IMG/VR virus record: IMGVR_UViG_3300048813_000140
Span: 114,702-175,837 of that record
Direction: 5' to 3' (one strand)
Origin: a virus
Length of the DNA: 61,136 nucleotides
Under the pieces are notes generated by a model. It saw only the letters and a list, made by a program, of their open reading frames with translations. It ran no database searches and was not told the origin of the DNA. The first letter of the stretch is position 1. Each line of letters opens with the position of its first letter. Below, in pieces: positions 1 through 61,136 of the stretch. Both the position numbers and the translations under genes were made by a program.

Positions 1-3
1 AAT

Positions 4-447
4 ATGAATCGCGAACACGATGGCCGTGATAGGATGACCGACAGATCTAAGCCCATGCATTCCGTGTCGGCAGCTACCCAAAAAAGCGAAACCATTAAAA
101 AAGGTGCCGTAACACCACAATTTGGTCAAAAAGAACACAAAATAAAAAATTTACAACAAGAAATAGATACAGCAGCGTATCGCCCAGATCCTGCCCAGAT
201 TGACAAAAAGTCTTCAAACCGCAAACCTAGACCACAGCTAAAGAAGTCGCAGTGGTTGATGAGAGCGGAAGAAGATTACAATAAATGGGAAAAACGTGAA
301 CAATTTGAATCATTTATGAAGTCTCGTATGCCTCATTTGACTAAATCTGAAGTCAAGGCTATCGGACAAACTATGTTATTTAACAAGTCAATGAGATTAG
401 AGAAATCCCTAGATTTTCAAAATTTGATACCTTTTAAGAAAAAGTAG
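4..447 (+). CDS. Hypothetical basic protein
   Basis: I do not recognise this 147-residue protein. It is rich in Lys, Arg and Gln. The first ~75 residues look disordered and the last ~70 look helical and strongly charged. No membrane segment or zinc motif is visible. The ATG sits three bases from the window edge, so the true start may lie further upstream. Its TAG stop is followed at once, in the same frame, by the TTG of the next reading frame, an arrangement noted separately. Confidence 0.55.
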   Translation: MNREHDGRDRMTDRSKPMHSVSAATQKSETIKKGAVTPQFGQKEHKIKNLQQEIDTAAYRPDPAQIDKKSSNRKPRPQLKKSQWLMRAEEDYNKWEKREQFESFMKSRMPHLTKSEVKAIGQTMLFNKSMRLEKSLDFQNLIPFKKK

Positions 448-723
448 TTGCATTATACCGATTTGGGCGAATTCCATGTTGGATGCGTAGTAACGTCCAA
501 GGATTATGGTTCTAGGACAGATCCTGAGCATGAAATTTTGAAAAATACAGAATTTGCAATAAACGATCTATTGTTTCAATTAGATGCTGAAGGTATAACG
601 GAAGTCTATTCAAATAAATTCAATTCTGGATTGTTCAGTGTACCGTGGTCTAAAACAGAAGCAATTCTTGAAAAAGAACTTAAATCATATCCAGAAATAA
701 CTTGGACTGTTTGCGATTTGTGA
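448..723 (+). CDS. Macro-domain-like protein, C-terminal half only
   Basis: This 91-residue product resembles the second half of a phage macro (ADP-ribose-binding, Appr-1''-p processing) domain. It has a YGSRTD stretch, a long helix, then NSGLFSVPW followed by a helix and an ITWTVCDL strand, which matches the family's Gly-[LI]-x-x-x-x-Trp loop, helix and final strand. Macro domains usually have 140-180 residues, so the N-terminal strands and the Asn/Asp of the ligand pocket are missing. The TTG start abuts the previous TAG in the same frame and has no clear ribosome-binding site. It may be a decayed gene. The family assignment is by eye. Confidence 0.45.
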   Translation: MHYTDLGEFHVGCVVTSKDYGSRTDPEHEILKNTEFAINDLLFQLDAEGITEVYSNKFNSGLFSVPWSKTEAILEKELKSYPEITWTVCDL

Positions 724-729
724 TATAAT
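702..729 (+). promoter_or_regulatory. Promoter ahead of a structured RNA
   Basis: TTGGAC (702-707), a 16-bp spacer and TATAAT (724-729) preceded by TGA form an extended -10 promoter. It fires into the gene-free stretch 730-955, not directly onto a start codon. The same TGATATAA core recurs upstream of other genes in the window. Confidence 0.6.
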
Positions 730-945
730 CAAGTCTTGTAGTGGCGTCTATTTGGTAAATAGATGAATTCGTCATTGACCAGGGAATATGTGGAGATATT
801 CACATATACGAAGCTTTAGTCTTACCTGGAGTTGCTTGAAAACCGAAGGCATCTTATTGCGGTAAACCCTTTACCAGGGAGCCTATATAAGTGTGGTCCC
901 ACTGCATCGCGTTTATCTGGACACTTTGTCCAGATTAATGTCTAA
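730..945 (+). ncRNA. Structured RNA candidate
   Basis: About 220 bases without a credible reading frame follow the promoter at 702-729. Visible helices are 748-753/757-762 (CTATTT/AAATAG), 788-792/801-805, 779-783/825-829 (CCAGG/CCTGG, enclosing the previous one), 861-866/870-875 (GGTAAA/TTTACC) and 916-923/927-934 (8 bp, TCTGGACA/TGTCCAGA). There is no T-run after the last hairpin, so it could be a free RNA or a long structured leader of the gene at 956. I match it to no known family. Confidence 0.5.
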
Positions 946-955
946 ATAGGAATAT

Positions 956-1153
956 ATGGAAAAACCATCATTTGATTTTGAGACTTTGACCACAAAAGTC
1001 AAAGATGCCAACTATACGAATTGGGAAGATCCATTCGCTTCAGAATATGAGCTTATATCAGTTCAATTTGAAGGTCGTCTTATGTTGGACAGTAAAACTA
1101 TCAGACATAACATTGTTCTGTCTAAAGAATTATGGTTCTCAGAGGGATTATGA
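956..1153 (+). CDS. Hypothetical small acidic protein
   Basis: A 65-residue acidic protein with no recognised motif. The start is the ATG after an AGG at 948-950. Its TGA overlaps the next ATG (ATGA at 1150-1153), which indicates translational coupling. It is the first gene after the structured stretch 730-945 and may be controlled by it. Confidence 0.55.
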   Translation: MEKPSFDFETLTTKVKDANYTNWEDPFASEYELISVQFEGRLMLDSKTIRHNIVLSKELWFSEGL

Positions 1154-1359
1154 AATTCATCGATAGATTGGCCAAAGAATATGCTCGAAGTGAGCACTTG
1201 ATATATTCTGATAGGAATATAGCGGAATCAGCCTTCAAAAAAGGATGCCAAGACATCTTACAAGAACTTATCAATAGAGTTCCGCACGAAATGCTTGAGA
1301 GTGTCATAGAACAAGTTCTAAAAATGGAATACTCAGAGGAAGAAGATGGACAGGACTAA
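1150..1359 (+). CDS. Hypothetical helical protein
   Basis: A 69-residue charged, mainly helical protein of unknown function. I chose the ATG at 1150 over the TTG at 1132 because it overlaps the previous stop as ATGA and has AGAGGGA just upstream. It overlaps the next gene by 14 bases. Confidence 0.55.
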   Translation: MKFIDRLAKEYARSEHLIYSDRNIAESAFKKGCQDILQELINRVPHEMLESVIEQVLKMEYSEEEDGQD

Positions 1360-1660
1360 AGAAATCATAGAAAGAATCGCTAAAAATCTTAGAGAGCAGG
1401 GTTATGAAGAAAACCCAATACACGAAAGAGTCGATTCTGGACTGGGCGATTATGATTCATTCTTCCAGATAATGGTTGACTCAAGGTTAGAGGGCGTAGA
1501 ACTTTCTGCAGAAGAAATCTGGGAAAACATGAAGAAGCAGATCAACCATCTTCGAAAAATCATCCAAGATGCAGAGCGTGATTACGGTAGATTGACAACG
1601 AAGTACAGAACTGCTCAAGAAAACTACGAGGCCCTACAAAGGGCTACAGGTAATGACTAG
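1346..1660 (+). CDS. Hypothetical coiled-coil protein
   Basis: A 104-residue protein. Residues ~50-100 form a likely coiled coil with regular Leu/Ile/Tyr spacing between charged residues. No catalytic motif is visible. It ends the first plus-strand cluster and converges on the DUF5675 gene, overlapping its stop by four bases. Confidence 0.55.
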   Translation: MDRTKEIIERIAKNLREQGYEENPIHERVDSGLGDYDSFFQIMVDSRLEGVELSAEEIWENMKKQINHLRKIIQDAERDYGRLTTKYRTAQENYEALQRATGND

Positions 1661-2184
1661 GAAACTACCAAAAGAAACGTATTAACGCCTTCTAATCCAC
1701 TCATAAACTTGGCAAACGTAGGCTTGCTAGTAGTAACCATTTCTACCCCTTGATATAATTCTTCGGATTGTCCCAATAATATGCAGCCCTCTGAATCACG
1801 ATTCCAGTTGCCCCAATGAAATAACAAGTCTTTATGCCCTGCGACACCAGTTACCTCAAAAGTCGTAAAATCTTCAGTCATGTTGTGCAATCTGTGAGGC
1901 CCTCTAACGCACACAAACGTGCCATTTGGAATCTTGGGAAGGTTATCGTAGGAATGTTCTAGGGTGTGAGCTATAACATTACCATTTTGGTCTTTGAGTA
2001 CGCTAAAGATGCCATCAGGACGAAAATGAACGCGAGTCAGTGAGTATGTCAATTTGCTTTTATCTTGCGATGCGTCAATAGGTTTCGTAGGCTGTTCTGG
2101 AGTCAATTCTATTTGTGCAGATTTTCCAGCCAAAAGTGCGATAATGGTAGGTAAATATTTCTTAAAGAGTTCGCCAAAGTTCAT
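1657..2184 (-). CDS. DUF5675 family protein
   Basis: This 175-residue protein matches the DUF5675 pattern of phage lysis and tail regions: an ER/TLEHSYDNLPKIPNGTF-like strand-turn core and a C-terminal HWGNW..DSEGCILLG motif. The His/Gly/Asn...Gly-Cys arrangement recalls L,D-transpeptidase-type cell-wall enzymes, but activity is not established for the family. The first ~20 residues (FGELFKKYLPTIIALLAG) are amphipathic and could associate with membrane. It is a lone minus-strand gene between two plus-strand groups. Family call fairly sure, role inferred. Confidence 0.7.
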   Translation of the reverse strand: MNFGELFKKYLPTIIALLAGKSAQIELTPEQPTKPIDASQDKSKLTYSLTRVHFRPDGIFSVLKDQNGNVIAHTLEHSYDNLPKIPNGTFVCVRGPHRLHNMTEDFTTFEVTGVAGHKDLLFHWGNWNRDSEGCILLGQSEELYQGVEMVTTSKPTFAKFMSGLEGVNTFLLVVS

Positions 2185-2194
2185 AAAATTCTCC

Positions 2195-2222
2195 TTGCTT
2201 TATAGTAAGATTGTGATATACT
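2195..2222 (+). promoter_or_regulatory. Promoter giving a near-leaderless mRNA
   Basis: TTGCTT (2195-2200), a 16-bp spacer and TATACT (2217-2222) preceded by TGA. The predicted transcription start falls at about 2229 and the ATG of the next gene is at 2231, so the message would have a leader of only about two bases. No ribosome-binding site precedes that ATG. Confidence 0.6.
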
Positions 2223-2230
2223 ATTCATAG

Positions 2231-2551
2231 ATGAAGATTTTGCTAGACTTTCAATGGACCCTAAAAATAGTAGACTGGAATCTAGATATACTAGAATTTC
2301 CTCATACAGTTTCATTAAAAGGTGTTAATTATCAATGGGTTATGTACGATTACACCAATATTGAAGCATATGAATATTCATTGTCTTTTGCAAAAATTAC
2401 AGACAATCAACTACCGCACGACGGTTTTGGTAACGTATTTCACGTACCTTCAATAGAAGGAATGTTTGGTAAGGATGAAGAGTGTGATTGTGGTGCCAAA
2501 ATTGCCAATACTACGCATGCATTTTGGTGCAAGAAAGGTAACGGACCATGA
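2231..2551 (+). CDS. Hypothetical protein with C-terminal zinc-ribbon-like motif
   Basis: A 106-residue protein of unknown function. The last 25 residues hold CDCG...H...WC, a plausible Cys/His metal site. The N-terminal 75 residues look beta-rich. It is the first gene of a coupled plus-strand group (ATGA overlap with the next gene) and is read from a promoter that leaves almost no 5' leader. Confidence 0.55.
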   Translation: MKILLDFQWTLKIVDWNLDILEFPHTVSLKGVNYQWVMYDYTNIEAYEYSLSFAKITDNQLPHDGFGNVFHVPSIEGMFGKDEECDCGAKIANTTHAFWCKKGNGP

Positions 2552-2802
2552 AATTCAAGTACGGAGATAAGGTGAGATTGCTGAATAATGATTTTTTCTC
2601 TGATACCACATTCACCGTCGTATCTTACGTTTACACATATTCTAACCTAGATTCTAAAACACTTAACAGTACCGGAGAAACACAATACGGTTTAATCGAC
2701 GACACTCTACAAAGACCGTTGGATTATATAAAAGAGAGTGAAATGGAAAAAGTATCGCGCAAGCCCCGAACCACTCATTGGCGTAGAGGACCATTCCCAT
2801 GA
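2548..2802 (+). CDS. Hypothetical SH3-like small protein
   Basis: An 84-residue protein that begins with a strand pattern YGDKVRLLNN typical of small SH3/KOW-like barrels, followed by alternating hydrophobic strands and a basic tail ending at the next gene. It overlaps both neighbours by four bases. The fold suggestion rests on the GDKVRL strand alone and no function is implied. Confidence 0.5.
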   Translation: MKFKYGDKVRLLNNDFFSDTTFTVVSYVYTYSNLDSKTLNSTGETQYGLIDDTLQRPLDYIKESEMEKVSRKPRTTHWRRGPFP

Positions 2803-2987
2803 AAATCTACTTAGGATACAAGGCCTTCCCTTTCATGGGAGGTTGGCAAGCGGTAAAGGCTTTCAAGACAGAGGAACAGGCTAAAGAATGGTCTTCTGAG
2901 GAAAATTCAAAAGTATTTCAAGAATTCGATGATTGTGGCCTAATAGAAGGTGAAGAATTTAACTACATGGAATTGGAGCTAGAATGA
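2799..2987 (+). CDS. Hypothetical small protein
   Basis: A 62-residue acidic protein, unrecognised. It is placed between two coupled genes with four-base overlaps on both sides, directly ahead of the DNA ligase, so it is co-translated with it. Confidence 0.5.
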   Translation: MKIYLGYKAFPFMGGWQAVKAFKTEEQAKEWSSEENSKVFQEFDDCGLIEGEEFNYMELELE

Positions 2988-4120
2988 GTCTACCGAAACT
3001 TTTTAAAAAGACCTCCACAGGTGCAATTCAGTATTGGTCTGTTTCTGTTATAGAGAATTCAGATCACTCAACCGGATATGATCTATGGACTTTCTATGGT
3101 CAAGTTGGCGGTAAAGAACAGCAGACTGTAGATTCCATCTTTGAAGGTAAAAACGTCGGCAAAAAGAATGAGACTACGCCGCAGCAGCAAGCTGAATCTG
3201 AGGCGCAGGCTAAATGGGAAAAACAATTAAAACGTGGATATGTTCAGTCTCTAGGCGATGCCAGAGCCGACAAGCTAGATGAAATTATCGAGGGTGGTAT
3301 CGTTCCTATGCTTGCCTTCACTTTTGAGAAGCAGGGTAAAAAGATCAAGTACCCATGTTTTGTTCAGCCTAAGCTAGACGGAATTAGATGTATTGCCATT
3401 CTTAAAGACGGAAAATGTACTCTTTGGTCAAGAACCAGGAAACTCGTCACTTCATGTCCACATATTGTCGCTGAAATTGAGAGAATTTTTAGGGATGATA
3501 TCATACTGGATGGTGAACTCTATAATCATGAATTAAAACAAGATTTTGAGAAGATAGTTTCCATGGTTCGCCAAGAAGAACCTGCAGATGGACATGAGAG
3601 AGTGCAATATCACATTTACGATACGGTAAACAAGAATCCATTTTACAAAAGAACAAATTTACTCTATAAAGCTTTCAATGTAGGTTCTCCAAGTTTTAAA
3701 TATCTAAAATTAGTTGAGACCTTTGACGTAGAGAAAGAGGAAGATATTGCAGTTTGGTTTGCAGGATTTACCGATAAAGGATATGAAGGAGCAATACTCC
3801 GTAATTATGAAGGTCTTTATGTAAATAAACGATCTGCAGATCTCATTAAAGTTAAGGAAATGCAGGACGACGAGTTTCGTATTATTGGAGTAGAACAAGG
3901 TCGAGGCAAATTAACTGGACACGTAGGGGCCTTTGTCTGCCTAACAAGTAATGATCAGGAGTTTAAGGCCAAAATGTCAGGGTCTACAGAAAAATTGAAG
4001 GAATACTGGGAAAATATGGATTTATGGAGAGGCAAATTCTTAACTGTACAGTTTCAAGATTTTACCTCATATGGAATTCCACGTTTTCCGGTTGGTCTTA
4101 GAATAAGAGAAGATGTTTAA
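2984..4120 (+). CDS. ATP-dependent DNA ligase with WGR-like N-terminal domain
   Basis: Seals nicks in duplex DNA through a lysine-AMP intermediate. The adenylated lysine is Lys130 in KLDGIR (motif I, KxDGxR). Motif III is LDGELYN, motif IV EGAILR, and motif V the IKVKE stretch near residue 290, followed by a C-terminal OB-fold-like region. The first ~90 residues (QYWSVSVIE...YDLWTFYGQVGGK) resemble a WGR-type DNA-end-binding domain, which is uncommon on a phage ligase. The length (378 aa) suits a small viral ligase. It starts in an ATGA overlap and would serve Okazaki fragment joining with RNase HI and the phage polymerase encoded downstream. Confidence 0.88.
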   Translation: MSLPKLFKKTSTGAIQYWSVSVIENSDHSTGYDLWTFYGQVGGKEQQTVDSIFEGKNVGKKNETTPQQQAESEAQAKWEKQLKRGYVQSLGDARADKLDEIIEGGIVPMLAFTFEKQGKKIKYPCFVQPKLDGIRCIAILKDGKCTLWSRTRKLVTSCPHIVAEIERIFRDDIILDGELYNHELKQDFEKIVSMVRQEEPADGHERVQYHIYDTVNKNPFYKRTNLLYKAFNVGSPSFKYLKLVETFDVEKEEDIAVWFAGFTDKGYEGAILRNYEGLYVNKRSADLIKVKEMQDDEFRIIGVEQGRGKLTGHVGAFVCLTSNDQEFKAKMSGSTEKLKEYWENMDLWRGKFLTVQFQDFTSYGIPRFPVGLRIREDV

Positions 4121-4132
4121 CAAGGAGACAAT

Positions 4133-4540
4133 ATGTCAGATGCGATCAAGTATTTACATTTCAACAACACCTACATCAAGAAGGAAGACAGTAAGAAGTT
4201 CAGGCGCAAATACGCCAGTAGAACAGTGGCTGCTAAGGCTGCGCCCGCTGCCGACATTCTAGCTTTGGCTCATAATTACGCTGGATCTACGCAGGAATTC
4301 GTTTATGGCCTTCTGGTAGGTGTTACGGTTCTTTCTATAGATGATGTATATGACAGAAAACTTGGAAGACAGTTTGCCACAGAGAAAATGACATCAGTTG
4401 AACTTACTATAAATTCTATCGTAACCAACAAAACGCACATATTCGTACATTTTAAGACCTATAAAGGTGTAGATTTATCGCTTAGATTGAACAAAAATAC
4501 AGGGTTTTCGACAGTTGTCGGAAACTTCATGGGAGATTAG
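4133..4540 (+). CDS. Hypothetical protein
   Basis: A 135-residue protein with a basic N-terminus and a beta-rich second half. Unrecognised. The start is well supported by AAGGAGA six bases upstream. It ends the ligase group. Its last two codons and stop lie in the 5' arm of an 11-bp inverted repeat that pairs with the end of the convergent gene at 4671. Confidence 0.55.
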   Translation: MSDAIKYLHFNNTYIKKEDSKKFRRKYASRTVAAKAAPAADILALAHNYAGSTQEFVYGLLVGVTVLSIDDVYDRKLGRQFATEKMTSVELTINSIVTNKTHIFVHFKTYKGVDLSLRLNKNTGFSTVVGNFMGD

Positions 4541-4677
4541 GCGTGAGCTAACGCTCTAGAGTAAGTCGGACAAGTAGCCACAAAGACTGTACGCGAACGG
4601 GAAACAAAAAGAACTGGCGAATCTAGAATAGCCAAGAAAGCCAATATCAAACAGTGACTCGGTGGTACGCCTAATCT
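4534..4677. ncRNA. Structured element closed by an 11-bp inverted repeat
   Basis: AGATTAGGCGT (4534-4544) is perfectly complementary to ACGCCTAATCT (4667-4677). The arms contain the GAT-TAG ends of the two convergent genes and enclose ~122 bases without a reading frame. Just inside is a GAGC-TAAC-GCTC hairpin (4545-4556). The 3' arm runs into TTT. It may be a structured RNA, a shared 3' untranslated region that ends both transcripts, or the footprint of an inserted element. I cannot tell the transcribed strand. Confidence 0.5.
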
Positions 4678-4979
4678 TTTAACCAATCAGGAAGTTCTGG
4701 GAGTGGGACAGATTGTCCCTTCAAGGCGTGAGTACAATCGTCTAAGAACTGCAAAACACCGTTCTTTAAAAATGAATGGCAGATAGTTTTACCAGATTCA
4801 TCTTGTCCAGTAGACAAGATACTGGGGCTAATTGTTGGAGAATTATAATTTCCATCGAAAGACCAGGACCCGTTACCGGTGATCGTAATAGTATGAGGAT
4901 TTTCGCATCCAGGACAATAAAATACTAGAGCGTCTTTTTCATAATATTTGCAGGTCCTGAATTTTCCTCTTTGACCCAC
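4671..4979 (-). CDS. DUF6527 family protein
   Basis: A 102-residue protein with the DUF6527 pattern: FYCPGC near residue 30, a W-S-F-D-G-N turn, PTISPSIL, a CHSFL strand and a DC-x-H-x-L-x-G ending. The conserved Cys and His residues suggest a bound metal. The function is unknown but the family is common in phages. It has a GTG start at 4977-4979 overlapping the TAG of the MuF gene upstream. Confidence 0.65.
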   Translation of the reverse strand: MGQRGKFRTCKYYEKDALVFYCPGCENPHTITITGNGSWSFDGNYNSPTISPSILSTGQDESGKTICHSFLKNGVLQFLDDCTHALKGQSVPLPELPDWLKD

Positions 4980-5746
4980 TATACCGCTCTTTGAACAGAA
5001 TATAGATCGTAATCTTGAGAATGATAGTCTAGTTTTCCAGATTTGTCGAATGTAAATCCACGACTAAGATATGTAAGGGTACATCTACAATGGGGATGAA
5101 GTCCAAAAGCAGAAGGCTGTGTCTCGCCACGCTTATGGTAGCCCTGCTTAAGTTCGGAAAATTTATAAAGCCTAGGCGTAATACCGTCAGGCATCATGTG
5201 GAGTTTGAGGCATTCTTTGCAGGTACTAGCATCTTTTACCATTATGAAGAACACGGTAGGATCACTATCATTGACATTTGCCGCACTACGAGTGATATCC
5301 ATCATTGAGCCAAGATTTCTTAGTTTGGTAGCTTCAGATTCAATCACAGTTTTTAAGTGTGTGCTAGCCTTACCCATCTCTTCTTGAATGGCGTTTTCAA
5401 GGAATTGTGAATCTACCGGTTCATTCCTGATCCTGGCTTCCTTCACGATACCGTCAACTAATTCTGTGACATTAGATCTGGTCTTACTTTTCAATGATTC
5501 GATATAGCCGTCAGCGCTTACTAATAAGCTCCTTAAAACATCCTGCTCCAAAGCATTTGGCATCTTGTTTTGCATGGCTTGAACGAATAGATTGGAAAGG
5601 CCGAAGTTTTCTTGGGAGCTAAATACGGCTAACTTTTTATTCTGATACTTTGGAAGATTTCCGATGAATTGCAAGGCTATACGATCAAAGATGTCATCTA
5701 TGATCTTACCTATGCTATCTTTACCATTTCCAGAGATGCCAAACAT
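4979..5746 (-). CDS. MuF-like minor head protein
   Basis: A 255-residue protein with the C-terminal core of phage Mu gpF-type head morphogenesis proteins: DASTCKECLKLH, a GI-x-P stretch, then GLHPHCRCTLTY with its Cys/His cluster, probably a structural metal site. The helical N-terminal ~150 residues fit the family. Such proteins sit in the capsid near the portal and act in early head assembly. The portal gene lies three genes upstream in the same transcription direction, the usual neighbourhood. Confidence 0.75.
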   Translation of the reverse strand: MFGISGNGKDSIGKIIDDIFDRIALQFIGNLPKYQNKKLAVFSSQENFGLSNLFVQAMQNKMPNALEQDVLRSLLVSADGYIESLKSKTRSNVTELVDGIVKEARIRNEPVDSQFLENAIQEEMGKASTHLKTVIESEATKLRNLGSMMDITRSAANVNDSDPTVFFIMVKDASTCKECLKLHMMPDGITPRLYKFSELKQGYHKRGETQPSAFGLHPHCRCTLTYLSRGFTFDKSGKLDYHSQDYDLYSVQRAV

Positions 5747-5751
5747 GTGAC

Positions 5752-6063
5752 CTACTTAAAGTTTGTTAATATAAACGGCTCTTTAGAGGCAATAACGTCG
5801 CCGGTTAGGGTTCCGGTAAATGGAACTTGACCACATTTCTTACAAGGTGGATGACCATCACCTACGAAGTTGTCGTAGTCGTGCTGACATTGAGTGTTTG
5901 GTACGGTAAAGGTTAAAGGAGACAGAATGGCAGGATACTGTTGATATGGATTAAGAACTTTGTACTTTTCAACATCGCCGATCCGCGTAAGAAGTTTTAC
6001 CTTGAGTTCTTCAGATAGGGGTTCTGTCAGTAATAATTGTACTAAAAATTCAATTTCTGTCAT
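5752..6063 (-). CDS. Hypothetical protein with CxH...CxxC motif
   Basis: A 103-residue protein lying between portal-side genes. The middle contains CQHDYDNF...HPPCKKCG, which looks like a small zinc site (Cys, His, Cys, Cys). The N-terminal 40 residues are helical and Leu-rich. It is separated by only a few bases from each neighbour and so belongs to the head operon. Function unknown. Confidence 0.55.
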   Translation of the reverse strand: MTEIEFLVQLLLTEPLSEELKVKLLTRIGDVEKYKVLNPYQQYPAILSPLTFTVPNTQCQHDYDNFVGDGHPPCKKCGQVPFTGTLTGDVIASKEPFILTNFK

Positions 6064-6065
6064 AA

Positions 6066-6731
6066 TTACTTCTTGGTAATGCCTTCTTTATTTAGCGTAG
6101 CCATGATATCTTTGCTGACTTGCTTTTCTTCTTGTTCCCACTTCTTCATTACGTCTGCCACGATCTTGTGCTGTAGAGTAACTGCAGTTTTGGCATTTGA
6201 AGACATGTTGTGATTGGCTTGATTTCCAATATTAAACTGGGGTTTATGGAGAGCCTTAGCGATTCCTTTAATGGCTTCTGCAGATTTTTTGAGTTCGATT
6301 TCTTGTTTCAGATCTTTTACGTATTTTTGCAGTTCTTCTGGATCAAGCTCTGATTTACTCAACATGTTCTCTAAAGTAGAAATATGTTGATCCAGTTCGG
6401 TTCCATCTGGATGTTCAGATTCTGCCATAGGCTGTGCTTCCACTTGAGGATTGGCAGGTTGTCCAGGAGCTGCTCCGCCAGGCATTGGAGCACTATGATC
6501 ATCTCCAGGTTGACTAGCACCACTCTCTTGGCTAGGATCTCCGCCAGGTTGTCCTGGCTGTCCAGGTTGTTGAGCTGAAGCTTCTTGCTCTTGAGCCTTT
6601 TGTTGGGTAGCTTGTTGAGTAGCCTGTTTAGAGCCTTCTCCGAAGCCTAATCGAAAAGCCAAGTCAACTGACTTTTTGAAGTTCAGTTTTAGCTCTTGAT
6701 ATTTCATCTTATAATTTACGTCGCCGCTCAT
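6066..6731 (-). CDS. Possible scaffold or internal head protein
   Basis: A 221-residue protein. Residues ~35-110 are low complexity, rich in Gln, Pro, Gly and Ala. Residues ~115-155 form a Leu/Lys/Glu coiled coil and the end is basic and helical. It directly follows the portal gene with a one-base gap. That composition and place are common for scaffolds and internal head proteins, but there is no diagnostic motif, so this is an inference from context. Confidence 0.5.
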   Translation of the reverse strand: MSGDVNYKMKYQELKLNFKKSVDLAFRLGFGEGSKQATQQATQQKAQEQEASAQQPGQPGQPGGDPSQESGASQPGDDHSAPMPGGAAPGQPANPQVEAQPMAESEHPDGTELDQHISTLENMLSKSELDPEELQKYVKDLKQEIELKKSAEAIKGIAKALHKPQFNIGNQANHNMSSNAKTAVTLQHKIVADVMKKWEQEEKQVSKDIMATLNKEGITKK

Positions 6732-6732
6732 A

Positions 6733-8583
6733 TTAATCCTCTTCCAACATGTCTTCTATGTCCATCATCAAGAATTGCATCGCGTAGGGCTTGGGAGCCA
6801 ACAAAGCAAAAACTGCCTCTGGACTAGTTTGGGCCAATAACTGAAGGTATTGAATCCAAAATGGATCTCGTTTGTATTGTAATAATGGATCAGAAAAAGC
6901 CGTTACATCATTGAAGAACGTAGACTTGATTTCACCAACATCGTTATATTTATCTAAAAGTAATTGGAAACGTTCGTTGAACGGCATATTGCCGCCCATT
7001 ATACCCAATACTGAATCTTTATCAACTTCCTGCATTACGTCGTTGTAAGACATGGAAACAACCATATCTTGTTGTAGGCGGGTAGTTTCCTGCTCTTTGC
7101 TTTGGCTGTCTAATCCGGCAAGTTTGATCTCACAGACTTTAGCTAGCAAAGGATCTATCAGTGGTAATAGTCTTTGATTGAAGAATGTAGCAAATTTCAA
7201 GACTAAAGGTCGTAGGCCTGTATCGCGAGCTGCGGTAAGTTTGAATTCGTTATTGGATTCAGATAAAGTTTGAGAATTCGTACCTTTGCTCAAATGTCCA
7301 TAACCAGGCAATTCATCAGGGCTCACACCGAAAGCTGACAAGATGTTCCTGGCAATTTGATCATACATAAATTGAAATTCATCGCCTAATCCTTCACCGG
7401 TCATAGGCAACCACGTAACATCATCTTCTGACCCTATACCGAATATCGGGGTCCTGAAGGAGTTACTAACGCTGTTGATAGAAGCGTTAAACTGCAATTT
7501 CATGTTATCTAAGGCTTGTTGGTCAACTTCGTCCGATTTGATGACAAGCATGCCTTTTGTCGCTCTACCGTTTTGGAAATAGAGCTTCTTATAAGCGTCA
7601 ATGCTAATGTGGGTAGTAACGCTAGAAACAACAGTGTCCAAAGGAGAAATAGGATACCCATTATGCTCCACATCAGAAGAAGGGAACAAAGTATATACGA
7701 GCATCTCATCATGCGTGAAAGCTTGTCTTGGAGTACCGTCAATGATTTGAAGCCATGCATATTGGTCTTCTTGTAGTGCTTTAATGTCGATGTTGATTTT
7801 TTCGCCAGTCAAGCTCTCTAAAGCCCTAATAGCTGTAGCACGAAGATTATTTCCTACGTATTCGCCTTTTCTGACTGCCCTAACGATTGTAGCAACGTCT
7901 ACAGGTCTAAATCTATGAAAAGGATAATTACCGTCTTGATCTGGCTCAGCACTTCTATCATAGATGATCTCAGTAGCGAACCTACCAAATGTAAGACCGT
8001 TCCTACACTGAATGTCCATGTACTCAGCTAATGTGAGTTTTTCTTGATTTTCGAGTTCGTCAGTATGTCCGCAGTTAAGGATGATCTTCTCTGCTCTCTT
8101 AATTCTCTCTTTAACTTTATCGAACTGCTCTGGGGTCAAGATCTTATAGAATTCTGGTTTAATTTCAAACTCAATACCGATATCAAATCTATCAGCGCGT
8201 AAATGTCCAAACAGCGACATCATATTGCCACGGGCACGCAAGATGGCAGCTACTAGATGGTCAGTGATCCTGATCTGTTTGAGCACTTCATCAGGTAATG
8301 CTCTGCGTTTGGTTTTATATAAACCAAGGAAATTGTCGGTAGGGGCCGGATTCTCAGTAAACGCTAAAGCTGGAGCCTTTTTACTATTTGCACTTCCACT
8401 AGCCTGATGAATAGCGTACAACAATGGATCGTTTTCAGATTTTGAAAAACCTGCACTATCCATAGTTTCAGCAGCATCTTGGCTTAAAGCAAATACCATC
8501 TTATTCTTGACAGAATTATTGATAGTCTGCGCAGCTAGGACGGCTTCTTGGGCTTTCTGTTCAGCAGATTTTTGATCACTCAT
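6733..8583 (-). CDS. Portal protein
   Basis: The 616-residue product is a portal protein, the dodecameric ring at the capsid vertex through which DNA is packaged. Evidence: the early ITDHLVAAILRARGNM helix, a wing region around EYMDIQCRNGLTFGRFATE, the HDEMLVY...YPISPLDTV stretch, and the stem/clip region with TWLPMTGEGLGDEFQFMYD then ARNILSAFGVSPDELPG. Length and position beside MuF and terminase genes are right. The start is the ATG at 8583, three bases after the HNH gene that splits the head operon at this point. Confidence 0.85.
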   Translation of the reverse strand: MSDQKSAEQKAQEAVLAAQTINNSVKNKMVFALSQDAAETMDSAGFSKSENDPLLYAIHQASGSANSKKAPALAFTENPAPTDNFLGLYKTKRRALPDEVLKQIRITDHLVAAILRARGNMMSLFGHLRADRFDIGIEFEIKPEFYKILTPEQFDKVKERIKRAEKIILNCGHTDELENQEKLTLAEYMDIQCRNGLTFGRFATEIIYDRSAEPDQDGNYPFHRFRPVDVATIVRAVRKGEYVGNNLRATAIRALESLTGEKINIDIKALQEDQYAWLQIIDGTPRQAFTHDEMLVYTLFPSSDVEHNGYPISPLDTVVSSVTTHISIDAYKKLYFQNGRATKGMLVIKSDEVDQQALDNMKLQFNASINSVSNSFRTPIFGIGSEDDVTWLPMTGEGLGDEFQFMYDQIARNILSAFGVSPDELPGYGHLSKGTNSQTLSESNNEFKLTAARDTGLRPLVLKFATFFNQRLLPLIDPLLAKVCEIKLAGLDSQSKEQETTRLQQDMVVSMSYNDVMQEVDKDSVLGIMGGNMPFNERFQLLLDKYNDVGEIKSTFFNDVTAFSDPLLQYKRDPFWIQYLQLLAQTSPEAVFALLAPKPYAMQFLMMDIEDMLEED

Positions 8584-8586
8584 ACG

Positions 8587-9114
8587 TTATACCCTATTAC
8601 CCTTAGAGCTATTTTGCGATTTAGGTAAAATTTGCAAATTCCAGGGAACATGAAGTCCACTTACATTTTCTCCCTGAAGAGGGATTATATGATCAACCGA
8701 TAGCGGATCAGTTGGATCGCTCAACCACTGAAGTTCTTTGGCTAATATATAAAATTCTTTGATTTCTAAAAGCTGTTCTGCTGATATCCATGGCGGCGTT
8801 CGTTTCATTTTAGAGGCGCGACGCTTGGCACTTTTAAAATTGACTTTATCCATATTGTTTTTGCGCCATACATTGTAGGTATTTTTTGTTCTTTCTATGT
8901 TGTTTTTGCGCCACTCTTCCATACGAATACTGACAGAATTTTCGTTTTCGGACACCCACTTAGAATAATTATCTGGATTATTGGATCGCCAAACGGCTAA
9001 ATACTCATTCATACATGATTTACAACGCCTCTGAAGACCATCTTTATTCGACTTCTTTTTGCTGAAATCTTTCAATGACTTGTCTTTCATGCATTTTTTA
9101 CATTTCTTCATCAC
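8587..9114 (-). CDS. Free-standing HNH homing endonuclease
   Basis: A 175-residue protein with two N-terminal CxxC knuckles (CKKC, CKSC), a repetitive WRKNN-rich basic middle that probably contacts DNA, and a C-terminal HNH nuclease: SVDHIIPLQG, then HVPWNLQ and SSKGN. It lies between the portal and the gene at 9130 without splitting either, as expected for an intergenic homing endonuclease. The start is GTG 9112-9114 immediately followed by an in-frame ATG. A TGATATAAG promoter ends at 9120, so the mRNA would be leaderless. Only the target site is unknown. Confidence 0.82.
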   Translation of the reverse strand: MMKKCKKCMKDKSLKDFSKKKSNKDGLQRRCKSCMNEYLAVWRSNNPDNYSKWVSENENSVSIRMEEWRKNNIERTKNTYNVWRKNNMDKVNFKSAKRRASKMKRTPPWISAEQLLEIKEFYILAKELQWLSDPTDPLSVDHIIPLQGENVSGLHVPWNLQILPKSQNSSKGNRV

Positions 9115-9119
9115 GTATC

Positions 9120-9128
9120 CTTATATCA
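9120..9128 (-). promoter_or_regulatory. Extended -10 promoter of the HNH gene
   Basis: Reading on the minus strand, TGATATAAG occupies 9128-9120 and the GTG start codon is at 9114, so transcription would begin within about one base of the start. The -35 is weak (TTAATT with a 16-bp spacer). It gives the inserted endonuclease its own expression independent of the head operon. Confidence 0.5.
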
Positions 9129-9129
9129 C

Positions 9130-10113
9130 TTATTCTATTGAAATTAAGAGAACATTTGCTGGGTTTACGCCATTATTGACAACACTCAGTGAATATATGG
9201 TAGATTTCAACATAAATACGCCATTTTGGTTAGCAGGGCACCCATTGGCACAATTCACTAACAAGAAGGGCTCAATATCGCAGGCATTTACGCCGTTGAT
9301 GATTAGGGACACTTTCTGACTCGATTCCACGTAAATCAACTGTTTTGCATCAGAATAGATACTAACTTCTGTCATGATGTTGGTTTCTTGCGGTAGAGAG
9401 CCAGTATAAGAAAACTCTAATGATTCTGCGTACACAGCGGTAATTTTATATGATCCTTGGGTGACCAGAGAAAATCCAGAAGTAATGCTCAGCGTATCGC
9501 CTATCTGAACGCCTGCAGCGCTATAGATCTGTACTTGGGATACAAAACCTGATCCTAAGGTGATAGGACCTTCTCCAGTGCCTGTTGGGTTATTTATAGT
9601 GAAACTGGTGGTCGTCAAGGCTATGATCTGGAAGCTACCTTGATTTAATGGATTGAAAAGATTACCAAGAGTTACCCAATCGCCTACTTGAACACCGCCT
9701 AATGCGAAATTCGTGCCACCGGTTGATGTAAAAGTTACAATTGGGCCATTTTGAGTGACCGTAACCTGGGTCGTAGCGTCAGCGCCTGTCGACCTAGGGG
9801 TTCTGAAGTTTGGTGCGGTACCGCCAGTCCAGGATAGGATATAGGTAGAACTATAAAAAGTCTTTAAAGCTATGGAATATTCAGTAGTTCCATCTTGTGC
9901 TAAGGTCCTAGTTCCGCTAAAAAGGGGCAATGTTTGACCAGGAGCGACCGTAAAAGACTCATCTCCTGCTCCATTGGTGGGAAGACTATTAAGGCTGAAA
10001 TTCCATTTAAATGCAGATTGACTTGGTGCGTTAGATGATTGTCTAGGATTACAATATCCAGCAGATTGAGATCCATACGCGCTTAAAAATACACTCATTG
10101 AAAAATTAGACAT
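9130..10113 (-). CDS. Putative virion structural protein
   Basis: A 327-residue, Ser/Thr/Gly-rich, almost all-beta protein between portal and terminase genes. It has several repeated strand-turn units (GVQVGDWVTLGN and GVQIGDTLSITSG are alike) and ends in Asn/Val-rich strands. I recognise no family. The composition fits a capsid decoration, head fibre or neck protein. A GAGG-like site lies before the ATG at 10113. It is flanked on both sides by HNH genes. Confidence 0.5.
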   Translation of the reverse strand: MSNFSMSVFLSAYGSQSAGYCNPRQSSNAPSQSAFKWNFSLNSLPTNGAGDESFTVAPGQTLPLFSGTRTLAQDGTTEYSIALKTFYSSTYILSWTGGTAPNFRTPRSTGADATTQVTVTQNGPIVTFTSTGGTNFALGGVQVGDWVTLGNLFNPLNQGSFQIIALTTTSFTINNPTGTGEGPITLGSGFVSQVQIYSAAGVQIGDTLSITSGFSLVTQGSYKITAVYAESLEFSYTGSLPQETNIMTEVSIYSDAKQLIYVESSQKVSLIINGVNACDIEPFLLVNCANGCPANQNGVFMLKSTIYSLSVVNNGVNPANVLLISIE

Positions 10114-10142
10114 TAGGCAACCCTCGTTTGATTTGGCTTACC

Positions 10143-10661
10143 TTAAGATTGCTTGTCTAATTTATCACCCTTACTTTGGTTGTCTTTTCTCCATAAAGGC
10201 TGTAGATTGGCGTAATTACAGGCTATTTTGAATTGTTCAGGATCTGAAAGATTAAAACTGGACAACGGAATGATGTGATCTATGTGCCACCCGTGATAGG
10301 AGTAGTTGGACCAATTCATGCCGCGTTGAAATTTAGATTCAATATATTGCTTTAAGAAAGGTATAGAACAGCCTAATTGCTCAACCGCTGATCCTCCTTT
10401 TTGATTTCTTTTTACTGCAGAATTGATTCGCCTTCTTAATGCATGTGCAAGCTTAAAATTGTCATCAGAATTTCTTCTGTTTTTGATGTATTTTGTTTTT
10501 CTAGCTTGTACTTTCTTTTTGTTATTGTTTACATATTTTGTTTCATAATCGTGTTGGCACATTTTACAAACGTTGGCCAGACCATCTTTTTTACATCTAT
10601 TTTTATAGAACAAATCTGTAGTTTTGGATGATTTACAGGTAGTGCATTGTTTCTGAGTCAT
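10143..10661 (-). CDS. Free-standing HNH homing endonuclease
   Basis: A 172-residue protein with N-terminal CTTC and CKMC knuckles, a basic linker, and the HNH core HGWHIDHIIPLSSF followed by CNYANLQPLW and DNQSKGDK. I chose the ATG at 10661 because it overlaps the terminase stop as ATGA, which implies coupled translation. A GTG at 10670 is the alternative. It sits just downstream of the large terminase gene and leaves it intact. It is distinct in sequence from the HNH gene at 8587, so it is probably a separate invasion. Confidence 0.82.
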   Translation of the reverse strand: MTQKQCTTCKSSKTTDLFYKNRCKKDGLANVCKMCQHDYETKYVNNNKKKVQARKTKYIKNRRNSDDNFKLAHALRRRINSAVKRNQKGGSAVEQLGCSIPFLKQYIESKFQRGMNWSNYSYHGWHIDHIIPLSSFNLSDPEQFKIACNYANLQPLWRKDNQSKGDKLDKQS

Positions 10662-12526
10662 ATGTTCCACTTGAATCCACCCTTTTGATGAGTAGTGCTG
10701 CCAGTAACGCTTCCGCCATCATAAACCCTTTTGAAAATCTCTTCTCTCATTTGTTCATTTGTTGTAGGGTTTGGATTATTTTTCTCCTGCAGCTGCGCTT
10801 CGGTCCACGACGTGCTTATTTTTTGATCACCCCTGACGGGAAAAATATTTTGTCCAACATATCGGGCGGCGTCGCATATGTCAGCTATTCCACGCTCATC
10901 ATCGGGCTCCAAAGTAACATTTCCTTGTCCATCAAGCTTGAATCTATGTTTTTGGATAGCAGAGATTACTCTTTTAGTGTTAGGTGTTTCTACTATTTTA
11001 AGCATACGTTTTCCAGATGAGTCTACTATTTTAGATCGTAAACTTTCAATTCCACCCATCACATCTTTGGTGAATTTAGGAGATTTCATACCATTTTTGG
11101 TGAAACTTTTTGTGTGACTAGGCATAGCTTGATCACACCACCATTTTTGAATATTTTTATGTTTTTCTCTATAGGATATAGCGGTATTAAGAACGTCTGA
11201 AAACTCTAATCCTGGAGCCGCCCAACAATCAACTATCCAAACTTCTCCAGTGGGGAAAACTGCGAAAACAATTATAACAGAATCATGAACATAACCCCAG
11301 TCTACGCCAGCATATAGGGGTATGTTGGATTTTTGTAACTCATACAAAAAGTCCATTTCGGATACAAACGATTTAGTTGATGGTGATCCCATCAAAATCT
11401 CATAAGCATCTTTCAAGGACATTACATTCCCTTTTCCGGGAACCGTACTGAATCTGGGATAAACTAGACCTTCACTGCCAGGCTTCCAGCATAGCAGTTG
11501 AGCTTCGGCAGTATCTGGGTCATTCTCTCTGAATTTCTGTATGACAGATACGATTGGCTTATAGAATCCACCAGAGGCAGACTCTGGTTTATCGGCCAAA
11601 CGCTTTCTACAAACTGGCAGTAGTAAGCAGCTTTGGCAGCCCTTATAGACATCTTTAACAAGATCCCACTTAGGATGCTCTGCTGTTGGCAAGAATTCAA
11701 ATTCATCTTTAAATATCTGCTTAAGAGGAAGATTTTTAGCCACATACATGTCTGTTTTTTCTTCTTCAGGCAAATGTCTGGACTTAGGGCATCTTTCTGT
11801 AACGTCAAGGATGTTCCAGCTTAGGATCTTGTAGTGCATCGCAGGTGCTTCATCAATGGCCTTGGACATATTACCGAATGCGTATTTACGAGTAGAGAGG
11901 TATACTTTTATACCGTGAATGCCTTTACTGAATCCAGTAATATTTTTGCCCTCTTTGATTGCGGCGGGATCTGCTAAGTCAAGTTCGTCCAGAAACAGAA
12001 CGTTAGAGTGTAAGCTATTCATCCCTTTGGTTGTACAAATTACAATTTTAATGTAAGGAGTTTTACCCTGAGGAGTCTTGAACTTTGTAAGACGTTTATT
12101 TTTTGTTTTATTTAGCCATCCAGCAACGTCCAATAAGGGCTGAATACTCATGAAAAAGGTATCAATATACCCTAGAGCAACCGATGATTGATCCTCTGTG
12201 GCGGCGGCATGGCCAACCTCTAGCTGAAAGTGCAAGACAAGCAGGACTTCTAATATAGCGACCGATACGGTCTTCATTCCTTCACGACAAGACATCAAGA
12301 TGTAGCCAGGATTTTGGTCACCAGTATTGTGCTTGAAAGTGTTGTAGACTTGATATATACTATCTAAAGGGCTGCTTGTACTGTCTGGATCTGTAATCTC
12401 TAGAGGGAGTTCAAGTCCAAGATACATGCGTACCCAGTCTTTGACTTCCTGTGCGGAAGAAAGAGGGCTAAACATCCACTCGGCATACTTCTTTTGGTCT
12501 TCATACGGCAAAATACTAAAATCCAT
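10658..12526 (-). CDS. Terminase large subunit
   Basis: A 622-residue packaging motor with N-terminal ATPase and C-terminal nuclease domains. The Walker A-like loop is MSCREGMKT, Walker B is VLFLDELDL, and the coupling strand is KVYLSTRK. The RNase H-fold nuclease begins at YAGVDWGYVHD with acidic residues continuing at VDCW and near DICDAARY. A Cys cluster (CQSCLL...CRK) may bind metal. It begins in a TAATG overlap with the small gene upstream. A candidate small subunit is encoded elsewhere, at 19999. Confidence 0.88.
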   Translation of the reverse strand: MDFSILPYEDQKKYAEWMFSPLSSAQEVKDWVRMYLGLELPLEITDPDSTSSPLDSIYQVYNTFKHNTGDQNPGYILMSCREGMKTVSVAILEVLLVLHFQLEVGHAAATEDQSSVALGYIDTFFMSIQPLLDVAGWLNKTKNKRLTKFKTPQGKTPYIKIVICTTKGMNSLHSNVLFLDELDLADPAAIKEGKNITGFSKGIHGIKVYLSTRKYAFGNMSKAIDEAPAMHYKILSWNILDVTERCPKSRHLPEEEKTDMYVAKNLPLKQIFKDEFEFLPTAEHPKWDLVKDVYKGCQSCLLLPVCRKRLADKPESASGGFYKPIVSVIQKFRENDPDTAEAQLLCWKPGSEGLVYPRFSTVPGKGNVMSLKDAYEILMGSPSTKSFVSEMDFLYELQKSNIPLYAGVDWGYVHDSVIIVFAVFPTGEVWIVDCWAAPGLEFSDVLNTAISYREKHKNIQKWWCDQAMPSHTKSFTKNGMKSPKFTKDVMGGIESLRSKIVDSSGKRMLKIVETPNTKRVISAIQKHRFKLDGQGNVTLEPDDERGIADICDAARYVGQNIFPVRGDQKISTSWTEAQLQEKNNPNPTTNEQMREEIFKRVYDGGSVTGSTTHQKGGFKWNI

Positions 12527-12681
12527 TAATCTTCTTCTTTTTTAAGGGCTTTTTTGATTTCTTTTAATTCTTGTTGTTTCCCGCCACGCTTAATAGATCT
12601 TTGGACCTTTCTATTTCTAGCATTGGTACCAATACAATATGTACATTGACATCCTACTTTGTATTTACCTATAAATTTCAT
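12526..12681 (-). CDS. Small basic protein with CxCxxC motif
   Basis: A 51-residue gene between terminase and the 89-residue gene. It starts MKFIGKYKVGCQCTYC, giving a Cys-x-Cys-x-x-Cys cluster, then is strongly basic (KVQRSIKRGGK, KKALKKEED). Its TAA shares a base with the terminase ATG (TAATG), a typical coupled pair, and AGGT precedes its ATG. Nucleic-acid binding is plausible from charge but unproven. Confidence 0.55.
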   Translation of the reverse strand: MKFIGKYKVGCQCTYCIGTNARNRKVQRSIKRGGKQQELKEIKKALKKEED

Positions 12682-12688
12682 CGTTTAC

Positions 12689-12958
12689 CTAGCGAGATGA
12701 TATGGTTTCATTTCTAAGTTCTTCCATGAATTTTGCCTTCTCTTCATCCGTAAGATGACGTGTAGAAAATGCTAGATATCCCTTGACAAAGAAATCCTTA
12801 GCTAGCAATCTGTCAGACATACAGTCAAAACGTCTATTGGCGATGATGCCATGCATTTTACTTTCCATGTCTTTGCGTTCCTCAAGTGTCATACTTTCAA
12901 GGACTTGTTCCAATTCTTCATCATTTGGGGCACCGTACCACAATTCAATTGTTTTCAT
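12689..12958 (-). CDS. Hypothetical helical acidic protein
   Basis: An 89-residue protein, helical and acidic, with no recognised domain. Its ATG overlaps the TAA of the chaperonin gene upstream by one base, so it is probably translated with it. It could be a partner or regulator of the chaperonin or a head-assembly factor. That is inferred from position only. Confidence 0.5.
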   Translation of the reverse strand: MKTIELWYGAPNDEELEQVLESMTLEERKDMESKMHGIIANRRFDCMSDRLLAKDFFVKGYLAFSTRHLTDEEKAKFMEELRNETISSR

Positions 12959-14730
12959 TAAGGCCTTTCATTTGCTTCATTTGTGAAGGCTTCTGGGTTA
13001 GCTGCAATTCGTTCGAATTCTGAATCTGCTCTAGCTTCTGATCTCTCAAAAGTATCATCTCTAGGATGTACTACTAATCCGCCCATAGTACCCAAAATAC
13101 TGGCAATACTTACTGCATTGGATAAAGATTCAGTCACGGCCTTGGTAGCGTCGTAAAGTCCCAATTCTTCAGCTGTTCCGAATACTTGGTTCTCAATATC
13201 ATAAACTAGATTTGGATCGCTAACGAGTTTTGTTATGGTATCCTGTTTTTCCTCTTTGTTGTATCCAGCATTATCCAAAAGTCTGAACAAGAGGGACATC
13301 AAGGAAGGGACCAATACGTAATGTGCGGGATCGTCAGTTTTAAGTTCTTCGCTCAGTTTAAGGGCCAAGTCCAGGGCAATACGGGCGCCGCCAGGCAATG
13401 CACCATTGCTAATAGTAGCTCTGACAGCACATACAGCATCTTCACATCTGTCATGAGCTTCTTTAAGTTCGCCGTTTGATCCGCCATAAATGGTGAGTTT
13501 AGCGATACCATTGGTGATCTTTCCAATACGTTCTTGGAGCCAAATCTTCTCTGCTTGGCTTTCACCGTTTTCCATCATTTTCTTTAAATCATCAGCCCTA
13601 ACTTCAACATTTACTGGATCTGGATCGCCGATTACTGTGGTGCGGAAGCGGTATGCTTCAACGCTGGTCATATTACAGCCAAGATCTTGCATTGTAGCAT
13701 TTGCAATTTGATCTTTCATACCAAAAAGCTTAGCTCCGGTAAACGATGATAAATCTTGCAAAAAGTGCAATTGACTATTGGCGAATTGAGCCATAGGAGT
13801 GATCAAAGGCAAAACATTCAAGGTGTTAGGATCTTGGAAATTGTAAGCCAATTGAATAAGGACGTTTTCGCTAAATCCGTGTGAAAAAATTACAAGGTTC
13901 TTATATTGAGCGTCTTTTTCGTGAATGTATTTTTGTCCTAACTCGGCGATCAGAGGCATAACGGCTACTAAGTCATTCATTTGACCGTCAAATAGTAAGA
14001 ATAAAGGCTTTTCCAGATAGCAGCGTTGATTGGCTTGGTCGTTGATAAAGGCAGTGTGCATTTTGCCGATGGAATCTTCATATCCAATGGGAATAGGGAA
14101 ACCATCAATGCGCTCTACTTTATAGTCTTTTTTGCCTGACAATTCTCTGATAGTAACGTGCGAGGCGTCTCCATAACCAATCTCTTCAAAGGCTTTGATA
14201 ACGGCATCGGCCATTTCTTTGTCGCCATTAGCGCTGATGGTAGCGACCATTTTCAGCATGTGTTGGTTGTCAGCGTCGACTTTGATGCTTCTTGATTCTA
14301 TATAAGGTAGAAGAATGGTGTCAACAACTTTGGAAATCCTACGAACAGCCTTTTGAGGACTATGCTTGGGGTTCTTTTCGCAGAAGTCAAATAGGTGCTG
14401 AATAATAGAGTAGCTCAAAACAGTGGCCGTAGTGGTGCCGTCGCCAGCTTCTGTGGCGGTTCGCTGAGCTGCGTCACGAGCTTGCTCTATAATAAGATGT
14501 TTGTAGGGATTATAATGTCCAAGGGATTTGAAGATGGTAACGCCATCTTTTGTATTTTTGCTACCGATACCAGCATAATCAGATTCCACCAGAGTGTTCA
14601 GTCCACCTGGCCCAAGACTTGATCCCACGATTTCAGATACTTCTCTCATGGTGTCTAAAACCATTGCGTTGATCTTTTTTCTGTCCGTAAGATATTGTTT
14701 TGGGGCTGTTTTTGCTTTTCTGTAGCTCAT
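12958..14730 (-). CDS. Phage GroEL-type chaperonin
   Basis: A 590-residue group I chaperonin that folds client proteins inside an ATP-driven ring. The equatorial ATP site is seen as LGPGG (residues 39-43) and GDGTTTAT (96-103, containing the catalytic Asp). The C-terminal equatorial half has SNGALPGGARIALDLAL. It is longer than bacterial GroEL (about 548) and lacks the usual Gly-Gly-Met tail. Phage GroELs are known from a few large phages (for example phage EL), where they may act without a co-chaperonin. It starts with CAGGAGA seven bases upstream and a TGATATAAC promoter. Location beside terminase and portal genes suggests folding of head proteins. Confidence 0.9.
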   Translation of the reverse strand: MSYRKAKTAPKQYLTDRKKINAMVLDTMREVSEIVGSSLGPGGLNTLVESDYAGIGSKNTKDGVTIFKSLGHYNPYKHLIIEQARDAAQRTATEAGDGTTTATVLSYSIIQHLFDFCEKNPKHSPQKAVRRISKVVDTILLPYIESRSIKVDADNQHMLKMVATISANGDKEMADAVIKAFEEIGYGDASHVTIRELSGKKDYKVERIDGFPIPIGYEDSIGKMHTAFINDQANQRCYLEKPLFLLFDGQMNDLVAVMPLIAELGQKYIHEKDAQYKNLVIFSHGFSENVLIQLAYNFQDPNTLNVLPLITPMAQFANSQLHFLQDLSSFTGAKLFGMKDQIANATMQDLGCNMTSVEAYRFRTTVIGDPDPVNVEVRADDLKKMMENGESQAEKIWLQERIGKITNGIAKLTIYGGSNGELKEAHDRCEDAVCAVRATISNGALPGGARIALDLALKLSEELKTDDPAHYVLVPSLMSLLFRLLDNAGYNKEEKQDTITKLVSDPNLVYDIENQVFGTAEELGLYDATKAVTESLSNAVSIASILGTMGGLVVHPRDDTFERSEARADSEFERIAANPEAFTNEANERP

Positions 14731-14748
14731 TATTTCTCCTGTTTGTTT

Positions 14749-14757
14749 GTTATATCA
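14749..14757 (-). promoter_or_regulatory. Promoter of the chaperonin gene
   Basis: On the minus strand TGATATAAC covers 14757-14749, followed by a short leader with AGGAG (14736-14740) before the ATG at 14730. It matches the TGATATAA core seen at other gene-group starts. It probably drives the whole leftward packaging block. Confidence 0.55.
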
Positions 14758-14760
14758 CAT

Positions 14761-15122
14761 AAATAAAAGATAGAGGCGTATTTCGCTAGCCGAACCATCG
14801 TAACGTCCCTGGAATCGAACCAAGCCACTACAGCTAGTACGCCTATATCAGTAATAACGAGCCCTGCTAGTCCACGCCTGCTAGCCTAATGACGTTAGCA
14901 CCTCTGTACAAAGGTAGTCAACCTAGACTCGTTAAAATAAGGGCTTTTGGCCCAGATCTATCGACTTCTCGCGAAATCAATAGAGATACGGATGGCCTTT
15001 GGCGCATTTAGACACATTACCCGTCTGGCGGGATTTATTGTCCGCACTCTTCTTACAAATACATTAAGAATATTGACCCATGGCGTCGTATTCTCCAGTA
15101 CCATCCAGATACATAATATCAC
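14761..15122. other. Divergent intergenic region with possible structured RNA
   Basis: About 360 bases without a reading frame between the divergent chaperonin and helicase promoters. Hairpins: GGGC-TTTTG-GCCC (14941-14953) and CCCG-TCTGG-CGGG (15020-15032). Longer 7-bp pairings cross one another: 14774-14780/14838-14844, 14801-14807/14891-14897 and 14855-14861/14928-14934, which would form chained pseudoknots. Seven-base matches are expected by chance a few times in this length, so this is weak. The minus strand contains a T-arm-like GGTTCGATTCC. Read leftward, it ends in TCTTTTATTT just before the chaperonin promoter. Confidence 0.35.
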
Positions 15123-15151
15123 TTGACAGAACTTTTGTAAAGAAGTATTAT
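15123..15151 (+). promoter_or_regulatory. Consensus promoter giving a leaderless helicase mRNA
   Basis: TTGACA (15123-15128), exactly 17 bp, then TATTAT (15146-15151). The predicted +1 is 15158, which is the A of an in-frame ATG. This fixes the start of the UvsW-like gene at 15158 and predicts a leaderless message. It has the same geometry as the promoter of the subtilase gene at 37895. Confidence 0.65.
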
Positions 15152-15157
15152 ATCAAA

Positions 15158-16669
15158 ATGAGATTTAAAATCGTTAGTCCCACAAAGGCACTAATTTCAA
15201 ATTACAGTGCCCAAGAATTCGAAGACCTTAAGGTTGAGTTGACCTATACCAATACTGCAGCGCAGCATATGGTTAAGCGTCATTTCAATAATCAATGGGC
15301 TCGCAGACAGAATCCTACTGGTTGGCAGATCAAATTAGATGAACTCAAAGCTGAAGTCAAGAAGACTCTGGTTTTCCAGGATGATGATGGTAAATTTTTC
15401 GTAAGGCCTGGATCGCTGCCATATTTAAGCATGTTCTCAAGAGATAATTCAGAAATAACCTATACTTATTCAATACCAAAGAGAATAGCGTGGGCTAAGC
15501 CGCTACCGTTTGAATTGTATCCATATCAGACAGAAAGCTTCGTAAATCTAATCAATGTCCAACACGGTAACGTTGAGTTGTGTACCGGTGCTGGCAAATC
15601 AGCTATCCTGCTGAAATTATGTAGAGAAACTGGATTTAAGTGTGCCATCATAGCGCCGTCTAGGAGTATTTTTAGGGAACTAATGAAGTCCTTTGAAAAA
15701 TATCTTGGCAAAAATAACGTAGGTGGCTTTGGGGATGGCAAAAAGAAGATAGGTAAAAGAATCACTATATGTATAGGCGACAGTCTATCTAATGTCAAAA
15801 AGGGCACAGAGGAATGGGAATTTTTCAGTAAATTAGAGATGATAGCCGTCGATGAATCACACACTTGGGGCGCAGAGACCTTAGAGAATCTTTGTCACGG
15901 TATTTTTGCCGATGTCCCGTATCGATTCTTCATGTCTGGCACACAGACCCGTGGCGACGGTACTGAAAAGTTGCTGCAAAGCATAATTGGACGAACAGTT
16001 CACACACTTGGGACCAAAGAAGCGATTGCTGGTGGTTATATATGTCCACACGATTTCAGTATAGTCGAAATCGAATCCAGTAATCCAAACTATAATAGCG
16101 CGGACATCCTGGAAATGAAGCGAATACATTTTCTCAATAACAGAAACATAGCAGCTTTCGTTAGTAAACTAGCCAATATTGAGGCGACGACACAGCGACG
16201 ACAAATACTTGTTTTAGTTGAGGAATTAACACAAATCAGCATGCTTGTCAAGCTCTTGAAGGTCCCATTCGCCTACGCACATTCTGAAGCTAATAAACAA
16301 AAGTTGGTCGAGCTTGGCCTAGAGAAAGTAGACACTGAAGAATCTGTTGAAAAATTCAACAAAAATGAAGTCCAGGTTCTCATAGGAACGAGTTGTATAG
16401 CTACTGGTACGAACATATATCCAACCCACTATACGATCAACTGGTGCGGCGGAGCGAGCGAAATCAGAACAAAGCAGGGTGCGGTAGGCAGGAGCGTTAG
16501 GCTTGGCAGTCAGAATCCCTACAAAGAGAAGTGTCTGCCAAAGTCCATAGCCCATATATTTGACTTTGACGTTATAGATGCCTACGCATTACAGCATCAT
16601 TTAACTGAAAGAATTACATATTATCAGGATTCAGGAGCATCAATAAGACGTATAAAATTTACAAAATAG
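15158..16669 (+). CDS. UvsW-like superfamily 2 DNA helicase
   Basis: A 503-residue ATPase of the T4 UvsW type, which remodels recombination intermediates and R-loops by branch migration and annealing. An N-terminal substrate-recognition region is followed by Q-motif-like LYPYQ, Walker A CTGAGKS (residues ~142-148), DESH box (~232), SGTQTR (motif III), and motif VI-like QGAVGRSVR. The reading frame is open back to an ATG at 15080, but a consensus promoter at 15123-15151 lies inside that extension and puts the transcript start on ATG 15158. The product from there begins MRFKIV, as UvsW-type proteins do. Confidence 0.82.
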   Translation: MRFKIVSPTKALISNYSAQEFEDLKVELTYTNTAAQHMVKRHFNNQWARRQNPTGWQIKLDELKAEVKKTLVFQDDDGKFFVRPGSLPYLSMFSRDNSEITYTYSIPKRIAWAKPLPFELYPYQTESFVNLINVQHGNVELCTGAGKSAILLKLCRETGFKCAIIAPSRSIFRELMKSFEKYLGKNNVGGFGDGKKKIGKRITICIGDSLSNVKKGTEEWEFFSKLEMIAVDESHTWGAETLENLCHGIFADVPYRFFMSGTQTRGDGTEKLLQSIIGRTVHTLGTKEAIAGGYICPHDFSIVEIESSNPNYNSADILEMKRIHFLNNRNIAAFVSKLANIEATTQRRQILVLVEELTQISMLVKLLKVPFAYAHSEANKQKLVELGLEKVDTEESVEKFNKNEVQVLIGTSCIATGTNIYPTHYTINWCGGASEIRTKQGAVGRSVRLGSQNPYKEKCLPKSIAHIFDFDVIDAYALQHHLTERITYYQDSGASIRRIKFTK

Positions 16670-16709
16670 TCGAAAAACAAAGATTTTCTAATAAAACTTA
16701 TGGTTTGCA

Positions 16710-16718
16710 TGATATAAT
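16710..16718 (+). promoter_or_regulatory. Extended -10 promoter, leaderless sigma-like gene
   Basis: TGATATAAT at 16710-16718 with no -35 match at 16-18 bp spacing. The ATG of the next gene begins at 16724, six bases after the -10, so transcription would start in or at the start codon. There is no ribosome-binding site. Confidence 0.6.
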
Positions 16719-16723
16719 CTATC

Positions 16724-17755
16724 ATGGCAAAACCAAAACGCAACGATTATTTTGACGAATCATTTTATAGGCTAGCAACTGAAGTAACAGCTGCGATAGC
16801 AAAAAACAAAGATGGATCTTCCCAAAAGGAACAGGTCGAAGAGCTTTTAGACGCAGAGAAGAAATTTAAAGATACGATTTTAGAATACAAACAAGCAACG
16901 GAGGTCTATAAGAAATTTTTACAAAGGATCACGCTTGAAAATCGAAATATCTTATCCGCTAGACCATACTTTCGAGAATCTGCCAAAACCTTCAGTAAAT
17001 CCATAACACCGGCCATCAAGTTTGGCAATATTGACGAACTTAAGAAGTTCGACATGAATTATCAGCTTATAAAGTTCATAAAGGACCACTGGCTGGGACC
17101 ATTTCCGAAACGTGCTGAAGCACTCTTTCATAGGGTTCATAAGGCTAGGACGGTATTGGTAGAGAATAATATGCCCTTAGCGATTAACAGGGCAAAACTT
17201 TTTTTTAGAAAAACCCCAAGAAGTCACTTGACTTTAATGGATATGATTGGTATATGTAGTACAGGGTTAGCAGCTGGGATCGATAAATGGATCGGTCCCT
17301 ATAGTACGGTCTTCAGGAGTGTTTGTATCGGACGCATGGTAGGAAATCTAATTGATGCATACAGTGAAACTTTATTACACTTCTATCCAAGCGACAAAAG
17401 AGTGCTATATAAGGCTAATTCGATAAAGGGTAGATGGGGCATTACAGACATTGATGAACTAGCAAAAGCCGTAAATGAATCGTTTAAGGATGATGAAAAA
17501 GAAGGCAAGAGCATACCCAAAGGTGAAGTGATATCTGGAGCGCTGAACGATCTATTGAGTGCTGCGAGTACTGTGAGTGCTGATGCTACGGTTAACGACG
17601 AAGGTTATGGAGTTTACAGTTATACTGCGGATGAATCGCAGAACATGGAAGCGAATTACGTTGAAAAAGAATCAACCATAGAAATGCTTAGGTATGCGAA
17701 ATGTTTACCTATTTTACACCGTAAGATTTTAAAATTGAAAGGGATAAAAATATGA
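16724..17755 (+). CDS. Sigma-70-like protein (region 2 only recognisable)
   Basis: A 343-residue protein. Residues ~146-235 follow the layout of sigma-70 region 2: NNMPLAINRAKLFF (region 2.1-like helix), LTLMDMIGICSTGLAAGIDKW (core-binding 2.2-like, cf. DLIQEGNIGLMRAVDKF), then YSTVFRSVCIGRMVGNLIDA (2.3-2.4-like). The first ~100 residues are coiled coil and the C-terminus is acidic with a short basic helix. Regions 3 and 4 are not evident. It could redirect host RNA polymerase to phage promoters. It overlaps the next gene by four bases. Similarity is by eye and remote. Confidence 0.55.
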   Translation: MAKPKRNDYFDESFYRLATEVTAAIAKNKDGSSQKEQVEELLDAEKKFKDTILEYKQATEVYKKFLQRITLENRNILSARPYFRESAKTFSKSITPAIKFGNIDELKKFDMNYQLIKFIKDHWLGPFPKRAEALFHRVHKARTVLVENNMPLAINRAKLFFRKTPRSHLTLMDMIGICSTGLAAGIDKWIGPYSTVFRSVCIGRMVGNLIDAYSETLLHFYPSDKRVLYKANSIKGRWGITDIDELAKAVNESFKDDEKEGKSIPKGEVISGALNDLLSAASTVSADATVNDEGYGVYSYTADESQNMEANYVEKESTIEMLRYAKCLPILHRKILKLKGIKI

Positions 17756-18159
17756 CCGAAGAAGAAAGTTTATCAATGGCAGCATCAATGGCAGCATCCT
17801 TTAAAGATGGAATGGACGCTAAGCCAGTCCCTTGCGCTCCAGGACCCGCATTTTCCATCAATAATAGGATCATCGTGGAAGCCTACGTTTCCGATAGAGC
17901 CCTTAAGACCAAAGAAGTGAATGGTTTTGCTAGCATAGTTCAAAAGATATCGCTAAAAGGTATGAAAGTACTCGTAGAGGCCAGAGTTAACGATGGTAAG
18001 CAACTATGTAGCGTAATTCGAAAAGGCGATCTAGTCTACATTCGTGAAGAACTACTGCACACCTGTGAGTGGGCCAAAAAGAATTATGAAAGTGATGCCA
18101 TAGAAGGCAAATTCATGATCGTTGATCTCGCTCACGTTGAATATGTGGTACCTCAGTGA
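17752..18159 (+). CDS. Possible GroES-like co-chaperonin
   Basis: A 135-residue protein whose plan resembles GroES: NNRIIVEAY (cf. HDRVIVK), a flexible stretch with NGFASI (cf. AGGIVL in the mobile loop), KGMKVLVEARVNDGK, then KGDLVYIREE (cf. VGDIVIFNDG) and a final MIVDLAHVEYVV (cf. LIMSESDILAIV). The phage encodes a GroEL, which makes a partner plausible, but the gene is in a different operon and the identity is low. It may instead be an unrelated small beta-barrel protein. It begins in an ATGA overlap with the sigma-like gene. Confidence 0.4.
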   Translation: MTEEESLSMAASMAASFKDGMDAKPVPCAPGPAFSINNRIIVEAYVSDRALKTKEVNGFASIVQKISLKGMKVLVEARVNDGKQLCSVIRKGDLVYIREELLHTCEWAKKNYESDAIEGKFMIVDLAHVEYVVPQ

Positions 18160-19127
18160 GGGTATTGCGGATAGGCGATCCACATGTCAAGCCAACCAAT
18201 ATAGAAGAATGTCATGAATTGTTCAAATTCGTGACTAAGGTTATTTTGGACAAAAAGCCAGATCGAGTAGAGTTGCTTGGAGATCTGTTTCACACGCACG
18301 CCATACTCAGGCTGGAAGTATTGGAATTCTGGAAACTATGGCTGGACAAACTCAGCGACTTAAAAGAAGTTTTTGTTATCGCCGGAAATCATGATCAAAC
18401 TGGAGATCATCACTTAGATACGAATGCTCTTTCTATATTCAAATTGATGAAAAAAGACACTCTACACATTATAGATAGCCCAAAACGGTATGGAATTTTT
18501 GCCTATGCACCATATGAGCATGACCATAATGTTTTTATAGATACGACAAATGACTTGGCAGGCAAAGGAGCCAAAGTTCTAGTCTGCCATCAGACATTCA
18601 CCGGCTCTAAGTACGAAAGCGGGGTCTATGCCCCAGACGGTATGGATGCCAGTGTGCTAAACTACGACTTGATCATTAGTGGTCATATACATTCCAGACA
18701 GCGGTTTGGGAATGTCATCTATCCTGGCACTGCCTATTGGCAATCCAACTCTGACGTAAACGAGTCTAAGGGTCTGTGGCTAGTCGAACACGATGGTAGT
18801 GGCAACATACAATATGAAGAATTTATTGATACTTCAAATGTCTGCAAGCCTATCGTAGGACTTACCTGGACTGAAGGCGAAGAAGCTCCCACGATCCCGG
18901 AAAATGCCAGAGTTAGTATTAAACTTGTAGGATCTTCTGATTGGGTAGTAAAGAACAAAAAACTCCTAAAGGGTCAAGTGTCTGTAAGTACTAAAATCAC
19001 CGATAAAGTCAACAAAGAAGCTAGGCAGACCGGTGGTAATTTCCACGATTTCGTCAGCAATCTATTCATAACAAAAGTAGACCGTAAAGAACTATTGCAG
19101 TATATGAAGGAGAAGGACCTTGGGTGA
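18156..19127 (+). CDS. gp47/SbcD-like recombination nuclease
   Basis: A 323-residue metallophosphoesterase that pairs with the gp46/SbcC-like ATPase encoded at 21836 to process DNA ends. The metal-binding motifs are in order: GDPHVK (residues ~7-12), GDLFHTH, AGNHDQ, CHQTF and SGHIHS. The C-terminal ~90 residues would form the capping and coiled-coil-docking part. It has a GTG start in a GTGA overlap with the previous gene. The Mre11-like half is separated from its partner by four to five genes. Confidence 0.85.
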   Translation: MRVLRIGDPHVKPTNIEECHELFKFVTKVILDKKPDRVELLGDLFHTHAILRLEVLEFWKLWLDKLSDLKEVFVIAGNHDQTGDHHLDTNALSIFKLMKKDTLHIIDSPKRYGIFAYAPYEHDHNVFIDTTNDLAGKGAKVLVCHQTFTGSKYESGVYAPDGMDASVLNYDLIISGHIHSRQRFGNVIYPGTAYWQSNSDVNESKGLWLVEHDGSGNIQYEEFIDTSNVCKPIVGLTWTEGEEAPTIPENARVSIKLVGSSDWVVKNKKLLKGQVSVSTKITDKVNKEARQTGGNFHDFVSNLFITKVDRKELLQYMKEKDLG

Positions 19128-19500
19128 CGTAGAAAACAAAATTAAGGACATGGCCAAATTGGTCGTTGGTTCTAATAGAATCTCTGAAATGCACAAAAAG
19201 AACCTAGAAATGTGGCCCTTAATCATGTTTAATGGGGTACAAAGCGTCACTATAGACTATGATCTGTCCTATAAGCACGACGTAGACGTAGACAACAAGA
19301 ACAATGTTACCCTTAAGGCGCCAATAAGGAATTCGTTCGTGTCCTACCATCTTACTATGGACGAGAATGCTGAAAATCCCAGCATTGACAAGCGTTTTAA
19401 GGCCTTGGAAGATGCTGTTAGGTCGATTTTTTGGAAAGATCTGTCCATAGAAGTCCATATAAATAATAAAATTGTATACAAATCAAGTAAAAAGCTATGA
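19120..19500 (+). CDS. Hypothetical protein
   Basis: A 126-residue alpha/beta protein of unknown function, starting from a TTG that overlaps the gp47-like gene by eight bases with AAGGAG just upstream. It sits between gp47-like and endonuclease VII-like genes, so a recombination role is possible but only inferred. It ends in an ATGA overlap. Confidence 0.5.
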   Translation: MGDVENKIKDMAKLVVGSNRISEMHKKNLEMWPLIMFNGVQSVTIDYDLSYKHDVDVDNKNNVTLKAPIRNSFVSYHLTMDENAENPSIDKRFKALEDAVRSIFWKDLSIEVHINNKIVYKSSKKL

Positions 19501-20012
19501 AACATTGCAATAATTGTAATTCGAATAAGCCAATTAATAAGTTTTACAAGAATAGCGGATCGAAAGATAATCTTGACACATATTGTAAGGAATGCAGACT
19601 TTCTCGCAATAAAATTTGGCGCAAAAACAATCCAGAAAAAGTCAAAAATGTTCAAAAACAATGGAAATCGAAAAATAGAAAAAGGTACAACGAGATCAAT
19701 TTAAAATGGAAAAAAGATAATACACAAAAAGTTATAGAAAGTGGAATAAAATACAGATATGGATTAGATCCTGTGTCTTACCGTAAAATGCTTGAAGATC
19801 AAGGCCATAAATGTATGATTTGTAATAGACATGAATCTGAGCTAAAACAAAGACTAAATATTGATCACAATCACGAAACTGGTGTCGTAAGAGGGTTGCT
19901 ATGTGATATATGCAATAGGGGCCTAGGATTCTTAGGAGCTGATCGTGGGACACATTTACTTAGAGCTGCCATATTATATCTAGAGAAAGACAAAAAAAAT
20001 GGACGAAAGTAA
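19497..20012 (+). CDS. Endonuclease VII-type HNH nuclease
   Basis: A 171-residue protein. The N-terminus has CNNC and CKEC knuckles like the homing HNH proteins of this genome. After a basic WRKNNPEK-type linker comes a recombination endonuclease VII domain: YGLDPVSYRKML, CMICNR, LNIDHNHETG and GLLCDICNRGLG. T4 gp49 uses this fold to cut Holliday junctions and branched DNA before packaging. The knuckle plus linker resembles mobile HNH genes, so it may be a homing enzyme rather than the phage's resolvase; a RuvC-like enzyme is encoded at 25007. Confidence 0.8.
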   Translation: MKHCNNCNSNKPINKFYKNSGSKDNLDTYCKECRLSRNKIWRKNNPEKVKNVQKQWKSKNRKRYNEINLKWKKDNTQKVIESGIKYRYGLDPVSYRKMLEDQGHKCMICNRHESELKQRLNIDHNHETGVVRGLLCDICNRGLGFLGADRGTHLLRAAILYLEKDKKNGRK

Positions 20013-20652
20013 AGCATTAACCACCATCGACCCATCTAGGATGGACGACATATCTGAAGCGGGTATGAAGAAAATTCAATTATATATTGATCAAGGTCTG
20101 CCTGGTATCATGACGGTGGACACTGACACCCTGTCAAGACTTGGGGAGCTTTATCTATCCGGTAAGACTTACGCCCAAATCTCCAATATTGTACGCGTCG
20201 ATATCACTACCATTATGTATCTCTCTTATAAGCATAACTGGAGCCAGATCAGAAAAGACTACATGGTTGAGTTAGAAGACCAGATGAAGCGTCGGGTTAT
20301 CGAGGCCAAACTTGTAAGTCAAGACTTCCTTTTGCAATTATCTCAGCTTTGGGAAAAGAAAATCGGAAACAAAATCACTCGCTATTTGGCTACCAATAAT
20401 GAAGAATTTGCGGATCAAATCAACTTGAAAGAAATCGATAGATATTTGAAAACTATGGAGTTATTACAGAAGTCCCTTGCGGAACCTAAGTCAGACAGTC
20501 GTGGACCTCTAGTGGGCCTAAATATCGGGGATGGAGCCACCATCACGAGAAAAGGCGATAACGAGCTAGAAATTACTCCAAAACAAAGGGCAATTGGTGA
20601 TATATTAAAACAACATGCAGATATGATGCGTGAAGAAGAAAAAAATAAATAA
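19999..20652 (+). CDS. Putative terminase small subunit
   Basis: A 217-residue protein. Residues ~45-85 hold a helix-turn-helix of the small-terminase type: LGELYLSGKTYAQISNI, VDITTIMYLSYKHNW, then QIRKDY. Long charged helices follow that suit oligomerisation. Small subunits recognise phage DNA and start packaging. No other candidate is seen near the large subunit. It could also be a DNA-binding regulator. It overlaps the endonuclease VII-like gene by 14 bases. Confidence 0.5.
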   Translation: MDESKALTTIDPSRMDDISEAGMKKIQLYIDQGLPGIMTVDTDTLSRLGELYLSGKTYAQISNIVRVDITTIMYLSYKHNWSQIRKDYMVELEDQMKRRVIEAKLVSQDFLLQLSQLWEKKIGNKITRYLATNNEEFADQINLKEIDRYLKTMELLQKSLAEPKSDSRGPLVGLNIGDGATITRKGDNELEITPKQRAIGDILKQHADMMREEEKNK

Positions 20653-20671
20653 ACGGAACAAAGGAGAAACC

Positions 20672-21583
20672 GTGATTTCATTGACTAGAGTAAAGATGTT
20701 GGCTATAGGTGCTGTTTTGCTATTATTGGCGTCCTGTGCTTCAAAGAAAACCCAAACAGATGATCTAGAGTGGCCAGCAAACGACATTACTGCTAGTAGC
20801 GTAACGGTTACAAATCTAAAGGCTAACCACGGCGGATCTGGAACTATTATGCGCTCTACACAGCACGAATCATTGGTTTTGACTAATGCTCATGTCTGCG
20901 GAGTCGTAGAAAAAGGCGGTCTAGTCTCAGGTCGTGCGGGTACATTTATGGTTGCAGGGTATAAAAAATCAAACAACCATGATCTATGTATGATTCGAGT
21001 AGAAGGTAATCTAAAATATAACACGACGGTGGCTAAGCATGCACCGGCAGAATTCTACGAAGACGCCGCAATTTCGGGACACCCTGCACTGTATCCTACC
21101 GTTAGAACGTATGGACACTTCTCAGGATTTCAACAAGTTCCCATTATGATGGGCTCTAAACCTTGCACGGCAGAAGATATGGAAAGCCCGGAAAAAGCTT
21201 TCGTATGTGCCTTGGCAGGTGGTCTTCCTATTATTAAGACATTTCACACCCAACTAGTTACGGCCACAATTATGCCTGGATCTAGCGGCAGCGGCGTGTA
21301 CAACGAAAACCTTGAGCTTTCTGGCGTGGTATTTGCTGGACAAGGTGAGTTGGGTTATGCTCTTATAGTCCCATATGCATCTGTCAAGAATTTCATTATC
21401 AAGGAACAATTTACACTTGAGTATACGCGTCCTGATAATACCATGGATCTGTTTGAAGGTAGCGGACAAAGCAAGGTTCATTCTAACGATATCATGGAAA
21501 AATTACACAGTGCGTGCTCATCATCCGACAGAATCAAGATTAAGAATCTATGCGAAATCGTAGAATCTGATATGGTTAAATAA
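20672..21583 (+). CDS. Trypsin-like serine protease lipoprotein
   Basis: A 303-residue protein with a signal helix MLAIGAVLLLLAS and lipobox LLAS-Cys, predicting export and lipidation. The mature part is a chymotrypsin-fold protease: His74 in TNAHVCG, Asp104 in NNHDLCMIRV, Ser205 in PGSSGSGVY. Start: GTG at 20672 with AAAGGAGAAAC just upstream, preferred to an in-frame ATG at 20630 inside the preceding gene. Surface display by the infected cell could serve superinfection exclusion, moron-type change of the host surface, or lysis. These roles are inferred. Confidence 0.8.
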   Translation: MISLTRVKMLAIGAVLLLLASCASKKTQTDDLEWPANDITASSVTVTNLKANHGGSGTIMRSTQHESLVLTNAHVCGVVEKGGLVSGRAGTFMVAGYKKSNNHDLCMIRVEGNLKYNTTVAKHAPAEFYEDAAISGHPALYPTVRTYGHFSGFQQVPIMMGSKPCTAEDMESPEKAFVCALAGGLPIIKTFHTQLVTATIMPGSSGSGVYNENLELSGVVFAGQGELGYALIVPYASVKNFIIKEQFTLEYTRPDNTMDLFEGSGQSKVHSNDIMEKLHSACSSSDRIKIKNLCEIVESDMVK

Positions 21584-21584
21584 C

Positions 21585-21836
21585 ATGCCCCTAATCAATT
21601 ACCTTTGTGAATGTAAAAATTCCAAAAGTAAATTTTACAGGCAAGCCAAGGATGCGCTTGCCTTTATTATTTGTGACAAATGTGGAAAAGAAGCAAAAAA
21701 AAGCTTGTGTTCTCCTTCAACTTCGAGTAAGATAGTAGTTGACAATGGCTTTCAAGCCAGAGCGATAGAAGTAATCCCAGACATCGTTGAGATTAATCAA
21801 AAACGATCAGAAAAAGATTATACACAGGATGATTAG
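21585..21836 (+). CDS. Small zinc-ribbon protein, FmdB-like
   Basis: An 83-residue protein that begins LINYLCECKNSKSKFYR and continues with ICDKCGKEAKK. The Cys-x-Cys and Cys-x-x-Cys pairs form a probable zinc ribbon as in FmdB-type regulatory proteins, whose function in phages is not known. Its stop overlaps the GTG of the gp46-like gene by one base, so it is co-translated with it. Confidence 0.6.
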   Translation: MPLINYLCECKNSKSKFYRQAKDALAFIICDKCGKEAKKSLCSPSTSSKIVVDNGFQARAIEVIPDIVEINQKRSEKDYTQDD

Positions 21837-23902
21837 TGCTATATTTAGAAGAGCTTGCCTTTGTCGGTATCGGTAGATTTGTCGATGAGCAGATCATACC
21901 AATTTCTGAATTAAGAAATTTTACCGAACTAGGCGCTGACAATAAAAATACCAACAGCTCCAGCGGATCAGGTAAGACCACTGTTTTTAACAGCCTGGAC
22001 TACCTACTTGGAATAAATGACTTACCTACGACCGTATTACAATCCAGACTAACCAAAACTGGAATGCGCGTTAGAGGAAAGTTTAAATGGGACGACGTTC
22101 CGCTAGAGATCACCAGAAGTAAGTCAGGTCTTAAGATAGATATAAACTCAGGCGAGACCGTCATAGAAGGCAGCAATGCCCTTGCCGAAGAAAAGCTAGA
22201 CGAAATCCTTGGTATGTCCAGGGACCTATTCAGGAAAATTTTACACAAAAGACAAAAAGAGGGTGGATTCTTCATGGATTTCACCCCAAAGAAAACCCAT
22301 TCATTCTTATCAGATTGTATGAAGTTGGGTGAATTCACCAAAAAAGCCAAAAAAGTAGACGACAAAATTACAACCATATCTGAAAATATGGATCAATCAG
22401 CATCAGAATTGTTAGTTGCCGGTGCAAACCTAAGAGCAACGCAAGATGCCATGTTGTCGCTTGGTTTGCCCCCAGTAAAAGAGATAACCAAGGAGATGAT
22501 ACTTGAACTCAAAGAAAAGTATGACCGATCAGGAATTCGATTCAAAGATGTCGAGTCTAGAATACAACAAGCTGAGCAAGAACAGGCAAAAAGTCGTCCA
22601 AGTACCAATGTCATTCCGTATGATGGAAGAAATAGAGAGTCTCTTGAGAGTCGAAGAAAAGAAATTGAAGCCAAAAGTAGATCGTTGCTTCTCGAAGAGC
22701 AGGATAGACAAACGCAAATCAGGTCTAGGATCTCTGAAAAAAGTATTGAAAGAAGCAAAATTGTATTTAAAATACAGCAAGGTACAACTGCTAAAGGAAA
22801 CGCTACAAAACTTGTTGGTGAAATCAAGCAGATAAGAGACAGCAAATGTCCAACATGCGAACAGGCATGGCATACAGAGTCTTCTAAGGTAACAGAACAG
22901 TCAAAATTATCCGAATTGGCCAAACATAAAGAAGCCATAGTGGAATCTATGCAGGCCGCAGAAAGACAGGACGTATTAAACGTAGAATTAAGCGTCCTAC
23001 AAGAACAGTTGGCGCCTATGGAGAATCACCAGCTATCTTCTCTGAATGAAGAGCTTCTGGAAATTACAAAACTTCTAGCAGAAGAGAAACAAAAAGAGAA
23101 GTCTTGGATAGACAGCTCAAACTACGCAAACAGAATCCTTATGGCCGATTTTGACGCTAAATCGGCAGCCCTACGCTTACAACATGCCCTAGAAATCGGT
23201 CAGGTTCGTGGACAGCTGGATATTGACCGTAGATCATTTGAGCTTGCCGTAGGCAGCCTTAAGGCTTACGAAGAGGCATCTGCCAGATATGAGGCCACCA
23301 AAAACTCACTAAAGATAAAAGAGGAAAATTTTACAAAGCAAAAATTGGCCGCCGAGATCGCCGTTGCCGGATTTGAAAAAGAGTTATTATTAGCTGAAGA
23401 AGTGCGTAAGGCCATAAAAATGTACGTTTCTTACTCATTTGATGGTGCCCTGGAAACCATAGGCGAGAACGCCACTAAAATAATTGCTTGCATTCCCAAT
23501 ATGAGATGTGCTACAATAAGATTCGAAGGTACTAAAGAGACGCAAGACGGTAAAATAAAAGAAGAAGTTAACGCCATCATAGATATGGATGGTGAAATTG
23601 GCATTCCTATTAAGAGTTTATCTGGCGGGGAACGAACTGCGGTAGATTTAGCGGTCGATCTGGCTGTCATAGACTTTATAGAAAGCAAAACAGGAAAAGG
23701 CATAAATATCTTCAACTTAGACGAACCTTTTAGCGGTCTTGGATCTGTAGAAATTGAAATGGTCTTGGAAGTTCTAAAAAACTCCAATACTAATAAAAAG
23801 ATCATAATAGTTGATCACAACCCAGAAGTCAAGCAGATGGTCCATGATAGGATCATAGTAGTTAGAGATGGATTAACTAGCAGAATAGAAAAGGCGGCAT
23901 AA
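21836..23902 (+). CDS. gp46/SbcC-like recombination ATPase
   Basis: A 688-residue SMC-like ATPase that, with the gp47-like nuclease, resects DNA ends for recombination-dependent replication. Walker A is SSGSGKTT (42-49). Long coiled coils flank a zinc hook CPTC (Cys338, Cys341). The ABC signature is SLSGGERTAVDLA and Walker B is NIFNLDEPFSGL, followed by a IIVDHNPE switch. The length is slightly above T4 gp46. It has a GTG start overlapping the previous TAG. Confidence 0.88.
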   Translation: MLYLEELAFVGIGRFVDEQIIPISELRNFTELGADNKNTNSSSGSGKTTVFNSLDYLLGINDLPTTVLQSRLTKTGMRVRGKFKWDDVPLEITRSKSGLKIDINSGETVIEGSNALAEEKLDEILGMSRDLFRKILHKRQKEGGFFMDFTPKKTHSFLSDCMKLGEFTKKAKKVDDKITTISENMDQSASELLVAGANLRATQDAMLSLGLPPVKEITKEMILELKEKYDRSGIRFKDVESRIQQAEQEQAKSRPSTNVIPYDGRNRESLESRRKEIEAKSRSLLLEEQDRQTQIRSRISEKSIERSKIVFKIQQGTTAKGNATKLVGEIKQIRDSKCPTCEQAWHTESSKVTEQSKLSELAKHKEAIVESMQAAERQDVLNVELSVLQEQLAPMENHQLSSLNEELLEITKLLAEEKQKEKSWIDSSNYANRILMADFDAKSAALRLQHALEIGQVRGQLDIDRRSFELAVGSLKAYEEASARYEATKNSLKIKEENFTKQKLAAEIAVAGFEKELLLAEEVRKAIKMYVSYSFDGALETIGENATKIIACIPNMRCATIRFEGTKETQDGKIKEEVNAIIDMDGEIGIPIKSLSGGERTAVDLAVDLAVIDFIESKTGKGINIFNLDEPFSGLGSVEIEMVLEVLKNSNTNKKIIIVDHNPEVKQMVHDRIIVVRDGLTSRIEKAA

Positions 23903-24243
23903 TGTCTGATCCAGCTTTAATTGAGCAAGAATTGAGACAGTTTTTAGAGATTGAAGACAATTTAGCAAAAACCGATAGATTACACTATCTTATGGCCATA
24001 GTGAATAAACACTTCGCCATAGATAAAATAGATCACACCATCAACGGATACGACCTTGGGGAAATCATTGGGCATGCAAAAAATCTTGCTGGCAGCACTC
24101 AAGCCCCTCTGCAGATTTCCAAACTTGAGGTCAAAGGCGTAGAGCTTAGCTATGTGTTGATTATGGAAGCTTTTACGAATTATTTAAACAGAAATAAGTT
24201 ATTGAAACGGTTACCAAAATTCGATTACAAAAACAGGAGATAA
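23902..24243 (+). CDS. Hypothetical helical protein
   Basis: A 113-residue, mainly helical, mildly acidic protein, unrecognised. It begins in a TAATG overlap with the gp46-like gene and ends in a basic tail. It probably belongs to the recombination operon, but no function can be read from it. Confidence 0.5.
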   Translation: MSDPALIEQELRQFLEIEDNLAKTDRLHYLMAIVNKHFAIDKIDHTINGYDLGEIIGHAKNLAGSTQAPLQISKLEVKGVELSYVLIMEAFTNYLNRNKLLKRLPKFDYKNRR

Positions 24244-24244
24244 G

Positions 24245-24523
24245 ATGGAGAAAAGTTTTGAGTCTGGAAAAGACGTCCCATTTTCGTTAAGGGTAAAAGA
24301 TGTTGATTGTCACCAAAGCGCTGAATGGATGTACGTTACGAAAATTTATGACGACGGTGGAGTAGACGCGTCTGGTGATAAATCCGAAGGTCTGATTTTT
24401 ACCAAGAAAGACTTACCAGAAATAAAACGAGCTATTGTTTATGAATTACAAAGACTCACATTGCCAGTAAAAAAGGATGGAAGTTTATCCTTTGTAGGCT
24501 TTGAACTAGAAGAAATAAAATAA
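24245..24523 (+). CDS. Hypothetical protein
   Basis: A 92-residue acidic protein of unknown function, with alternating strand-like segments and a C-terminal acidic end. It begins directly after the previous stop (TAAG-ATG) and is followed by a well-formed AAGGAG site for the next gene. Confidence 0.5.
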   Translation: MEKSFESGKDVPFSLRVKDVDCHQSAEWMYVTKIYDDGGVDASGDKSEGLIFTKKDLPEIKRAIVYELQRLTLPVKKDGSLSFVGFELEEIK

Positions 24524-24532
24524 GGAGATAAA

Positions 24533-24823
24533 ATGGGACGACCTAAATCACAACCAAAGACTTTGAGAGAAAAAACAGAGAAAGAATTTCCAGATTTCGT
24601 AAAAGAAGTTGATGGACTGAACATCCAGGAAATGGAAAAACGAATCTCAAACTACGCAAAAGAGCTGGAAGATTCTGAACAACATAAAGAAGATAATCAA
24701 GCCCTGAAAGATGCCCATGCGGAAGTTACAGAACTTGCTGGTCCCTATAAAGATGTCAAAAAGGCAGTCAAAGTTAAAACTCGCTATCTTATCGCTTCTA
24801 TTCGGGAAAAAGGCGGCCAATAA
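24533..24823 (+). CDS. Hypothetical coiled-coil protein
   Basis: A 96-residue protein beginning MGRPKSQPKTLREKTEKE. It is largely a charged helical hairpin with a basic end, as in many small nucleic-acid-associated phage proteins. AAGGAGA precedes the ATG. Unrecognised. Confidence 0.5.
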   Translation: MGRPKSQPKTLREKTEKEFPDFVKEVDGLNIQEMEKRISNYAKELEDSEQHKEDNQALKDAHAEVTELAGPYKDVKKAVKVKTRYLIASIREKGGQ

Positions 24824-25017
24824 TGACTAAAGTAATAAACATGAGCACCGTTCTGTCATTGGCAGATGTTGTGCAACAAGAGAGACTCAATCAGCACATT
24901 CAGAAGCAAAACGCTCAAGGTTGGGAATTGATGTCGAGTGCGCTAGAAACCACAGGCATTCAAGAATTGCTGCTACTATTTTGGAAGAAGACGGTCGAAG
25001 AAAATCATGGATGTTGA
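24823..25017 (+). CDS. Hypothetical small protein, DUF4177-like end
   Basis: A 64-residue protein whose QEERLNQHI...AQGWELMSSALE segment resembles the conserved LNxxGxxGWELVS core of small DUF4177-type proteins. The function of that family is not known. It starts in a TAATG overlap and overlaps the RuvC-like gene by 11 bases. Confidence 0.45.
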   Translation: MTKVINMSTVLSLADVVQQERLNQHIQKQNAQGWELMSSALETTGIQELLLLFWKKTVEENHGC

Positions 25018-25624
25018 GCGGGTCCTTGGCCTGGATATGAGTACTAAAACCGGATTTACGCTATTGATTAGTGATGCTTCCGGTATGGTATTAGAGGAAT
25101 ATGGCCAGATACCACAGATCCATACTCCTGAAGGTGCCTACCCAGAATCCTTCATTATTTGGTCCCACGCTGTAGTTGATGAAATTGTAAAAGTTATAGA
25201 GCGATTGAAACCAAACGTTTTGGTGATAGAAGAAACTGCAGCTGGAAGCAAGGCAATATACACACAAAAGATCCTTGAATGGATTCATTACTTAGTTGCG
25301 AAATATATTGTTGACAAACGTCTCAAAGTGGTATATATTATGACTGGACAGTGGAGAAGCGAAATAGGATGCTCCATGAGTAAAGAAGAGTCCAAGCATA
25401 ATAAAACTGTAAAAGAGTACAAAAAAAAGAATTCTACCAGTTTAGCTTATGATATAAGCGGTAAGAGAATTGGCAAGATAACGAAGAAACACGTCAACGT
25501 GCGCAGAATCAATGAGATCTTTGGTAAGTATCTGAAAACTCCATTGAAAATGAAAGACGAAGACGCTGCAGATAGCCTAGGACTTGCCTACGCTTATCAC
25601 TTGAGAAGGATAGCTAGAAAATGA
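25007..25624 (+). CDS. RuvC-like Holliday junction resolvase
   Basis: A 205-residue RNase H-fold nuclease. Acidic catalytic positions are visible at GLDMSTKTG (first Asp), VLVIEET (Glu after strand 4) and DEDAADSLGLA (C-terminal Asp pair), the order seen in RuvC and phage/poxvirus resolvases. It would cut four-way junctions from recombination before packaging. A Lys-rich loop (residues ~125-150) may contact DNA. ATGA overlap at its end. Confidence 0.75.
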   Translation: MDVERVLGLDMSTKTGFTLLISDASGMVLEEYGQIPQIHTPEGAYPESFIIWSHAVVDEIVKVIERLKPNVLVIEETAAGSKAIYTQKILEWIHYLVAKYIVDKRLKVVYIMTGQWRSEIGCSMSKEESKHNKTVKEYKKKNSTSLAYDISGKRIGKITKKHVNVRRINEIFGKYLKTPLKMKDEDAADSLGLAYAYHLRRIARK

Positions 25625-26568
25625 GTAACTATTTAGATGAAGAAGAAGAACCATTTAGTGACCAGCCAGACGAGATTGTAGAAGGCGAACAGGATCCTGC
25701 AGTATCACTTAAGCTAAATAGACCTACCGCCAACCTTCCCAAGCCTGCACCGGCATCCGCTCCTGTAGAAGAGGAAGTGGAAGAAGAAGTTGAAGAGATT
25801 GCCGAAGAAGTAGAAAATGAAAATTTTGCCGAAGTGTTCAGCGATGCAAACCTGCGCATTGAACAAGGTCGTCTTTATCAGATGGTAATGAATAACAGCC
25901 TATTTGAGGGCTTAGATGCAGATCCAAAAGCTATTCAGAATGTAGAAAAAGAGATACGCAAGTTCGCCAGAGAACGTATGGAAATAATGCTAGGAATGCG
26001 ACAAGAAGCACCTAAAGAGACAGCGATGTCCATGGAAGGATTTCCATTTAATGCTCTGGAAGTAGAAGTACTCAAATCCTTGGCCTCAGTTGCAACAAAG
26101 GGTGCCTCCCTTGAAGCCGCGCCGTTTAGTGGAGCCGTAGCTAAGAAAAAGACATTGACGCCTATAAACGCCAATAGAACGCCTCACAAACCTGCACCTG
26201 CAGTTAAGCCAGTTGTAAAATCTACAAAACCACTGAACACCAAACCGGCCAAACCTATGGTTAGAAAAGTAGATGCGGCAATCCAACGTATTTTGGATGA
26301 AGAGGGCGTTACCCTGGATCAAGTCAATGAAGTATTTGACCCCAACCACAAGGTTTTGAGCAAGTCTACGGATGAATTGACCGAAGAAGAGATAGTAGAA
26401 AGAAATAAACAAGCCAACGGTAGAGTAGGCAAACAAGTTGCATCAAGGAATGCGATTCCAATGCCTTCTGAAGATCAAATGGCCGGTATTTATCAGCAGA
26501 GAGCCGAGCAGGCAAATGCTAATCCGCAAATGAAAATGATAATGGGTTACTTAAATAATAAGAAATAG
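25621..26568 (+). CDS. Hypothetical acidic multidomain protein
   Basis: A 315-residue protein: acidic, disordered N-terminus with a run of Glu/Val repeats (EEEVEEEVEEIAEEV), a helical region (~75-125), a Pro/Lys/Ala-rich linker (~165-215), and a helical C-terminus. No catalytic motif. It could be a protein-interaction hub of the replication block. It begins in an ATGA overlap with the resolvase gene. Confidence 0.5.
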   Translation: MSNYLDEEEEPFSDQPDEIVEGEQDPAVSLKLNRPTANLPKPAPASAPVEEEVEEEVEEIAEEVENENFAEVFSDANLRIEQGRLYQMVMNNSLFEGLDADPKAIQNVEKEIRKFARERMEIMLGMRQEAPKETAMSMEGFPFNALEVEVLKSLASVATKGASLEAAPFSGAVAKKKTLTPINANRTPHKPAPAVKPVVKSTKPLNTKPAKPMVRKVDAAIQRILDEEGVTLDQVNEVFDPNHKVLSKSTDELTEEEIVERNKQANGRVGKQVASRNAIPMPSEDQMAGIYQQRAEQANANPQMKMIMGYLNNKK

Positions 26569-26612
26569 TATTAATTAACAACTACTTAGAAAGTAGAAAG
26601 AGGAGAATAAAA

Positions 26613-27278
26613 ATGGCAAATGAACCACAAGCACCTGCAGCAGCTCAACAAGCGCCCAAGGTACGAACCGCATCGCAACGGTTGGATGATCTCGAAAAAG
26701 GCTTGATGGGCCTTTATCAAGCAGCAGACAATATCGCTCGTGATACCACGACGCTTAAAGAAGCTGTCAAGATTTTGGGTAACAAAATCGACGCGATTGT
26801 GAAGCTCACCGTAAAAGGTGAAGATTTGTCCGATGACAGCATTACGAAAGTGATGATTCAAAATAATGTCGACGATTTGAAATCCAAAGTAGATGGATTG
26901 GTCGCAAGTGGCCAGTTGGCACTTACTTCGGACCCCTTAACTCTCAACACGTTTGTTGTTGGTAGAGAAGTTAACGCCGAAGGCGAAGTTGCTAATCCCC
27001 GATTGCAGTTTGTAGTTGGTAGCCTAAATGCTGATTTGCAGCCGAAACTTGTCGGCAAAACAGCTGGCGATGTTATTGAATTTCAAGAAGGAAAATTGAA
27101 ATTTGAAATTCTGGAAGCATACACGATTGTGCCTCCGGCACCTCCGGCAGCTCCCGACGCTCCACCGGCTGATGCTGCCCCTGCAGCCGACGCAACTCCG
27201 GCTACGCCCGCTCCGGCTGCCACGCAATCTTCTACGGATGATCAAGCAGCAGCAGCTCCTACAACTCCAGCAACTTAA
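26613..27278 (+). CDS. Protein with GreA-C-like domain
   Basis: A 221-residue protein. After an Ala/Gln-rich start, residues ~20-75 form a coiled coil (LDDLEKGLMGLYQAADNI, LKEAVKILGNKID). Residues ~110-170 end with LVGKTAGDVIEFQEGKLKF followed by EILEAY, which matches the GreA/GreB C-terminal domain (LIGKxxGD...EYEILE). The tail is an Ala/Pro linker. This suggests an RNA polymerase secondary-channel or polymerase-binding factor, but the acidic Gre hairpin tip is not obvious. It has a strong AGAGGAG site, and a small hairpin (26583-26596) lies ahead of it. Confidence 0.5.
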   Translation: MANEPQAPAAAQQAPKVRTASQRLDDLEKGLMGLYQAADNIARDTTTLKEAVKILGNKIDAIVKLTVKGEDLSDDSITKVMIQNNVDDLKSKVDGLVASGQLALTSDPLTLNTFVVGREVNAEGEVANPRLQFVVGSLNADLQPKLVGKTAGDVIEFQEGKLKFEILEAYTIVPPAPPAAPDAPPADAAPAADATPATPAPAATQSSTDDQAAAAPTTPAT

Positions 27279-27293
27279 ACAAAGCGGGACATT

Positions 27294-28916
27294 ATGGACC
27301 AAAATAAGAAGCTTAAACAGGCGGACATGGACAAGTCTGCCAAAAATAAGGCACGTTCTAAAATACTCAAGGCATACACTAGGTTAGCCGGTAAGAACAG
27401 TGCATACCCCACTCGATTAGAAATGAAAGAGTTGGGCTTTAATAGAGATACAATAAGATATTATTTTGGTAACATGGTCGCCCTTAAGAAGACTGCTAAA
27501 GAGTTTGATCCTTCGGCTTTTGAAAAAATTATAGACATTGAAATATTCAATGACGATGCGTTTTCAGAAATCGAAAGAAAAGCAAAAAAGCACAAAGTCT
27601 ATGTTATTCAATCAGTTGTGGCTGGAGCCCCTATTCATGACAATTTGTTTAAGTCTGTGAAAGCATTCTTAAGTAAGAAAAATGGCATGCATTTGATAAT
27701 TCCAGCCGATTACGCCTTGCAAGATATAGACCCTGTGCTTATGGCCGATACCGACATAAATATCGTATTTAGGACACTTAATCTAAATTCCAACATTTGC
27801 GTCGATCCCATCAAAATTGATCCAAAACAAGTAGATCCAGTGATTGGACTGTCAGATTTAGCCCATTCCGAAACCGTGATTATCGGTTCCCCAAAGCAAC
27901 GTAGAATTTCGGTATCCAATTCAAATAAGAAATTGTCCAGGATGATTCAATCAACTGGAGCACTTACGAAACCCAACTACACACCTAGAAGCGGCGTTCC
28001 CCTAAGAAGGGACACTTTAGCGGAAAAGCACCACAGAATGGGCGGAGTGATCGTCGAGATCGTTGATAATAAATTGTACCACTTCAGGCATTTTGAAATG
28101 TGTAAAGATGGGTCCTTCAATGACCTTTTTTACAACTACAGTAAAGACGGCATCAAATACGTGGGCTGCGAAGCTATTATCCAAGGCGATAAACATGTAG
28201 GCGATACGGACCCAGCTGTAAATGCTGCAGTAGATGAGATGTGTAAAATTGGCAAACCCAAGTACCGCGTAGAGCATGATTTCTTTAACGGTAAGAGTGT
28301 AAATCCCCACGGCGAAGATGATCACATTGAACTGGCCCAATTGGCAGAGCAAGGATTACTAAACCTAAGAGATGAACTAGAGATGTGCGCCGACGAAATC
28401 AAGAGGGTCATGAAGCTTAAATCCTCTAAAACACACGTAATTGTAGAATCTAACCATAATGATTGGATTAGACAATATCTCAAAAAAGGTAAATTCAGTA
28501 ACGAAAACAGGCTTATATGTGCTAAACTCCTAGCTGCAGTAATCGAGGGTAAACAACCCTTTTCAGCTGCAATGGAACTATTCGGCGTTAAGGCTGGACC
28601 TGAACTTATCTTCCTAGAGTTGGACGACGACTTCATAGTAGAAGGCGTAGCCCTAGGCAATCACGGCCATCTTGGGTCTAACGGACATAGAAATCCTGGA
28701 TGTAAGGGTATGTTCAAGGCTTACGGCAAATGCTCATTTGGTCACACACATCACGGTGAAATTTGGCATGATGCTCAAAACGTAGGGACTTCAACCTATA
28801 TGAAACTTAGTTACAATAAAGGAGCCTCTTCTTGGGATAACTCTCAAGGAATACTGTATGCAGGCGGCACAAGGCAACTTGTAAACGTAATATGCGGCAA
28901 ATGGCGAGCAGAATAA
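27294..28916 (+). CDS. Metallophosphoesterase, T5 A1-like
   Basis: A 540-residue protein with an N-terminal helix-turn-helix-like stretch (TRLEMKELGFNRDTIRYYFG) and a C-terminal calcineurin-type metallophosphoesterase: QGDKHVGDTD, EHDFFNGK, VIVESNHNDW, ALGNHGHLG and SFGHTHHGEIW. The layout recalls the A1 DNA-transfer protein of phage T5, linked to host DNA degradation. I base this on memory of motifs. A general nuclease or phosphodiesterase role is the safer reading. Confidence 0.7.
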   Translation: MDQNKKLKQADMDKSAKNKARSKILKAYTRLAGKNSAYPTRLEMKELGFNRDTIRYYFGNMVALKKTAKEFDPSAFEKIIDIEIFNDDAFSEIERKAKKHKVYVIQSVVAGAPIHDNLFKSVKAFLSKKNGMHLIIPADYALQDIDPVLMADTDINIVFRTLNLNSNICVDPIKIDPKQVDPVIGLSDLAHSETVIIGSPKQRRISVSNSNKKLSRMIQSTGALTKPNYTPRSGVPLRRDTLAEKHHRMGGVIVEIVDNKLYHFRHFEMCKDGSFNDLFYNYSKDGIKYVGCEAIIQGDKHVGDTDPAVNAAVDEMCKIGKPKYRVEHDFFNGKSVNPHGEDDHIELAQLAEQGLLNLRDELEMCADEIKRVMKLKSSKTHVIVESNHNDWIRQYLKKGKFSNENRLICAKLLAAVIEGKQPFSAAMELFGVKAGPELIFLELDDDFIVEGVALGNHGHLGSNGHRNPGCKGMFKAYGKCSFGHTHHGEIWHDAQNVGTSTYMKLSYNKGASSWDNSQGILYAGGTRQLVNVICGKWRAE

Positions 28917-28919
28917 TGC

Positions 28920-29312
28920 ATGGACAAAAATTTCTACAACTTAGAGACCATCGAAGCTGAGCTTTTTAATATAGAATACAACATTGATCTGGTCAACATA
29001 AACTTGGCCAGAGCAGAATCGGATATTACGACATTGCAACACCTTCAACTCAAAATTGAAGAGAATATAGATGCCCTAAAACATAACGGTATACCCCTGA
29101 TTGCCGAGTTTAAGAGGGCCAAAGAAGATCTGGACAGGGTTAAGCTTAGTTTAGTTACGCTAACTAACAATAGAGAAGTTTTCAATAAGCAGGTCATAAC
29201 CCTGCAAGAATCATTTGAAAAGTGCAAAAATCGAAAAACCTTAGCTATAAAGTTCGGACAATCAAAAATAGTACAGGGCAACTTTGGGAGCAAAAATGGC
29301 AGACAAGACTGA
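28920..29312 (+). CDS. Hypothetical coiled-coil protein
   Basis: A 130-residue protein that is almost wholly coiled coil (heptads from ~10 to 105) with a short basic C-terminus. It begins three bases after the metallophosphoesterase stop. The function cannot be inferred beyond likely oligomerisation. Confidence 0.5.
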   Translation: MDKNFYNLETIEAELFNIEYNIDLVNINLARAESDITTLQHLQLKIEENIDALKHNGIPLIAEFKRAKEDLDRVKLSLVTLTNNREVFNKQVITLQESFEKCKNRKTLAIKFGQSKIVQGNFGSKNGRQD

Positions 29313-29523
29313 GCTGCAAAATAAAATAAACACGGAAGAAGACTACATCAGATGTCCTAAATTCCATAATTCTATGGCCAAATTTTTAGCCAACGCTAAA
29401 AATTCCGAGGGTGTCAAAAACAACATCATAGCTAGATTGCTCATGATGTCAAAAGAAGAAGTCGAAAAACTATACGAAGAAGCTGTGCAAATGCTTAAAG
29501 ACGACATGTTGGACGTAGAATGA
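29296..29523 (+). CDS. Hypothetical small protein
   Basis: A 75-residue acidic helical protein beginning MADKTEL. I chose the ATG at 29296, with GGGAG six bases upstream, over the TTG at 29284. It overlaps the upstream gene by 17 bases and the next ATG by four. Confidence 0.5.
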   Translation: MADKTELQNKINTEEDYIRCPKFHNSMAKFLANAKNSEGVKNNIIARLLMMSKEEVEKLYEEAVQMLKDDMLDVE

Positions 29524-29696
29524 CAGTAGCAGAATTAATCAAAGAACTACAGAAGATGCCAGAACAAGACGTAGAGGTTTGGCTAGCAATACCTATTGAT
29601 GACGACGATTCTGGAGAACAAAATATTTACCCAATAATTTACGTTCAGGATTACCCCACTACTAGGTTTCCAGGAAGCGTACAGATAAAAGCATGA
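29520..29696 (+). CDS. Small conserved-looking phage protein
   Basis: A 58-residue gene. Its product begins MTVAELIKELQKMPEQDVEV, the pattern of a widespread family of short phage proteins (helix, then a strand with acidic loop). It continues AIPIDDDDSGEQ and ends with a strand pair. It overlaps both neighbours as ATGA (29520-29523 and 29693-29696), which strongly supports it as a real gene. Function unknown. Confidence 0.6.
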   Translation: MTVAELIKELQKMPEQDVEVWLAIPIDDDDSGEQNIYPIIYVQDYPTTRFPGSVQIKA

Positions 29697-29929
29697 GCAA
29701 TAATTCTGAAGAATTTTTAGAAGAATTTCACAAGCATACTATCTCAGACTCAAATCAAAGCTACCTGTTATTGACAGATCAGGCGTTATACATGCTTAGT
29801 GGCGTATTTGAGAATTGGCCATTCTTAGAGGGAGCAATAGATAAGACCAATAAGTATCGTATAAATATACGTAAATACGATTTTGAGTTATTCTTTCTTC
29901 CTGCGATTAAGAGACTTTATGAAAATTGA
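29693..29929 (+). CDS. Hypothetical small protein
   Basis: A 78-residue acidic protein with aromatic-rich helices, unrecognised. It is coupled to the upstream gene by ATGA and overlaps the RNase HI gene by 11 bases. Confidence 0.5.
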   Translation: MSNNSEEFLEEFHKHTISDSNQSYLLLTDQALYMLSGVFENWPFLEGAIDKTNKYRINIRKYDFELFFLPAIKRLYEN

Positions 29930-30572
29930 AGTATTTTCAGATGGGTCCGCAACGATAGCCAGTAAGCCTGGTGGATATGGTTGGGTTCTAACGATTGATG
30001 GCACTAAACATTCCGAAGGCAATGGGTTTCTTGAAAAATCTACAAATAACGATGCTGAGATGGAAGCCGCCATATATGGCCTAATTGCTGTCCAGAAGTA
30101 CGTATTCGCCAACCCTGGGGAGTATGAAGTCACCCTATGCTCAGACAGCCAAATCACCTTGGGATGGGCTAACGGCACCTACAAGTTCAAACAAGAGGCC
30201 AAGTACAAACGATTTGAGATCCTAAAGGAACTCATGGTACGTTTAAAGGCCAAAACCCGATGGGTCCGTGGACATTCCGGGGATTTCCACAACGAACGCT
30301 GCGATAAGCTTGCCACGCTGGGTCGTCACAGATTGGGACCTAACGACAAGATGCCTCCAAAGAAAAGTATCAAAAAGCCTAAAGAAGAAAAACCCCGTAT
30401 AATTCACGAACCTAAGCCTAATATCGGCAAGAAAAAAGATAATGTATTCAATATTTGGTTCAAGGGTAAATTAAAAATCATTGACTTAGAATCAAATATA
30501 TGCGAGAATCATGATGTACAAAAGCATGGTATTCGCAATTCGCGCATGGAGTACAGAAACGGAGAGAAATAG
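29919..30572 (+). CDS. Ribonuclease HI
   Basis: A 217-residue enzyme that degrades RNA in RNA-DNA hybrids such as replication primers. The DEDD residues appear in FSDGSA, NNDAEMEAAIYG, LCSDSQITLGW and RGHSGDFHNERCDKLA, the last carrying the His loop. The RNase H domain fills ~150 residues. A basic Lys/Pro-rich C-terminal extension follows. I chose the ATG at 29919 since the product then begins with the family's first strand (MKIEVFSDG). An in-frame codon at 29883 lies inside the upstream gene. Confidence 0.85.
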   Translation: MKIEVFSDGSATIASKPGGYGWVLTIDGTKHSEGNGFLEKSTNNDAEMEAAIYGLIAVQKYVFANPGEYEVTLCSDSQITLGWANGTYKFKQEAKYKRFEILKELMVRLKAKTRWVRGHSGDFHNERCDKLATLGRHRLGPNDKMPPKKSIKKPKEEKPRIIHEPKPNIGKKKDNVFNIWFKGKLKIIDLESNICENHDVQKHGIRNSRMEYRNGEK

Positions 30573-30826
30573 TGAGCTACGAAGAAAACCTAGCCATTAT
30601 AGCCGCTTCCCTAGAGGTACTCAGTAACATACATAACAGATGTGAATATAAAGAAATGGGTGGTTGCGAAGGCATATCAGAAGCCTGTAGCGCCATGACC
30701 CAATATGGCTGGGACGGCAACGGAGAGAATCCCAACAGGGATCTCATGATGTGCGAATATCACTATAAAGAATATAAACGATTTTGGGAGGATCAATGGG
30801 CAGACTATTATGCATCTGTGCGGTAA
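30572..30826 (+). CDS. Hypothetical Cys-containing protein
   Basis: An 84-residue protein with Cys residues at MGGCEG, EACSAM, and MMCEYHYKEYKRFW, perhaps a metal site. It has a GTG start that overlaps the RNase HI stop. It overlaps the lipoprotein gene at its 3' end by 31 bases. Function unknown. Confidence 0.5.
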   Translation: MSYEENLAIIAASLEVLSNIHNRCEYKEMGGCEGISEACSAMTQYGWDGNGENPNRDLMMCEYHYKEYKRFWEDQWADYYASVR

Positions 30827-30990
30827 CGCTATTTTTGGTTGGATGTTCGTCATCTGAGAAATATCTCACAAATGAGGATTTCTTCAAACACGTTCAGTCT
30901 TATTGCGAGACTACAACAAACGAAGGACATCCAGAAAGAGCGCCTGGGACACAATTCGTGAAATGCTTACACGCATGGGGATATAAATGA
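30796..30990 (+). CDS. Small lipoprotein
   Basis: A 64-residue protein with signal helix LLCICAVTLFLVG and lipobox LVG-Cys, then a short mature part with two more Cys (SYCETT, VKCLHAW) that may form a disulphide. GGGAGG lies seven bases before ATG 30796. Small phage lipoproteins include outer spanins and superinfection-exclusion proteins, but no inner-spanin partner is adjacent, so the role is open. Confidence 0.6.
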   Translation: MGRLLCICAVTLFLVGCSSSEKYLTNEDFFKHVQSYCETTTNEGHPERAPGTQFVKCLHAWGYK

Positions 30991-31175
30991 ATCACAACAA
31001 GCCAGTACACTACGAAGATATCAATGATCGTCCAGGCGCACCCAGCCTATGTGGGAATAAGGATAGAAGCTCTATAGTTTGTGCTGATCCTGCGCAAGTG
31101 ACTTGTGATATATGCCTAGAGAAGTTTAATAGTATAGCGGATAATTCCGAAGAAAAGCCAAAGGAAGAAGAATGA
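30987..31175 (+). CDS. Hypothetical Cys-rich small protein
   Basis: A 62-residue acidic protein with LCGNK, IVCADP and VTCDICLEKF, so up to four Cys that could hold zinc. It overlaps neighbours by four bases each side. Unrecognised. Confidence 0.5.
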   Translation: MNHNKPVHYEDINDRPGAPSLCGNKDRSSIVCADPAQVTCDICLEKFNSIADNSEEKPKEEE

Positions 31176-31711
31176 AGATCTGGAGAGTTTTAGCTTCGGG
31201 TTTTATCGAAGTAGACATGTCTAAAGAAATGATCGATGCAGCAGAAAAGAGAAACCAAGAATTCTACTCTAAGTACGGCAACAAAGGTACTCATAGACAG
31301 GACAAAACCAGACAAAGAATGACTGGATACCTGGCAGAAATGGCAGTTAAGCACGTTTTTAACAAATTAGAATTCAGCGAGGACGACTCTGTTGATTTCG
31401 TATTTAATGGCGTTACGTTTGATGTTAAGGCTCAAGGATGTAATAGTGCTCCAGAACTTAAGTTCGTAGGAACTTTATATGAAGAGCAGGCATCTAGGAA
31501 TGTAGATTTCTACATATTTGCTAGGGTCAAAAACGATTCTTCAAAGGTGTGGATTGCCGGATTCATATCAAAAAACAAACTTTTCAAAACTGCGCAATTA
31601 ATTTCAAAGGGTACGGCTAATGAAAATTTTACCTACGATCAATCTAGGTATGAAATTCCGTACTTCAAATTAGAAAAAGCTAAAAACGTAGGACTAAGGA
31701 ACGAATTATGA
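31172..31711 (+). CDS. PD-(D/E)XK-like nuclease candidate
   Basis: A 179-residue protein with the layout of small PD-(D/E)XK nucleases: helix with Glu in TGYLAEMAVKHVF, then DSVDFVFNGVTFDVKAQG, where Asp-(x)n-Asp-Val-Lys fits the catalytic strand pair, followed by the FYIFARVK strand. Possible roles are DNA end processing or recombination. It sits just ahead of the exonuclease and polymerase genes. The active-site reading is by eye. Confidence 0.5.
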   Translation: MKIWRVLASGFIEVDMSKEMIDAAEKRNQEFYSKYGNKGTHRQDKTRQRMTGYLAEMAVKHVFNKLEFSEDDSVDFVFNGVTFDVKAQGCNSAPELKFVGTLYEEQASRNVDFYIFARVKNDSSKVWIAGFISKNKLFKTAQLISKGTANENFTYDQSRYEIPYFKLEKAKNVGLRNEL

Positions 31712-32355
31712 GCCAACTTTATATGGCATGGGATACTGAGACCGGTGGCCTTAATGAGAACAAGGCAGATCTATTGACGGCATACTTTGCCATTATGGAT
31801 GAAGATTACAAAATCATAGAAGACCTTTACCTGAAACTTAAGCCAGACGACGGCAGGATGCCAATAGCTGAAGCTGGGGCTTTAAAGGTCAATGGAATCA
31901 ATATTCAGAATCATATGGCCGATCCAGAAACTGTTCCCTATAAAGAGGGTCAAGCCAGACTGGAAGCTCTAATTAAGCGTCATCTCAAGCGCAATGGTCG
32001 ATTTTCTAACATTACTCCCATGGGATACAATTGCCCATTCGACGTTCGTTGGACTCAAAAATACTTGCTCTCTCAGGAGAACTGGGAAAGCCTTTTGCAC
32101 TATAAGACACATGATGTCATGGGAGCCGTTGACTTCCTTAAGAAAGCTGGGTGGTTCCCCAAAACTCTAGGTTCTTTGGCGACAGTCGTAGAATACCTTG
32201 CAATTCCTACCAGGAACGCGCATAATGCTAAAGAAGATACTCTCATGACTATCGATGTTGATAAGAAAATCATGGACATTATGAAGTCTAAAAAAGATGG
32301 TGGCGGTGGTGGTGGCGGACAGGCCGATCTTATATCATTATTAGAAGCGGAATAA
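31708..32355 (+). CDS. DEDDh 3'-5' exonuclease (proofreading subunit-like)
   Basis: A 215-residue DnaQ-type exonuclease: MAWDTETGG (Asp9, Glu11), YNCPFDVRW, and HNAKEDTL with the His-x4-Asp of the DEDDh class. It lies just upstream of the polymerase III alpha gene, so it is the likely epsilon-like proofreader. A run of seven Gly is followed by QADLISLLEAE at the C-terminus, which fits a sliding-clamp-binding motif (Q-x-x-L-x-x-L) on a flexible tether. Confidence 0.85.
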   Translation: MSQLYMAWDTETGGLNENKADLLTAYFAIMDEDYKIIEDLYLKLKPDDGRMPIAEAGALKVNGINIQNHMADPETVPYKEGQARLEALIKRHLKRNGRFSNITPMGYNCPFDVRWTQKYLLSQENWESLLHYKTHDVMGAVDFLKKAGWFPKTLGSLATVVEYLAIPTRNAHNAKEDTLMTIDVDKKIMDIMKSKKDGGGGGGGQADLISLLEAE

Positions 32356-32381
32356 TGGGAAAAACTTAAAAAAGGTGAAGA

Positions 32382-32615
32382 ATGAGCGATCAAATTAGAT
32401 CAAATATAGCAGGTGGAATTGAAGTGGTAGCATTAGTTGCGATATTACCTCTTATGTTAGTTGGATTCGCAGTAGCATTCCCACTACAATTACTGGCTGA
32501 CAAAATTCATTCCCATACATATAGTTATGGCGGTTCAAAGTGGGACGAAGAAGAGATGGAATATTATGTTAAATGCGAAACGTGTGGTAGAAGAAGCAAA
32601 AGTGATGGTAATTAA
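32382..32615 (+). CDS. Small membrane protein with C-terminal zinc-like motif
   Basis: A 77-residue protein with one long hydrophobic segment (residues ~14-40, VVALVAILPLMLVGFAVAF) and a cytoplasmic-looking acidic tail ending in KCETCGRRS. Possible holin-like or membrane adaptor, unknown. An AGGTGAAG site precedes the ATG. Its TAA overlaps the next ATG (TAATG). Confidence 0.55.
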   Translation: MSDQIRSNIAGGIEVVALVAILPLMLVGFAVAFPLQLLADKIHSHTYSYGGSKWDEEEMEYYVKCETCGRRSKSDGN

Positions 32616-32785
32616 TGGAGCCATCTGATTATTTCGAAGAAATCGACGGTAAGTGGCACTTCTACGATGAAACGTGGTTACGTCATGGTCCATATGATAC
32701 AAAAGAGGAATGCGTTAAAGCGTTTGAAAAGTACTGCAACTGGCTTGATGTAATGATAGAACACGTAAGTGGAGAATTTGAATGA
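32615..32785 (+). CDS. Hypothetical small acidic protein
   Basis: A 56-residue gene coupled on both sides (TAATG at 32613-32617, ATGA at 32782-32785). The product is acidic and aromatic, with GKWHFYDETWLRHGPYDTKEEC, a pattern seen in short phage proteins of unknown function. Confidence 0.5.
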   Translation: MEPSDYFEEIDGKWHFYDETWLRHGPYDTKEECVKAFEKYCNWLDVMIEHVSGEFE

Positions 32786-32925
32786 GCGGTTATGAAAAAT
32801 TTACAGTAGTCATTAAGATGTTAGCTACGGCTGCAATGGTATTCAAAACACTTTATTTTGGTCCTGTAGGCGCTGCATCAGGCGCTTGTGATGGATTGAT
32901 ATTCGCTGCCATCTGGTTCTTTTGA
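32782..32925 (+). CDS. Small membrane protein
   Basis: A 47-residue gene. After a short polar start the product is hydrophobic over most of its length (VVIKMLATAAMVFK, then AASGACDGLIFAAIWFF), suggesting one or two membrane segments. It starts in an ATGA overlap and stops seven bases before the polymerase gene, whose GAGGTAA site overlaps its end. Confidence 0.45.
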   Translation: MSGYEKFTVVIKMLATAAMVFKTLYFGPVGAASGACDGLIFAAIWFF

Positions 32926-32931
32926 GGTAAC

Positions 32932-35790
32932 ATGGAAACTAATCTAGCTACAAGTCCACACTGTCACGTTGAGAGCCATTTAACCAGTAGCACGCTGGGC
33001 ACCTTCATTGATAAAGCCAAAGCGCTAAAACGTACACACTTCGCATACACCGATAGCGGTGGACTATCATCAGCCCTAAAAGCCTATAGTATGTGCAAAA
33101 AGAAGGGCTTAAAGTTCATTGCAGGCCTGGAATTCTACTTCAAAGATCCGCAATGTCCTTTTGTGTCAGGTACTCCGGCAGACCGTTGTAAATATTTCAC
33201 GGCTTCTATTTATTGCAAAGACCAAGCCGCCTACCAAGCACTCTGCAAATTGGTATCCAAGCCAGATTTCGCCAAAATCCAAATGTACGAAGAGTCACAG
33301 CAGCTGTGGACCTGGAAGGACTTAGAACATATGTCTAAGTTCAATGTAAGCCTGGTACTTAGCGGACCACACTGCATGGTTGGGAAACCTATGCTCGCTG
33401 GTCATGCAGATATAGGACAAAATGTATTCCTAAAATTGAAAGAAATCTTCAAAGAAGACCTATGGGTGGCACTATTGGCTGAGCCCTGGACTAAGAAATG
33501 GTCAAATGTCGTAGAGATCAAGTATACTGACGGCACCAAAGAATCGCTCATGTCAGATACTATACTGGCTACCAATCGATCTCGTAGGATTAAAGCTGCC
33601 GACTTAAGCAAAAAATCTGGTCACACTACCGTGAAGTCCAAAACCGTAGGACTCGCCTATACGGAAATCAACAAAGACATTGATAGCATAAGATCGCACA
33701 GCGGATTCTTACCACTCCCAGGCGGAGACGCCACCCTAAAGGTCAACAAATTCCTAATGGCCTTAGCTAATAAGCATGATAACTTTGTCATGGTCTCAGA
33801 TTACGCGTACTATGCCTCAAAAGACGATAAAATCGTGCAAACGATGAAATTAGAAGGAAATAACAAGCTACAGCCCAATTTGTACATGAAAGATTTTGTG
33901 GAAATGGGCAGGTACCTCGTTGATGTTTTGGGCATTGACGAATTGCAAGCTTCAGTCTATCTGAACAACAATGCTTCCTGGGCTAAGGATTTTGATAACT
34001 TTTCTCTAAAGTACGAGATGAAATTGGTCAATTCTGATGAAGATCCCTATCAAAAGGCTATGGGTTTAATTCGGAAAAATGGACGCATGCAGTGGGATAA
34101 TCCCGTATGGATGGATAGGCTCAAAGAAGAATTCAATGTTTTGGCCAAAAATCCTGTAAAGAACTTCTTGCCATATTTCTTCCCTATTATTGGGGTTAAC
34201 GAGTTCTATAAGAAAAACAATAAGTTGGTGGGTGTTGCCAGGGGATCTGCCGGTGGATCGCTTCTGTGCTACCTCATGGGTGTTACGAATTTAAACCCTA
34301 TGAAGTATAATTTAAGCTTCAGTCGATTCATGTCTTTAGATCGTATCAAGAACGGTGACTGGCCCGACGTGGACTCTGACTATTCTGACAAGACCCTCCT
34401 GTTCGACAAAGACGGCGTGCCAGGCTACTTGAATCAGACTTATGGTGCTGGTATGGCCCAGGTGGGAACAAAGTCAACCATACGCCTTAAAAGCGCAATA
34501 AAAGATACGAACCGATATTTCAATGGATCAGTCGAGCCCGAAATTGAAGTTTTTACAAAAGGTCTGCCCCAACCACCGCAAGGCGTCACAGATGCAAAAT
34601 TCGTGTTTGGTTACGAAGACGACGAGGGAAATCACATCCCAGGTCTGATTGAACAATCCGAGGACTTACAGAAATACATCGAAAAGCGACCAGATGAATG
34701 GGCTATCGTAAGTAAGGCTATGGGGCTCACCAGATCTCAGTCCGTACATGCCTGTGCCGTTCTATTGTCCAGTATTCCTCTCGATGATATCATTCCCCTA
34801 AGAGAAGGTCACATAACGCAGTATGAGGCTAAAGAAACCGAAACTGCGGGACTTATTAAATATGACTTCCTGGGAGTCGATCAAGTCTTGGATATTGAAG
34901 TTTGTTTAAAACTGCTCAATAAAAGAAATGGCGATGATTTTGAAATTGGCTATTTTATGCACAATGGACAAAAATTAAACATTTGGGATCTTCCAGAAGA
35001 TCTAGATGTTCACAAAAGCATTTGGGGCGGCGAAACTGCTACCATATTTCAGCTACATACTCCTACCATGATTCCAGTCGTAAAGGAAATATTACCACAA
35101 TCAGTGGAAGACATATCAACTATTTTAGCCCTGAATCGTCCTGGTCCTATAGATTATATCGATGAAAATACTGGCAGAAACATGGTTCAAGAGTATATTT
35201 GTCGTCGTAAGGGCGAAAGCGAACCAGATTTTCCAGAATTAGCTAAACTTATCCCTGAGACCTATGGCGTAATCGTATTCCAAGAACAGCAGTTGAAAAT
35301 CGCCAAAGAAGTGGGTGGCATGGCTCCCGATCAGGCAGAAAATCTTAGAAGACTGTTTGCAAAGAAGAAAAAAGTTGAAGCTTTAGAAATGAAGCCCATT
35401 TTCATGAAAACTGCAGTCGACAAATTAGGCAAAGAAAAGGCTGAGAAACTTTGGGCCATGATGGAGACATTTGCTAGGTATTCTTTTAACTGCATAGGAG
35501 AAGATCAGAAAATACTAACAAAAACAGGACATTATACGATCAAGGAAATTTCAGACAACCCTCGGCTTTACGATGTCGCATGCATTGACATATGCAATAG
35601 TAATCTTACGTATGAGAAACCGTCTTTTGGGGCTGAAAAGGGTACTAAAGAAGTGTGGACAGTAGAATTAAACGATGGTACTATAATTGAAGCAACTCCA
35701 GACCATAGATTTTGGTCCGAAGGAAGTTGGATAACCTTAAAAGACATAGTAGAACAGGAGTTGCCATTCTGTGTCGTTAAAACAGATTAA
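32932..35790 (+). CDS. dnaE-n: DNA polymerase III alpha, N-part fused to split-intein N-half
   Basis: 952 residues. Residues 1-853 are a family C DNA polymerase: a degenerate PHP-like start (SPHCHVESHL), the palm with GVARGSAGGSLL (~434) and the catalytic PDVDSDYSD (Asp479, Asp481, Asp483), then VHACAVLL and the fingers region up to ETFARYSFN. At Cys854 it switches to an intein N-half (CIGEDQKILT) and stops. The missing C-part is in the gene at 36762, so trans-splicing is required for a whole enzyme of ~1186 residues. The exonuclease just upstream is its likely proofreader. Confidence 0.92.
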   Translation: METNLATSPHCHVESHLTSSTLGTFIDKAKALKRTHFAYTDSGGLSSALKAYSMCKKKGLKFIAGLEFYFKDPQCPFVSGTPADRCKYFTASIYCKDQAAYQALCKLVSKPDFAKIQMYEESQQLWTWKDLEHMSKFNVSLVLSGPHCMVGKPMLAGHADIGQNVFLKLKEIFKEDLWVALLAEPWTKKWSNVVEIKYTDGTKESLMSDTILATNRSRRIKAADLSKKSGHTTVKSKTVGLAYTEINKDIDSIRSHSGFLPLPGGDATLKVNKFLMALANKHDNFVMVSDYAYYASKDDKIVQTMKLEGNNKLQPNLYMKDFVEMGRYLVDVLGIDELQASVYLNNNASWAKDFDNFSLKYEMKLVNSDEDPYQKAMGLIRKNGRMQWDNPVWMDRLKEEFNVLAKNPVKNFLPYFFPIIGVNEFYKKNNKLVGVARGSAGGSLLCYLMGVTNLNPMKYNLSFSRFMSLDRIKNGDWPDVDSDYSDKTLLFDKDGVPGYLNQTYGAGMAQVGTKSTIRLKSAIKDTNRYFNGSVEPEIEVFTKGLPQPPQGVTDAKFVFGYEDDEGNHIPGLIEQSEDLQKYIEKRPDEWAIVSKAMGLTRSQSVHACAVLLSSIPLDDIIPLREGHITQYEAKETETAGLIKYDFLGVDQVLDIEVCLKLLNKRNGDDFEIGYFMHNGQKLNIWDLPEDLDVHKSIWGGETATIFQLHTPTMIPVVKEILPQSVEDISTILALNRPGPIDYIDENTGRNMVQEYICRRKGESEPDFPELAKLIPETYGVIVFQEQQLKIAKEVGGMAPDQAENLRRLFAKKKKVEALEMKPIFMKTAVDKLGKEKAEKLWAMMETFARYSFNCIGEDQKILTKTGHYTIKEISDNPRLYDVACIDICNSNLTYEKPSFGAEKGTKEVWTVELNDGTIIEATPDHRFWSEGSWITLKDIVEQELPFCVVKTD
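35491..35787 (+). other. Split intein, N-half (IntN)
   Basis: Codes for 99 residues from the splicing nucleophile Cys (tgc 35491-35493). Block A is CIGEDQKILTKTG. Block B is DGTIIEATPDHRFW with the conserved Thr and His that activate the N-junction. It ends at a normal stop after CVVKTD. The length fits other split IntN pieces (about 90-120 residues). Confidence 0.9.
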
Positions 35791-36838
35791 GTGTTATTGC
35801 GGAAGATATATAGCTATAAGGGTTCTTAAAAAACACTTAGAATCCAATATTGTGGACCATGATCGATCCTTTGTAGATTGGTGTACACACATAATAAATC
35901 TTATGAGAGTTAATAGATGGGCATGGGAAAAATCTAAAGGGGTAAATGCTATCAGCGATAGATTTTGGGGTTTTAGAGTACTGTCTAAAGAATGTTTAAT
36001 AGAGGATTTCGCATTTGAATCGCCAAGACCTAAAGGCGTTGCCCCAAAACCTCAATATGATAAAATGTCTAAAAATAGACTTGGTGACGGAAATCCTGCA
36101 TTCAAAAATATAGAAATCTACGATATGGAAGAATTGAAAATATTTGCACAACACGAATTCCAAAAATTAGGAAACAATGAGAGACGATTTCGTTTGTTAG
36201 AAAACATACTAAGAGAAAAATTTCCAGATTTTAGATATAATTTCTATGGAAAATTTAGAGAAAACGACGAAACAAGAGGACACAATTCTAGAAATAAAAT
36301 TTTGGCATTTTTATTAGACAAAGACATTTTTTGGATCGTGGATGCTAAAGCCAAGGATCGCGGCAAATTAATAAAAGTAGGTCAAGACAAATCTCCCAAA
36401 AAGCATTTAATTCTAAACGCTGGGAAAAATGTATTAAAAGGACATACCAGCTTGCCACATAAAATATTGTACAATATGGTTAAGTTCTTAGATCCTATGG
36501 CGAAAATAGAAAAACAAATAGATTATAGAGATACATGGAAAAGTTACGATATTTACAGTCCAGAAAAGAATATTTTAATTGAAATGCATGGCCATATGTG
36601 GCACGACACAAATAAATGTAAGAAAAACCTCATACCGTTAGTTTTTAAAAACGTAAAGAATGACGAAATAAAGAAAGAGTTAGCTCTTTTAAATAGTTTT
36701 AGGTACGAAGTATTCTGGGATGATCAAACCGATATGTGGGAAAATAAATTAGAGGAAATATATGGAAGAAAATCAAAAACCTATGAAGAAGCTTTTTGTG
36801 AAGAGAATAATAAAAAAAGAACAAAAAAGGGTATATGA
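35771..36838 (+). CDS. Free-standing EDxHD (Vsr-like) homing endonuclease
   Basis: A 355-residue protein lodged between the two intein halves. It has an N-terminal Cys/His knuckle (CYCGRYIAIRVLKKHL), a middle DNA-binding repeat-like stretch with MSKNRLGDGNPAF, and a C-terminal Vsr-like nuclease: SYDIYSPEKN, ILIEMHGHMWHD, matching the Asp, Glu, His, Asp pattern of EDxHD homing enzymes. It has a GTG start at 35771 with GGAG upstream. It overlaps the end of the first polymerase gene by 20 bases and the start of the second by 77. It would cut intein-less dnaE alleles to spread the element. Confidence 0.82.
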   Translation: MSLKQIKCYCGRYIAIRVLKKHLESNIVDHDRSFVDWCTHIINLMRVNRWAWEKSKGVNAISDRFWGFRVLSKECLIEDFAFESPRPKGVAPKPQYDKMSKNRLGDGNPAFKNIEIYDMEELKIFAQHEFQKLGNNERRFRLLENILREKFPDFRYNFYGKFRENDETRGHNSRNKILAFLLDKDIFWIVDAKAKDRGKLIKVGQDKSPKKHLILNAGKNVLKGHTSLPHKILYNMVKFLDPMAKIEKQIDYRDTWKSYDIYSPEKNILIEMHGHMWHDTNKCKKNLIPLVFKNVKNDEIKKELALLNSFRYEVFWDDQTDMWENKLEEIYGRKSKTYEEAFCEENNKKRTKKGI

Positions 36839-36896
36839 TATAGAAATGCCATCTCATCACAATTTTGTACTTGAAAATGGCGTAGTAGCCCACAAC
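36762..36896 (+). other. Split intein, C-half (IntC)
   Basis: Codes for 45 residues. Block F is RVYDIEMPSHHNFVLEN and block G is GVVAHN, ending in the His-Asn pair that cyclises. The next codon is Cys (tgt 36897-36899), the C-junction nucleophile. The ATG at 36762 has GAGGA six bases upstream; a later ATG at 36783 would give 38 residues. Confidence 0.9.
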
Positions 36897-37898
36897 TGTT
36901 CGCATTCTACAGCTTACGCCATTATCGCATACGCGTCTATGTACCTGAAATATCACTATCCTTTGGATTGGTGGTCGGCAGTACTCACAAATGCTACAGA
37001 ACAAGAAATCACCGGCAAATTCTGGCCATATGTCAAAGATATGGTCACGGCACCCGATATCAACCTATCTTCCGACGTAATGGTTCCAGACCATTTGAAC
37101 AATAAGATCAGATCTAAACTTGGCGTTATTCGTGGCATGGGCGATGCAACTCTTGACCCTATCGTCGCGGGCAGGCCTTACAAAGACATCAGGGATTACG
37201 TCGACAAAGAAGTGGCTGGCGATAGCCTTACCCACAAGCTTATACATGTTGGAGTCCTAGACAGTTTGTTCCCTCCAAGGACCAACCTACTGGAAAAGCT
37301 CAAGATGTACGAAGACGCCGTAGAAGCCAAAGCATTTGCGGATAAGTCCAAGAAAGCCAAAGCTGAAGGTAGGAAAATCAGAGCCTTGCAACCAAAACCA
37401 GGCAAGATTCCAGAAGAGTACATTGGATTAGAAAAGACTCCTATGAAAGAAGCTGCTATGAAAAAGGCAGTTCTTCCCAGCTTACCCATCGACTTGCATG
37501 CTCTTGGTAAGAGTCATTCCAGAGTCCTTGATACAAGTATGGATCTTCCGATGGTTCTGAATAGTAAAAATTACAAAAGTCTTCTGGTGAGCGGCGATAA
37601 GCTAAAAAGAATTGACGAGTTGGACGGCGATAGCCTTAATAAGGATCTATACATTGCGTCAACCTGCTTCATCGTAAAAGCTGAAGAGTTCTCATTTCAA
37701 AATGGCACCAAACGCGCATTGAAGCTGATATTGGACGTTGATGGCTACGTATCTGAAAAGGTTAAATGGCCTAGCTACGATTCTGGCGAACTCGAATACC
37801 CTAAGGAACTCAAACGTGGGGTTATTGCAACAATTTTTTTCAAGAAACGTGTGGGCAAAAAGGACGTTTCTATGACCGATATTTTTGTAGAGTCTTGA
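36762..37898 (+). CDS. dnaE-c: Split-intein C-half fused to DNA polymerase III alpha C-part
   Basis: 378 residues. The first 45 are the intein C-half. From Cys46 the polymerase resumes with CSHSTAYAIIAYASMYLKYHYP, the invariant SHSxAYA block of family C polymerases, then the helix-hairpin-helix region (LGVIRGMGDATLDPI) and an OB-fold-like segment (KDLYIASTCFIVK...FSFQNGTK). The product has no catalytic Asp of its own, so it needs ligation to the N-part. Translation starts inside the homing endonuclease gene. Confidence 0.92.
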   Translation: MEENQKPMKKLFVKRIIKKEQKRVYDIEMPSHHNFVLENGVVAHNCSHSTAYAIIAYASMYLKYHYPLDWWSAVLTNATEQEITGKFWPYVKDMVTAPDINLSSDVMVPDHLNNKIRSKLGVIRGMGDATLDPIVAGRPYKDIRDYVDKEVAGDSLTHKLIHVGVLDSLFPPRTNLLEKLKMYEDAVEAKAFADKSKKAKAEGRKIRALQPKPGKIPEEYIGLEKTPMKEAAMKKAVLPSLPIDLHALGKSHSRVLDTSMDLPMVLNSKNYKSLLVSGDKLKRIDELDGDSLNKDLYIASTCFIVKAEEFSFQNGTKRALKLILDVDGYVSEKVKWPSYDSGELEYPKELKRGVIATIFFKKRVGKKDVSMTDIFVES

Positions 37899-37923
37899 CA
37901 TTAATCTCGAACTGGGATATAAT
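37895..37923 (+). promoter_or_regulatory. Consensus promoter, leaderless subtilase gene
   Basis: TTGACA (37895-37900), 17 bp, TATAAT (37918-37923), a perfect sigma-70 consensus. The predicted +1 is 37930, the A of the ATG, so the message has no leader. It lies inside the end of the dnaE-c gene and the short gap after it. Confidence 0.7.
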
Positions 37924-37929
37924 CAAAAT

Positions 37930-38736
37930 ATGAAGATCTTTATAGGTGTTGCCATAGTTCAAATCATTATAATTGCGTGGGTAGGGATTATTATTTCTGG
38001 GTGTACGGAACCTGAAGTCATTCCAAAATCATTCCACAAGCCAAAGATGGTGCAGAAATGTAATAAAAGACCTCTTGTAGTAGCTATCATAGATACTGGA
38101 TTTGGATATAGGGGACTTGGCAAAGAAGCTCATCTTTGTAAATTTGGGCACAAGGATTTTTCACTATTTCCAAACACTACCACGGAATACGATACCAAAG
38201 ATCCAGTACCTCTGGATACACATGGTCATGGTACCAACGTAGCCGGAATTATTGATTATTACGGACAACAAACCGATACAAACTTCTGTATGGTGATTTT
38301 AAAGTATTACGATCCAAAATCTGCTGGAGTGGACAATATGGCCGCCAGCGTTTCTGCCATAAGATATGCCAAAAATATCGATGCAGATTTCATAAATTAT
38401 AGTGGCGGTGGACTATATAGGTCCGAAGACGAAGCTGAGGCAGTAACGGCATTCATAGACAATGGCGGTATTTTTGTGGCCGCTGCTGGAAATGAATATT
38501 CTAACATCGATAAGCACCCATACTATCCAGCCATGGCAGATCTTAGAACCTTTATCATTGGTGGAACATACCCTAGCGGCGAACATATGAAGACGTCTAA
38601 CTACGGGGAATCAATTACAAAATGGGAAATTGGATCTGATGTAATTGGATTTGGAATTAGAATGACTGGAACTAGTCAGGCCACCGCAACTGCCACAGGC
38701 AAACTTGTCGCTAGAATAAAGAACGATTGTAATTAA
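37930..38736 (+). CDS. Subtilisin-like serine protease lipoprotein
   Basis: A 268-residue protein with a hydrophobic signal helix and lipobox IIS-Gly-Cys at ~24, then a compact subtilase domain: Asp55 in AIIDTGFG, His98 in DTHGHGTNVAG, oxyanion region with AAAGNE, Ser249 in TGTSQATATATG. No propeptide domain is evident. It would be anchored at the cell surface or periplasm. A consensus promoter with no leader implies strong expression of its own. Roles in excluding rival phages or in lysis are inferences. Confidence 0.85.
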   Translation: MKIFIGVAIVQIIIIAWVGIIISGCTEPEVIPKSFHKPKMVQKCNKRPLVVAIIDTGFGYRGLGKEAHLCKFGHKDFSLFPNTTTEYDTKDPVPLDTHGHGTNVAGIIDYYGQQTDTNFCMVILKYYDPKSAGVDNMAASVSAIRYAKNIDADFINYSGGGLYRSEDEAEAVTAFIDNGGIFVAAAGNEYSNIDKHPYYPAMADLRTFIIGGTYPSGEHMKTSNYGESITKWEIGSDVIGFGIRMTGTSQATATATGKLVARIKNDCN

Positions 38737-38742
38737 TAATTA

Positions 38743-38772
38743 TTGACTTTATCTGTACCGATATGATATAGT
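38743..38772 (+). promoter_or_regulatory. Promoter ahead of the ssDNA-binding protein operon
   Basis: TTGACT (38743-38748), 18 bp, TATAGT (38767-38772) preceded by TGA. The transcript would start near 38779, leaving a short leader with AGGAG (38781-38785) before the ATG at 38791. It drives an abundant-looking gene pair (38791 and the gp32-like gene). Confidence 0.6.
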
Positions 38773-38790
38773 CTAAACACAGGAGAATAC

Positions 38791-39558
38791 ATGTCATTAG
38801 AAGCAATTTTAAAAGAGATCAAAGTCCAGAAACCCTTCGCAGAAGAAAACGTGGACAACGGACCAGCAGAAACCTTGAACGGTCGTCGTGGGCGCAAACA
38901 TCAAGCTATTGAGCAAATCATGCAGCTTAAACGTGCCTATAAACAGAATATGCTGAAAACTTCAGCTTTTGTAATTGTTACAGGAAGCCTACGAAAAGAA
39001 TTTGAGGAAATTGCCACAAACAAGAAGTTCAAACTGTTTTCTGCAGATCCAGAGCTATTCTACAATGATCTTGCTAATCGTGTTCCTCCTTCTATGTATC
39101 AGGGCAATGAGAGCGTAGTAAACATGTTCGATATCCTTGGTAGACATCTAGAAGATAAAATGAATGAGTTGGACGTTTTTGAGTACAATCAGCTGATCTT
39201 TAAAGCCAAATATGTCAAATCCATTAAAAACCCCAAAGAATTTTCTGGACTGATTAAAGAAGCTATCAACGAGCAAATGGGTGCGGAAATCGTAGGTATC
39301 CAGTCAGTGACCTCGATCATCGACAAAGCTATCGAAGCTAACCACTTCGGCACCACCACCTCGATTATTTTGGGAACCGATGACGAAAGTTTAGTAACGG
39401 ATCTGACAAGAGATCTTGAAAAACTTACAAATCGTATTTTCCTAGTAGTAGCTGGAGAATCGAAAGTTAAGGCTCCGGCAACTGTTACACTGCAAGAAGT
39501 GACTGAAAAGACTGCAAAACAGGCCCTAGATACCATTAGAAGCATGATGAAACGATAA
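38791..39558 (+). CDS. Hypothetical protein upstream of SSB
   Basis: A 255-residue alpha/beta protein with no recognised motif. Middle segments alternate helices with strands (KTSAFVIVTGS, RIFLVVAGES). It has its own promoter and a good AGGAG site, and precedes the ssDNA-binding protein, so it may be a replication-associated protein made in quantity. Function unknown. Confidence 0.55.
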   Translation: MSLEAILKEIKVQKPFAEENVDNGPAETLNGRRGRKHQAIEQIMQLKRAYKQNMLKTSAFVIVTGSLRKEFEEIATNKKFKLFSADPELFYNDLANRVPPSMYQGNESVVNMFDILGRHLEDKMNELDVFEYNQLIFKAKYVKSIKNPKEFSGLIKEAINEQMGAEIVGIQSVTSIIDKAIEANHFGTTTSIILGTDDESLVTDLTRDLEKLTNRIFLVVAGESKVKAPATVTLQEVTEKTAKQALDTIRSMMKR

Positions 39559-39606
39559 TTGAAAGATTTAATTAATCAAATAACTAACCATAAGATGGAG
39601 AGAAAG

Positions 39607-40680
39607 ATGTCAAAACCTAAGATCGGTAAACCCAAACGCGGCGGAGTCAAAAAGAATTATTGGAAACTGAAAGATGGATCAGCTGTCTACGGAATCCTGC
39701 CTCCTTTTGGAGATTTGGCCGATGATGGAATCTGGAGCGTCTACTATAAAGTGCAATACGGATATAAAAATCCAGAAGGCAAAAGTCGCGCTTTTAATGG
39801 CTGCGAAGTCAAAAATCGCAAACCGCCCTATATGACTGAAATTCCTGATGCTGCCACAGATCGCATCTCCATGCTTAAAGGCAAGCTTGAAGCCGCAAAA
39901 GTGGCCAAAGACGACAAGACCAAAACAGCACTGCTGAAGCTTGTGGGTGGACCCAAATCCCAGTACAACACCGATAGCAATCATTACCTCAACGCAATCG
40001 ACTTGCAAGGTAACATTGGTATCTTGAAACTTCGCCACAAAGCATTTCAAGCTTTGAAGGCTGAAATTGAAAAATTAGAGAAAAAAGGCGTGATTCCCCA
40101 CGGTGTTGAAAATCGTAGATTTTTCACATTCACCAGAACCGGCAACGCTATGGATACAACCTTCAAAGTTGATGTCTATAAAGAAGTTGTGGCCACAAAA
40201 GAATTTGGCGATGTTGAACGTGATGTAGTTCACACTCTGACAGATGAAATCCTGGAACGTCTTAGCGATGAAGCTGGAAAACTGGACACACTCTATAAAA
40301 GCCCAACATCGGAACAAGTTGCCCAGATCGTTGCTGAATCTGACCTAAAAACAGGTATTTCTCCCAACATCGACAACATCCTTGGTTTTACCAGTAACGA
40401 CGAAGAAGAACCGGCAGATGACGGTGATGAAGAGCCAAACCCTGGCGAAACATCGAAGATGGCTAAATCCGCAGCTGCAGCGGCACCCGTAGCCCAAGAA
40501 GCTGCTCCCGCAATTACTCCAGAAGTAGTTCAAGAAGAAACAAAGCCCACAGTCGCAAAGATCGTAGAGGCGAAGAAAGAGACCCCCGCAGTAGCCCAGG
40601 CTTCCGCAAAGCCTACTACAGCAGAAGCATTATCAGGCATGAGTGATGCCGATTTTCTTAAGTACTTAGACGTACCCTAA
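39607..40680 (+). CDS. gp32-like single-stranded DNA-binding protein
   Basis: A 358-residue protein that coats ssDNA. Basic N-terminus (KPKIGKPKRGGVKK), then the core beginning YWKLKDGSAVYGILPPFGDL, which is the usual opening of gp32-type proteins in many phages. The C-terminal third is acidic and Ala/Pro-rich, ending in the conserved-looking tip DADFLKYLDVP that would bind partner proteins. I chose ATG 39607 with GGAG upstream; a TTG at 39559 begins an in-frame extension with no recognisable sequence. Confidence 0.72.
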   Translation: MSKPKIGKPKRGGVKKNYWKLKDGSAVYGILPPFGDLADDGIWSVYYKVQYGYKNPEGKSRAFNGCEVKNRKPPYMTEIPDAATDRISMLKGKLEAAKVAKDDKTKTALLKLVGGPKSQYNTDSNHYLNAIDLQGNIGILKLRHKAFQALKAEIEKLEKKGVIPHGVENRRFFTFTRTGNAMDTTFKVDVYKEVVATKEFGDVERDVVHTLTDEILERLSDEAGKLDTLYKSPTSEQVAQIVAESDLKTGISPNIDNILGFTSNDEEEPADDGDEEPNPGETSKMAKSAAAAAPVAQEAAPAITPEVVQEETKPTVAKIVEAKKETPAVAQASAKPTTAEALSGMSDADFLKYLDVP

Positions 40681-40692
40681 AAAGGAGCACAA

Positions 40693-41232
40693 GTGAGCGA
40701 TCAAGACGCCACTGCTCAGTCTGATAATCATAAGCTGGTCCTTACCTCGTTTGGTAAGGTTCCAGCCCTTTCTTTAGACATGAGTAAGATTCGAGAAGCT
40801 GAAAGTAGGATAATTGAGGCCAAAATGGTCAATCCTGCTACTTATGCAGACCTTGAGTCGGCATTTAATGAAGCGTACCGCGACCTTAAAAGGCACTTAA
40901 GTTCTATAGGATTTGCCCTTAACCAGGCAGAGAAGACTTTAGAAGAAACCAAATCAGATATTATTTTAGATAGATATCCTAAATTTTTAGAAGAAAAAGC
41001 TATCAAGAAGACCCAAGACAATGCGGACCTCCGCAAGGCCTTTATGGCTAGAGATCCTGAGTATTCGGCAGCCCTAGACAGACTGAATCAGCTTAAGGCC
41101 TTAGAGTCCAACTTTGATGGCAAGATAAAAGTACTAGAGAACACCTGTAGATACATGCGTAAGAAAATGGACTTACTACTGAGAAGCGGTATGTCTGGAG
41201 CTGACTATCACGTAACGTCGGGGAGAAAGTAA
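40693..41232 (+). CDS. Hypothetical coiled-coil protein
   Basis: A 179-residue helical protein with two long coiled-coil stretches (~35-95 and ~110-160), placed between SSB and recombinase genes. It may be a mediator that loads the recombinase, inferred from neighbours only. It has a GTG start with AAAGGAG upstream. Its stop overlaps the next ATG (TAATG). Confidence 0.5.
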   Translation: MSDQDATAQSDNHKLVLTSFGKVPALSLDMSKIREAESRIIEAKMVNPATYADLESAFNEAYRDLKRHLSSIGFALNQAEKTLEETKSDIILDRYPKFLEEKAIKKTQDNADLRKAFMARDPEYSAALDRLNQLKALESNFDGKIKVLENTCRYMRKKMDLLLRSGMSGADYHVTSGRK

Positions 41233-41618
41233 TGGCCAATAAAGAGATATTTTACAAAGGTCAGATGTTTACCGTAGCTATCGTAGACGATGAAGACCAA
41301 GATATTTTGAATAAGTCATGGTTCATAAACACAAGAACCAAACGAATGCCATCTGAATACTTCCAGTTAAGACGCAATCTAGGGATTCTAGAGAAGGCAC
41401 ATTACGGCAAAGCAAAGATCTATATGCATCATGAGATATGGATCAAACATTTTGGCTTCTTTGCGGAAGGTATGACGGTAGACCACATAGATTTCGATAC
41501 CGCAAATAATAAAAAAAGTAATTTAAGACTTATGACCAACGAAGAAAATCGCGTTAGACATCAAAAACAAGGAGAAGAAAATGCCCAACAAGTGGACCAA
41601 ACAGCTACGGGGATATGA
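41232..41618 (+). CDS. HNH homing endonuclease, small
   Basis: A 128-residue HNH protein: IYMHHEIWIKHFG, MTVDHIDFDTANNKKSNLRL and MTNEENRVRH, the pattern of small AP2/HNH homing enzymes. There is no Cys knuckle, unlike the other HNH genes here, so it is a different lineage. Its 3' end overlaps the UvsX-like gene start by 38 bases and supplies that gene's AAGGAGAAG ribosome-binding site. Confidence 0.75.
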   Translation: MANKEIFYKGQMFTVAIVDDEDQDILNKSWFINTRTKRMPSEYFQLRRNLGILEKAHYGKAKIYMHHEIWIKHFGFFAEGMTVDHIDFDTANNKKSNLRLMTNEENRVRHQKQGEENAQQVDQTATGI

Positions 41619-42684
41619 TGACGCCGTAGATTACGACTACGATTCATTCGCACCCGAAAATTGCCTGTATTCCCCAAGTCCCTATTTCAACTGGATTTTT
41701 GCCAACAAATCTCATGGTATCCCTACGAACTCTGGACTCTTATTGTTCTCAGAAATGAAGGCTGGAAAGTCTTTATGGATCTATGCTCTAATTCTAGAGA
41801 TGCAACGAAGAGACAGAATGCTTCTAGAGTCTGGCGCAAAGAAGAAAGATGGATCTAAGTTTACTGAAGACGACTTGCGCCATGCAGTTATTGCCAACAC
41901 AGAACTTCGCGGACAACTCCAACATGATGTATTTCCAGAACTTAACAAAGACCTCATGACCATTTGGGACACAAAAGATCCAGTAGAAATTTTCGACCGA
42001 ACAGAAGATGATATCAAACCCCTAGTTCAAGATGGAATGCCTCTTGGTATTTTCAGTATAGACTCAATCACCAAAATCATGGGCACCAAGCGTGCTAACG
42101 CCAAATCCGTATCTGATCATCTTATCGGCGATAGAGCCTTAACCGTACAGAATGGCATGGATAAGTTAGTTCCATTCCTCAAACGCAACAAGACTCTTCT
42201 GATTGGTACAAGCCAAATGCGAAGCAATGTGGGCGGCAGCAAATACGAATCAGACTCGAAGATGGCAGAGTCTTGGGATGTAAAGCATGCTTTTGAATAC
42301 TTTGTATCATTCAAACGGGCTGGGTCCGCAGAAGACAAGAAAGATATCGAAGAGAAAACCTTTGAGGAAGACGTAAAAGATGCTCGCGACAATAAGCTTC
42401 AAACGGGACACAAAGTCTTCGTCAAGATGGAAGGATCGTCTTTGGGTCCTCAGGGCCGCGCTGGAGTATTCACCTTAGACTACGAAAAAGGCCTTATAAA
42501 TCAACATGAAGAGATCTTTTTCTTAGGAAAAAACGCTGGTATTATCAAAACTGAAAGCAACAATCGCGTCTTCGTTTTTGGTGATCAGAAGTTTGTAGGC
42601 AAAAAAGAATGCGCCTTCGCGATCAGGGATAACCCAAAAATGGCAAAAGCGATCTTGGAACAGTTAAGGAAATTAGACGAATAA
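41581..42684 (+). CDS. UvsX/RecA-like recombinase
   Basis: A 367-residue strand-exchange ATPase. The N-terminal SPSPYFNWIFANKSHGIP resembles UvsX; Walker A is FSEMKAGKSLW (variant, one Gly), Walker B is IFSIDSI, and the DNA-binding loop region is LIGTSQMRSNVGGSKYES. It would work with the gp32-like, UvsW-like and gp46/47-like proteins in recombination-dependent replication. AAGGAGAAGAAA before the ATG fixes the start. Confidence 0.78.
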   Translation: MPNKWTKQLRGYDDAVDYDYDSFAPENCLYSPSPYFNWIFANKSHGIPTNSGLLLFSEMKAGKSLWIYALILEMQRRDRMLLESGAKKKDGSKFTEDDLRHAVIANTELRGQLQHDVFPELNKDLMTIWDTKDPVEIFDRTEDDIKPLVQDGMPLGIFSIDSITKIMGTKRANAKSVSDHLIGDRALTVQNGMDKLVPFLKRNKTLLIGTSQMRSNVGGSKYESDSKMAESWDVKHAFEYFVSFKRAGSAEDKKDIEEKTFEEDVKDARDNKLQTGHKVFVKMEGSSLGPQGRAGVFTLDYEKGLINQHEEIFFLGKNAGIIKTESNNRVFVFGDQKFVGKKECAFAIRDNPKMAKAILEQLRKLDE

Positions 42685-43122
42685 TTATACGGAAACGGAT
42701 ACCTCTGCTAGGTAATGTTATAAAGAAGGCTTCTAGAGCCCCATCCTAAACCGTATTTAAGTTTGAGTGGCTTTAAACGAGGTATGAGAACCAGAGATGG
42801 AACTGGGCGCGCTTAATGGTAAGACCAAAAGTCTAGAGTAGTAGCAGAAACAAACACTTGAGGGGTCACGAAACCCGCCCCAGCCCACTCTTTAGTTTGG
42901 TGGTTTTTGACGCAAAATTAAATTGATCGACGAATCCCCTGCGCTGGGGTGACGGGCTCGAAAGAGTAAAGACGTATCTAGATTGAGCCATCATTTGATG
43001 TGTGTCCCTAACGGTTGACGGGAGGCCAAAATCCCACCTAAGTAAAGTAGCCGCATGCAGCGCTTGAAAATGGGTCGGTCGACAACGGGAGTTACTGTTA
43101 GGGACACTTTAATAAGGAAAAT
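42685..43122 (+). ncRNA. Large structured RNA candidate
   Basis: 438 bases without a reading frame, rich in helices. The 3' domain is closed by a perfect 11-bp stem GTGTCCCTAAC/GTTAGGGACAC (43002-43012/43097-43107). Others are ACTCTTT/AAAGAGT (42887-42893/42961-42967), CCCC/GGGG (42936-42949 hairpin), CATC-ATTT-GATG just before the closed domain, and ATACGG/CCGTAT near the 5' end. It contains no tRNA, tmRNA, RNase P or group I intron core that I can see. Size and complexity recall the large phage RNA classes (GOLLD, ROOL), but I cannot match it to them. The strand is assumed from the flanking operon. Confidence 0.55.
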
Positions 43123-44058
43123 ATGAGAGAATTAGTTGAGAGACCAGCAGCCGACGCACGAAAAATCAACCACAAAGATAACTTCGAACTATGCTACCTT
43201 AGACATAAATACTTCAGAAAAATCAACTACAATCCAACCCCAGAAGAAATGCGTCCATATACCCGAATAGTGGAATATGTATCTCGCAACACCTTCTATA
43301 CCTACAAGAACCTGTTCATAACCGTAGGAATGGATCTGGAAGATATAGTAAGCACCAGTCGAGTGCAACTTGTAAATTACCTTGGCCTTTTTGAAATCAG
43401 CAAAGAAAAGACACCTGAAAAGTACGAAACATTCTGCATTGCACACAAAAAAGAATACAAGAAAGATCCCGACGACTACCAACTCCTAGGTAAAAACAGA
43501 GCAAATTTTACAATGTTCATGAAACAGCGCATGGAAGATCTCGTGCGTATCTGCAATCAAAAAGCCAAAAATATCAAGGGATTCAGAGTAGAAGAGTACG
43601 CGGCATTCTACGGCCCCAAACCTCCTCCTGAAGACCTACACAAAGTCATAGAAGACCACAAACAGTGTGGTTTTAAGACTTTATCTACCGTTGCCTTTAA
43701 GGCCATCAAGAAAAGAATGAAAGCTAACATAAATGAACCATTCCAGTTCGCTGGCATGTGGTATGTGGCTATTACTCTAGAATCTAGAAATCTTACAATA
43801 CTCGACTTCGAAGGTGCCGGATTGAGTCCCTACGATAACTTCCACAATATGGACCCTGAAAAAATCCTATCTACTATGCAGGAAGAAATAAAGTTTGACA
43901 AAAAGAGAAAAGTGTTCGATAATTACTCTAAGGAAAATAAGGCCAAAGTGATATATGAATTCATCGAGAAGAACAGAGATAATCCTCAATTCGAAGAAGA
44001 GTTAGACATCGCCAGAGGAATGCTAGAAAATATGGGAATCGTACATGGCAACAGATAA
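43123..44058 (+). CDS. Possible second sigma-like protein
   Basis: A 311-residue protein. Residues ~45-165 read like a diverged sigma region 2: YTRIVEYVSRNTFYTYKNLF, GMDLEDIVSTSRVQLVNYLGLFE (cf. DLIQEGxxGLxxAxxxFD), then NRANFTMFMKQRMEDLVRIC. No clear region 4. It may instead be a replication protein, given the helicase just downstream. AAGGAAAAT precedes the ATG after the structured region. Overlap of 14 bases with the next gene. Confidence 0.4.
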   Translation: MRELVERPAADARKINHKDNFELCYLRHKYFRKINYNPTPEEMRPYTRIVEYVSRNTFYTYKNLFITVGMDLEDIVSTSRVQLVNYLGLFEISKEKTPEKYETFCIAHKKEYKKDPDDYQLLGKNRANFTMFMKQRMEDLVRICNQKAKNIKGFRVEEYAAFYGPKPPPEDLHKVIEDHKQCGFKTLSTVAFKAIKKRMKANINEPFQFAGMWYVAITLESRNLTILDFEGAGLSPYDNFHNMDPEKILSTMQEEIKFDKKRKVFDNYSKENKAKVIYEFIEKNRDNPQFEEELDIARGMLENMGIVHGNR

Positions 44059-44593
44059 AACGCTTGGACCAAGAGAACTAGAGAAGCTCCTAGATCTATG
44101 GCAAAGAACCTACGGAGAACAAAGATTCCAGAAAAACGGGATTGAGTATTTCCATATAGAAGACAAATATACGGCCTTCAATGCTCTCATTCAGACACTC
44201 ACAGATCTTGGCTACGATGAAGAAGACATAAACTCATCCGTATTGCGCAATTCCATACTTAAGATACAAACTCCTTACGAATGGAAAAAACTCAATCAGT
44301 GGCGTATTCAGGTCGGTAGAATCTGGGACGGCACTATAAACTCCTTATTTCCATCCAAGATAAAACTCAAAGAAGCTAAAGTGCCAGATGCCCTAGAAAA
44401 GCCCACTGTTTTCCTTGAAAAGCCTTTGGCGGTAGAGATTAAAAAGGAAAAGCCTGCTGAACCTAAAGAGCCTGACTATCTGCACATGCCAGATACCGTA
44501 AAGAGAAGCGACAAAATTGGCGAACCAGTAACGAGTAAAAGATTTGACTTTGACTTACTAGCTGAATTGGACAAATTAGACGATGAGCAATAA
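44045..44593 (+). CDS. Hypothetical protein, possible helicase loader
   Basis: A 182-residue protein with a helical N-terminal half and a Lys/Pro/Glu linker ending in an acidic helix (FDFDLLAELDKLDDEQ). It overlaps the DnaB-like gene by 11 bases. Loaders are often encoded there, but no ATPase or known loader motif is present, so this is context only. Confidence 0.4.
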   Translation: MATDKTLGPRELEKLLDLWQRTYGEQRFQKNGIEYFHIEDKYTAFNALIQTLTDLGYDEEDINSSVLRNSILKIQTPYEWKKLNQWRIQVGRIWDGTINSLFPSKIKLKEAKVPDALEKPTVFLEKPLAVEIKKEKPAEPKEPDYLHMPDTVKRSDKIGEPVTSKRFDFDLLAELDKLDDEQ

Positions 44594-45755
44594 TAGCGAA
44601 GATGAAGCAAAGTTAGCAGAAGTTCTGGATCAATTCGAAGAAGGAATGGCCGAAACCGAAGAACTACAAAAGCTAAAGCATGAAAATTCTAAGAAAAAAG
44701 CCATCTTAGACGATGATCTATATTCTTCTAGGATTGAAGCCCTAAATGATCACAAAAAGGACCTTAAACTTGCCCACAGCGCAAACTACGGAACGCAATC
44801 ACAAGATATAGTCGTAAAAATCCAGCAGGAAAACGATGACTATTTTAATGCCGCCAGGAGACCTATGTCTTTTATTAATTCATGTTTCAATAAAGTGGTT
44901 CCATTTTTCAGAAAAAACTTGATCCTTATCGGCGGCGACACTGGACGTGGAAAATCGACCATGGTCGCAAATATAGTCTATCAGACCATAACAATCGACA
45001 ACGAGGATGGCAGACAGCTTAAGGCCCTACTTATAACTAATGAGGAGTTGGCGTCTGACTTTTATAATCGTCTGACATGTATGAAAATGAATTGGAGCTA
45101 CACCAGACATAGCGAATTCACAGAAGAGCAGCAAAAGGTGCTGACTAAAGCCATCAAGATGTGGTCTAAAACCGTAACAATAATAGATAATTATCACAAT
45201 GACTCCCACGGCGTAACCACGACAATCGAAGGAATTAAAGCCATATTAGATAATCTGATCGAGAAAAAAGAGCATTACGACGTAATAATCATCGATTACT
45301 ATCAAAACATTATCGAATCCAAAAGAGATCCAACGATGGACCCAAATAAAGTCCAGGCTAGACTTGCTAAGATGCTCGACCAATTCAAGAACAAGTATCC
45401 AGCCCCCATCATAATGATGGCACAAATGGACCCTCCAGACGATACTAATACCCCATGGAAACAAAGAATTAAGGGTAGAAAGCTCATTTCTGACAGCTGT
45501 ACGATGGTTATGGAAATGATCCCCGTATTCTCGCAGTACACCACTAGATTCACCGTATGGAAAAGTCGATTCAATCCAGAGTCTATAGGTGATGACAATG
45601 CATTTTGGGTTGGCTATGATCGAGGCCGTTTTGTGGAAATTACTAAGGAATTCGAGAAAAAGATAGAGAATATGCAGGCAAAGAATACGTCACAAGAAAT
45701 TGATAAGGCTGTAGGGCAGGCCGTAAAAGCTAAAGAGGAGTTAATAAATGAGTGA
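44583..45755 (+). CDS. DnaB-like replicative helicase
   Basis: A 390-residue RecA-fold helicase that unwinds DNA at the fork. Walker A is IGGDTGRGKST, then LLITNEE (motif H1a-like), Walker B is VIIIDYYQNI, and IIMMAQM is the motif H3 strand. It is shorter than bacterial DnaB (~470) because the N-terminal domain is reduced to ~90 acidic residues. The neighbouring 182-residue protein may make up for this. Confidence 0.82.
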   Translation: MSNNSEDEAKLAEVLDQFEEGMAETEELQKLKHENSKKKAILDDDLYSSRIEALNDHKKDLKLAHSANYGTQSQDIVVKIQQENDDYFNAARRPMSFINSCFNKVVPFFRKNLILIGGDTGRGKSTMVANIVYQTITIDNEDGRQLKALLITNEELASDFYNRLTCMKMNWSYTRHSEFTEEQQKVLTKAIKMWSKTVTIIDNYHNDSHGVTTTIEGIKAILDNLIEKKEHYDVIIIDYYQNIIESKRDPTMDPNKVQARLAKMLDQFKNKYPAPIIMMAQMDPPDDTNTPWKQRIKGRKLISDSCTMVMEMIPVFSQYTTRFTVWKSRFNPESIGDDNAFWVGYDRGRFVEITKEFEKKIENMQAKNTSQEIDKAVGQAVKAKEELINE

Positions 45756-45813
45756 TTTTGCTATATACATAGGCTTTCCAAAGGATAGACCCTACAAAGG
45801 ATGGAGACAATGA
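45748..45813 (+). CDS. Very small open frame bridging two genes
   Basis: A 21-codon frame whose ATG overlaps the helicase end and whose TGA overlaps the next ATG (ATGA at 45810). It could be a translational bridge rather than a functional peptide. Supported only by the double overlap. Confidence 0.25.
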   Translation: MSDFAIYIGFPKDRPYKGWRQ

Positions 45814-46187
45814 GCAGACAGCCAGACGATATTGATGATATGCCAATGCCAGATGAGACCATGAGTCTTACTCCTGGAATAAAGCTTATGGAGATTACCA
45901 AGATCAATCTAGCGCCAGGAGACGTACTTTCTGTTATCGTATACTCAAACGATGTTGACGTATACACTCTTGATATCCTAAAAGCCCATATGAAGAAGAT
46001 ATTCCCCGATAACAAAATTATGTTGTTTTCTATGCCAATCGGTGATAAAATAGATATCAGTGTAATCAAAACCGAATCTTTTGAGGGATATGGGTCAAAC
46101 GAAAGTGTCCTAATAGACGCTAACGCTGGAGTCCTAACTGAAGAGATTCTTGAAGAGGCTGCCAAAAAGGCATCCAGAGGAGAATAA
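45810..46187 (+). CDS. Hypothetical acidic protein
   Basis: A 125-codon acidic alpha/beta protein with strands GDVLSVIVYSND, KIMLFSMPIG and DISVIKTE. Unrecognised. I prefer ATG 45810, with AAGGA at a normal distance, over ATG 45801, which lies directly against that site. Confidence 0.5.
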   Translation: MSRQPDDIDDMPMPDETMSLTPGIKLMEITKINLAPGDVLSVIVYSNDVDVYTLDILKAHMKKIFPDNKIMLFSMPIGDKIDISVIKTESFEGYGSNESVLIDANAGVLTEEILEEAAKKASRGE

Positions 46188-46188
46188 C

Positions 46189-46554
46189 ATGTTTCTACCA
46201 CGCGCACAAAGAGAAGAACTGAATGCCCTTTCCAAGGAAATCTTTGGAGTTTCCAGTAGATGGAACAAGATCCTAAAAAATGGCACCCGTGAAGTTGCGA
46301 TGCGTAAGGTCACAGAAACAGTCCCTGGCGTAGAGGGCGCTCCCGATACGGAAAGAGAAGTCGTAGTACCCGTCTTGATCGGAAACGGTACGCCAAAGCG
46401 TTACCAAAAATACTACACAGTTGATGAAGTAACGACACTATTGCTTGGTATTAAATCTCAAATGGACGCACAAAAAGCCGGTATCAAGAAAGCACAAGAA
46501 GAACAAGCTGCAGCTGCCCAAGTTAAAGATTTGGCTCAAGGTTCTGCAGTTTGA
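46189..46554 (+). CDS. Hypothetical basic protein
   Basis: A 121-residue protein beginning MFLPRAQREELNALSKEIFG, a pattern I have seen in phage proteins next to replication genes but cannot name. Strand-rich middle and an Ala/Gln helix at the end. GAGGAG before ATG 46189 sets the start; an in-frame TTG at 46150 lies inside the upstream gene. Confidence 0.5.
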   Translation: MFLPRAQREELNALSKEIFGVSSRWNKILKNGTREVAMRKVTETVPGVEGAPDTEREVVVPVLIGNGTPKRYQKYYTVDEVTTLLLGIKSQMDAQKAGIKKAQEEQAAAAQVKDLAQGSAV

Positions 46555-46760
46555 TACCAACGATTGTCTACGCCAGAGCTATGGAACTTGGAATGTCAAA
46601 AGACGAAGCGAGTGAATTCCTTACGGAGTTGATGTCTTTAGTCGGAATGGATGATATTCCCGACTCCTATTTCTTATTTTATTGTATTAAGTACTTAGCA
46701 AAAGAAAATAAAGAACTTAAGGAAGAAATCCATTGGATGAAACAGGAATACGAATTCTAA
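46551..46760 (+). CDS. Hypothetical small helical protein
   Basis: A 69-residue helical protein of unknown function starting at a TTG that overlaps the previous stop, and overlapping the primase gene by 28 bases. The TTG lacks a clear ribosome-binding site, so translation probably depends on coupling. Confidence 0.45.
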   Translation: MIPTIVYARAMELGMSKDEASEFLTELMSLVGMDDIPDSYFLFYCIKYLAKENKELKEEIHWMKQEYEF

Positions 46761-47596
46761 ATTTGATGTTTAAGGAAAACGAAGAAATTTGTGTTTCCAA
46801 CTCCAAATTTGGGTTCCATTCTATGACTATAGAGCAAGCTACGTCTAGCGCGGTACTGTTAGTTTCACCGAACTCTAACGTACCTAACGCATATGTAGAC
46901 AGCTCTGAATTGGTCCTGGTGGCATTGAATCCCATTCACGGTTTTAGAGAAGACGAAAACGTAACTGCATATCGTAATTTCTTGATAGAAATCGATGATT
47001 TCGACATAAAAGAACAGCTTAAATACATCAAAACTATGGGGTTTCCCTATAGTGCTATCATATTTTCGGGTAGTAAGAGTCTTCACATTCTGGTGTCCCT
47101 AGATATGGACCTACCAAACGAAGAGAAGTATCGGCTATTTTCAGAATGGCTTTTGCGATCCGTACCTTTTGCGGACCAAAAGACTAAGAACCCCTCTAGA
47201 AGCATCAGGATTCCAGGTGGGTTTAGGGATGGCAAACTTAAGCAGAGGCTAGTGGAGTACAAGGGACTGGTCAAAATACAAGACTTTTTAGATTGGCTCA
47301 AAAAGAATCCAGAAGCTAGACCAATAAGAAAAGAAAAGAAGATCAGGAAGCCGGGAGACGACTCGTTACAAGATTTGCCGGAATGGGTAAATATCAAGCT
47401 TCTCGAAGGGTTAGATCCCAAAAAGGGACGTAACCAGCAATGGTACGGAATAGCTTATGAATTTCGCTTGTGTAATTATTCTTTAGATGATACAATAGAG
47501 AAACTAGAAAAGTATTTTGAGCCAGATCGAGATTTTAAGGAAAAAGAATGGTTAACCACCATAAAAAGTGCCTTTAAAGCAGGGAAACATAAATGA
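46733..47596 (+). CDS. AEP-type DNA primase
   Basis: A 287-residue archaeo-eukaryotic-type primase. The acidic pair is in NFLIEIDDFD, the SxH motif in IIFSGSKSLHILVSL, and a later basic strand is SRSIRIPGGFR. The C-terminal ~70 residues (GRNQQWYGIAYEF ... WLTTIKSAFKAGKH) resemble a PriCT-type accessory domain. It would prime the helicase fork. The start ATG is inside the upstream gene; the end overlaps the peptidase gene as ATGA. Confidence 0.72.
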   Translation: MDETGIRILNLMFKENEEICVSNSKFGFHSMTIEQATSSAVLLVSPNSNVPNAYVDSSELVLVALNPIHGFREDENVTAYRNFLIEIDDFDIKEQLKYIKTMGFPYSAIIFSGSKSLHILVSLDMDLPNEEKYRLFSEWLLRSVPFADQKTKNPSRSIRIPGGFRDGKLKQRLVEYKGLVKIQDFLDWLKKNPEARPIRKEKKIRKPGDDSLQDLPEWVNIKLLEGLDPKKGRNQQWYGIAYEFRLCNYSLDDTIEKLEKYFEPDRDFKEKEWLTTIKSAFKAGKHK

Positions 47597-48129
47597 TCCG
47601 CGACGATGAGATACAGAGATTGATCCATTACGCAAAGGGCTTGGGCACTAAGGTGGTTATCTATAATAAGGATAACCCTGGAGCCTCTGCTGAATGGACT
47701 ATAGATGGATCGGCCATAGAGGTCTACTCTAAGGGAATGACCAAGACAGATATCGTACTGGCTCTAATACATGAGCTGGGACATCACGTCTGGTTCATCC
47801 ATGAAAAGAATAGGCAGCCTGATCTAAAGTTTGAGGAAGCTATTGATAGAGAAAATCTTGTCCAAGAAGTTGCAGACAAGAAGAATCTGACCCCAAAACA
47901 CCTGCGCAAGAAGATCTATGATATGGAACTAGCTGGTACGGAATGGTGGAGCACAATCGTAGCGGATACTGGCATAAAGCTTCCAGAGTGGAAGATAAAA
48001 ATGCAGATGGAATTCGACATGTATATGTACGAACAATACTATGAAAATGGTGTATTTCCAAGGCGTAAAGATAAGATTGTTAAATTGAAAGATTTAAAAG
48101 AAAAGTGGAAACCAAGAGGTAAGCAATGA
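47593..48129 (+). CDS. HExxH zinc peptidase-like protein
   Basis: A 178-residue protein with a gluzincin-type active site LIHELGHHVW (His60, Glu61, His64) and a later Glu in MELAGTEWW that could be the third ligand, as in ImmA/IrrE-like peptidases. Intracellular, no signal. Such enzymes can cleave repressors or host proteins. Four-base overlaps on both sides tie it to the primase operon. Target unknown. Confidence 0.65.
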   Translation: MIRDDEIQRLIHYAKGLGTKVVIYNKDNPGASAEWTIDGSAIEVYSKGMTKTDIVLALIHELGHHVWFIHEKNRQPDLKFEEAIDRENLVQEVADKKNLTPKHLRKKIYDMELAGTEWWSTIVADTGIKLPEWKIKMQMEFDMYMYEQYYENGVFPRRKDKIVKLKDLKEKWKPRGKQ

Positions 48130-48422
48130 TGGACGGTATGACCGAATTAGAATTCCTCGAATGGGCCGAAGCTAGACATGGCCCGCTCCAGAAGACTATA
48201 AAAGGTGGATTCAGTATGGGTAAAATTGACTCTATTCAGCATGAATTGAGTTCTATCCTTAATAGATACAAGAATTTACTCAATATAAAAACTCCAGTAC
48301 CCAGAATGAGAGTATGGGCTACGGATGATAAGCTCAATTTCATATTTTTAGACAAAATCACAGGACGACGGGTTTTACTAGCCAATTGGTTGTCTGGCAA
48401 GGATAGCTATCATGAGCACTGA
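48126..48422 (+). CDS. Hypothetical protein
   Basis: A 98-residue protein with an acidic N-terminus, a helical middle and strands at the end (MRVWATDD, FIFLDK). Unrecognised. It starts in an ATGA overlap with the peptidase gene and overlaps the CYTH gene by 11 bases. Confidence 0.45.
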   Translation: MMDGMTELEFLEWAEARHGPLQKTIKGGFSMGKIDSIQHELSSILNRYKNLLNIKTPVPRMRVWATDDKLNFIFLDKITGRRVLLANWLSGKDSYHEH

Positions 48423-49074
48423 AGAACCTAAACCCTTAACGGCAGAGGATTTAAACAATGTCCCCGGCACTCCAGAACTGGAAAAGCCCAAGAACTTCCT
48501 GGAGATCGAGGTTAAATACAACGCCGACGACATAGATCGTATCAAATTCAAAGATTTAGCTCAAGGCCTGAATCCTGGTTCGTTTATCTACGTTGAATCA
48601 TATGACGTTTATTATGTAAGGGATGAAGAATCTTTCCTAAGGTACCGTATGCCAGCCACTAATTCTGGTGACGATAAACCTAGCAAAAGGGCTGAATTGG
48701 CCTTCAAACGTAAGCATATAGCTAAAAACAACATTGTTAGGACCGAAGTCAACCTTAGGGTGGATGTCAATACTCCAGAACTTGTTAATGCCTTCTGTGA
48801 GGGTCTTGGATATAAGAAGAACTTCTCAATCTATAAAATGTGCGATATCTATATCTTTGAAGACGCTACCTTGGTGTACTATTCAGTCAAGGATGAAAGC
48901 AATAAATATGCCCATTTCGTCGAGATTGAAGCCTCAGAAGAGATGAACCTTGGAGAAGAAGCTGCCTGGGAAATCATCCAAAAGTACGAAAAGATACTAT
49001 CCCCATTAGGGATAACCGCACAAAAACGTAAACGCCTTAGCCTGTACGAGATGTACAAAAAGGAAATCAAATGA
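48412..49074 (+). CDS. CYTH-domain (triphosphate tunnel) protein
   Basis: A 220-residue protein with a CYTH signature FLEIEVKYN (Glu31-x-Glu33-x-Lys35), then alternating basic and acidic strands facing a tunnel: ESYDVYYV, FLRYRMP, ELAFKRKHI, RTEVNLRVD, MCDIYIFED, HFVEIEASEE. Family members hydrolyse triphosphates (thiamine-TP, inorganic PPPi, RNA 5' ends) or make cAMP. The substrate here is not readable. It is rare in phages. Confidence 0.72.
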   Translation: MSTEEPKPLTAEDLNNVPGTPELEKPKNFLEIEVKYNADDIDRIKFKDLAQGLNPGSFIYVESYDVYYVRDEESFLRYRMPATNSGDDKPSKRAELAFKRKHIAKNNIVRTEVNLRVDVNTPELVNAFCEGLGYKKNFSIYKMCDIYIFEDATLVYYSVKDESNKYAHFVEIEASEEMNLGEEAAWEIIQKYEKILSPLGITAQKRKRLSLYEMYKKEIK

Positions 49075-49334
49075 TCATGAACAAAAATCACCCACTCTTT
49101 TTCGAATCCGAACTAAAAGATATCAATGGTGCTAAAGTTATCGGAGTACTGTCCTTCAATACCAAAACTAAACTTGCCAAGGTAGTTATTCCCACTCAAA
49201 AACTCAACGGCGACGCTGGGTTTGCTGTAACTGGAAAAAGTCATCTTGGCGAAGGTAATAAGCTGGCCGTAGCTAGTTTAAAACTCATTGGCGCAAAAAT
49301 ATTCAAAAAAGGAACCAACGAGGAAATCAAGTGA
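49071..49334 (+). CDS. Hypothetical small protein
   Basis: An 87-residue beta-rich protein of unknown function starting in an ATGA overlap with the CYTH gene; a second Met follows two codons on. Coupled to the next gene by a GTGA overlap. Confidence 0.45.
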   Translation: MIMNKNHPLFFESELKDINGAKVIGVLSFNTKTKLAKVVIPTQKLNGDAGFAVTGKSHLGEGNKLAVASLKLIGAKIFKKGTNEEIK

Positions 49335-50113
49335 AGTATCCTCTAGACCCCAAATCATTTGCGGAGTTTCTAGACCATATCAGAAGTCATTCCAGTATGC
49401 AGACCGTAATTATCACAAAACTGTCAGAATTACTTGATAGTGCTATGTATCACGCAGAAACTGACGAAGAGGGCTGGTATAAGGATTCTCAGGAGTTACT
49501 CCAAGACTTGGAGGACCTCAAAATGTTCCACGATAGCCGTCGTTGGAGCGGAAGTAACTTTAAGAACCAAATGCAGCCAGAAGGTAAAGGTCTTAATCTA
49601 CCTGCCCTTCCTGCCCCAAAGCCGCCATCTGACGAAGGTTCTCACATAGTTGGCCTACCAAGCCTGCAATTCAATGACTCGCTAAATCAAAAAGCCAATA
49701 AAGAAGAGGAAGAATTCGGCGAGTCCTGGGATGAAGAATCCCTATCGCGCTATTTCAAAGAAAAGAAGCCAAAAAAGGTCAGAGAAGAAAAGAAAACCCT
49801 CAAAAATATGTCTATAGCAGAAATTGAAGCCTGGGAAAGAGCGCAAGATAATGCTACGGATATCTATAAAATCAAGGCCAGAATGATGAATTTGGCTCGT
49901 GACGGTGGAGCATCGATTACTCCAGTGGGCGAAATCCTGATCAATTCCTTTGTTCATATGCTTAAATCGTTCTATGACTTTGCTGACAAGATTGAAGACT
50001 CTAGCGTAAAGATACAGCTTACCGACCTAATTAGGGCACAAGAAGGCGTTCCAAGCGGCATAATCAAGGCATCTACGTCAGGCGTTAGAATTGAGAAGGA
50101 AGTTAAGAAGTGA
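49331..50113 (+). CDS. Hypothetical protein with linker and helical domains
   Basis: A 260-residue protein with a helical N-terminal ~75 residues, a Pro-rich linker (LPALPAPKPPS, VGLPSLQF), an acidic/basic stretch, and a helical C-terminal domain. It has a GTG start in an overlap, and its TGA overlaps the aminotransferase start. Unrecognised; perhaps a scaffold for the accessory enzymes around it. Confidence 0.45.
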   Translation: MKYPLDPKSFAEFLDHIRSHSSMQTVIITKLSELLDSAMYHAETDEEGWYKDSQELLQDLEDLKMFHDSRRWSGSNFKNQMQPEGKGLNLPALPAPKPPSDEGSHIVGLPSLQFNDSLNQKANKEEEEFGESWDEESLSRYFKEKKPKKVREEKKTLKNMSIAEIEAWERAQDNATDIYKIKARMMNLARDGGASITPVGEILINSFVHMLKSFYDFADKIEDSSVKIQLTDLIRAQEGVPSGIIKASTSGVRIEKEVKK

Positions 50114-51090
50114 TCGATCTAGCTTTTGGAAACAGCGTAGCAGTAAGACAGGCATTTTTAGATGTCTCCAGCGGACAGTGGGTAGTTTTCGGAAAAAACA
50201 CACTCATAAACTTTGACTATCAAGAGCGAACCGGCGATACGGAACTCGTAGAAATGACCAAAAAGGTAATAAAACGTCAGACTGGGACCGACTATAAATA
50301 TGTGGTCTTAACCAACGGGGCTACTGGCGGAATCGTTATATCCCTTAGGATGTTTGCTCAAAAAGGTTATGAGTTCTGCAATACTAGAAAAGCACCATAT
50401 TACCTAAGATATCCAGGCATGATAGCGGCATCAGGTCTACACCATTGCGATGAAACGTTTTGTCTATTTGAGGGTGAGAATGTAATCCTACAAGATATTC
50501 CATCGAATCCGCTCAGCATTTTAAGTCCAATAAGGGGCCAAGACAGTAATATCCCAGTAGTTCTGGATGCCGTCTACATGAACAAAGTATACATGCAACA
50601 CCCAATAAATATGAGCAAACATGACATGTTGGTCGGTAGTTACAGTAAGCTTTTGGGCTTAAGCAGCTTGCGCATAGGTTGGATTGCCACAAATGATCCT
50701 CTACACTACGAACGACTGAAAGAGCTGGTTACTGCAGAATACTGTTGCCTAAGTAAGGCCGATACAGAAATAGCTAAAAGTATAATGGCAAAATTGGACT
50801 GGGATAAGTTTGAAACCGTAGCTAGGTCCAGATTAGATGGAAATCGCGAAGAATGGTCCAAAGTTGCAAAGTACTTTGGAGACACACCTGTATCAAATAT
50901 TGGGATGTTCTACTACGGACCAATGGACAAGAAGTGTAAGAAACTGCTTGAAAAATGTGAAATCAAATGGACTACAGGATCTTCTCTAGGAACTAACGAT
51001 GATTTTGGTAGGATTAATATTGGACAAGATCCGGCATTGATCCAGAAGGCCGTAAAAGTCATCCTTAGAACGGACAAGTCGAAGAAATAG
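50110..51090 (+). CDS. PLP-dependent aminotransferase (fold type I)
   Basis: A 326-residue enzyme of the class I/II aminotransferase family. LTNGATGGI is the cofactor phosphate loop, PVVLDAVYMN carries the Asp that pairs with the pyridine nitrogen, and SYSKLLGLSSLRIGW holds the Schiff-base Lys180 in the family's S-x-S-K-x-x-G-x-x-x-x-R-x-G pattern. It is slightly short (usual ~380), mainly at the C-terminal small domain. Phage aminotransferases are rare. Substrate unknown; amino-sugar, nucleotide or base-modification pathways are possible. Last gene of the rightward block. Confidence 0.8.
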   Translation: MIDLAFGNSVAVRQAFLDVSSGQWVVFGKNTLINFDYQERTGDTELVEMTKKVIKRQTGTDYKYVVLTNGATGGIVISLRMFAQKGYEFCNTRKAPYYLRYPGMIAASGLHHCDETFCLFEGENVILQDIPSNPLSILSPIRGQDSNIPVVLDAVYMNKVYMQHPINMSKHDMLVGSYSKLLGLSSLRIGWIATNDPLHYERLKELVTAEYCCLSKADTEIAKSIMAKLDWDKFETVARSRLDGNREEWSKVAKYFGDTPVSNIGMFYYGPMDKKCKKLLEKCEIKWTTGSSLGTNDDFGRINIGQDPALIQKAVKVILRTDKSKK

Positions 51091-51184
51091 CCTGACATAT
51101 AGTGTGTAGGCCTGTCGATACGCAATAGGCCCACGCCAAAAACAATACTACCGAAACAAATATTACTACGTCTGTCTTATTCAT
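51065..51184 (-). CDS. Tiny membrane protein candidate
   Basis: A 39-codon frame. The product begins MNKTDVVIFVSVVLFLAWAY, a clear membrane segment, followed by a short tail with three Cys in all. AAGG lies eight bases before the ATG, which overlaps the end of the gene at 51177. It overlaps the end of the convergent aminotransferase gene by 26 bases. It could be a holin-like or regulatory peptide. Confidence 0.4.
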   Translation of the reverse strand: MNKTDVVIFVSVVLFLAWAYCVSTGLHTICQAISSTCPF

Positions 51185-51848
51185 TCCAGACCTTCTTTAT
51201 AGATTGTTGATAGATATCTAATAGCCACTGAACGTTCGGCTCTTTTTGATAATAGCCTGAAACCTTAGCCATTACGACAGAAGATGAAGTCAGCTTAGTA
51301 GCTAACCAACACGCAAGGGTCCATCTTTTCTGTTTGGCAAATGCTAGGAAATTCACAAAATTTAGATAATCTGCTTCATCATTAGCCGTAGTCTGGAAGC
51401 TTTTTGTCCCATCATTCCAGTAAACCGGTACCTTGAACAATAATGCCTGAAAAACTATTGTCCAATCCCATAAGCCCTGAACTATAGATCCTTGCGATCT
51501 TTCCAACTGAGCAAACGAACTTGGGTGAATAAATTGACCATTGCCGGTCTTATATCCTGCGTCTTCTACTTGTAACGTTATTGTTTTACATAATTGTGAG
51601 TTCGTAAGACTCGTAGCGGCAATCAATGGACTCACCTGATCATCACTAGTTGTGTTGGGTCCCCAAGGACTACTAGGGTAATCGATTACGCCCAACGAAG
51701 TATCGAATGGCGATAAATCTATTTTTGGGGGATTACCTAAAAGGTATTGTAGGGTTACATATCTAGAAGTCTCTGCGCATGAATCGCCGATGTTTCCTGG
51801 GAAACCTTCTTGATCCATCACTAGAAGCCCGTTATTGTCGAAATGCAT
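51177..51848 (-). CDS. Tail-fibre-associated protein of unknown function
   Basis: A 223-residue protein directly after the glycine-rich adhesin gene (stop and start overlap at 51848). It is Trp- and aromatic-rich, beginning FDNNGLLVMDQEGFPGNIGDSC, with helices around CWLATKL. It may be a fibre chaperone, a tip protein or an enzyme. No catalytic motif I can defend. Confidence 0.45.
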   Translation of the reverse strand: MHFDNNGLLVMDQEGFPGNIGDSCAETSRYVTLQYLLGNPPKIDLSPFDTSLGVIDYPSSPWGPNTTSDDQVSPLIAATSLTNSQLCKTITLQVEDAGYKTGNGQFIHPSSFAQLERSQGSIVQGLWDWTIVFQALLFKVPVYWNDGTKSFQTTANDEADYLNFVNFLAFAKQKRWTLACWLATKLTSSSVVMAKVSGYYQKEPNVQWLLDIYQQSIKKVWNE

Positions 51849-54040
51849 TATAAAGACTGTTTAAATCCTGCTGGGGTTGATCCTGAAAAATCTCCAGATC
51901 CATCTGCCGACAATGTTGCGTAAACACCCGCAAGAGTTACATATATAGCTTTGACTCGTCCTATAGCACCCGCTCCACCTGCACTGCCAGTTCCACCTGC
52001 GCCGCCTGCGGCTCCATTTCCACCAGGACTCGAAGTAGCCGCTTGTCCTAATCCTAAAGCTCCGCCTGCTCCACCCGATCCACCAGAGGACGCAGATCCA
52101 CCTGATGCAGTGAGTGATGTAATTGAAGTAATAGTGCTTGAAATGATAAATGCAGTTCCACCAGCGCCGGAACCCATTCCGCCACCACCGCCGCCACCGC
52201 CACCGCCACCGCCACCACCACCGCCAGTAAGTGTTGATAGATAACTTCCACCTTGGCCGCCACCGCCACCTTGGCCACCAGAAGATCCATTTGATCCAGT
52301 AGCTCCGTTTGCTAATGCATTTAGCGTAGTTGCTGTACCTACAAAAGCTAATAGTATGCCACCACCAGCTCCAGGAGTTCCTGGAGATGATCCGTTAACT
52401 CCAGTAGCTCCAGTAGCTCCAGTGTTTTGTGAACCAAAACCGCCTGAGCCGCCAGCTCCACCGGACGCAACGAATGTTGCGCCACCGCCTGCTCCACCAT
52501 TTCCGCCAGAACCACCGTTACCACCAAATGTTGTCCCAGGTCCGCCACCAATTCCGCCAGCTTCTGTGGGTCCATCGAATCCACCACCACCACCCATGAA
52601 TACGGTTGAAAGGGTAGAAATTCCGACACTTGTACCTGCGCTTCCTGCTACGCCACTTGGAGTAGACTCAGAAGATCCTGACGATCCACCGCCGCCACCA
52701 GTTCCACCACCTATTCCGCCACCACCACCGCCGCCACCCGGAGATCCAGTTCCACCTGCGCCGCCTGCGGCTCCATAGCCGCCACCACCACCACCACCAG
52801 AGCCACAGCCACCCGACGCTCCGCCACCGCCACCAGCAGCAGCAGTACTACCGATGCTAGTGCCACCAGTTCCACCAGCGTATATGGTTCCACCACCAGT
52901 TCCGCCGCCACCGCCTGAGGTATTCGCTGCCGTTTGAACAGTATTAAGTCCACCTTGATAGCCTTCACCGCAACCTGATGCTATGGTAGCCCCACGATAA
53001 CCCAATCCAGTGGCAGAAACCGTTCCGCTACCACTACAGGTGAGCGACTGAGCCAAGAACGAGACGATGCCGCCCCAAGTACCGGCCCAAGCAGATGCCG
53101 TCAAGACACCGCCCGAATTTATAGCAATCGTTCCGTATTCGGGAATTCGCATTACGGTTACTTTTTGAGATCCTATGGACGTGTTATTGGTAGTTCCATA
53201 CAGATTAACCAAGGCAGAAGTTAGTGTCAATGTTCCACTTGTAGATGAAGCCACTACTGCAAGCTCGTAGTTTCCTACGTTTGTGCTTGCTCCAGAAGCG
53301 CCTTGCTGATTTGTTATTAATACCAAATCTCCAGGAACGAAGTCCGTATAGAGACCAGCCTGTTGGGTAGTCGTTAGAACTGTATTCGTTCCATCTATCG
53401 CAGAAATCGAAGCAACTGGAGCATCTACTGTCCTAGCAGCAATACCAGCCATAGACTGTGCGGTAAAAATTGTTGCGGTACCGCCAGTGTAAGAAGCGGG
53501 AGTATTCGTCAAAACAATTGCTGGATAAAAGGTCATGGTTCCAGTAAATGGAGTTCCACCAGTAGTCTGACTGACCACTAAGTGTGTACTGTCAGTTATC
53601 GAAGTTATATATGGGAATCCAGTTTCGCCAGGCCAAAACACTAGCTGGCCAACGACAAGCCCTGCTGTTGTTCCGCTAGTTAGCGTTACGGACTCATGAA
53701 TGCCGATGTCGTTGGCGATAGTTACGCTATTCGTGGTTTGAGCCACGGTTGATGCTACCGTATTTCCTGATCCAATTCCATTTCCAGAAATTCCGTTTCC
53801 TGCCGTTATACCCACCAAAGACATGCCACCAGAACTTATCACGTTTCCGGCAAAAGTATATGCGTTTACGGTCGTCGAATTAGCTCTTGAGGTATTAATA
53901 TTATAACTAGAGGAAAGAGTTAAATTGTAATCTGAATTTCTGCCAAAAGTTGGGACATTCAAATCCTTTAGTAAGCTACCAAAATAAGTAGCACTTGTTT
54001 CGGTGAACGTAGTGTCTGAATTTACTTTAATTGAGGGCAT
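51848..54040 (-). CDS. Tail fibre/adhesin with long glycine-rich domain
   Basis: A 730-residue protein. N-terminal ~350 residues are beta-rich with repeated strand-turn units (GDLVLITNQ, NYELAVVASS). Residues ~370-690 are extremely rich in Gly with Ser/Thr/Ala, including a run of 16 Gly near residue 610, as in phage adhesin glycine-rich domains that fold as packed polyglycine II helices exposing variable loops to receptors. The last ~40 residues are a small strand-rich cap. AGGAGACAT precedes the ATG. Confidence 0.72.
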   Translation of the reverse strand: MPSIKVNSDTTFTETSATYFGSLLKDLNVPTFGRNSDYNLTLSSSYNINTSRANSTTVNAYTFAGNVISSGGMSLVGITAGNGISGNGIGSGNTVASTVAQTTNSVTIANDIGIHESVTLTSGTTAGLVVGQLVFWPGETGFPYITSITDSTHLVVSQTTGGTPFTGTMTFYPAIVLTNTPASYTGGTATIFTAQSMAGIAARTVDAPVASISAIDGTNTVLTTTQQAGLYTDFVPGDLVLITNQQGASGASTNVGNYELAVVASSTSGTLTLTSALVNLYGTTNNTSIGSQKVTVMRIPEYGTIAINSGGVLTASAWAGTWGGIVSFLAQSLTCSGSGTVSATGLGYRGATIASGCGEGYQGGLNTVQTAANTSGGGGGTGGGTIYAGGTGGTSIGSTAAAGGGGGASGGCGSGGGGGGGYGAAGGAGGTGSPGGGGGGGGIGGGTGGGGGSSGSSESTPSGVAGSAGTSVGISTLSTVFMGGGGGFDGPTEAGGIGGGPGTTFGGNGGSGGNGGAGGGATFVASGGAGGSGGFGSQNTGATGATGVNGSSPGTPGAGGGILLAFVGTATTLNALANGATGSNGSSGGQGGGGGQGGSYLSTLTGGGGGGGGGGGGGGGGMGSGAGGTAFIISSTITSITSLTASGGSASSGGSGGAGGALGLGQAATSSPGGNGAAGGAGGTGSAGGAGAIGRVKAIYVTLAGVYATLSADGSGDFSGSTPAGFKQSL

Positions 54041-54049
54041 TTATGTCTC

Positions 54050-55225
54050 CTAAGACAAGAATACAGATTCTGTATCGCTGTTATTTGTGCCAGCATCGTA
54101 GTAGATACCGGTAGCCGTTTCGCCCATTACCCCTATAAAAACAGTATTATGAATTCTGTTTGAATTTCCAGTAATATTGATACAATTTCCAGTACTTGAT
54201 GGAGGAATAGTGAACTGGCAATCATAAATAGTTGCGTAATTGTTTGGCATGTCAATCATGTCGCCGGAAGTATTGGCCGTGGTGAACCAAATCTCTTTTA
54301 ATTTCGAGTTTGTGGACATCGTAAGTTTGGCACCACTGTTTAGGGTGATTACCGTACCACCATATCGACCTATGAGCATCGCTCCGCTTGGAAGAGTATA
54401 GGGTGCGGTCCACGTCATTGACTGATTTATCACTATCAATCCACCACCAGCTACCGCCGTAAGGGCTGTCACGAATTCAGCTTCTGTCTCTGCAAATGCT
54501 GTAGGATAGTTTTGTATGCCTGCTGCGGGTCCTGCAAAAGTACATGATTCGCCATTAAGCATGACGAAGCCGTTTCTAAAATAAACGTATTGATTACCAC
54601 TTGCATCATCAATTCTTTTGGCTATCAAAAACACTTGCTCATTAGCACTAGAAACTGCCGGTAAGGCACTTCCAGCCGTAACCGTCGTTAAAACTACGCT
54701 ACCAAACGTAATAGATGCACCCGTAGTAGTTGCAGTCGCACTTTTAGACATCGTGACATTTGGATTAGTAAACGATACGACCGTGGTTCCCATGGGGATT
54801 CCAGGTCCAGAAATTGACAATCCAGATACGATTCCGGCCACAGATCCAGTTACCGTCAAATTGGTAGAACCATTGATGTTTCCAGAAGTCTGCAAAAGAG
54901 AACGATTTACGGTCGCATAGACCATATCGCCATTGTTTACGAAATTCATCGTGGCGTTGCCAAGATTTATGATAGTTGGGACAGTTCCGGCAATTCTTGA
55001 GTTAAACTGAAGAGTTAGTGGCTCGGTAAAACTTGCTGCAGTGCCGCTATAAGCTATAGTTCCACCATTGGCCAACAGAACGTTCCTGTCCTCGAACAGC
55101 TCGCCTATCAAAGGATCGGTAGCTATGAGAACAGTGTCCACGGTAGCATTAGCCGCAGTGCCCGCCATATTAAGAGCAGATCTAAGTACTGACTGTCGTA
55201 TGTCTAATTCTGATGGATTTCCCAT
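54050..55225 (-). CDS. Tail fibre or spike protein, beta-helix-like
   Basis: A 391-residue protein. The N-terminal half is beta-rich (baseplate or fibre attachment part). From ~245 on there are short repeated strands with regular turns (GGTVITLNSGAKLTM, KLKEIWFTT, NYATIYDCQF, NRIHNTVFIG) typical of a right-handed parallel beta-helix as in tailspikes. AAGGAAAT and a TGATATAAA promoter lie upstream. Confidence 0.62.
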   Translation of the reverse strand: MGNPSELDIRQSVLRSALNMAGTAANATVDTVLIATDPLIGELFEDRNVLLANGGTIAYSGTAASFTEPLTLQFNSRIAGTVPTIINLGNATMNFVNNGDMVYATVNRSLLQTSGNINGSTNLTVTGSVAGIVSGLSISGPGIPMGTTVVSFTNPNVTMSKSATATTTGASITFGSVVLTTVTAGSALPAVSSANEQVFLIAKRIDDASGNQYVYFRNGFVMLNGESCTFAGPAAGIQNYPTAFAETEAEFVTALTAVAGGGLIVINQSMTWTAPYTLPSGAMLIGRYGGTVITLNSGAKLTMSTNSKLKEIWFTTANTSGDMIDMPNNYATIYDCQFTIPPSSTGNCINITGNSNRIHNTVFIGVMGETATGIYYDAGTNNSDTESVFLS

Positions 55226-55240
55226 TTATTTCCTTAATTC

Positions 55241-55249
55241 TTTATATCA
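55241..55249 (-). promoter_or_regulatory. Promoter ahead of fibre genes
   Basis: Minus-strand TGATATAAA at 55249-55241, with AAGGA and the ATG at 55225 about 15-20 bases downstream. Same TGATATAA core as elsewhere. Confidence 0.5.
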
Positions 55250-55250
55250 C

Positions 55251-55394
55251 TTAAACTATGATCCAGGTAGTACCTGAAATCCAATATGGTTTGGCCTGCT
55301 CTGTAGTAAGCCAAGCGTTAGTATCGTCTAACGAATTGAAACCACCCACAATAAAGGTAGTGCTATCTGGATATGTTAATGTTAATGTGACCAT
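55251..55394 (-). CDS. Small fibre-region protein
   Basis: A 47-codon gene with AGGAGAA four bases before the ATG. The product begins MVTLTLTYPDSTTFIVGGFNS and ends with two aromatic strands. It sits between fibre genes. Unrecognised, possibly a small structural or chaperone protein. Confidence 0.5.
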   Translation of the reverse strand: MVTLTLTYPDSTTFIVGGFNSLDDTNAWLTTEQAKPYWISGTTWIIV

Positions 55395-55403
55395 ATAATT
55401 CTC

Positions 55404-55566
55404 CTAATTTCCTACTCTGGAAATTTGCACATAGTTATCCGAAGGCGAAGCGTACAGCGTTCCAGAAGATACTGTTGTTCTGACGTAAACATCTAGCGTG
55501 TCGCCTGCTACCATATTTATTAAAAATGGAAGCTGAATGTTGAAAGACTGATTGGCATATTTTCCT
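55404..55566 (-). pseudogene. Decayed copy of a fibre C-terminal domain
   Basis: Directly after the stop of the 878-residue fibre gene, the +1 frame stays open and encodes QSFNIQLPFLINMVAGDTLD, then VYVRTTVSSGTLYA and YVQISRVGN. This mirrors the end of the intact fibre (GLAVGDTIRIYSQN ... NYFSGVRN), a C1q/TNF-like domain. Only the last third is left and no proper start is present, so it looks like the remnant of a duplicated or exchanged tip domain. Confidence 0.45.
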
Positions 55567-58203
55567 TTATGCTCCTTTGTTTCTAACGCCAGAGAAGTAG
55601 TTGTAACCAGCCGTCGTCTCTAAAGCAGACGCTTGTGCATTATTTTGTGAATAGATCCTGATCGTATCCCCTACGGCTAATCCGTTTAATGTAATCGTGC
55701 CTTTTAATCTAGGATTCTGCCCGTTAGCAATCCCATATGTTTCGTCCAAAACGTATAATTGCGAGCCGTTCTTATAAATATACAAACTAAGTGGATTAGT
55801 ACCAGCCACATTATTCATCCGCACAGAGGTAGAGAACGTGTAGTCACCTGGTATCACGATAGTATATTGGTTGGAAGCGAAGCCGTTCTGAGTATCCGAA
55901 CCAACTACTCCCCACGAGACCTGAGCATTAGAGCCATTACCAGAGTTTTGTGCACTTGTGAATGTAACAAAAAACGATACGTTTACATCTAAGACTTCTA
56001 CTTTCCAATTAGAACCATCAGAAATAACCACTAATGAGTCGGTTTGAGTAGCCAATAATATTTTGCCAGATGCAAGACCGTCTATAGTTTGTGCCGAAGT
56101 AGTATTTATTGTTATAACACCAGTACCTGAGTTTTTTACCATTATGCGTTGGCCAGAAATACTAGCTGCAGTGGGAAGCGTAACGGTGAATGTACCAGAC
56201 GTACAATCTACTAAGTCATTCGCAACCGCGGAATAAGTACCTGTTTTAGCCGTATAATTGTAACTAGAAACAGGAGCCGCCCATGTTGGCAATGCACTTG
56301 CACCATTCGATGTTAATATTTGACCAGTAGTTCCAACTCCAGATACTTGCTGCATTGCGCCAGTGGAAGTTGTACCACCAGTCATCACAGCGTAAGGAGT
56401 CAATGAAGAATCACCAGTTCCACCGTTAGCTACAGCAACTACTCCAGTTACGTTTGTAGCCGTTCCTACAGCACCATTATTGTAATAAATCGTTACTTCA
56501 ATATAGCCTGCTGCACCTGCTCCACCAGCCAAACCGTTGGTTCCAGCCGTACCGCCGCTACCGCCAGTTCCTACAGCATAAGAATACGTAGCTGTTGGAT
56601 TACTGATTATCGCTTCTACATATCCGCCAGATCCGCCACCGCCACCAGCATACCACTGAGTCGCTGCAGAAGTTGATCCACCGCCGCCACCACCACCGCC
56701 ACCAGTATTAGATATTCCAGCAGTGCCAGTTTGATTCCAAGAGCTATTGCCGCTGCCGCCGAAAAAGCTATTCCCACCTGCTCCGCCATTAAGATCTGTG
56801 TTCGTCGTGTTGGTGGTCGCTGCGCCCTGCCCCTGTGCGCCAGTCAAAGCTGTTCCAATTGGTCCAGAACCGAGAGATGCAGTACCGCCTACACCACCAC
56901 CTTGGAGGCCGCTTCCTGATGACCACACTCCGCCTGAACCACCGTTTGCCGTTAGTGTACCAAACGTAGACGACGTGGAAGCTGTTGCAGAATTGCCATT
57001 TATGTTGGTAACCGATGCAGTTCCAGAACCGGACCCTCCGCCGCCACCACCGACCATTCTAACTTTGATGTATGATGCATTAGTAGGAGTAGTAAATGTT
57101 CCTGAGCCAGAAGTGAAAGTTTGAACGGTAGGTTGATATGCTCCACCATTGCCAGCTAAAGCGCCCATTCCATTAAAATAATATTCAGTTACTTCAATAT
57201 AACCTGCCGCGCCTGCTCCGCCAGCAAATCCATTAGCCCCAGCTCCACCAGCATTTCCGCCAGAACCCACAGTATAAGTGTAAGTTGCTGCTGGACCAAC
57301 AATAATAGCTTCAACGTATCCACCAGAGCCGCCTGAGCCACCAACTTGAGACGCACTGGCATTGTCAGTAGCTCCACCAGAACCGCCGCCGGAACCAGAA
57401 TTAGCTGTCGCAGCACTTCCTGCGGATTGATAATTTCCACTGCCGCCGCCTCCAAAATATCCACTGCCTCCTGAAACACCGGAAAATTGCCCGGTGCCCG
57501 TATTATAAGTGCCTCCTCCCATACCGGGGGTGCCGGTTAATGCTGTGCCAATAGGTCCAGTTCCTAAAGAAGAAGTTCCTCCGGCTCCTGGGGCTCCGTT
57601 AGTTTGTCCAGCTACTCCGAGACCTCCGCCTCCTGCTGATAATAGTGAAGTTCCAAAAGTTGAGGCAGTTCCGGCAGTAGCCGCTGTTCCGTTGGTAGTT
57701 CCACCGCCACCGCCACCGCCGCCACCGCCGACCATTCTTACTTTGATGTAAGCGACATTTGCTGGAGTTGTATATGTACCAGAACCAGAAGTAAATTTTT
57801 GAATTGTAGGACCAGGAGACCCAATTGCACCAGTTGTTGAAGAAAGAACTGCCCATGTACCTGCAGTCGTACCGTTTGTTTGTAAAATAACAAATATTGA
57901 TGTGTTGTGATTTATATTGCTGTAATTAGTTCCTGATGCATCGGTAAATGCGGTGCCACCGTTAAATTGTAGAGTTAACAACCCAGTAGATTGATTTATG
58001 ATTTCAAATTTTTGACCAACTGCCATATTTGTAGCGTTAGGCAAAATTACGGTTTGCCCTAGTGTGCCCGTAAAAACTTGGATTTGTTTTCCTAAAGTGG
58101 AGCCCGTAAAAACGGTCGTATTACCAACTAGAGTGGTTGTTCCACCCGTAGTTGCGGTAACATTGACTTGCTCTTTTATTCCACCCGATTGAAAAACTGC
58201 CAT
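55567..58203 (-). CDS. Tail fibre with two glycine-rich repeats and C1q-like tip
   Basis: An 878-residue protein. After a beta-rich start it holds two homologous units, each opening with FTSGSGTYTTP or FTSGSGTFTTP and YIKVRMVGGGGGG and continuing as a ~170-residue Gly/Ser/Thr domain (about residues 145-350 and 365-590). A TATNVTGVVAVANGGTG linker leads to a C-terminal C1q/TNF-like trimeric tip (~740-878). Likely a receptor-binding fibre. AAGGAGTC precedes the ATG. Confidence 0.72.
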   Translation of the reverse strand: MAVFQSGGIKEQVNVTATTGGTTTLVGNTTVFTGSTLGKQIQVFTGTLGQTVILPNATNMAVGQKFEIINQSTGLLTLQFNGGTAFTDASGTNYSNINHNTSIFVILQTNGTTAGTWAVLSSTTGAIGSPGPTIQKFTSGSGTYTTPANVAYIKVRMVGGGGGGGGGGTTNGTAATAGTASTFGTSLLSAGGGGLGVAGQTNGAPGAGGTSSLGTGPIGTALTGTPGMGGGTYNTGTGQFSGVSGGSGYFGGGGSGNYQSAGSAATANSGSGGGSGGATDNASASQVGGSGGSGGYVEAIIVGPAATYTYTVGSGGNAGGAGANGFAGGAGAAGYIEVTEYYFNGMGALAGNGGAYQPTVQTFTSGSGTFTTPTNASYIKVRMVGGGGGGSGSGTASVTNINGNSATASTSSTFGTLTANGGSGGVWSSGSGLQGGGVGGTASLGSGPIGTALTGAQGQGAATTNTTNTDLNGGAGGNSFFGGSGNSSWNQTGTAGISNTGGGGGGGGGSTSAATQWYAGGGGGSGGYVEAIISNPTATYSYAVGTGGSGGTAGTNGLAGGAGAAGYIEVTIYYNNGAVGTATNVTGVVAVANGGTGDSSLTPYAVMTGGTTSTGAMQQVSGVGTTGQILTSNGASALPTWAAPVSSYNYTAKTGTYSAVANDLVDCTSGTFTVTLPTAASISGQRIMVKNSGTGVITINTTSAQTIDGLASGKILLATQTDSLVVISDGSNWKVEVLDVNVSFFVTFTSAQNSGNGSNAQVSWGVVGSDTQNGFASNQYTIVIPGDYTFSTSVRMNNVAGTNPLSLYIYKNGSQLYVLDETYGIANGQNPRLKGTITLNGLAVGDTIRIYSQNNAQASALETTAGYNYFSGVRNKGA

Positions 58204-58228
58204 TTATGACTCCTTGATTCTATACATA

Positions 58229-60610
58229 TTAATTATTCAACGTCGCATTCCACTGCAATACATAGTTTGCAGAGTCTGTTGGGGCGTTCCACCCCACGGT
58301 GAATCCAGTAGTTGATATAGCAGTTACGGTTACTGAGTAAAACTCTGGAGTCGTATCTACAGTGTTTGATATCGTGCAGGTAACAGCGTAATTTGTACTT
58401 GCCAATGCAGAACTAAAAGTGACGGCCTGAGTAACACTATCGGTGCTTAAGGCAGTTGATCCCGCCCTATATCCAGCGGCAGTTTGGACCGTAGTCCAAG
58501 TCATAGCCGTAGCTCCGCCAGCCTGTGATGTTAAAACTTGACCAGCCGTACCAGCCGTAGTAGGTAAATTGAAATTGTAAGTTCCTGCTGCGGCCTGCGG
58601 AGAAATGGTGATTGCGCCAGAGCTAGTTCCGTTTTGAACTATATTGCCCGTAAATACGTTGGAAGTAACGCTAGAATTACCAAATACCATTTGGTTATCT
58701 GCGGAAGTCGTTGCTCCACTTCCAATTGCTGTTCTGTTTATACTAACGGTATCGGCAGTTCCAGCCTGGAAACCTAAAAAGGTATTATCGTGGCCAGAAG
58801 TTAAGGCCTTACCAGTTTGATGGCCTATCAATGTATTATTTGTGCCAGTCATTACGCCAGTTCCGGCAGCTTGAAATCCAACGATTGTTGCTGTTGTAGC
58901 AGTAGCAGTCATCGACTGGCCTGCCTGATAGCCAACTGCTACGATGCCAGCGGTATTTGATGAACCTGAGCTAACCGCCAAAGAACCAATTATAACATTT
59001 TGAGCGCCAGTGGTTAAATTACCTCCTGTGCTATAGCCTAATAATGTATTGTCTGCACCAGAACTGATAGAACCGCCAGAGTTGTAACCAATACATGTAT
59101 TGTCAATGCCCGTCATTGCGACGCCACTACCGCCCGCTAAAGATCCAACAATTGTTGAGAAATTTGCGCTTGTAGACTTTAATCCTGCTTGATATCCTAT
59201 AAAAACGTTATCATGGCCTGCAAGTAATACACTTGCGGCTTGATATCCAACTGCCGTATTGTTTGCGCCGGTCATTGCGGCATTGCCGAAAGCTCCCGAT
59301 CCAACACCGGTAGCGAATGCTGCGGTGGTTATTTTAAGTCCAGCTTGGAAACCTATTAACGTACAATCAGTACCACTTAATGAGGTAGCATTTACTCCAG
59401 CAGCAGAAGCTCCAACGACTGTTGCATTTGCTGCCGCTGCTACGTTTTGACCAGCATTGAAACCAACGAAGACCGAATTTGAGCCAGTATACGTTGAATT
59501 TATTAACGTGCCAGAACCTATGGCTACTGTTTGATTTCCAGTAGTAGCCGATTGTCCAGATTGGAATCCAATTAAAACGTTATTGTTAGCAGTCGTTCCT
59601 GATTTACCTGCCTGAGCACCAACATACGTATTATTGATACCCGTAATAATGCCCACTCCGCCAGCCTGAGATCCAACAAACGTGCTAAAATTAGTAGTCG
59701 TTGCGGCTGATCCAGCTTCAAATCCTACAAACGTATTGTCGGTACCAGAAGTTACAGCAAATCCAGCTTCATACCCAAAAAAGCTATTGTCGGTGCCAGA
59801 TACGCCCGTACCGCCGCCACCTGCGCCAGCGCCTACGGCTGTCAAGAAAGTTACAGCAGTAGAGTTTAGACCAGCCTGAAAACCAATCAACGTGACATCG
59901 TGGCCTGAAGTTAAACTAAATCCAGACTTATAACCAACCAAAGTATTATCAACACCGGTCATTATTCCACTGCCGTTAGCTAGTGATCCAATTACCGTCG
60001 CAAATGTTGGAGTCGTAGCGTTCAGTCCAGCTTCGTATCCTATCAACGTGACATCGTAGCCCGAAGTTAAACTAAATCCAGACTTATAACCAACCAAAGT
60101 GTTATCGGCGCCTGTCATTATTCCACTGCCGTTAGCTAGTGATCCAATTACCGTCGCAAATGTTGGAGTCGTAGCGTTCAGTCCAGCCTGGAAACCTAAA
60201 AAGGTGTTATCGGTAGCGCCAGTAGTAAGGGCAGTTCCTGCACTTACGCCTATGACCGTATTGTCGGCACCCGTAAAACTTAAGGTAGTATTTGTACCAC
60301 CGTAAACGGAGGTATTTGAAGAAAGATATGTGAAACCGTTTGAGCCGCTTACGGCCTGCCATGTCGGGACAGCGCTTGAACTAACATAAGTAAGAACGTA
60401 GCCAGCTACCGCGCCAGAGGTAGACACGCTTTGTAGTGTACCCGTAGAGGTGGTTCCACCAAGTATGGGCATATAAGCAGTAAAAGAGCCTACTCCGGTA
60501 CCGCCATTTGGTACCGGTAAAATGCCTGTAACAGCGGTCCCTGAAGCTAAGTTCAAAGCGCCTGTTCTAGCTACACCATTTATCAGACTTAAACTATTGC
60601 TATTAGACAC
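58229..60610 (-). CDS. Long tail fibre with YadA-like head repeats
   Basis: A 793-residue protein. Residues ~110-650 are many copies of a ~14-26-residue unit built on NTxxGxxAG (NTFLGFQAG, NTLVGYKSG, NVFIGYQAG), the left-handed beta-roll motif of trimeric autotransporter heads, used in many phage fibres. The C-terminus has TAGQVLTSQAGGA and a ~100-residue lectin-like tip (VTFSSALASTNYAV ... YVLQWNA). GTG start at 60608-60610 with AAGGTA upstream. Confidence 0.75.
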   Translation of the reverse strand: MSNSNSLSLINGVARTGALNLASGTAVTGILPVPNGGTGVGSFTAYMPILGGTTSTGTLQSVSTSGAVAGYVLTYVSSSAVPTWQAVSGSNGFTYLSSNTSVYGGTNTTLSFTGADNTVIGVSAGTALTTGATDNTFLGFQAGLNATTPTFATVIGSLANGSGIMTGADNTLVGYKSGFSLTSGYDVTLIGYEAGLNATTPTFATVIGSLANGSGIMTGVDNTLVGYKSGFSLTSGHDVTLIGFQAGLNSTAVTFLTAVGAGAGGGGTGVSGTDNSFFGYEAGFAVTSGTDNTFVGFEAGSAATTTNFSTFVGSQAGGVGIITGINNTYVGAQAGKSGTTANNNVLIGFQSGQSATTGNQTVAIGSGTLINSTYTGSNSVFVGFNAGQNVAAAANATVVGASAAGVNATSLSGTDCTLIGFQAGLKITTAAFATGVGSGAFGNAAMTGANNTAVGYQAASVLLAGHDNVFIGYQAGLKSTSANFSTIVGSLAGGSGVAMTGIDNTCIGYNSGGSISSGADNTLLGYSTGGNLTTGAQNVIIGSLAVSSGSSNTAGIVAVGYQAGQSMTATATTATIVGFQAAGTGVMTGTNNTLIGHQTGKALTSGHDNTFLGFQAGTADTVSINRTAIGSGATTSADNQMVFGNSSVTSNVFTGNIVQNGTSSGAITISPQAAAGTYNFNLPTTAGTAGQVLTSQAGGATAMTWTTVQTAAGYRAGSTALSTDSVTQAVTFSSALASTNYAVTCTISNTVDTTPEFYSVTVTAISTTGFTVGWNAPTDSANYVLQWNATLNN
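59885..60196 (-). repeat. 156-bp tandem direct repeat in the fibre gene
   Basis: Two adjacent 156-bp units (59885-60040 and 60041-60196) are nearly identical at DNA level, with a few substitutions. Each codes for 52 residues, so the frame is kept. Recent duplication or ongoing length variation of the fibre shaft is likely. Confidence 0.75.
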
Positions 60611-60645
60611 AATTCTTACCTTACATCAGTTTTTAGAGCTACTAT

Positions 60646-60654
60646 CTTATATCA
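60646..60654 (-). promoter_or_regulatory. Promoter of the YadA-like fibre gene
   Basis: Minus-strand TGATATAAG at 60654-60646, leaving a ~30-base leader with AAGGTA before the GTG at 60610. Confidence 0.5.
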
Positions 60655-60673
60655 TACTTACAACAAAATTATC

Positions 60674-61136
60674 TTAAGAAACGCCCATCATTGAGATTTG
60701 TATATAGAGAATGGTTGAAGTTTGTGCTTCTCCCAGTTTCATATTTGCATCACCGCTAGAAGGACTAAATGAGCTATAAGGCACAATAGCGCCTGCGCTA
60801 CCCAAGTAAACTGGTCTACCCTGATCAGATGAACCAAATGCCATATCGGACGTACCCAAAGTAAATGAACCCTGAGTTGTGATGGTTATGCTTGTGCCGG
60901 TAGAAGTGGAGCTTGTATTGTTGTACAATCCAACCGCCCAGAACAAATCAAATGATGCGGTGTTCCAATCGGCCAAATAAAGTTTTCCAGCAGTTTCACT
61001 GTTTGAAGGCATACCCCAACGCAGTGCATAAGTAGTGTTTGCCGCAAGAGTTGCTGCACCACCATAAATTGCGGTCAATTGTAGAGTGGGAGCTACTAAG
61101 TTTCCAGTTAAAGTTATATTGGTTGCAAGTGCTGTT
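60674..61136 (-). CDS. Tail fibre C-terminal part (runs off the window)
   Basis: The frame is open from the right edge of the window to the stop at 60674, so only the last ~153 residues are visible. They are beta-rich with YALRWGMPSN, GRPVYLGSAGAIVPY and a final GDANMKLGEAQTSTILYIQI, an ending common in phage fibre and spike tip domains. The upstream part must lie beyond the window. Confidence 0.6.
   Translation of the reverse strand, partial: TALATNITLTGNLVAPTLQLTAIYGGAATLAANTTYALRWGMPSNSETAGKLYLADWNTASFDLFWAVGLYNNTSSTSTGTSITITTQGSFTLGTSDMAFGSSDQGRPVYLGSAGAIVPYSSFSPSSGDANMKLGEAQTSTILYIQISMMGVS

Follow-up and report, generated by a model that had tools for sequence, protein, structure and literature searches.

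The window analysed here, a 61,136-nucleotide stretch spanning positions 114702–175837 of a 175,837-base IMG/VR record from an uncultured virus of bacteria, contains a DNA polymerase III alpha (Pol III alpha) gene in two pieces, with a putative endonuclease gene between them. Three open reading frames (ORFs) are present on the plus strand, in frames +0, +1 and +2 respectively: the N-terminal polymerase piece (N-piece, 32932–35790), a homing endonuclease-like ORF (HEN, 35771–36838), and the C-terminal polymerase piece (C-piece, 36762–37898). The N-piece encodes 952 amino acids, of which the first 853 (the N-extein, 32932–35490) correspond to Pol III alpha, with matches to PF02811, PF07733, PF17657 and TIGR00594, and the last 99 to the N-terminal half of an intein (IntN, 35491–35787), ending at a stop codon at 35788–35790. 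The C-piece encodes 378 amino acids: a 45-residue intein C-terminal half (IntC, 36762–36896), then Cys+1 (codon 36897–36899) and 332 more residues, which together form the 333-residue C-extein (36897–37895, matching PF14579), with the stop codon at 37896–37898. An alternative ATG at 36783 would reduce IntC to 38 residues.

The N-extein includes the PHP domain, the palm (with a PDVDSD motif at 34363) and the majority of the fingers, and is 54% identical to an intact ortholog (L008) from a contig of a Saprospiraceae MAG. The C-extein comprises the end of the fingers, the helix-hairpin-helix and the C-terminal part, and aligns to intact orthologs straight after the N-extein. In the alignment with intein-free orthologs, the extein reading resumes exactly across the break, which is located in the fingers region (...RYSFN|C-SHSTAY..., with the bar at the insertion site). 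All polymerase catalytic residues are retained in the exteins. The spliced polymerase is predicted to be 1186 amino acids long (853+333), compared to 1183 for the intact L008 ORF, with a computed mass of 133.9 kDa, and 107.7 and 42.8 kDa for the precursors Pol-N-IntN and IntC-Pol-C. Its predicted ligated junction peptide, YSFNCSHSTAYAIIAYASMYLK, can be sought in metaproteomes.

The HEN ORF starts with a GTG; it shares 20 bp with the N-piece and 77 bp with the C-piece. A stop codon closes its frame 18 nt upstream of the GTG, and another closes that of the C-piece 9 nt upstream of the ATG. Both starts follow a Shine-Dalgarno-like sequence on the plus strand: AGGAG (35756–35760), 10 nt before the HEN GTG and within the IntN coding sequence, and AGAGGA (36751–36756), 5 nt before the C-piece ATG and within the HEN ORF. 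A promoter and terminator scan across the element gave chance-level matches only. The insert is low in GC (0.384 for IntN, 0.315 for HEN and 0.311 for IntC, against 0.43–0.44 for the exteins). The 175.8-kb record, which may be incomplete, possesses one DnaE and neither PolA nor PolB, leaving no second replicative polymerase in it.

The intein halves

A preliminary description of this locus had the polymerase gene ending after an intein N-half that starts with a Cys at 35491, and a third gene opening with an intein C-half, ending in His-Asn at 36896, before resuming the polymerase exactly. The coordinates and the ortholog alignment agree with both statements, as do the intein profile searches with both halves that it had proposed: the NCBIfam model intein_Nterm (TIGR01445) scores 28.8 bits on IntN for a curated cut-off of 24.5, and intein_Cterm (TIGR01443) scores 29.1 bits on IntC for a cut-off of 15.6. 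The Pfam model PF14890 also picks up both halves, but below its whole-domain cut-off, as expected since the domain is split.

Class 1 splicing relies on Cys1, the Thr and His of block B, block F, and a His-Asn-Cys sequence at the downstream junction. IntN possesses Cys1 (codon 35491–35493) and the TxxH of block B (TPDH, with the Thr69 codon at 35695 and the His72 codon at 35704), while IntC possesses block F (VYDIEMPSHHNF) and block G (VVAHN), whose His-Asn is followed by Cys+1. The two halves are in separate reading frames, each joined to part of a single extein, and the pair thus has the make-up of a split class 1 intein. Both halves are kept in five phages, including the one studied here, and in all five Cys1, the block B Thr and His, block F, the His-Asn and Cys+1 are invariant.

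In these phages, the net charge of IntN ranges from −8 to −11 and that of IntC from +3 to +9, a pattern absent from the contiguous intein controls. Natural split inteins have been described as showing such a segregation of charge (PMC11923092). An AlphaFold2 model of the IntN half alone (pLDDT 77) was compared to known structures with Foldseek; the top matches are all inteins, with a TM-score of about 0.4, and the best is Npu DnaE (E 1.2e-5, probability 1.00). Between two of the phages (L024 and L033), dN/dS is 0.07 for IntN and 0.05 for IntC (few sites, the IntC figure coming from 5 changes); these values are far below 1, and the intein is therefore under purifying selection.

Trans-splicing to a 1186-residue polymerase is the best explanation for the conserved splicing residues, the opposite charges, the IntN model and the lone DnaE. 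That the replicase needs this reaction is a well-supported inference from the retention of the catalytic residues, the purifying selection, and the presence of a sole DnaE with no PolA or PolB. As judged from sequence, the two halves of the replicase are almost certainly stitched into one working enzyme by the split intein.

The endonuclease and its decay in related phages

The ORF located between the two polymerase pieces encodes 355 amino acids, with a C-x-C...H motif at the N-terminus and a nuclease domain at about residues 226–336. No Pfam match was found for the sequence on its own. A profile built from it and 7 homologs matched I-Bth0305I (3R3P, E 5.5e-6), followed by Vsr (1CW0, E 0.19), and Foldseek placed 1CW0 first (probability 1.00) for a low-confidence model (pLDDT 45). 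Residues Asp260, Glu271, His278, Asp298 and Lys301 of the predicted catalytic core (36548–36673) are invariant in 6 homologs and in the copy found in L033. The preliminary description had called this a homing endonuclease gene, and had likened the layout to known ones with a free-standing EDxHD endonuclease. The profile group of the protein is consistent with this, and the strand Asp260, the His278 of the W-H motif and the distal Asp298 are present; however, the Glu of the first helix, found in most homologs, is replaced by His230 in both copies (SLPHKIL and SLHHRIL). By profile the protein is EDxHD/Vsr-like, which falls short of a proven EDxHD enzyme, and its activity is uncertain because of the His230 replacement.

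Relatives were gathered in several ways. Initial single-protein scans and a DNA pattern (HNC-S(TCN)-H) gave no matches, probably because exact patterns are narrow. An alignment including L008 retrieved 17 IMG/VR polymerases with 43–58% identity, and the C-piece junction retrieved more. The same split intein was identified at the same codon in five loci: the window, L024 (= L034), L033, L035 and L036, the last four being independent IMG/VR contigs from other metagenomes. No isolate with this DnaE intein turned up in searches with IntN and IntC. Nothing in INPHARED matched the L033 endonuclease, and a further scan for the endonuclease returned just the L033 contig again.

The state of the endonuclease gene differs between the five loci. 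L033 shows the same overlapping arrangement as the window, with an endonuclease of 358 amino acids that is 46% identical. In L036 there is an 85-residue remnant ORF, with a zinc-finger-like start and the endonuclease end, but no nuclease core. L024 and L035 lack the gene, and possess only scars derived from it: in L024 an 81-nt spacer, whose terminal 66 nt are 91% identical to the endonuclease end and IntC start of L033, and in L035 a spacer with fragments that, judged by eye, resemble both ends of the endonuclease. This series, from complete gene to remnant to scars, indicates that the endonuclease decays while the split intein persists. Since relatives have lost the endonuclease and retained the split, the former is unnecessary for keeping the latter. 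The sequence, the profiles, the fold comparison and the four relatives concur with the earlier proposal, in which a split intein interrupts the replicase gene and the endonuclease ORF, here Vsr/EDxHD-like, stands free between the halves.

Mobility of the element and alternative readings

Nineteen intein-free loci align without gap across the insertion site. The +1 residue is Cys in all five intein alleles and in none of the 19 intein-free ones, which have Lys, Ile, Val, Leu, Arg or Ala. In the extein tree, the carriers are scattered, and five changes are needed to account for intein presence: the sister of the window is the intein-free L016 (support 97/92), and that of L033 the intein-free L026 (support 99/93). 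A single clade of the well-placed carriers (window, L024, L033 and L036) is rejected (p-AU 1.1e-61). An extein sister pair of L024 and L033 is not rejected (p-AU 0.19), and their common intein could therefore be vertical; between these two, the exteins are near synonymous saturation (pS 0.75 and 0.71), with dS values of 0.79 for IntN and 0.21 for IntC. The exteins of L035 are only 25–33% identical to those of the other carriers, against 41–48% for IntN and 56–65% for IntC, which fits a transfer of the intein alone. Within one group of phages, this polymerase gene has been split or invaded at several positions (L007, L026 and L027).

I consider it highly probable (roughly 0.9) that the locus is a mobile fractured-gene element, in which a split class 1 intein and a Vsr-like endonuclease are lodged in a replicase gene whose product is restored by trans-splicing. 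The overlapping ORFs would be translated separately into two precursors, Pol-N-IntN and IntC-Pol-C, and the oppositely charged intein halves would bind one another to form a HINT domain. From the conserved residues, Cys1 and Cys+1 are expected to carry out the acyl shift and transthioesterification, and cyclisation of the Asn would free the 1186-residue polymerase. The endonuclease may cut the intein-free alleles of phages that infect the same cell, and recombination would then copy the element into them. After this spread, it would be lost by deletion, as the comparison of relatives supports, and the split intein would be retained because the replicase needs it.

The gene could instead operate in pieces with no splicing, the intein-derived halves acting as docking tails that join two polymerase subunits. 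There is precedent for this in the nrdA gene of Aeromonas phage Aeh1, which is broken by mobE and whose split product is fully functional with no intron (PMC2988022, PMC3653736). Closer to the present case, the Pol III alpha gene of L007 is broken around an HNH gene and has tails lacking splicing blocks, and similar tails are present in Tenacibaculum phage Larrie. Unlike in L007 and Larrie, all splicing residues are retained here in five diverged copies, for which docking alone would not select, and Cys+1 is restricted to the intein alleles; this makes docking tails very unlikely. Even less probable is a contiguous intein with a nested endonuclease, expressed through two programmed +1 frameshifts (from IntN to HEN, and from HEN to IntC). 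Each successive ORF is indeed shifted by +1, with overlaps of 20 and 77 bp, and the second overlap contains A-rich runs. However, both downstream ORFs have their own start and Shine-Dalgarno-like site, in L024, which lacks the HEN ORF, several in-frame stops separate IntN from IntC, and L036 retains separate starts around a remnant that is not a nuclease.

An assembly error or a dead pseudogene, which a metagenomic contig from an uncultured phage invites one to consider, is the least probable reading of all, given the same-codon element in four independent contigs from other metagenomes, an intein dN/dS well below 1, and a record with no other polymerase. More specifically, the preliminary description had raised a sequencing error removing the stop, which would make the intein one contiguous piece. 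A single error of this kind, or a simple stop, is excluded by the three frames, closed upstream, by the Shine-Dalgarno-like sites, and by the L033 contig. The polymerases of phiT1 and Jayan are likewise encoded by two genes, but these are not the element seen in the window.

Relation to known inteins and fractured genes

The closest known inteins were sought in the PDB and NCBIfam. A profile of the five IntN sequences scores 56–43 bits on the fourteen PDB sequences it ranks highest, every one a DnaE intein, and elsewhere in the PDB 35 bits on DnaB, 22.5 on NrdJ-1 and 16 on gp41-1. The IntC profile scores 36–28 bits on DnaE inteins (22.8 for one of them), and at most 24.5 on others. For most halves, the intein-containing proteins in NCBIfam are led by the cyanobacterial split dnaE models. 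The controls behave differently: L026 matches gp41-1, L027 matches DnaE barely ahead of DnaB, and a Rhodococcus phage DnaE intein matches VidaL/RecA. The intein tree, weak outside the FN|C family and including hand-entered Npu, gp41-1 and NrdJ-1 sequences, was not used as support.

The intein described here is thus likely related to the cyanobacterial DnaE split inteins (Npu, Ssp), with which it shares the host gene, Cys1 and Cys+1, opposite charges, and a typical split position (99+45 residues, against about 102+36). In contrast, its insertion site (FN|C) lies three residues downstream of the cyanobacterial one (Y|CFN, in Y|CFNKSHS), and it is therefore not a member of that family. In addition, block G ends in His-Asn, whereas the cyanobacterial DnaE split intein has Ser-Asn, and its halves adjoin with an endonuclease gene between them, whereas the cyanobacterial halves are at distant loci with no endonuclease. 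No endonuclease-bearing relatives of the cyanobacterial inteins are described in the literature searched. It is conceivable, though I regard it as rather doubtful, that this phage family is such a surviving relative, and possibly represents the phage reservoir or the original arrangement from which the cyanobacterial split intein derives; the split would then have arisen in phages as N-piece, endonuclease and C-piece in a row, followed by decay of the endonuclease and, later, by a rearrangement that moved the halves apart in cyanobacteria. Split inteins are standard tools of protein engineering, and the present loci bear on how they arise. A single split intein, at one codon, is seen at several stages of endonuclease decay, beside empty alleles in sister phages, and the split outlives the endonuclease. 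Both halves resemble the widely used cyanobacterial DnaE inteins. The five intein pairs are also candidate splicing reagents.

Other systems resemble parts of the element. The DnaE inteins of Rhodococcus phages Francesca and Trina are located beside the same site, but are contiguous; their insertion point is one residue further downstream (FNK|S), and they resemble VidaL/RecA inteins more closely. The PolB1 intein of Aes123, from T4-like Aeromonas phages (IntN of 120 and IntC of 39 amino acids; PMC11923092), is likewise naturally split and interrupts the replicative DNA polymerase of a phage, but that polymerase is of the PolB type and the intein is cysteine-less. I-Bth0305I and the EDxHD enzymes share the Vsr-like nuclease domain behind DNA-binding modules, but the endonuclease of the window has His230 in place of the first-helix Glu, with the motif IEMHGHxWH, and is free-standing between intein halves, while I-Bth0305I resides in a group I intron.

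The closest parallel is with the fractured genes that Dassa et al. reportedly described in 2009 (NAR 37:2560), in which a split intein is accompanied by a Vsr-related endonuclease gene that stands on its own. Passages of later papers take these up (PMC12350094, PMC3653736). In both cases a conserved DNA-metabolism gene from a phage or metagenomic source carries a split intein with a Vsr-related endonuclease in between; here the broken gene is that of a phage Pol III alpha, and one site is followed through five phages. The combination of a split intein, a free-standing Vsr-like endonuclease and a broken phage gene is thus an already known arrangement. To it are added here a DnaE example, set beside the 2009 types by description only, a series of endonuclease decay, empty sites, a link to the cyanobacterial DnaE inteins, and a gene hit at several sites within one group of phages.

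Intein sites in the polymerase gene

A second split intein was identified in L027 (IMGVR 3300050011_000416; L027:7992-12845), in the same polymerase gene as that of the window and at another site, SRHA|C...HN|CAFVIAD. Its halves are separated by a 363-aa HNH-like endonuclease ORF, and their charges are reversed (IntN +6, IntC -6). L026 (IMGVR 3300002920_000061) is closely related to L024 and L033, two loci with the window's split intein, but lacks this element; a third insertion site in its polymerase gene, YGVQ|C...HN|CFQEQ, is occupied by a contiguous intein (L026:7962-12299). Contiguous inteins are also present in Rhodococcus phages Francesca and Trina (L004, L005), one residue downstream of the window's site (FNK|C...HN|SHS), which, together with the cyanobacterial site, places three intein sites within about four residues of DnaE. 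A cysteine-rich internal insertion of about 68 aa in the L025 polymerase (about 10017-10220) is zinc-ribbon-like and is not an intein.

Endonuclease remnant and neighboring genes

In L036, which carries the window's split intein, an 85-aa endonuclease remnant (L036:7756-8013) retains its overlap with both adjoining ORFs, and may therefore have been kept as a translational-coupling leader.

By eye, homing-type nucleases are abundant in the window's phage genome, and four more small HNH-type endonuclease ORFs (8587-9114, 10143-10670, 19497-20012 and 41232-41618) adjoin structural and replication genes. An ORF at 12958-14730, close to the portal and terminase genes, by eye resembles a GroEL-type chaperonin. 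Immediately 3' of the polymerase, a gene for a subtilisin-like serine protease that looks secreted is present in the window (37930-38736), in the intein-free L008 (L008:9593-10399), and in L024 (L024:12100-12897), L026 (L026:12313-13086) and L027 (L027:12877-13620), all likewise identified by eye.

Polymerase genes broken without splicing ends

In structure comparison, the predicted model of the window's IntN also matches 8yo3, the central domain of T4 topoisomerase II.

In L007 (IMGVR 3300034128_000030; L007:2938-7464) and Tenacibaculum phage Larrie (L044:1940-5520), the break in Pol III alpha lies next to the PDIDxD catalytic motif and leaves two genes, which in L007 are separated by an HNH gene. 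The pieces carry short intein-like tails lacking splicing ends. These are probably non-splicing docking tails, as in NrdA of Aeromonas phage Aeh1, which is broken by mobE and functional as separate pieces.
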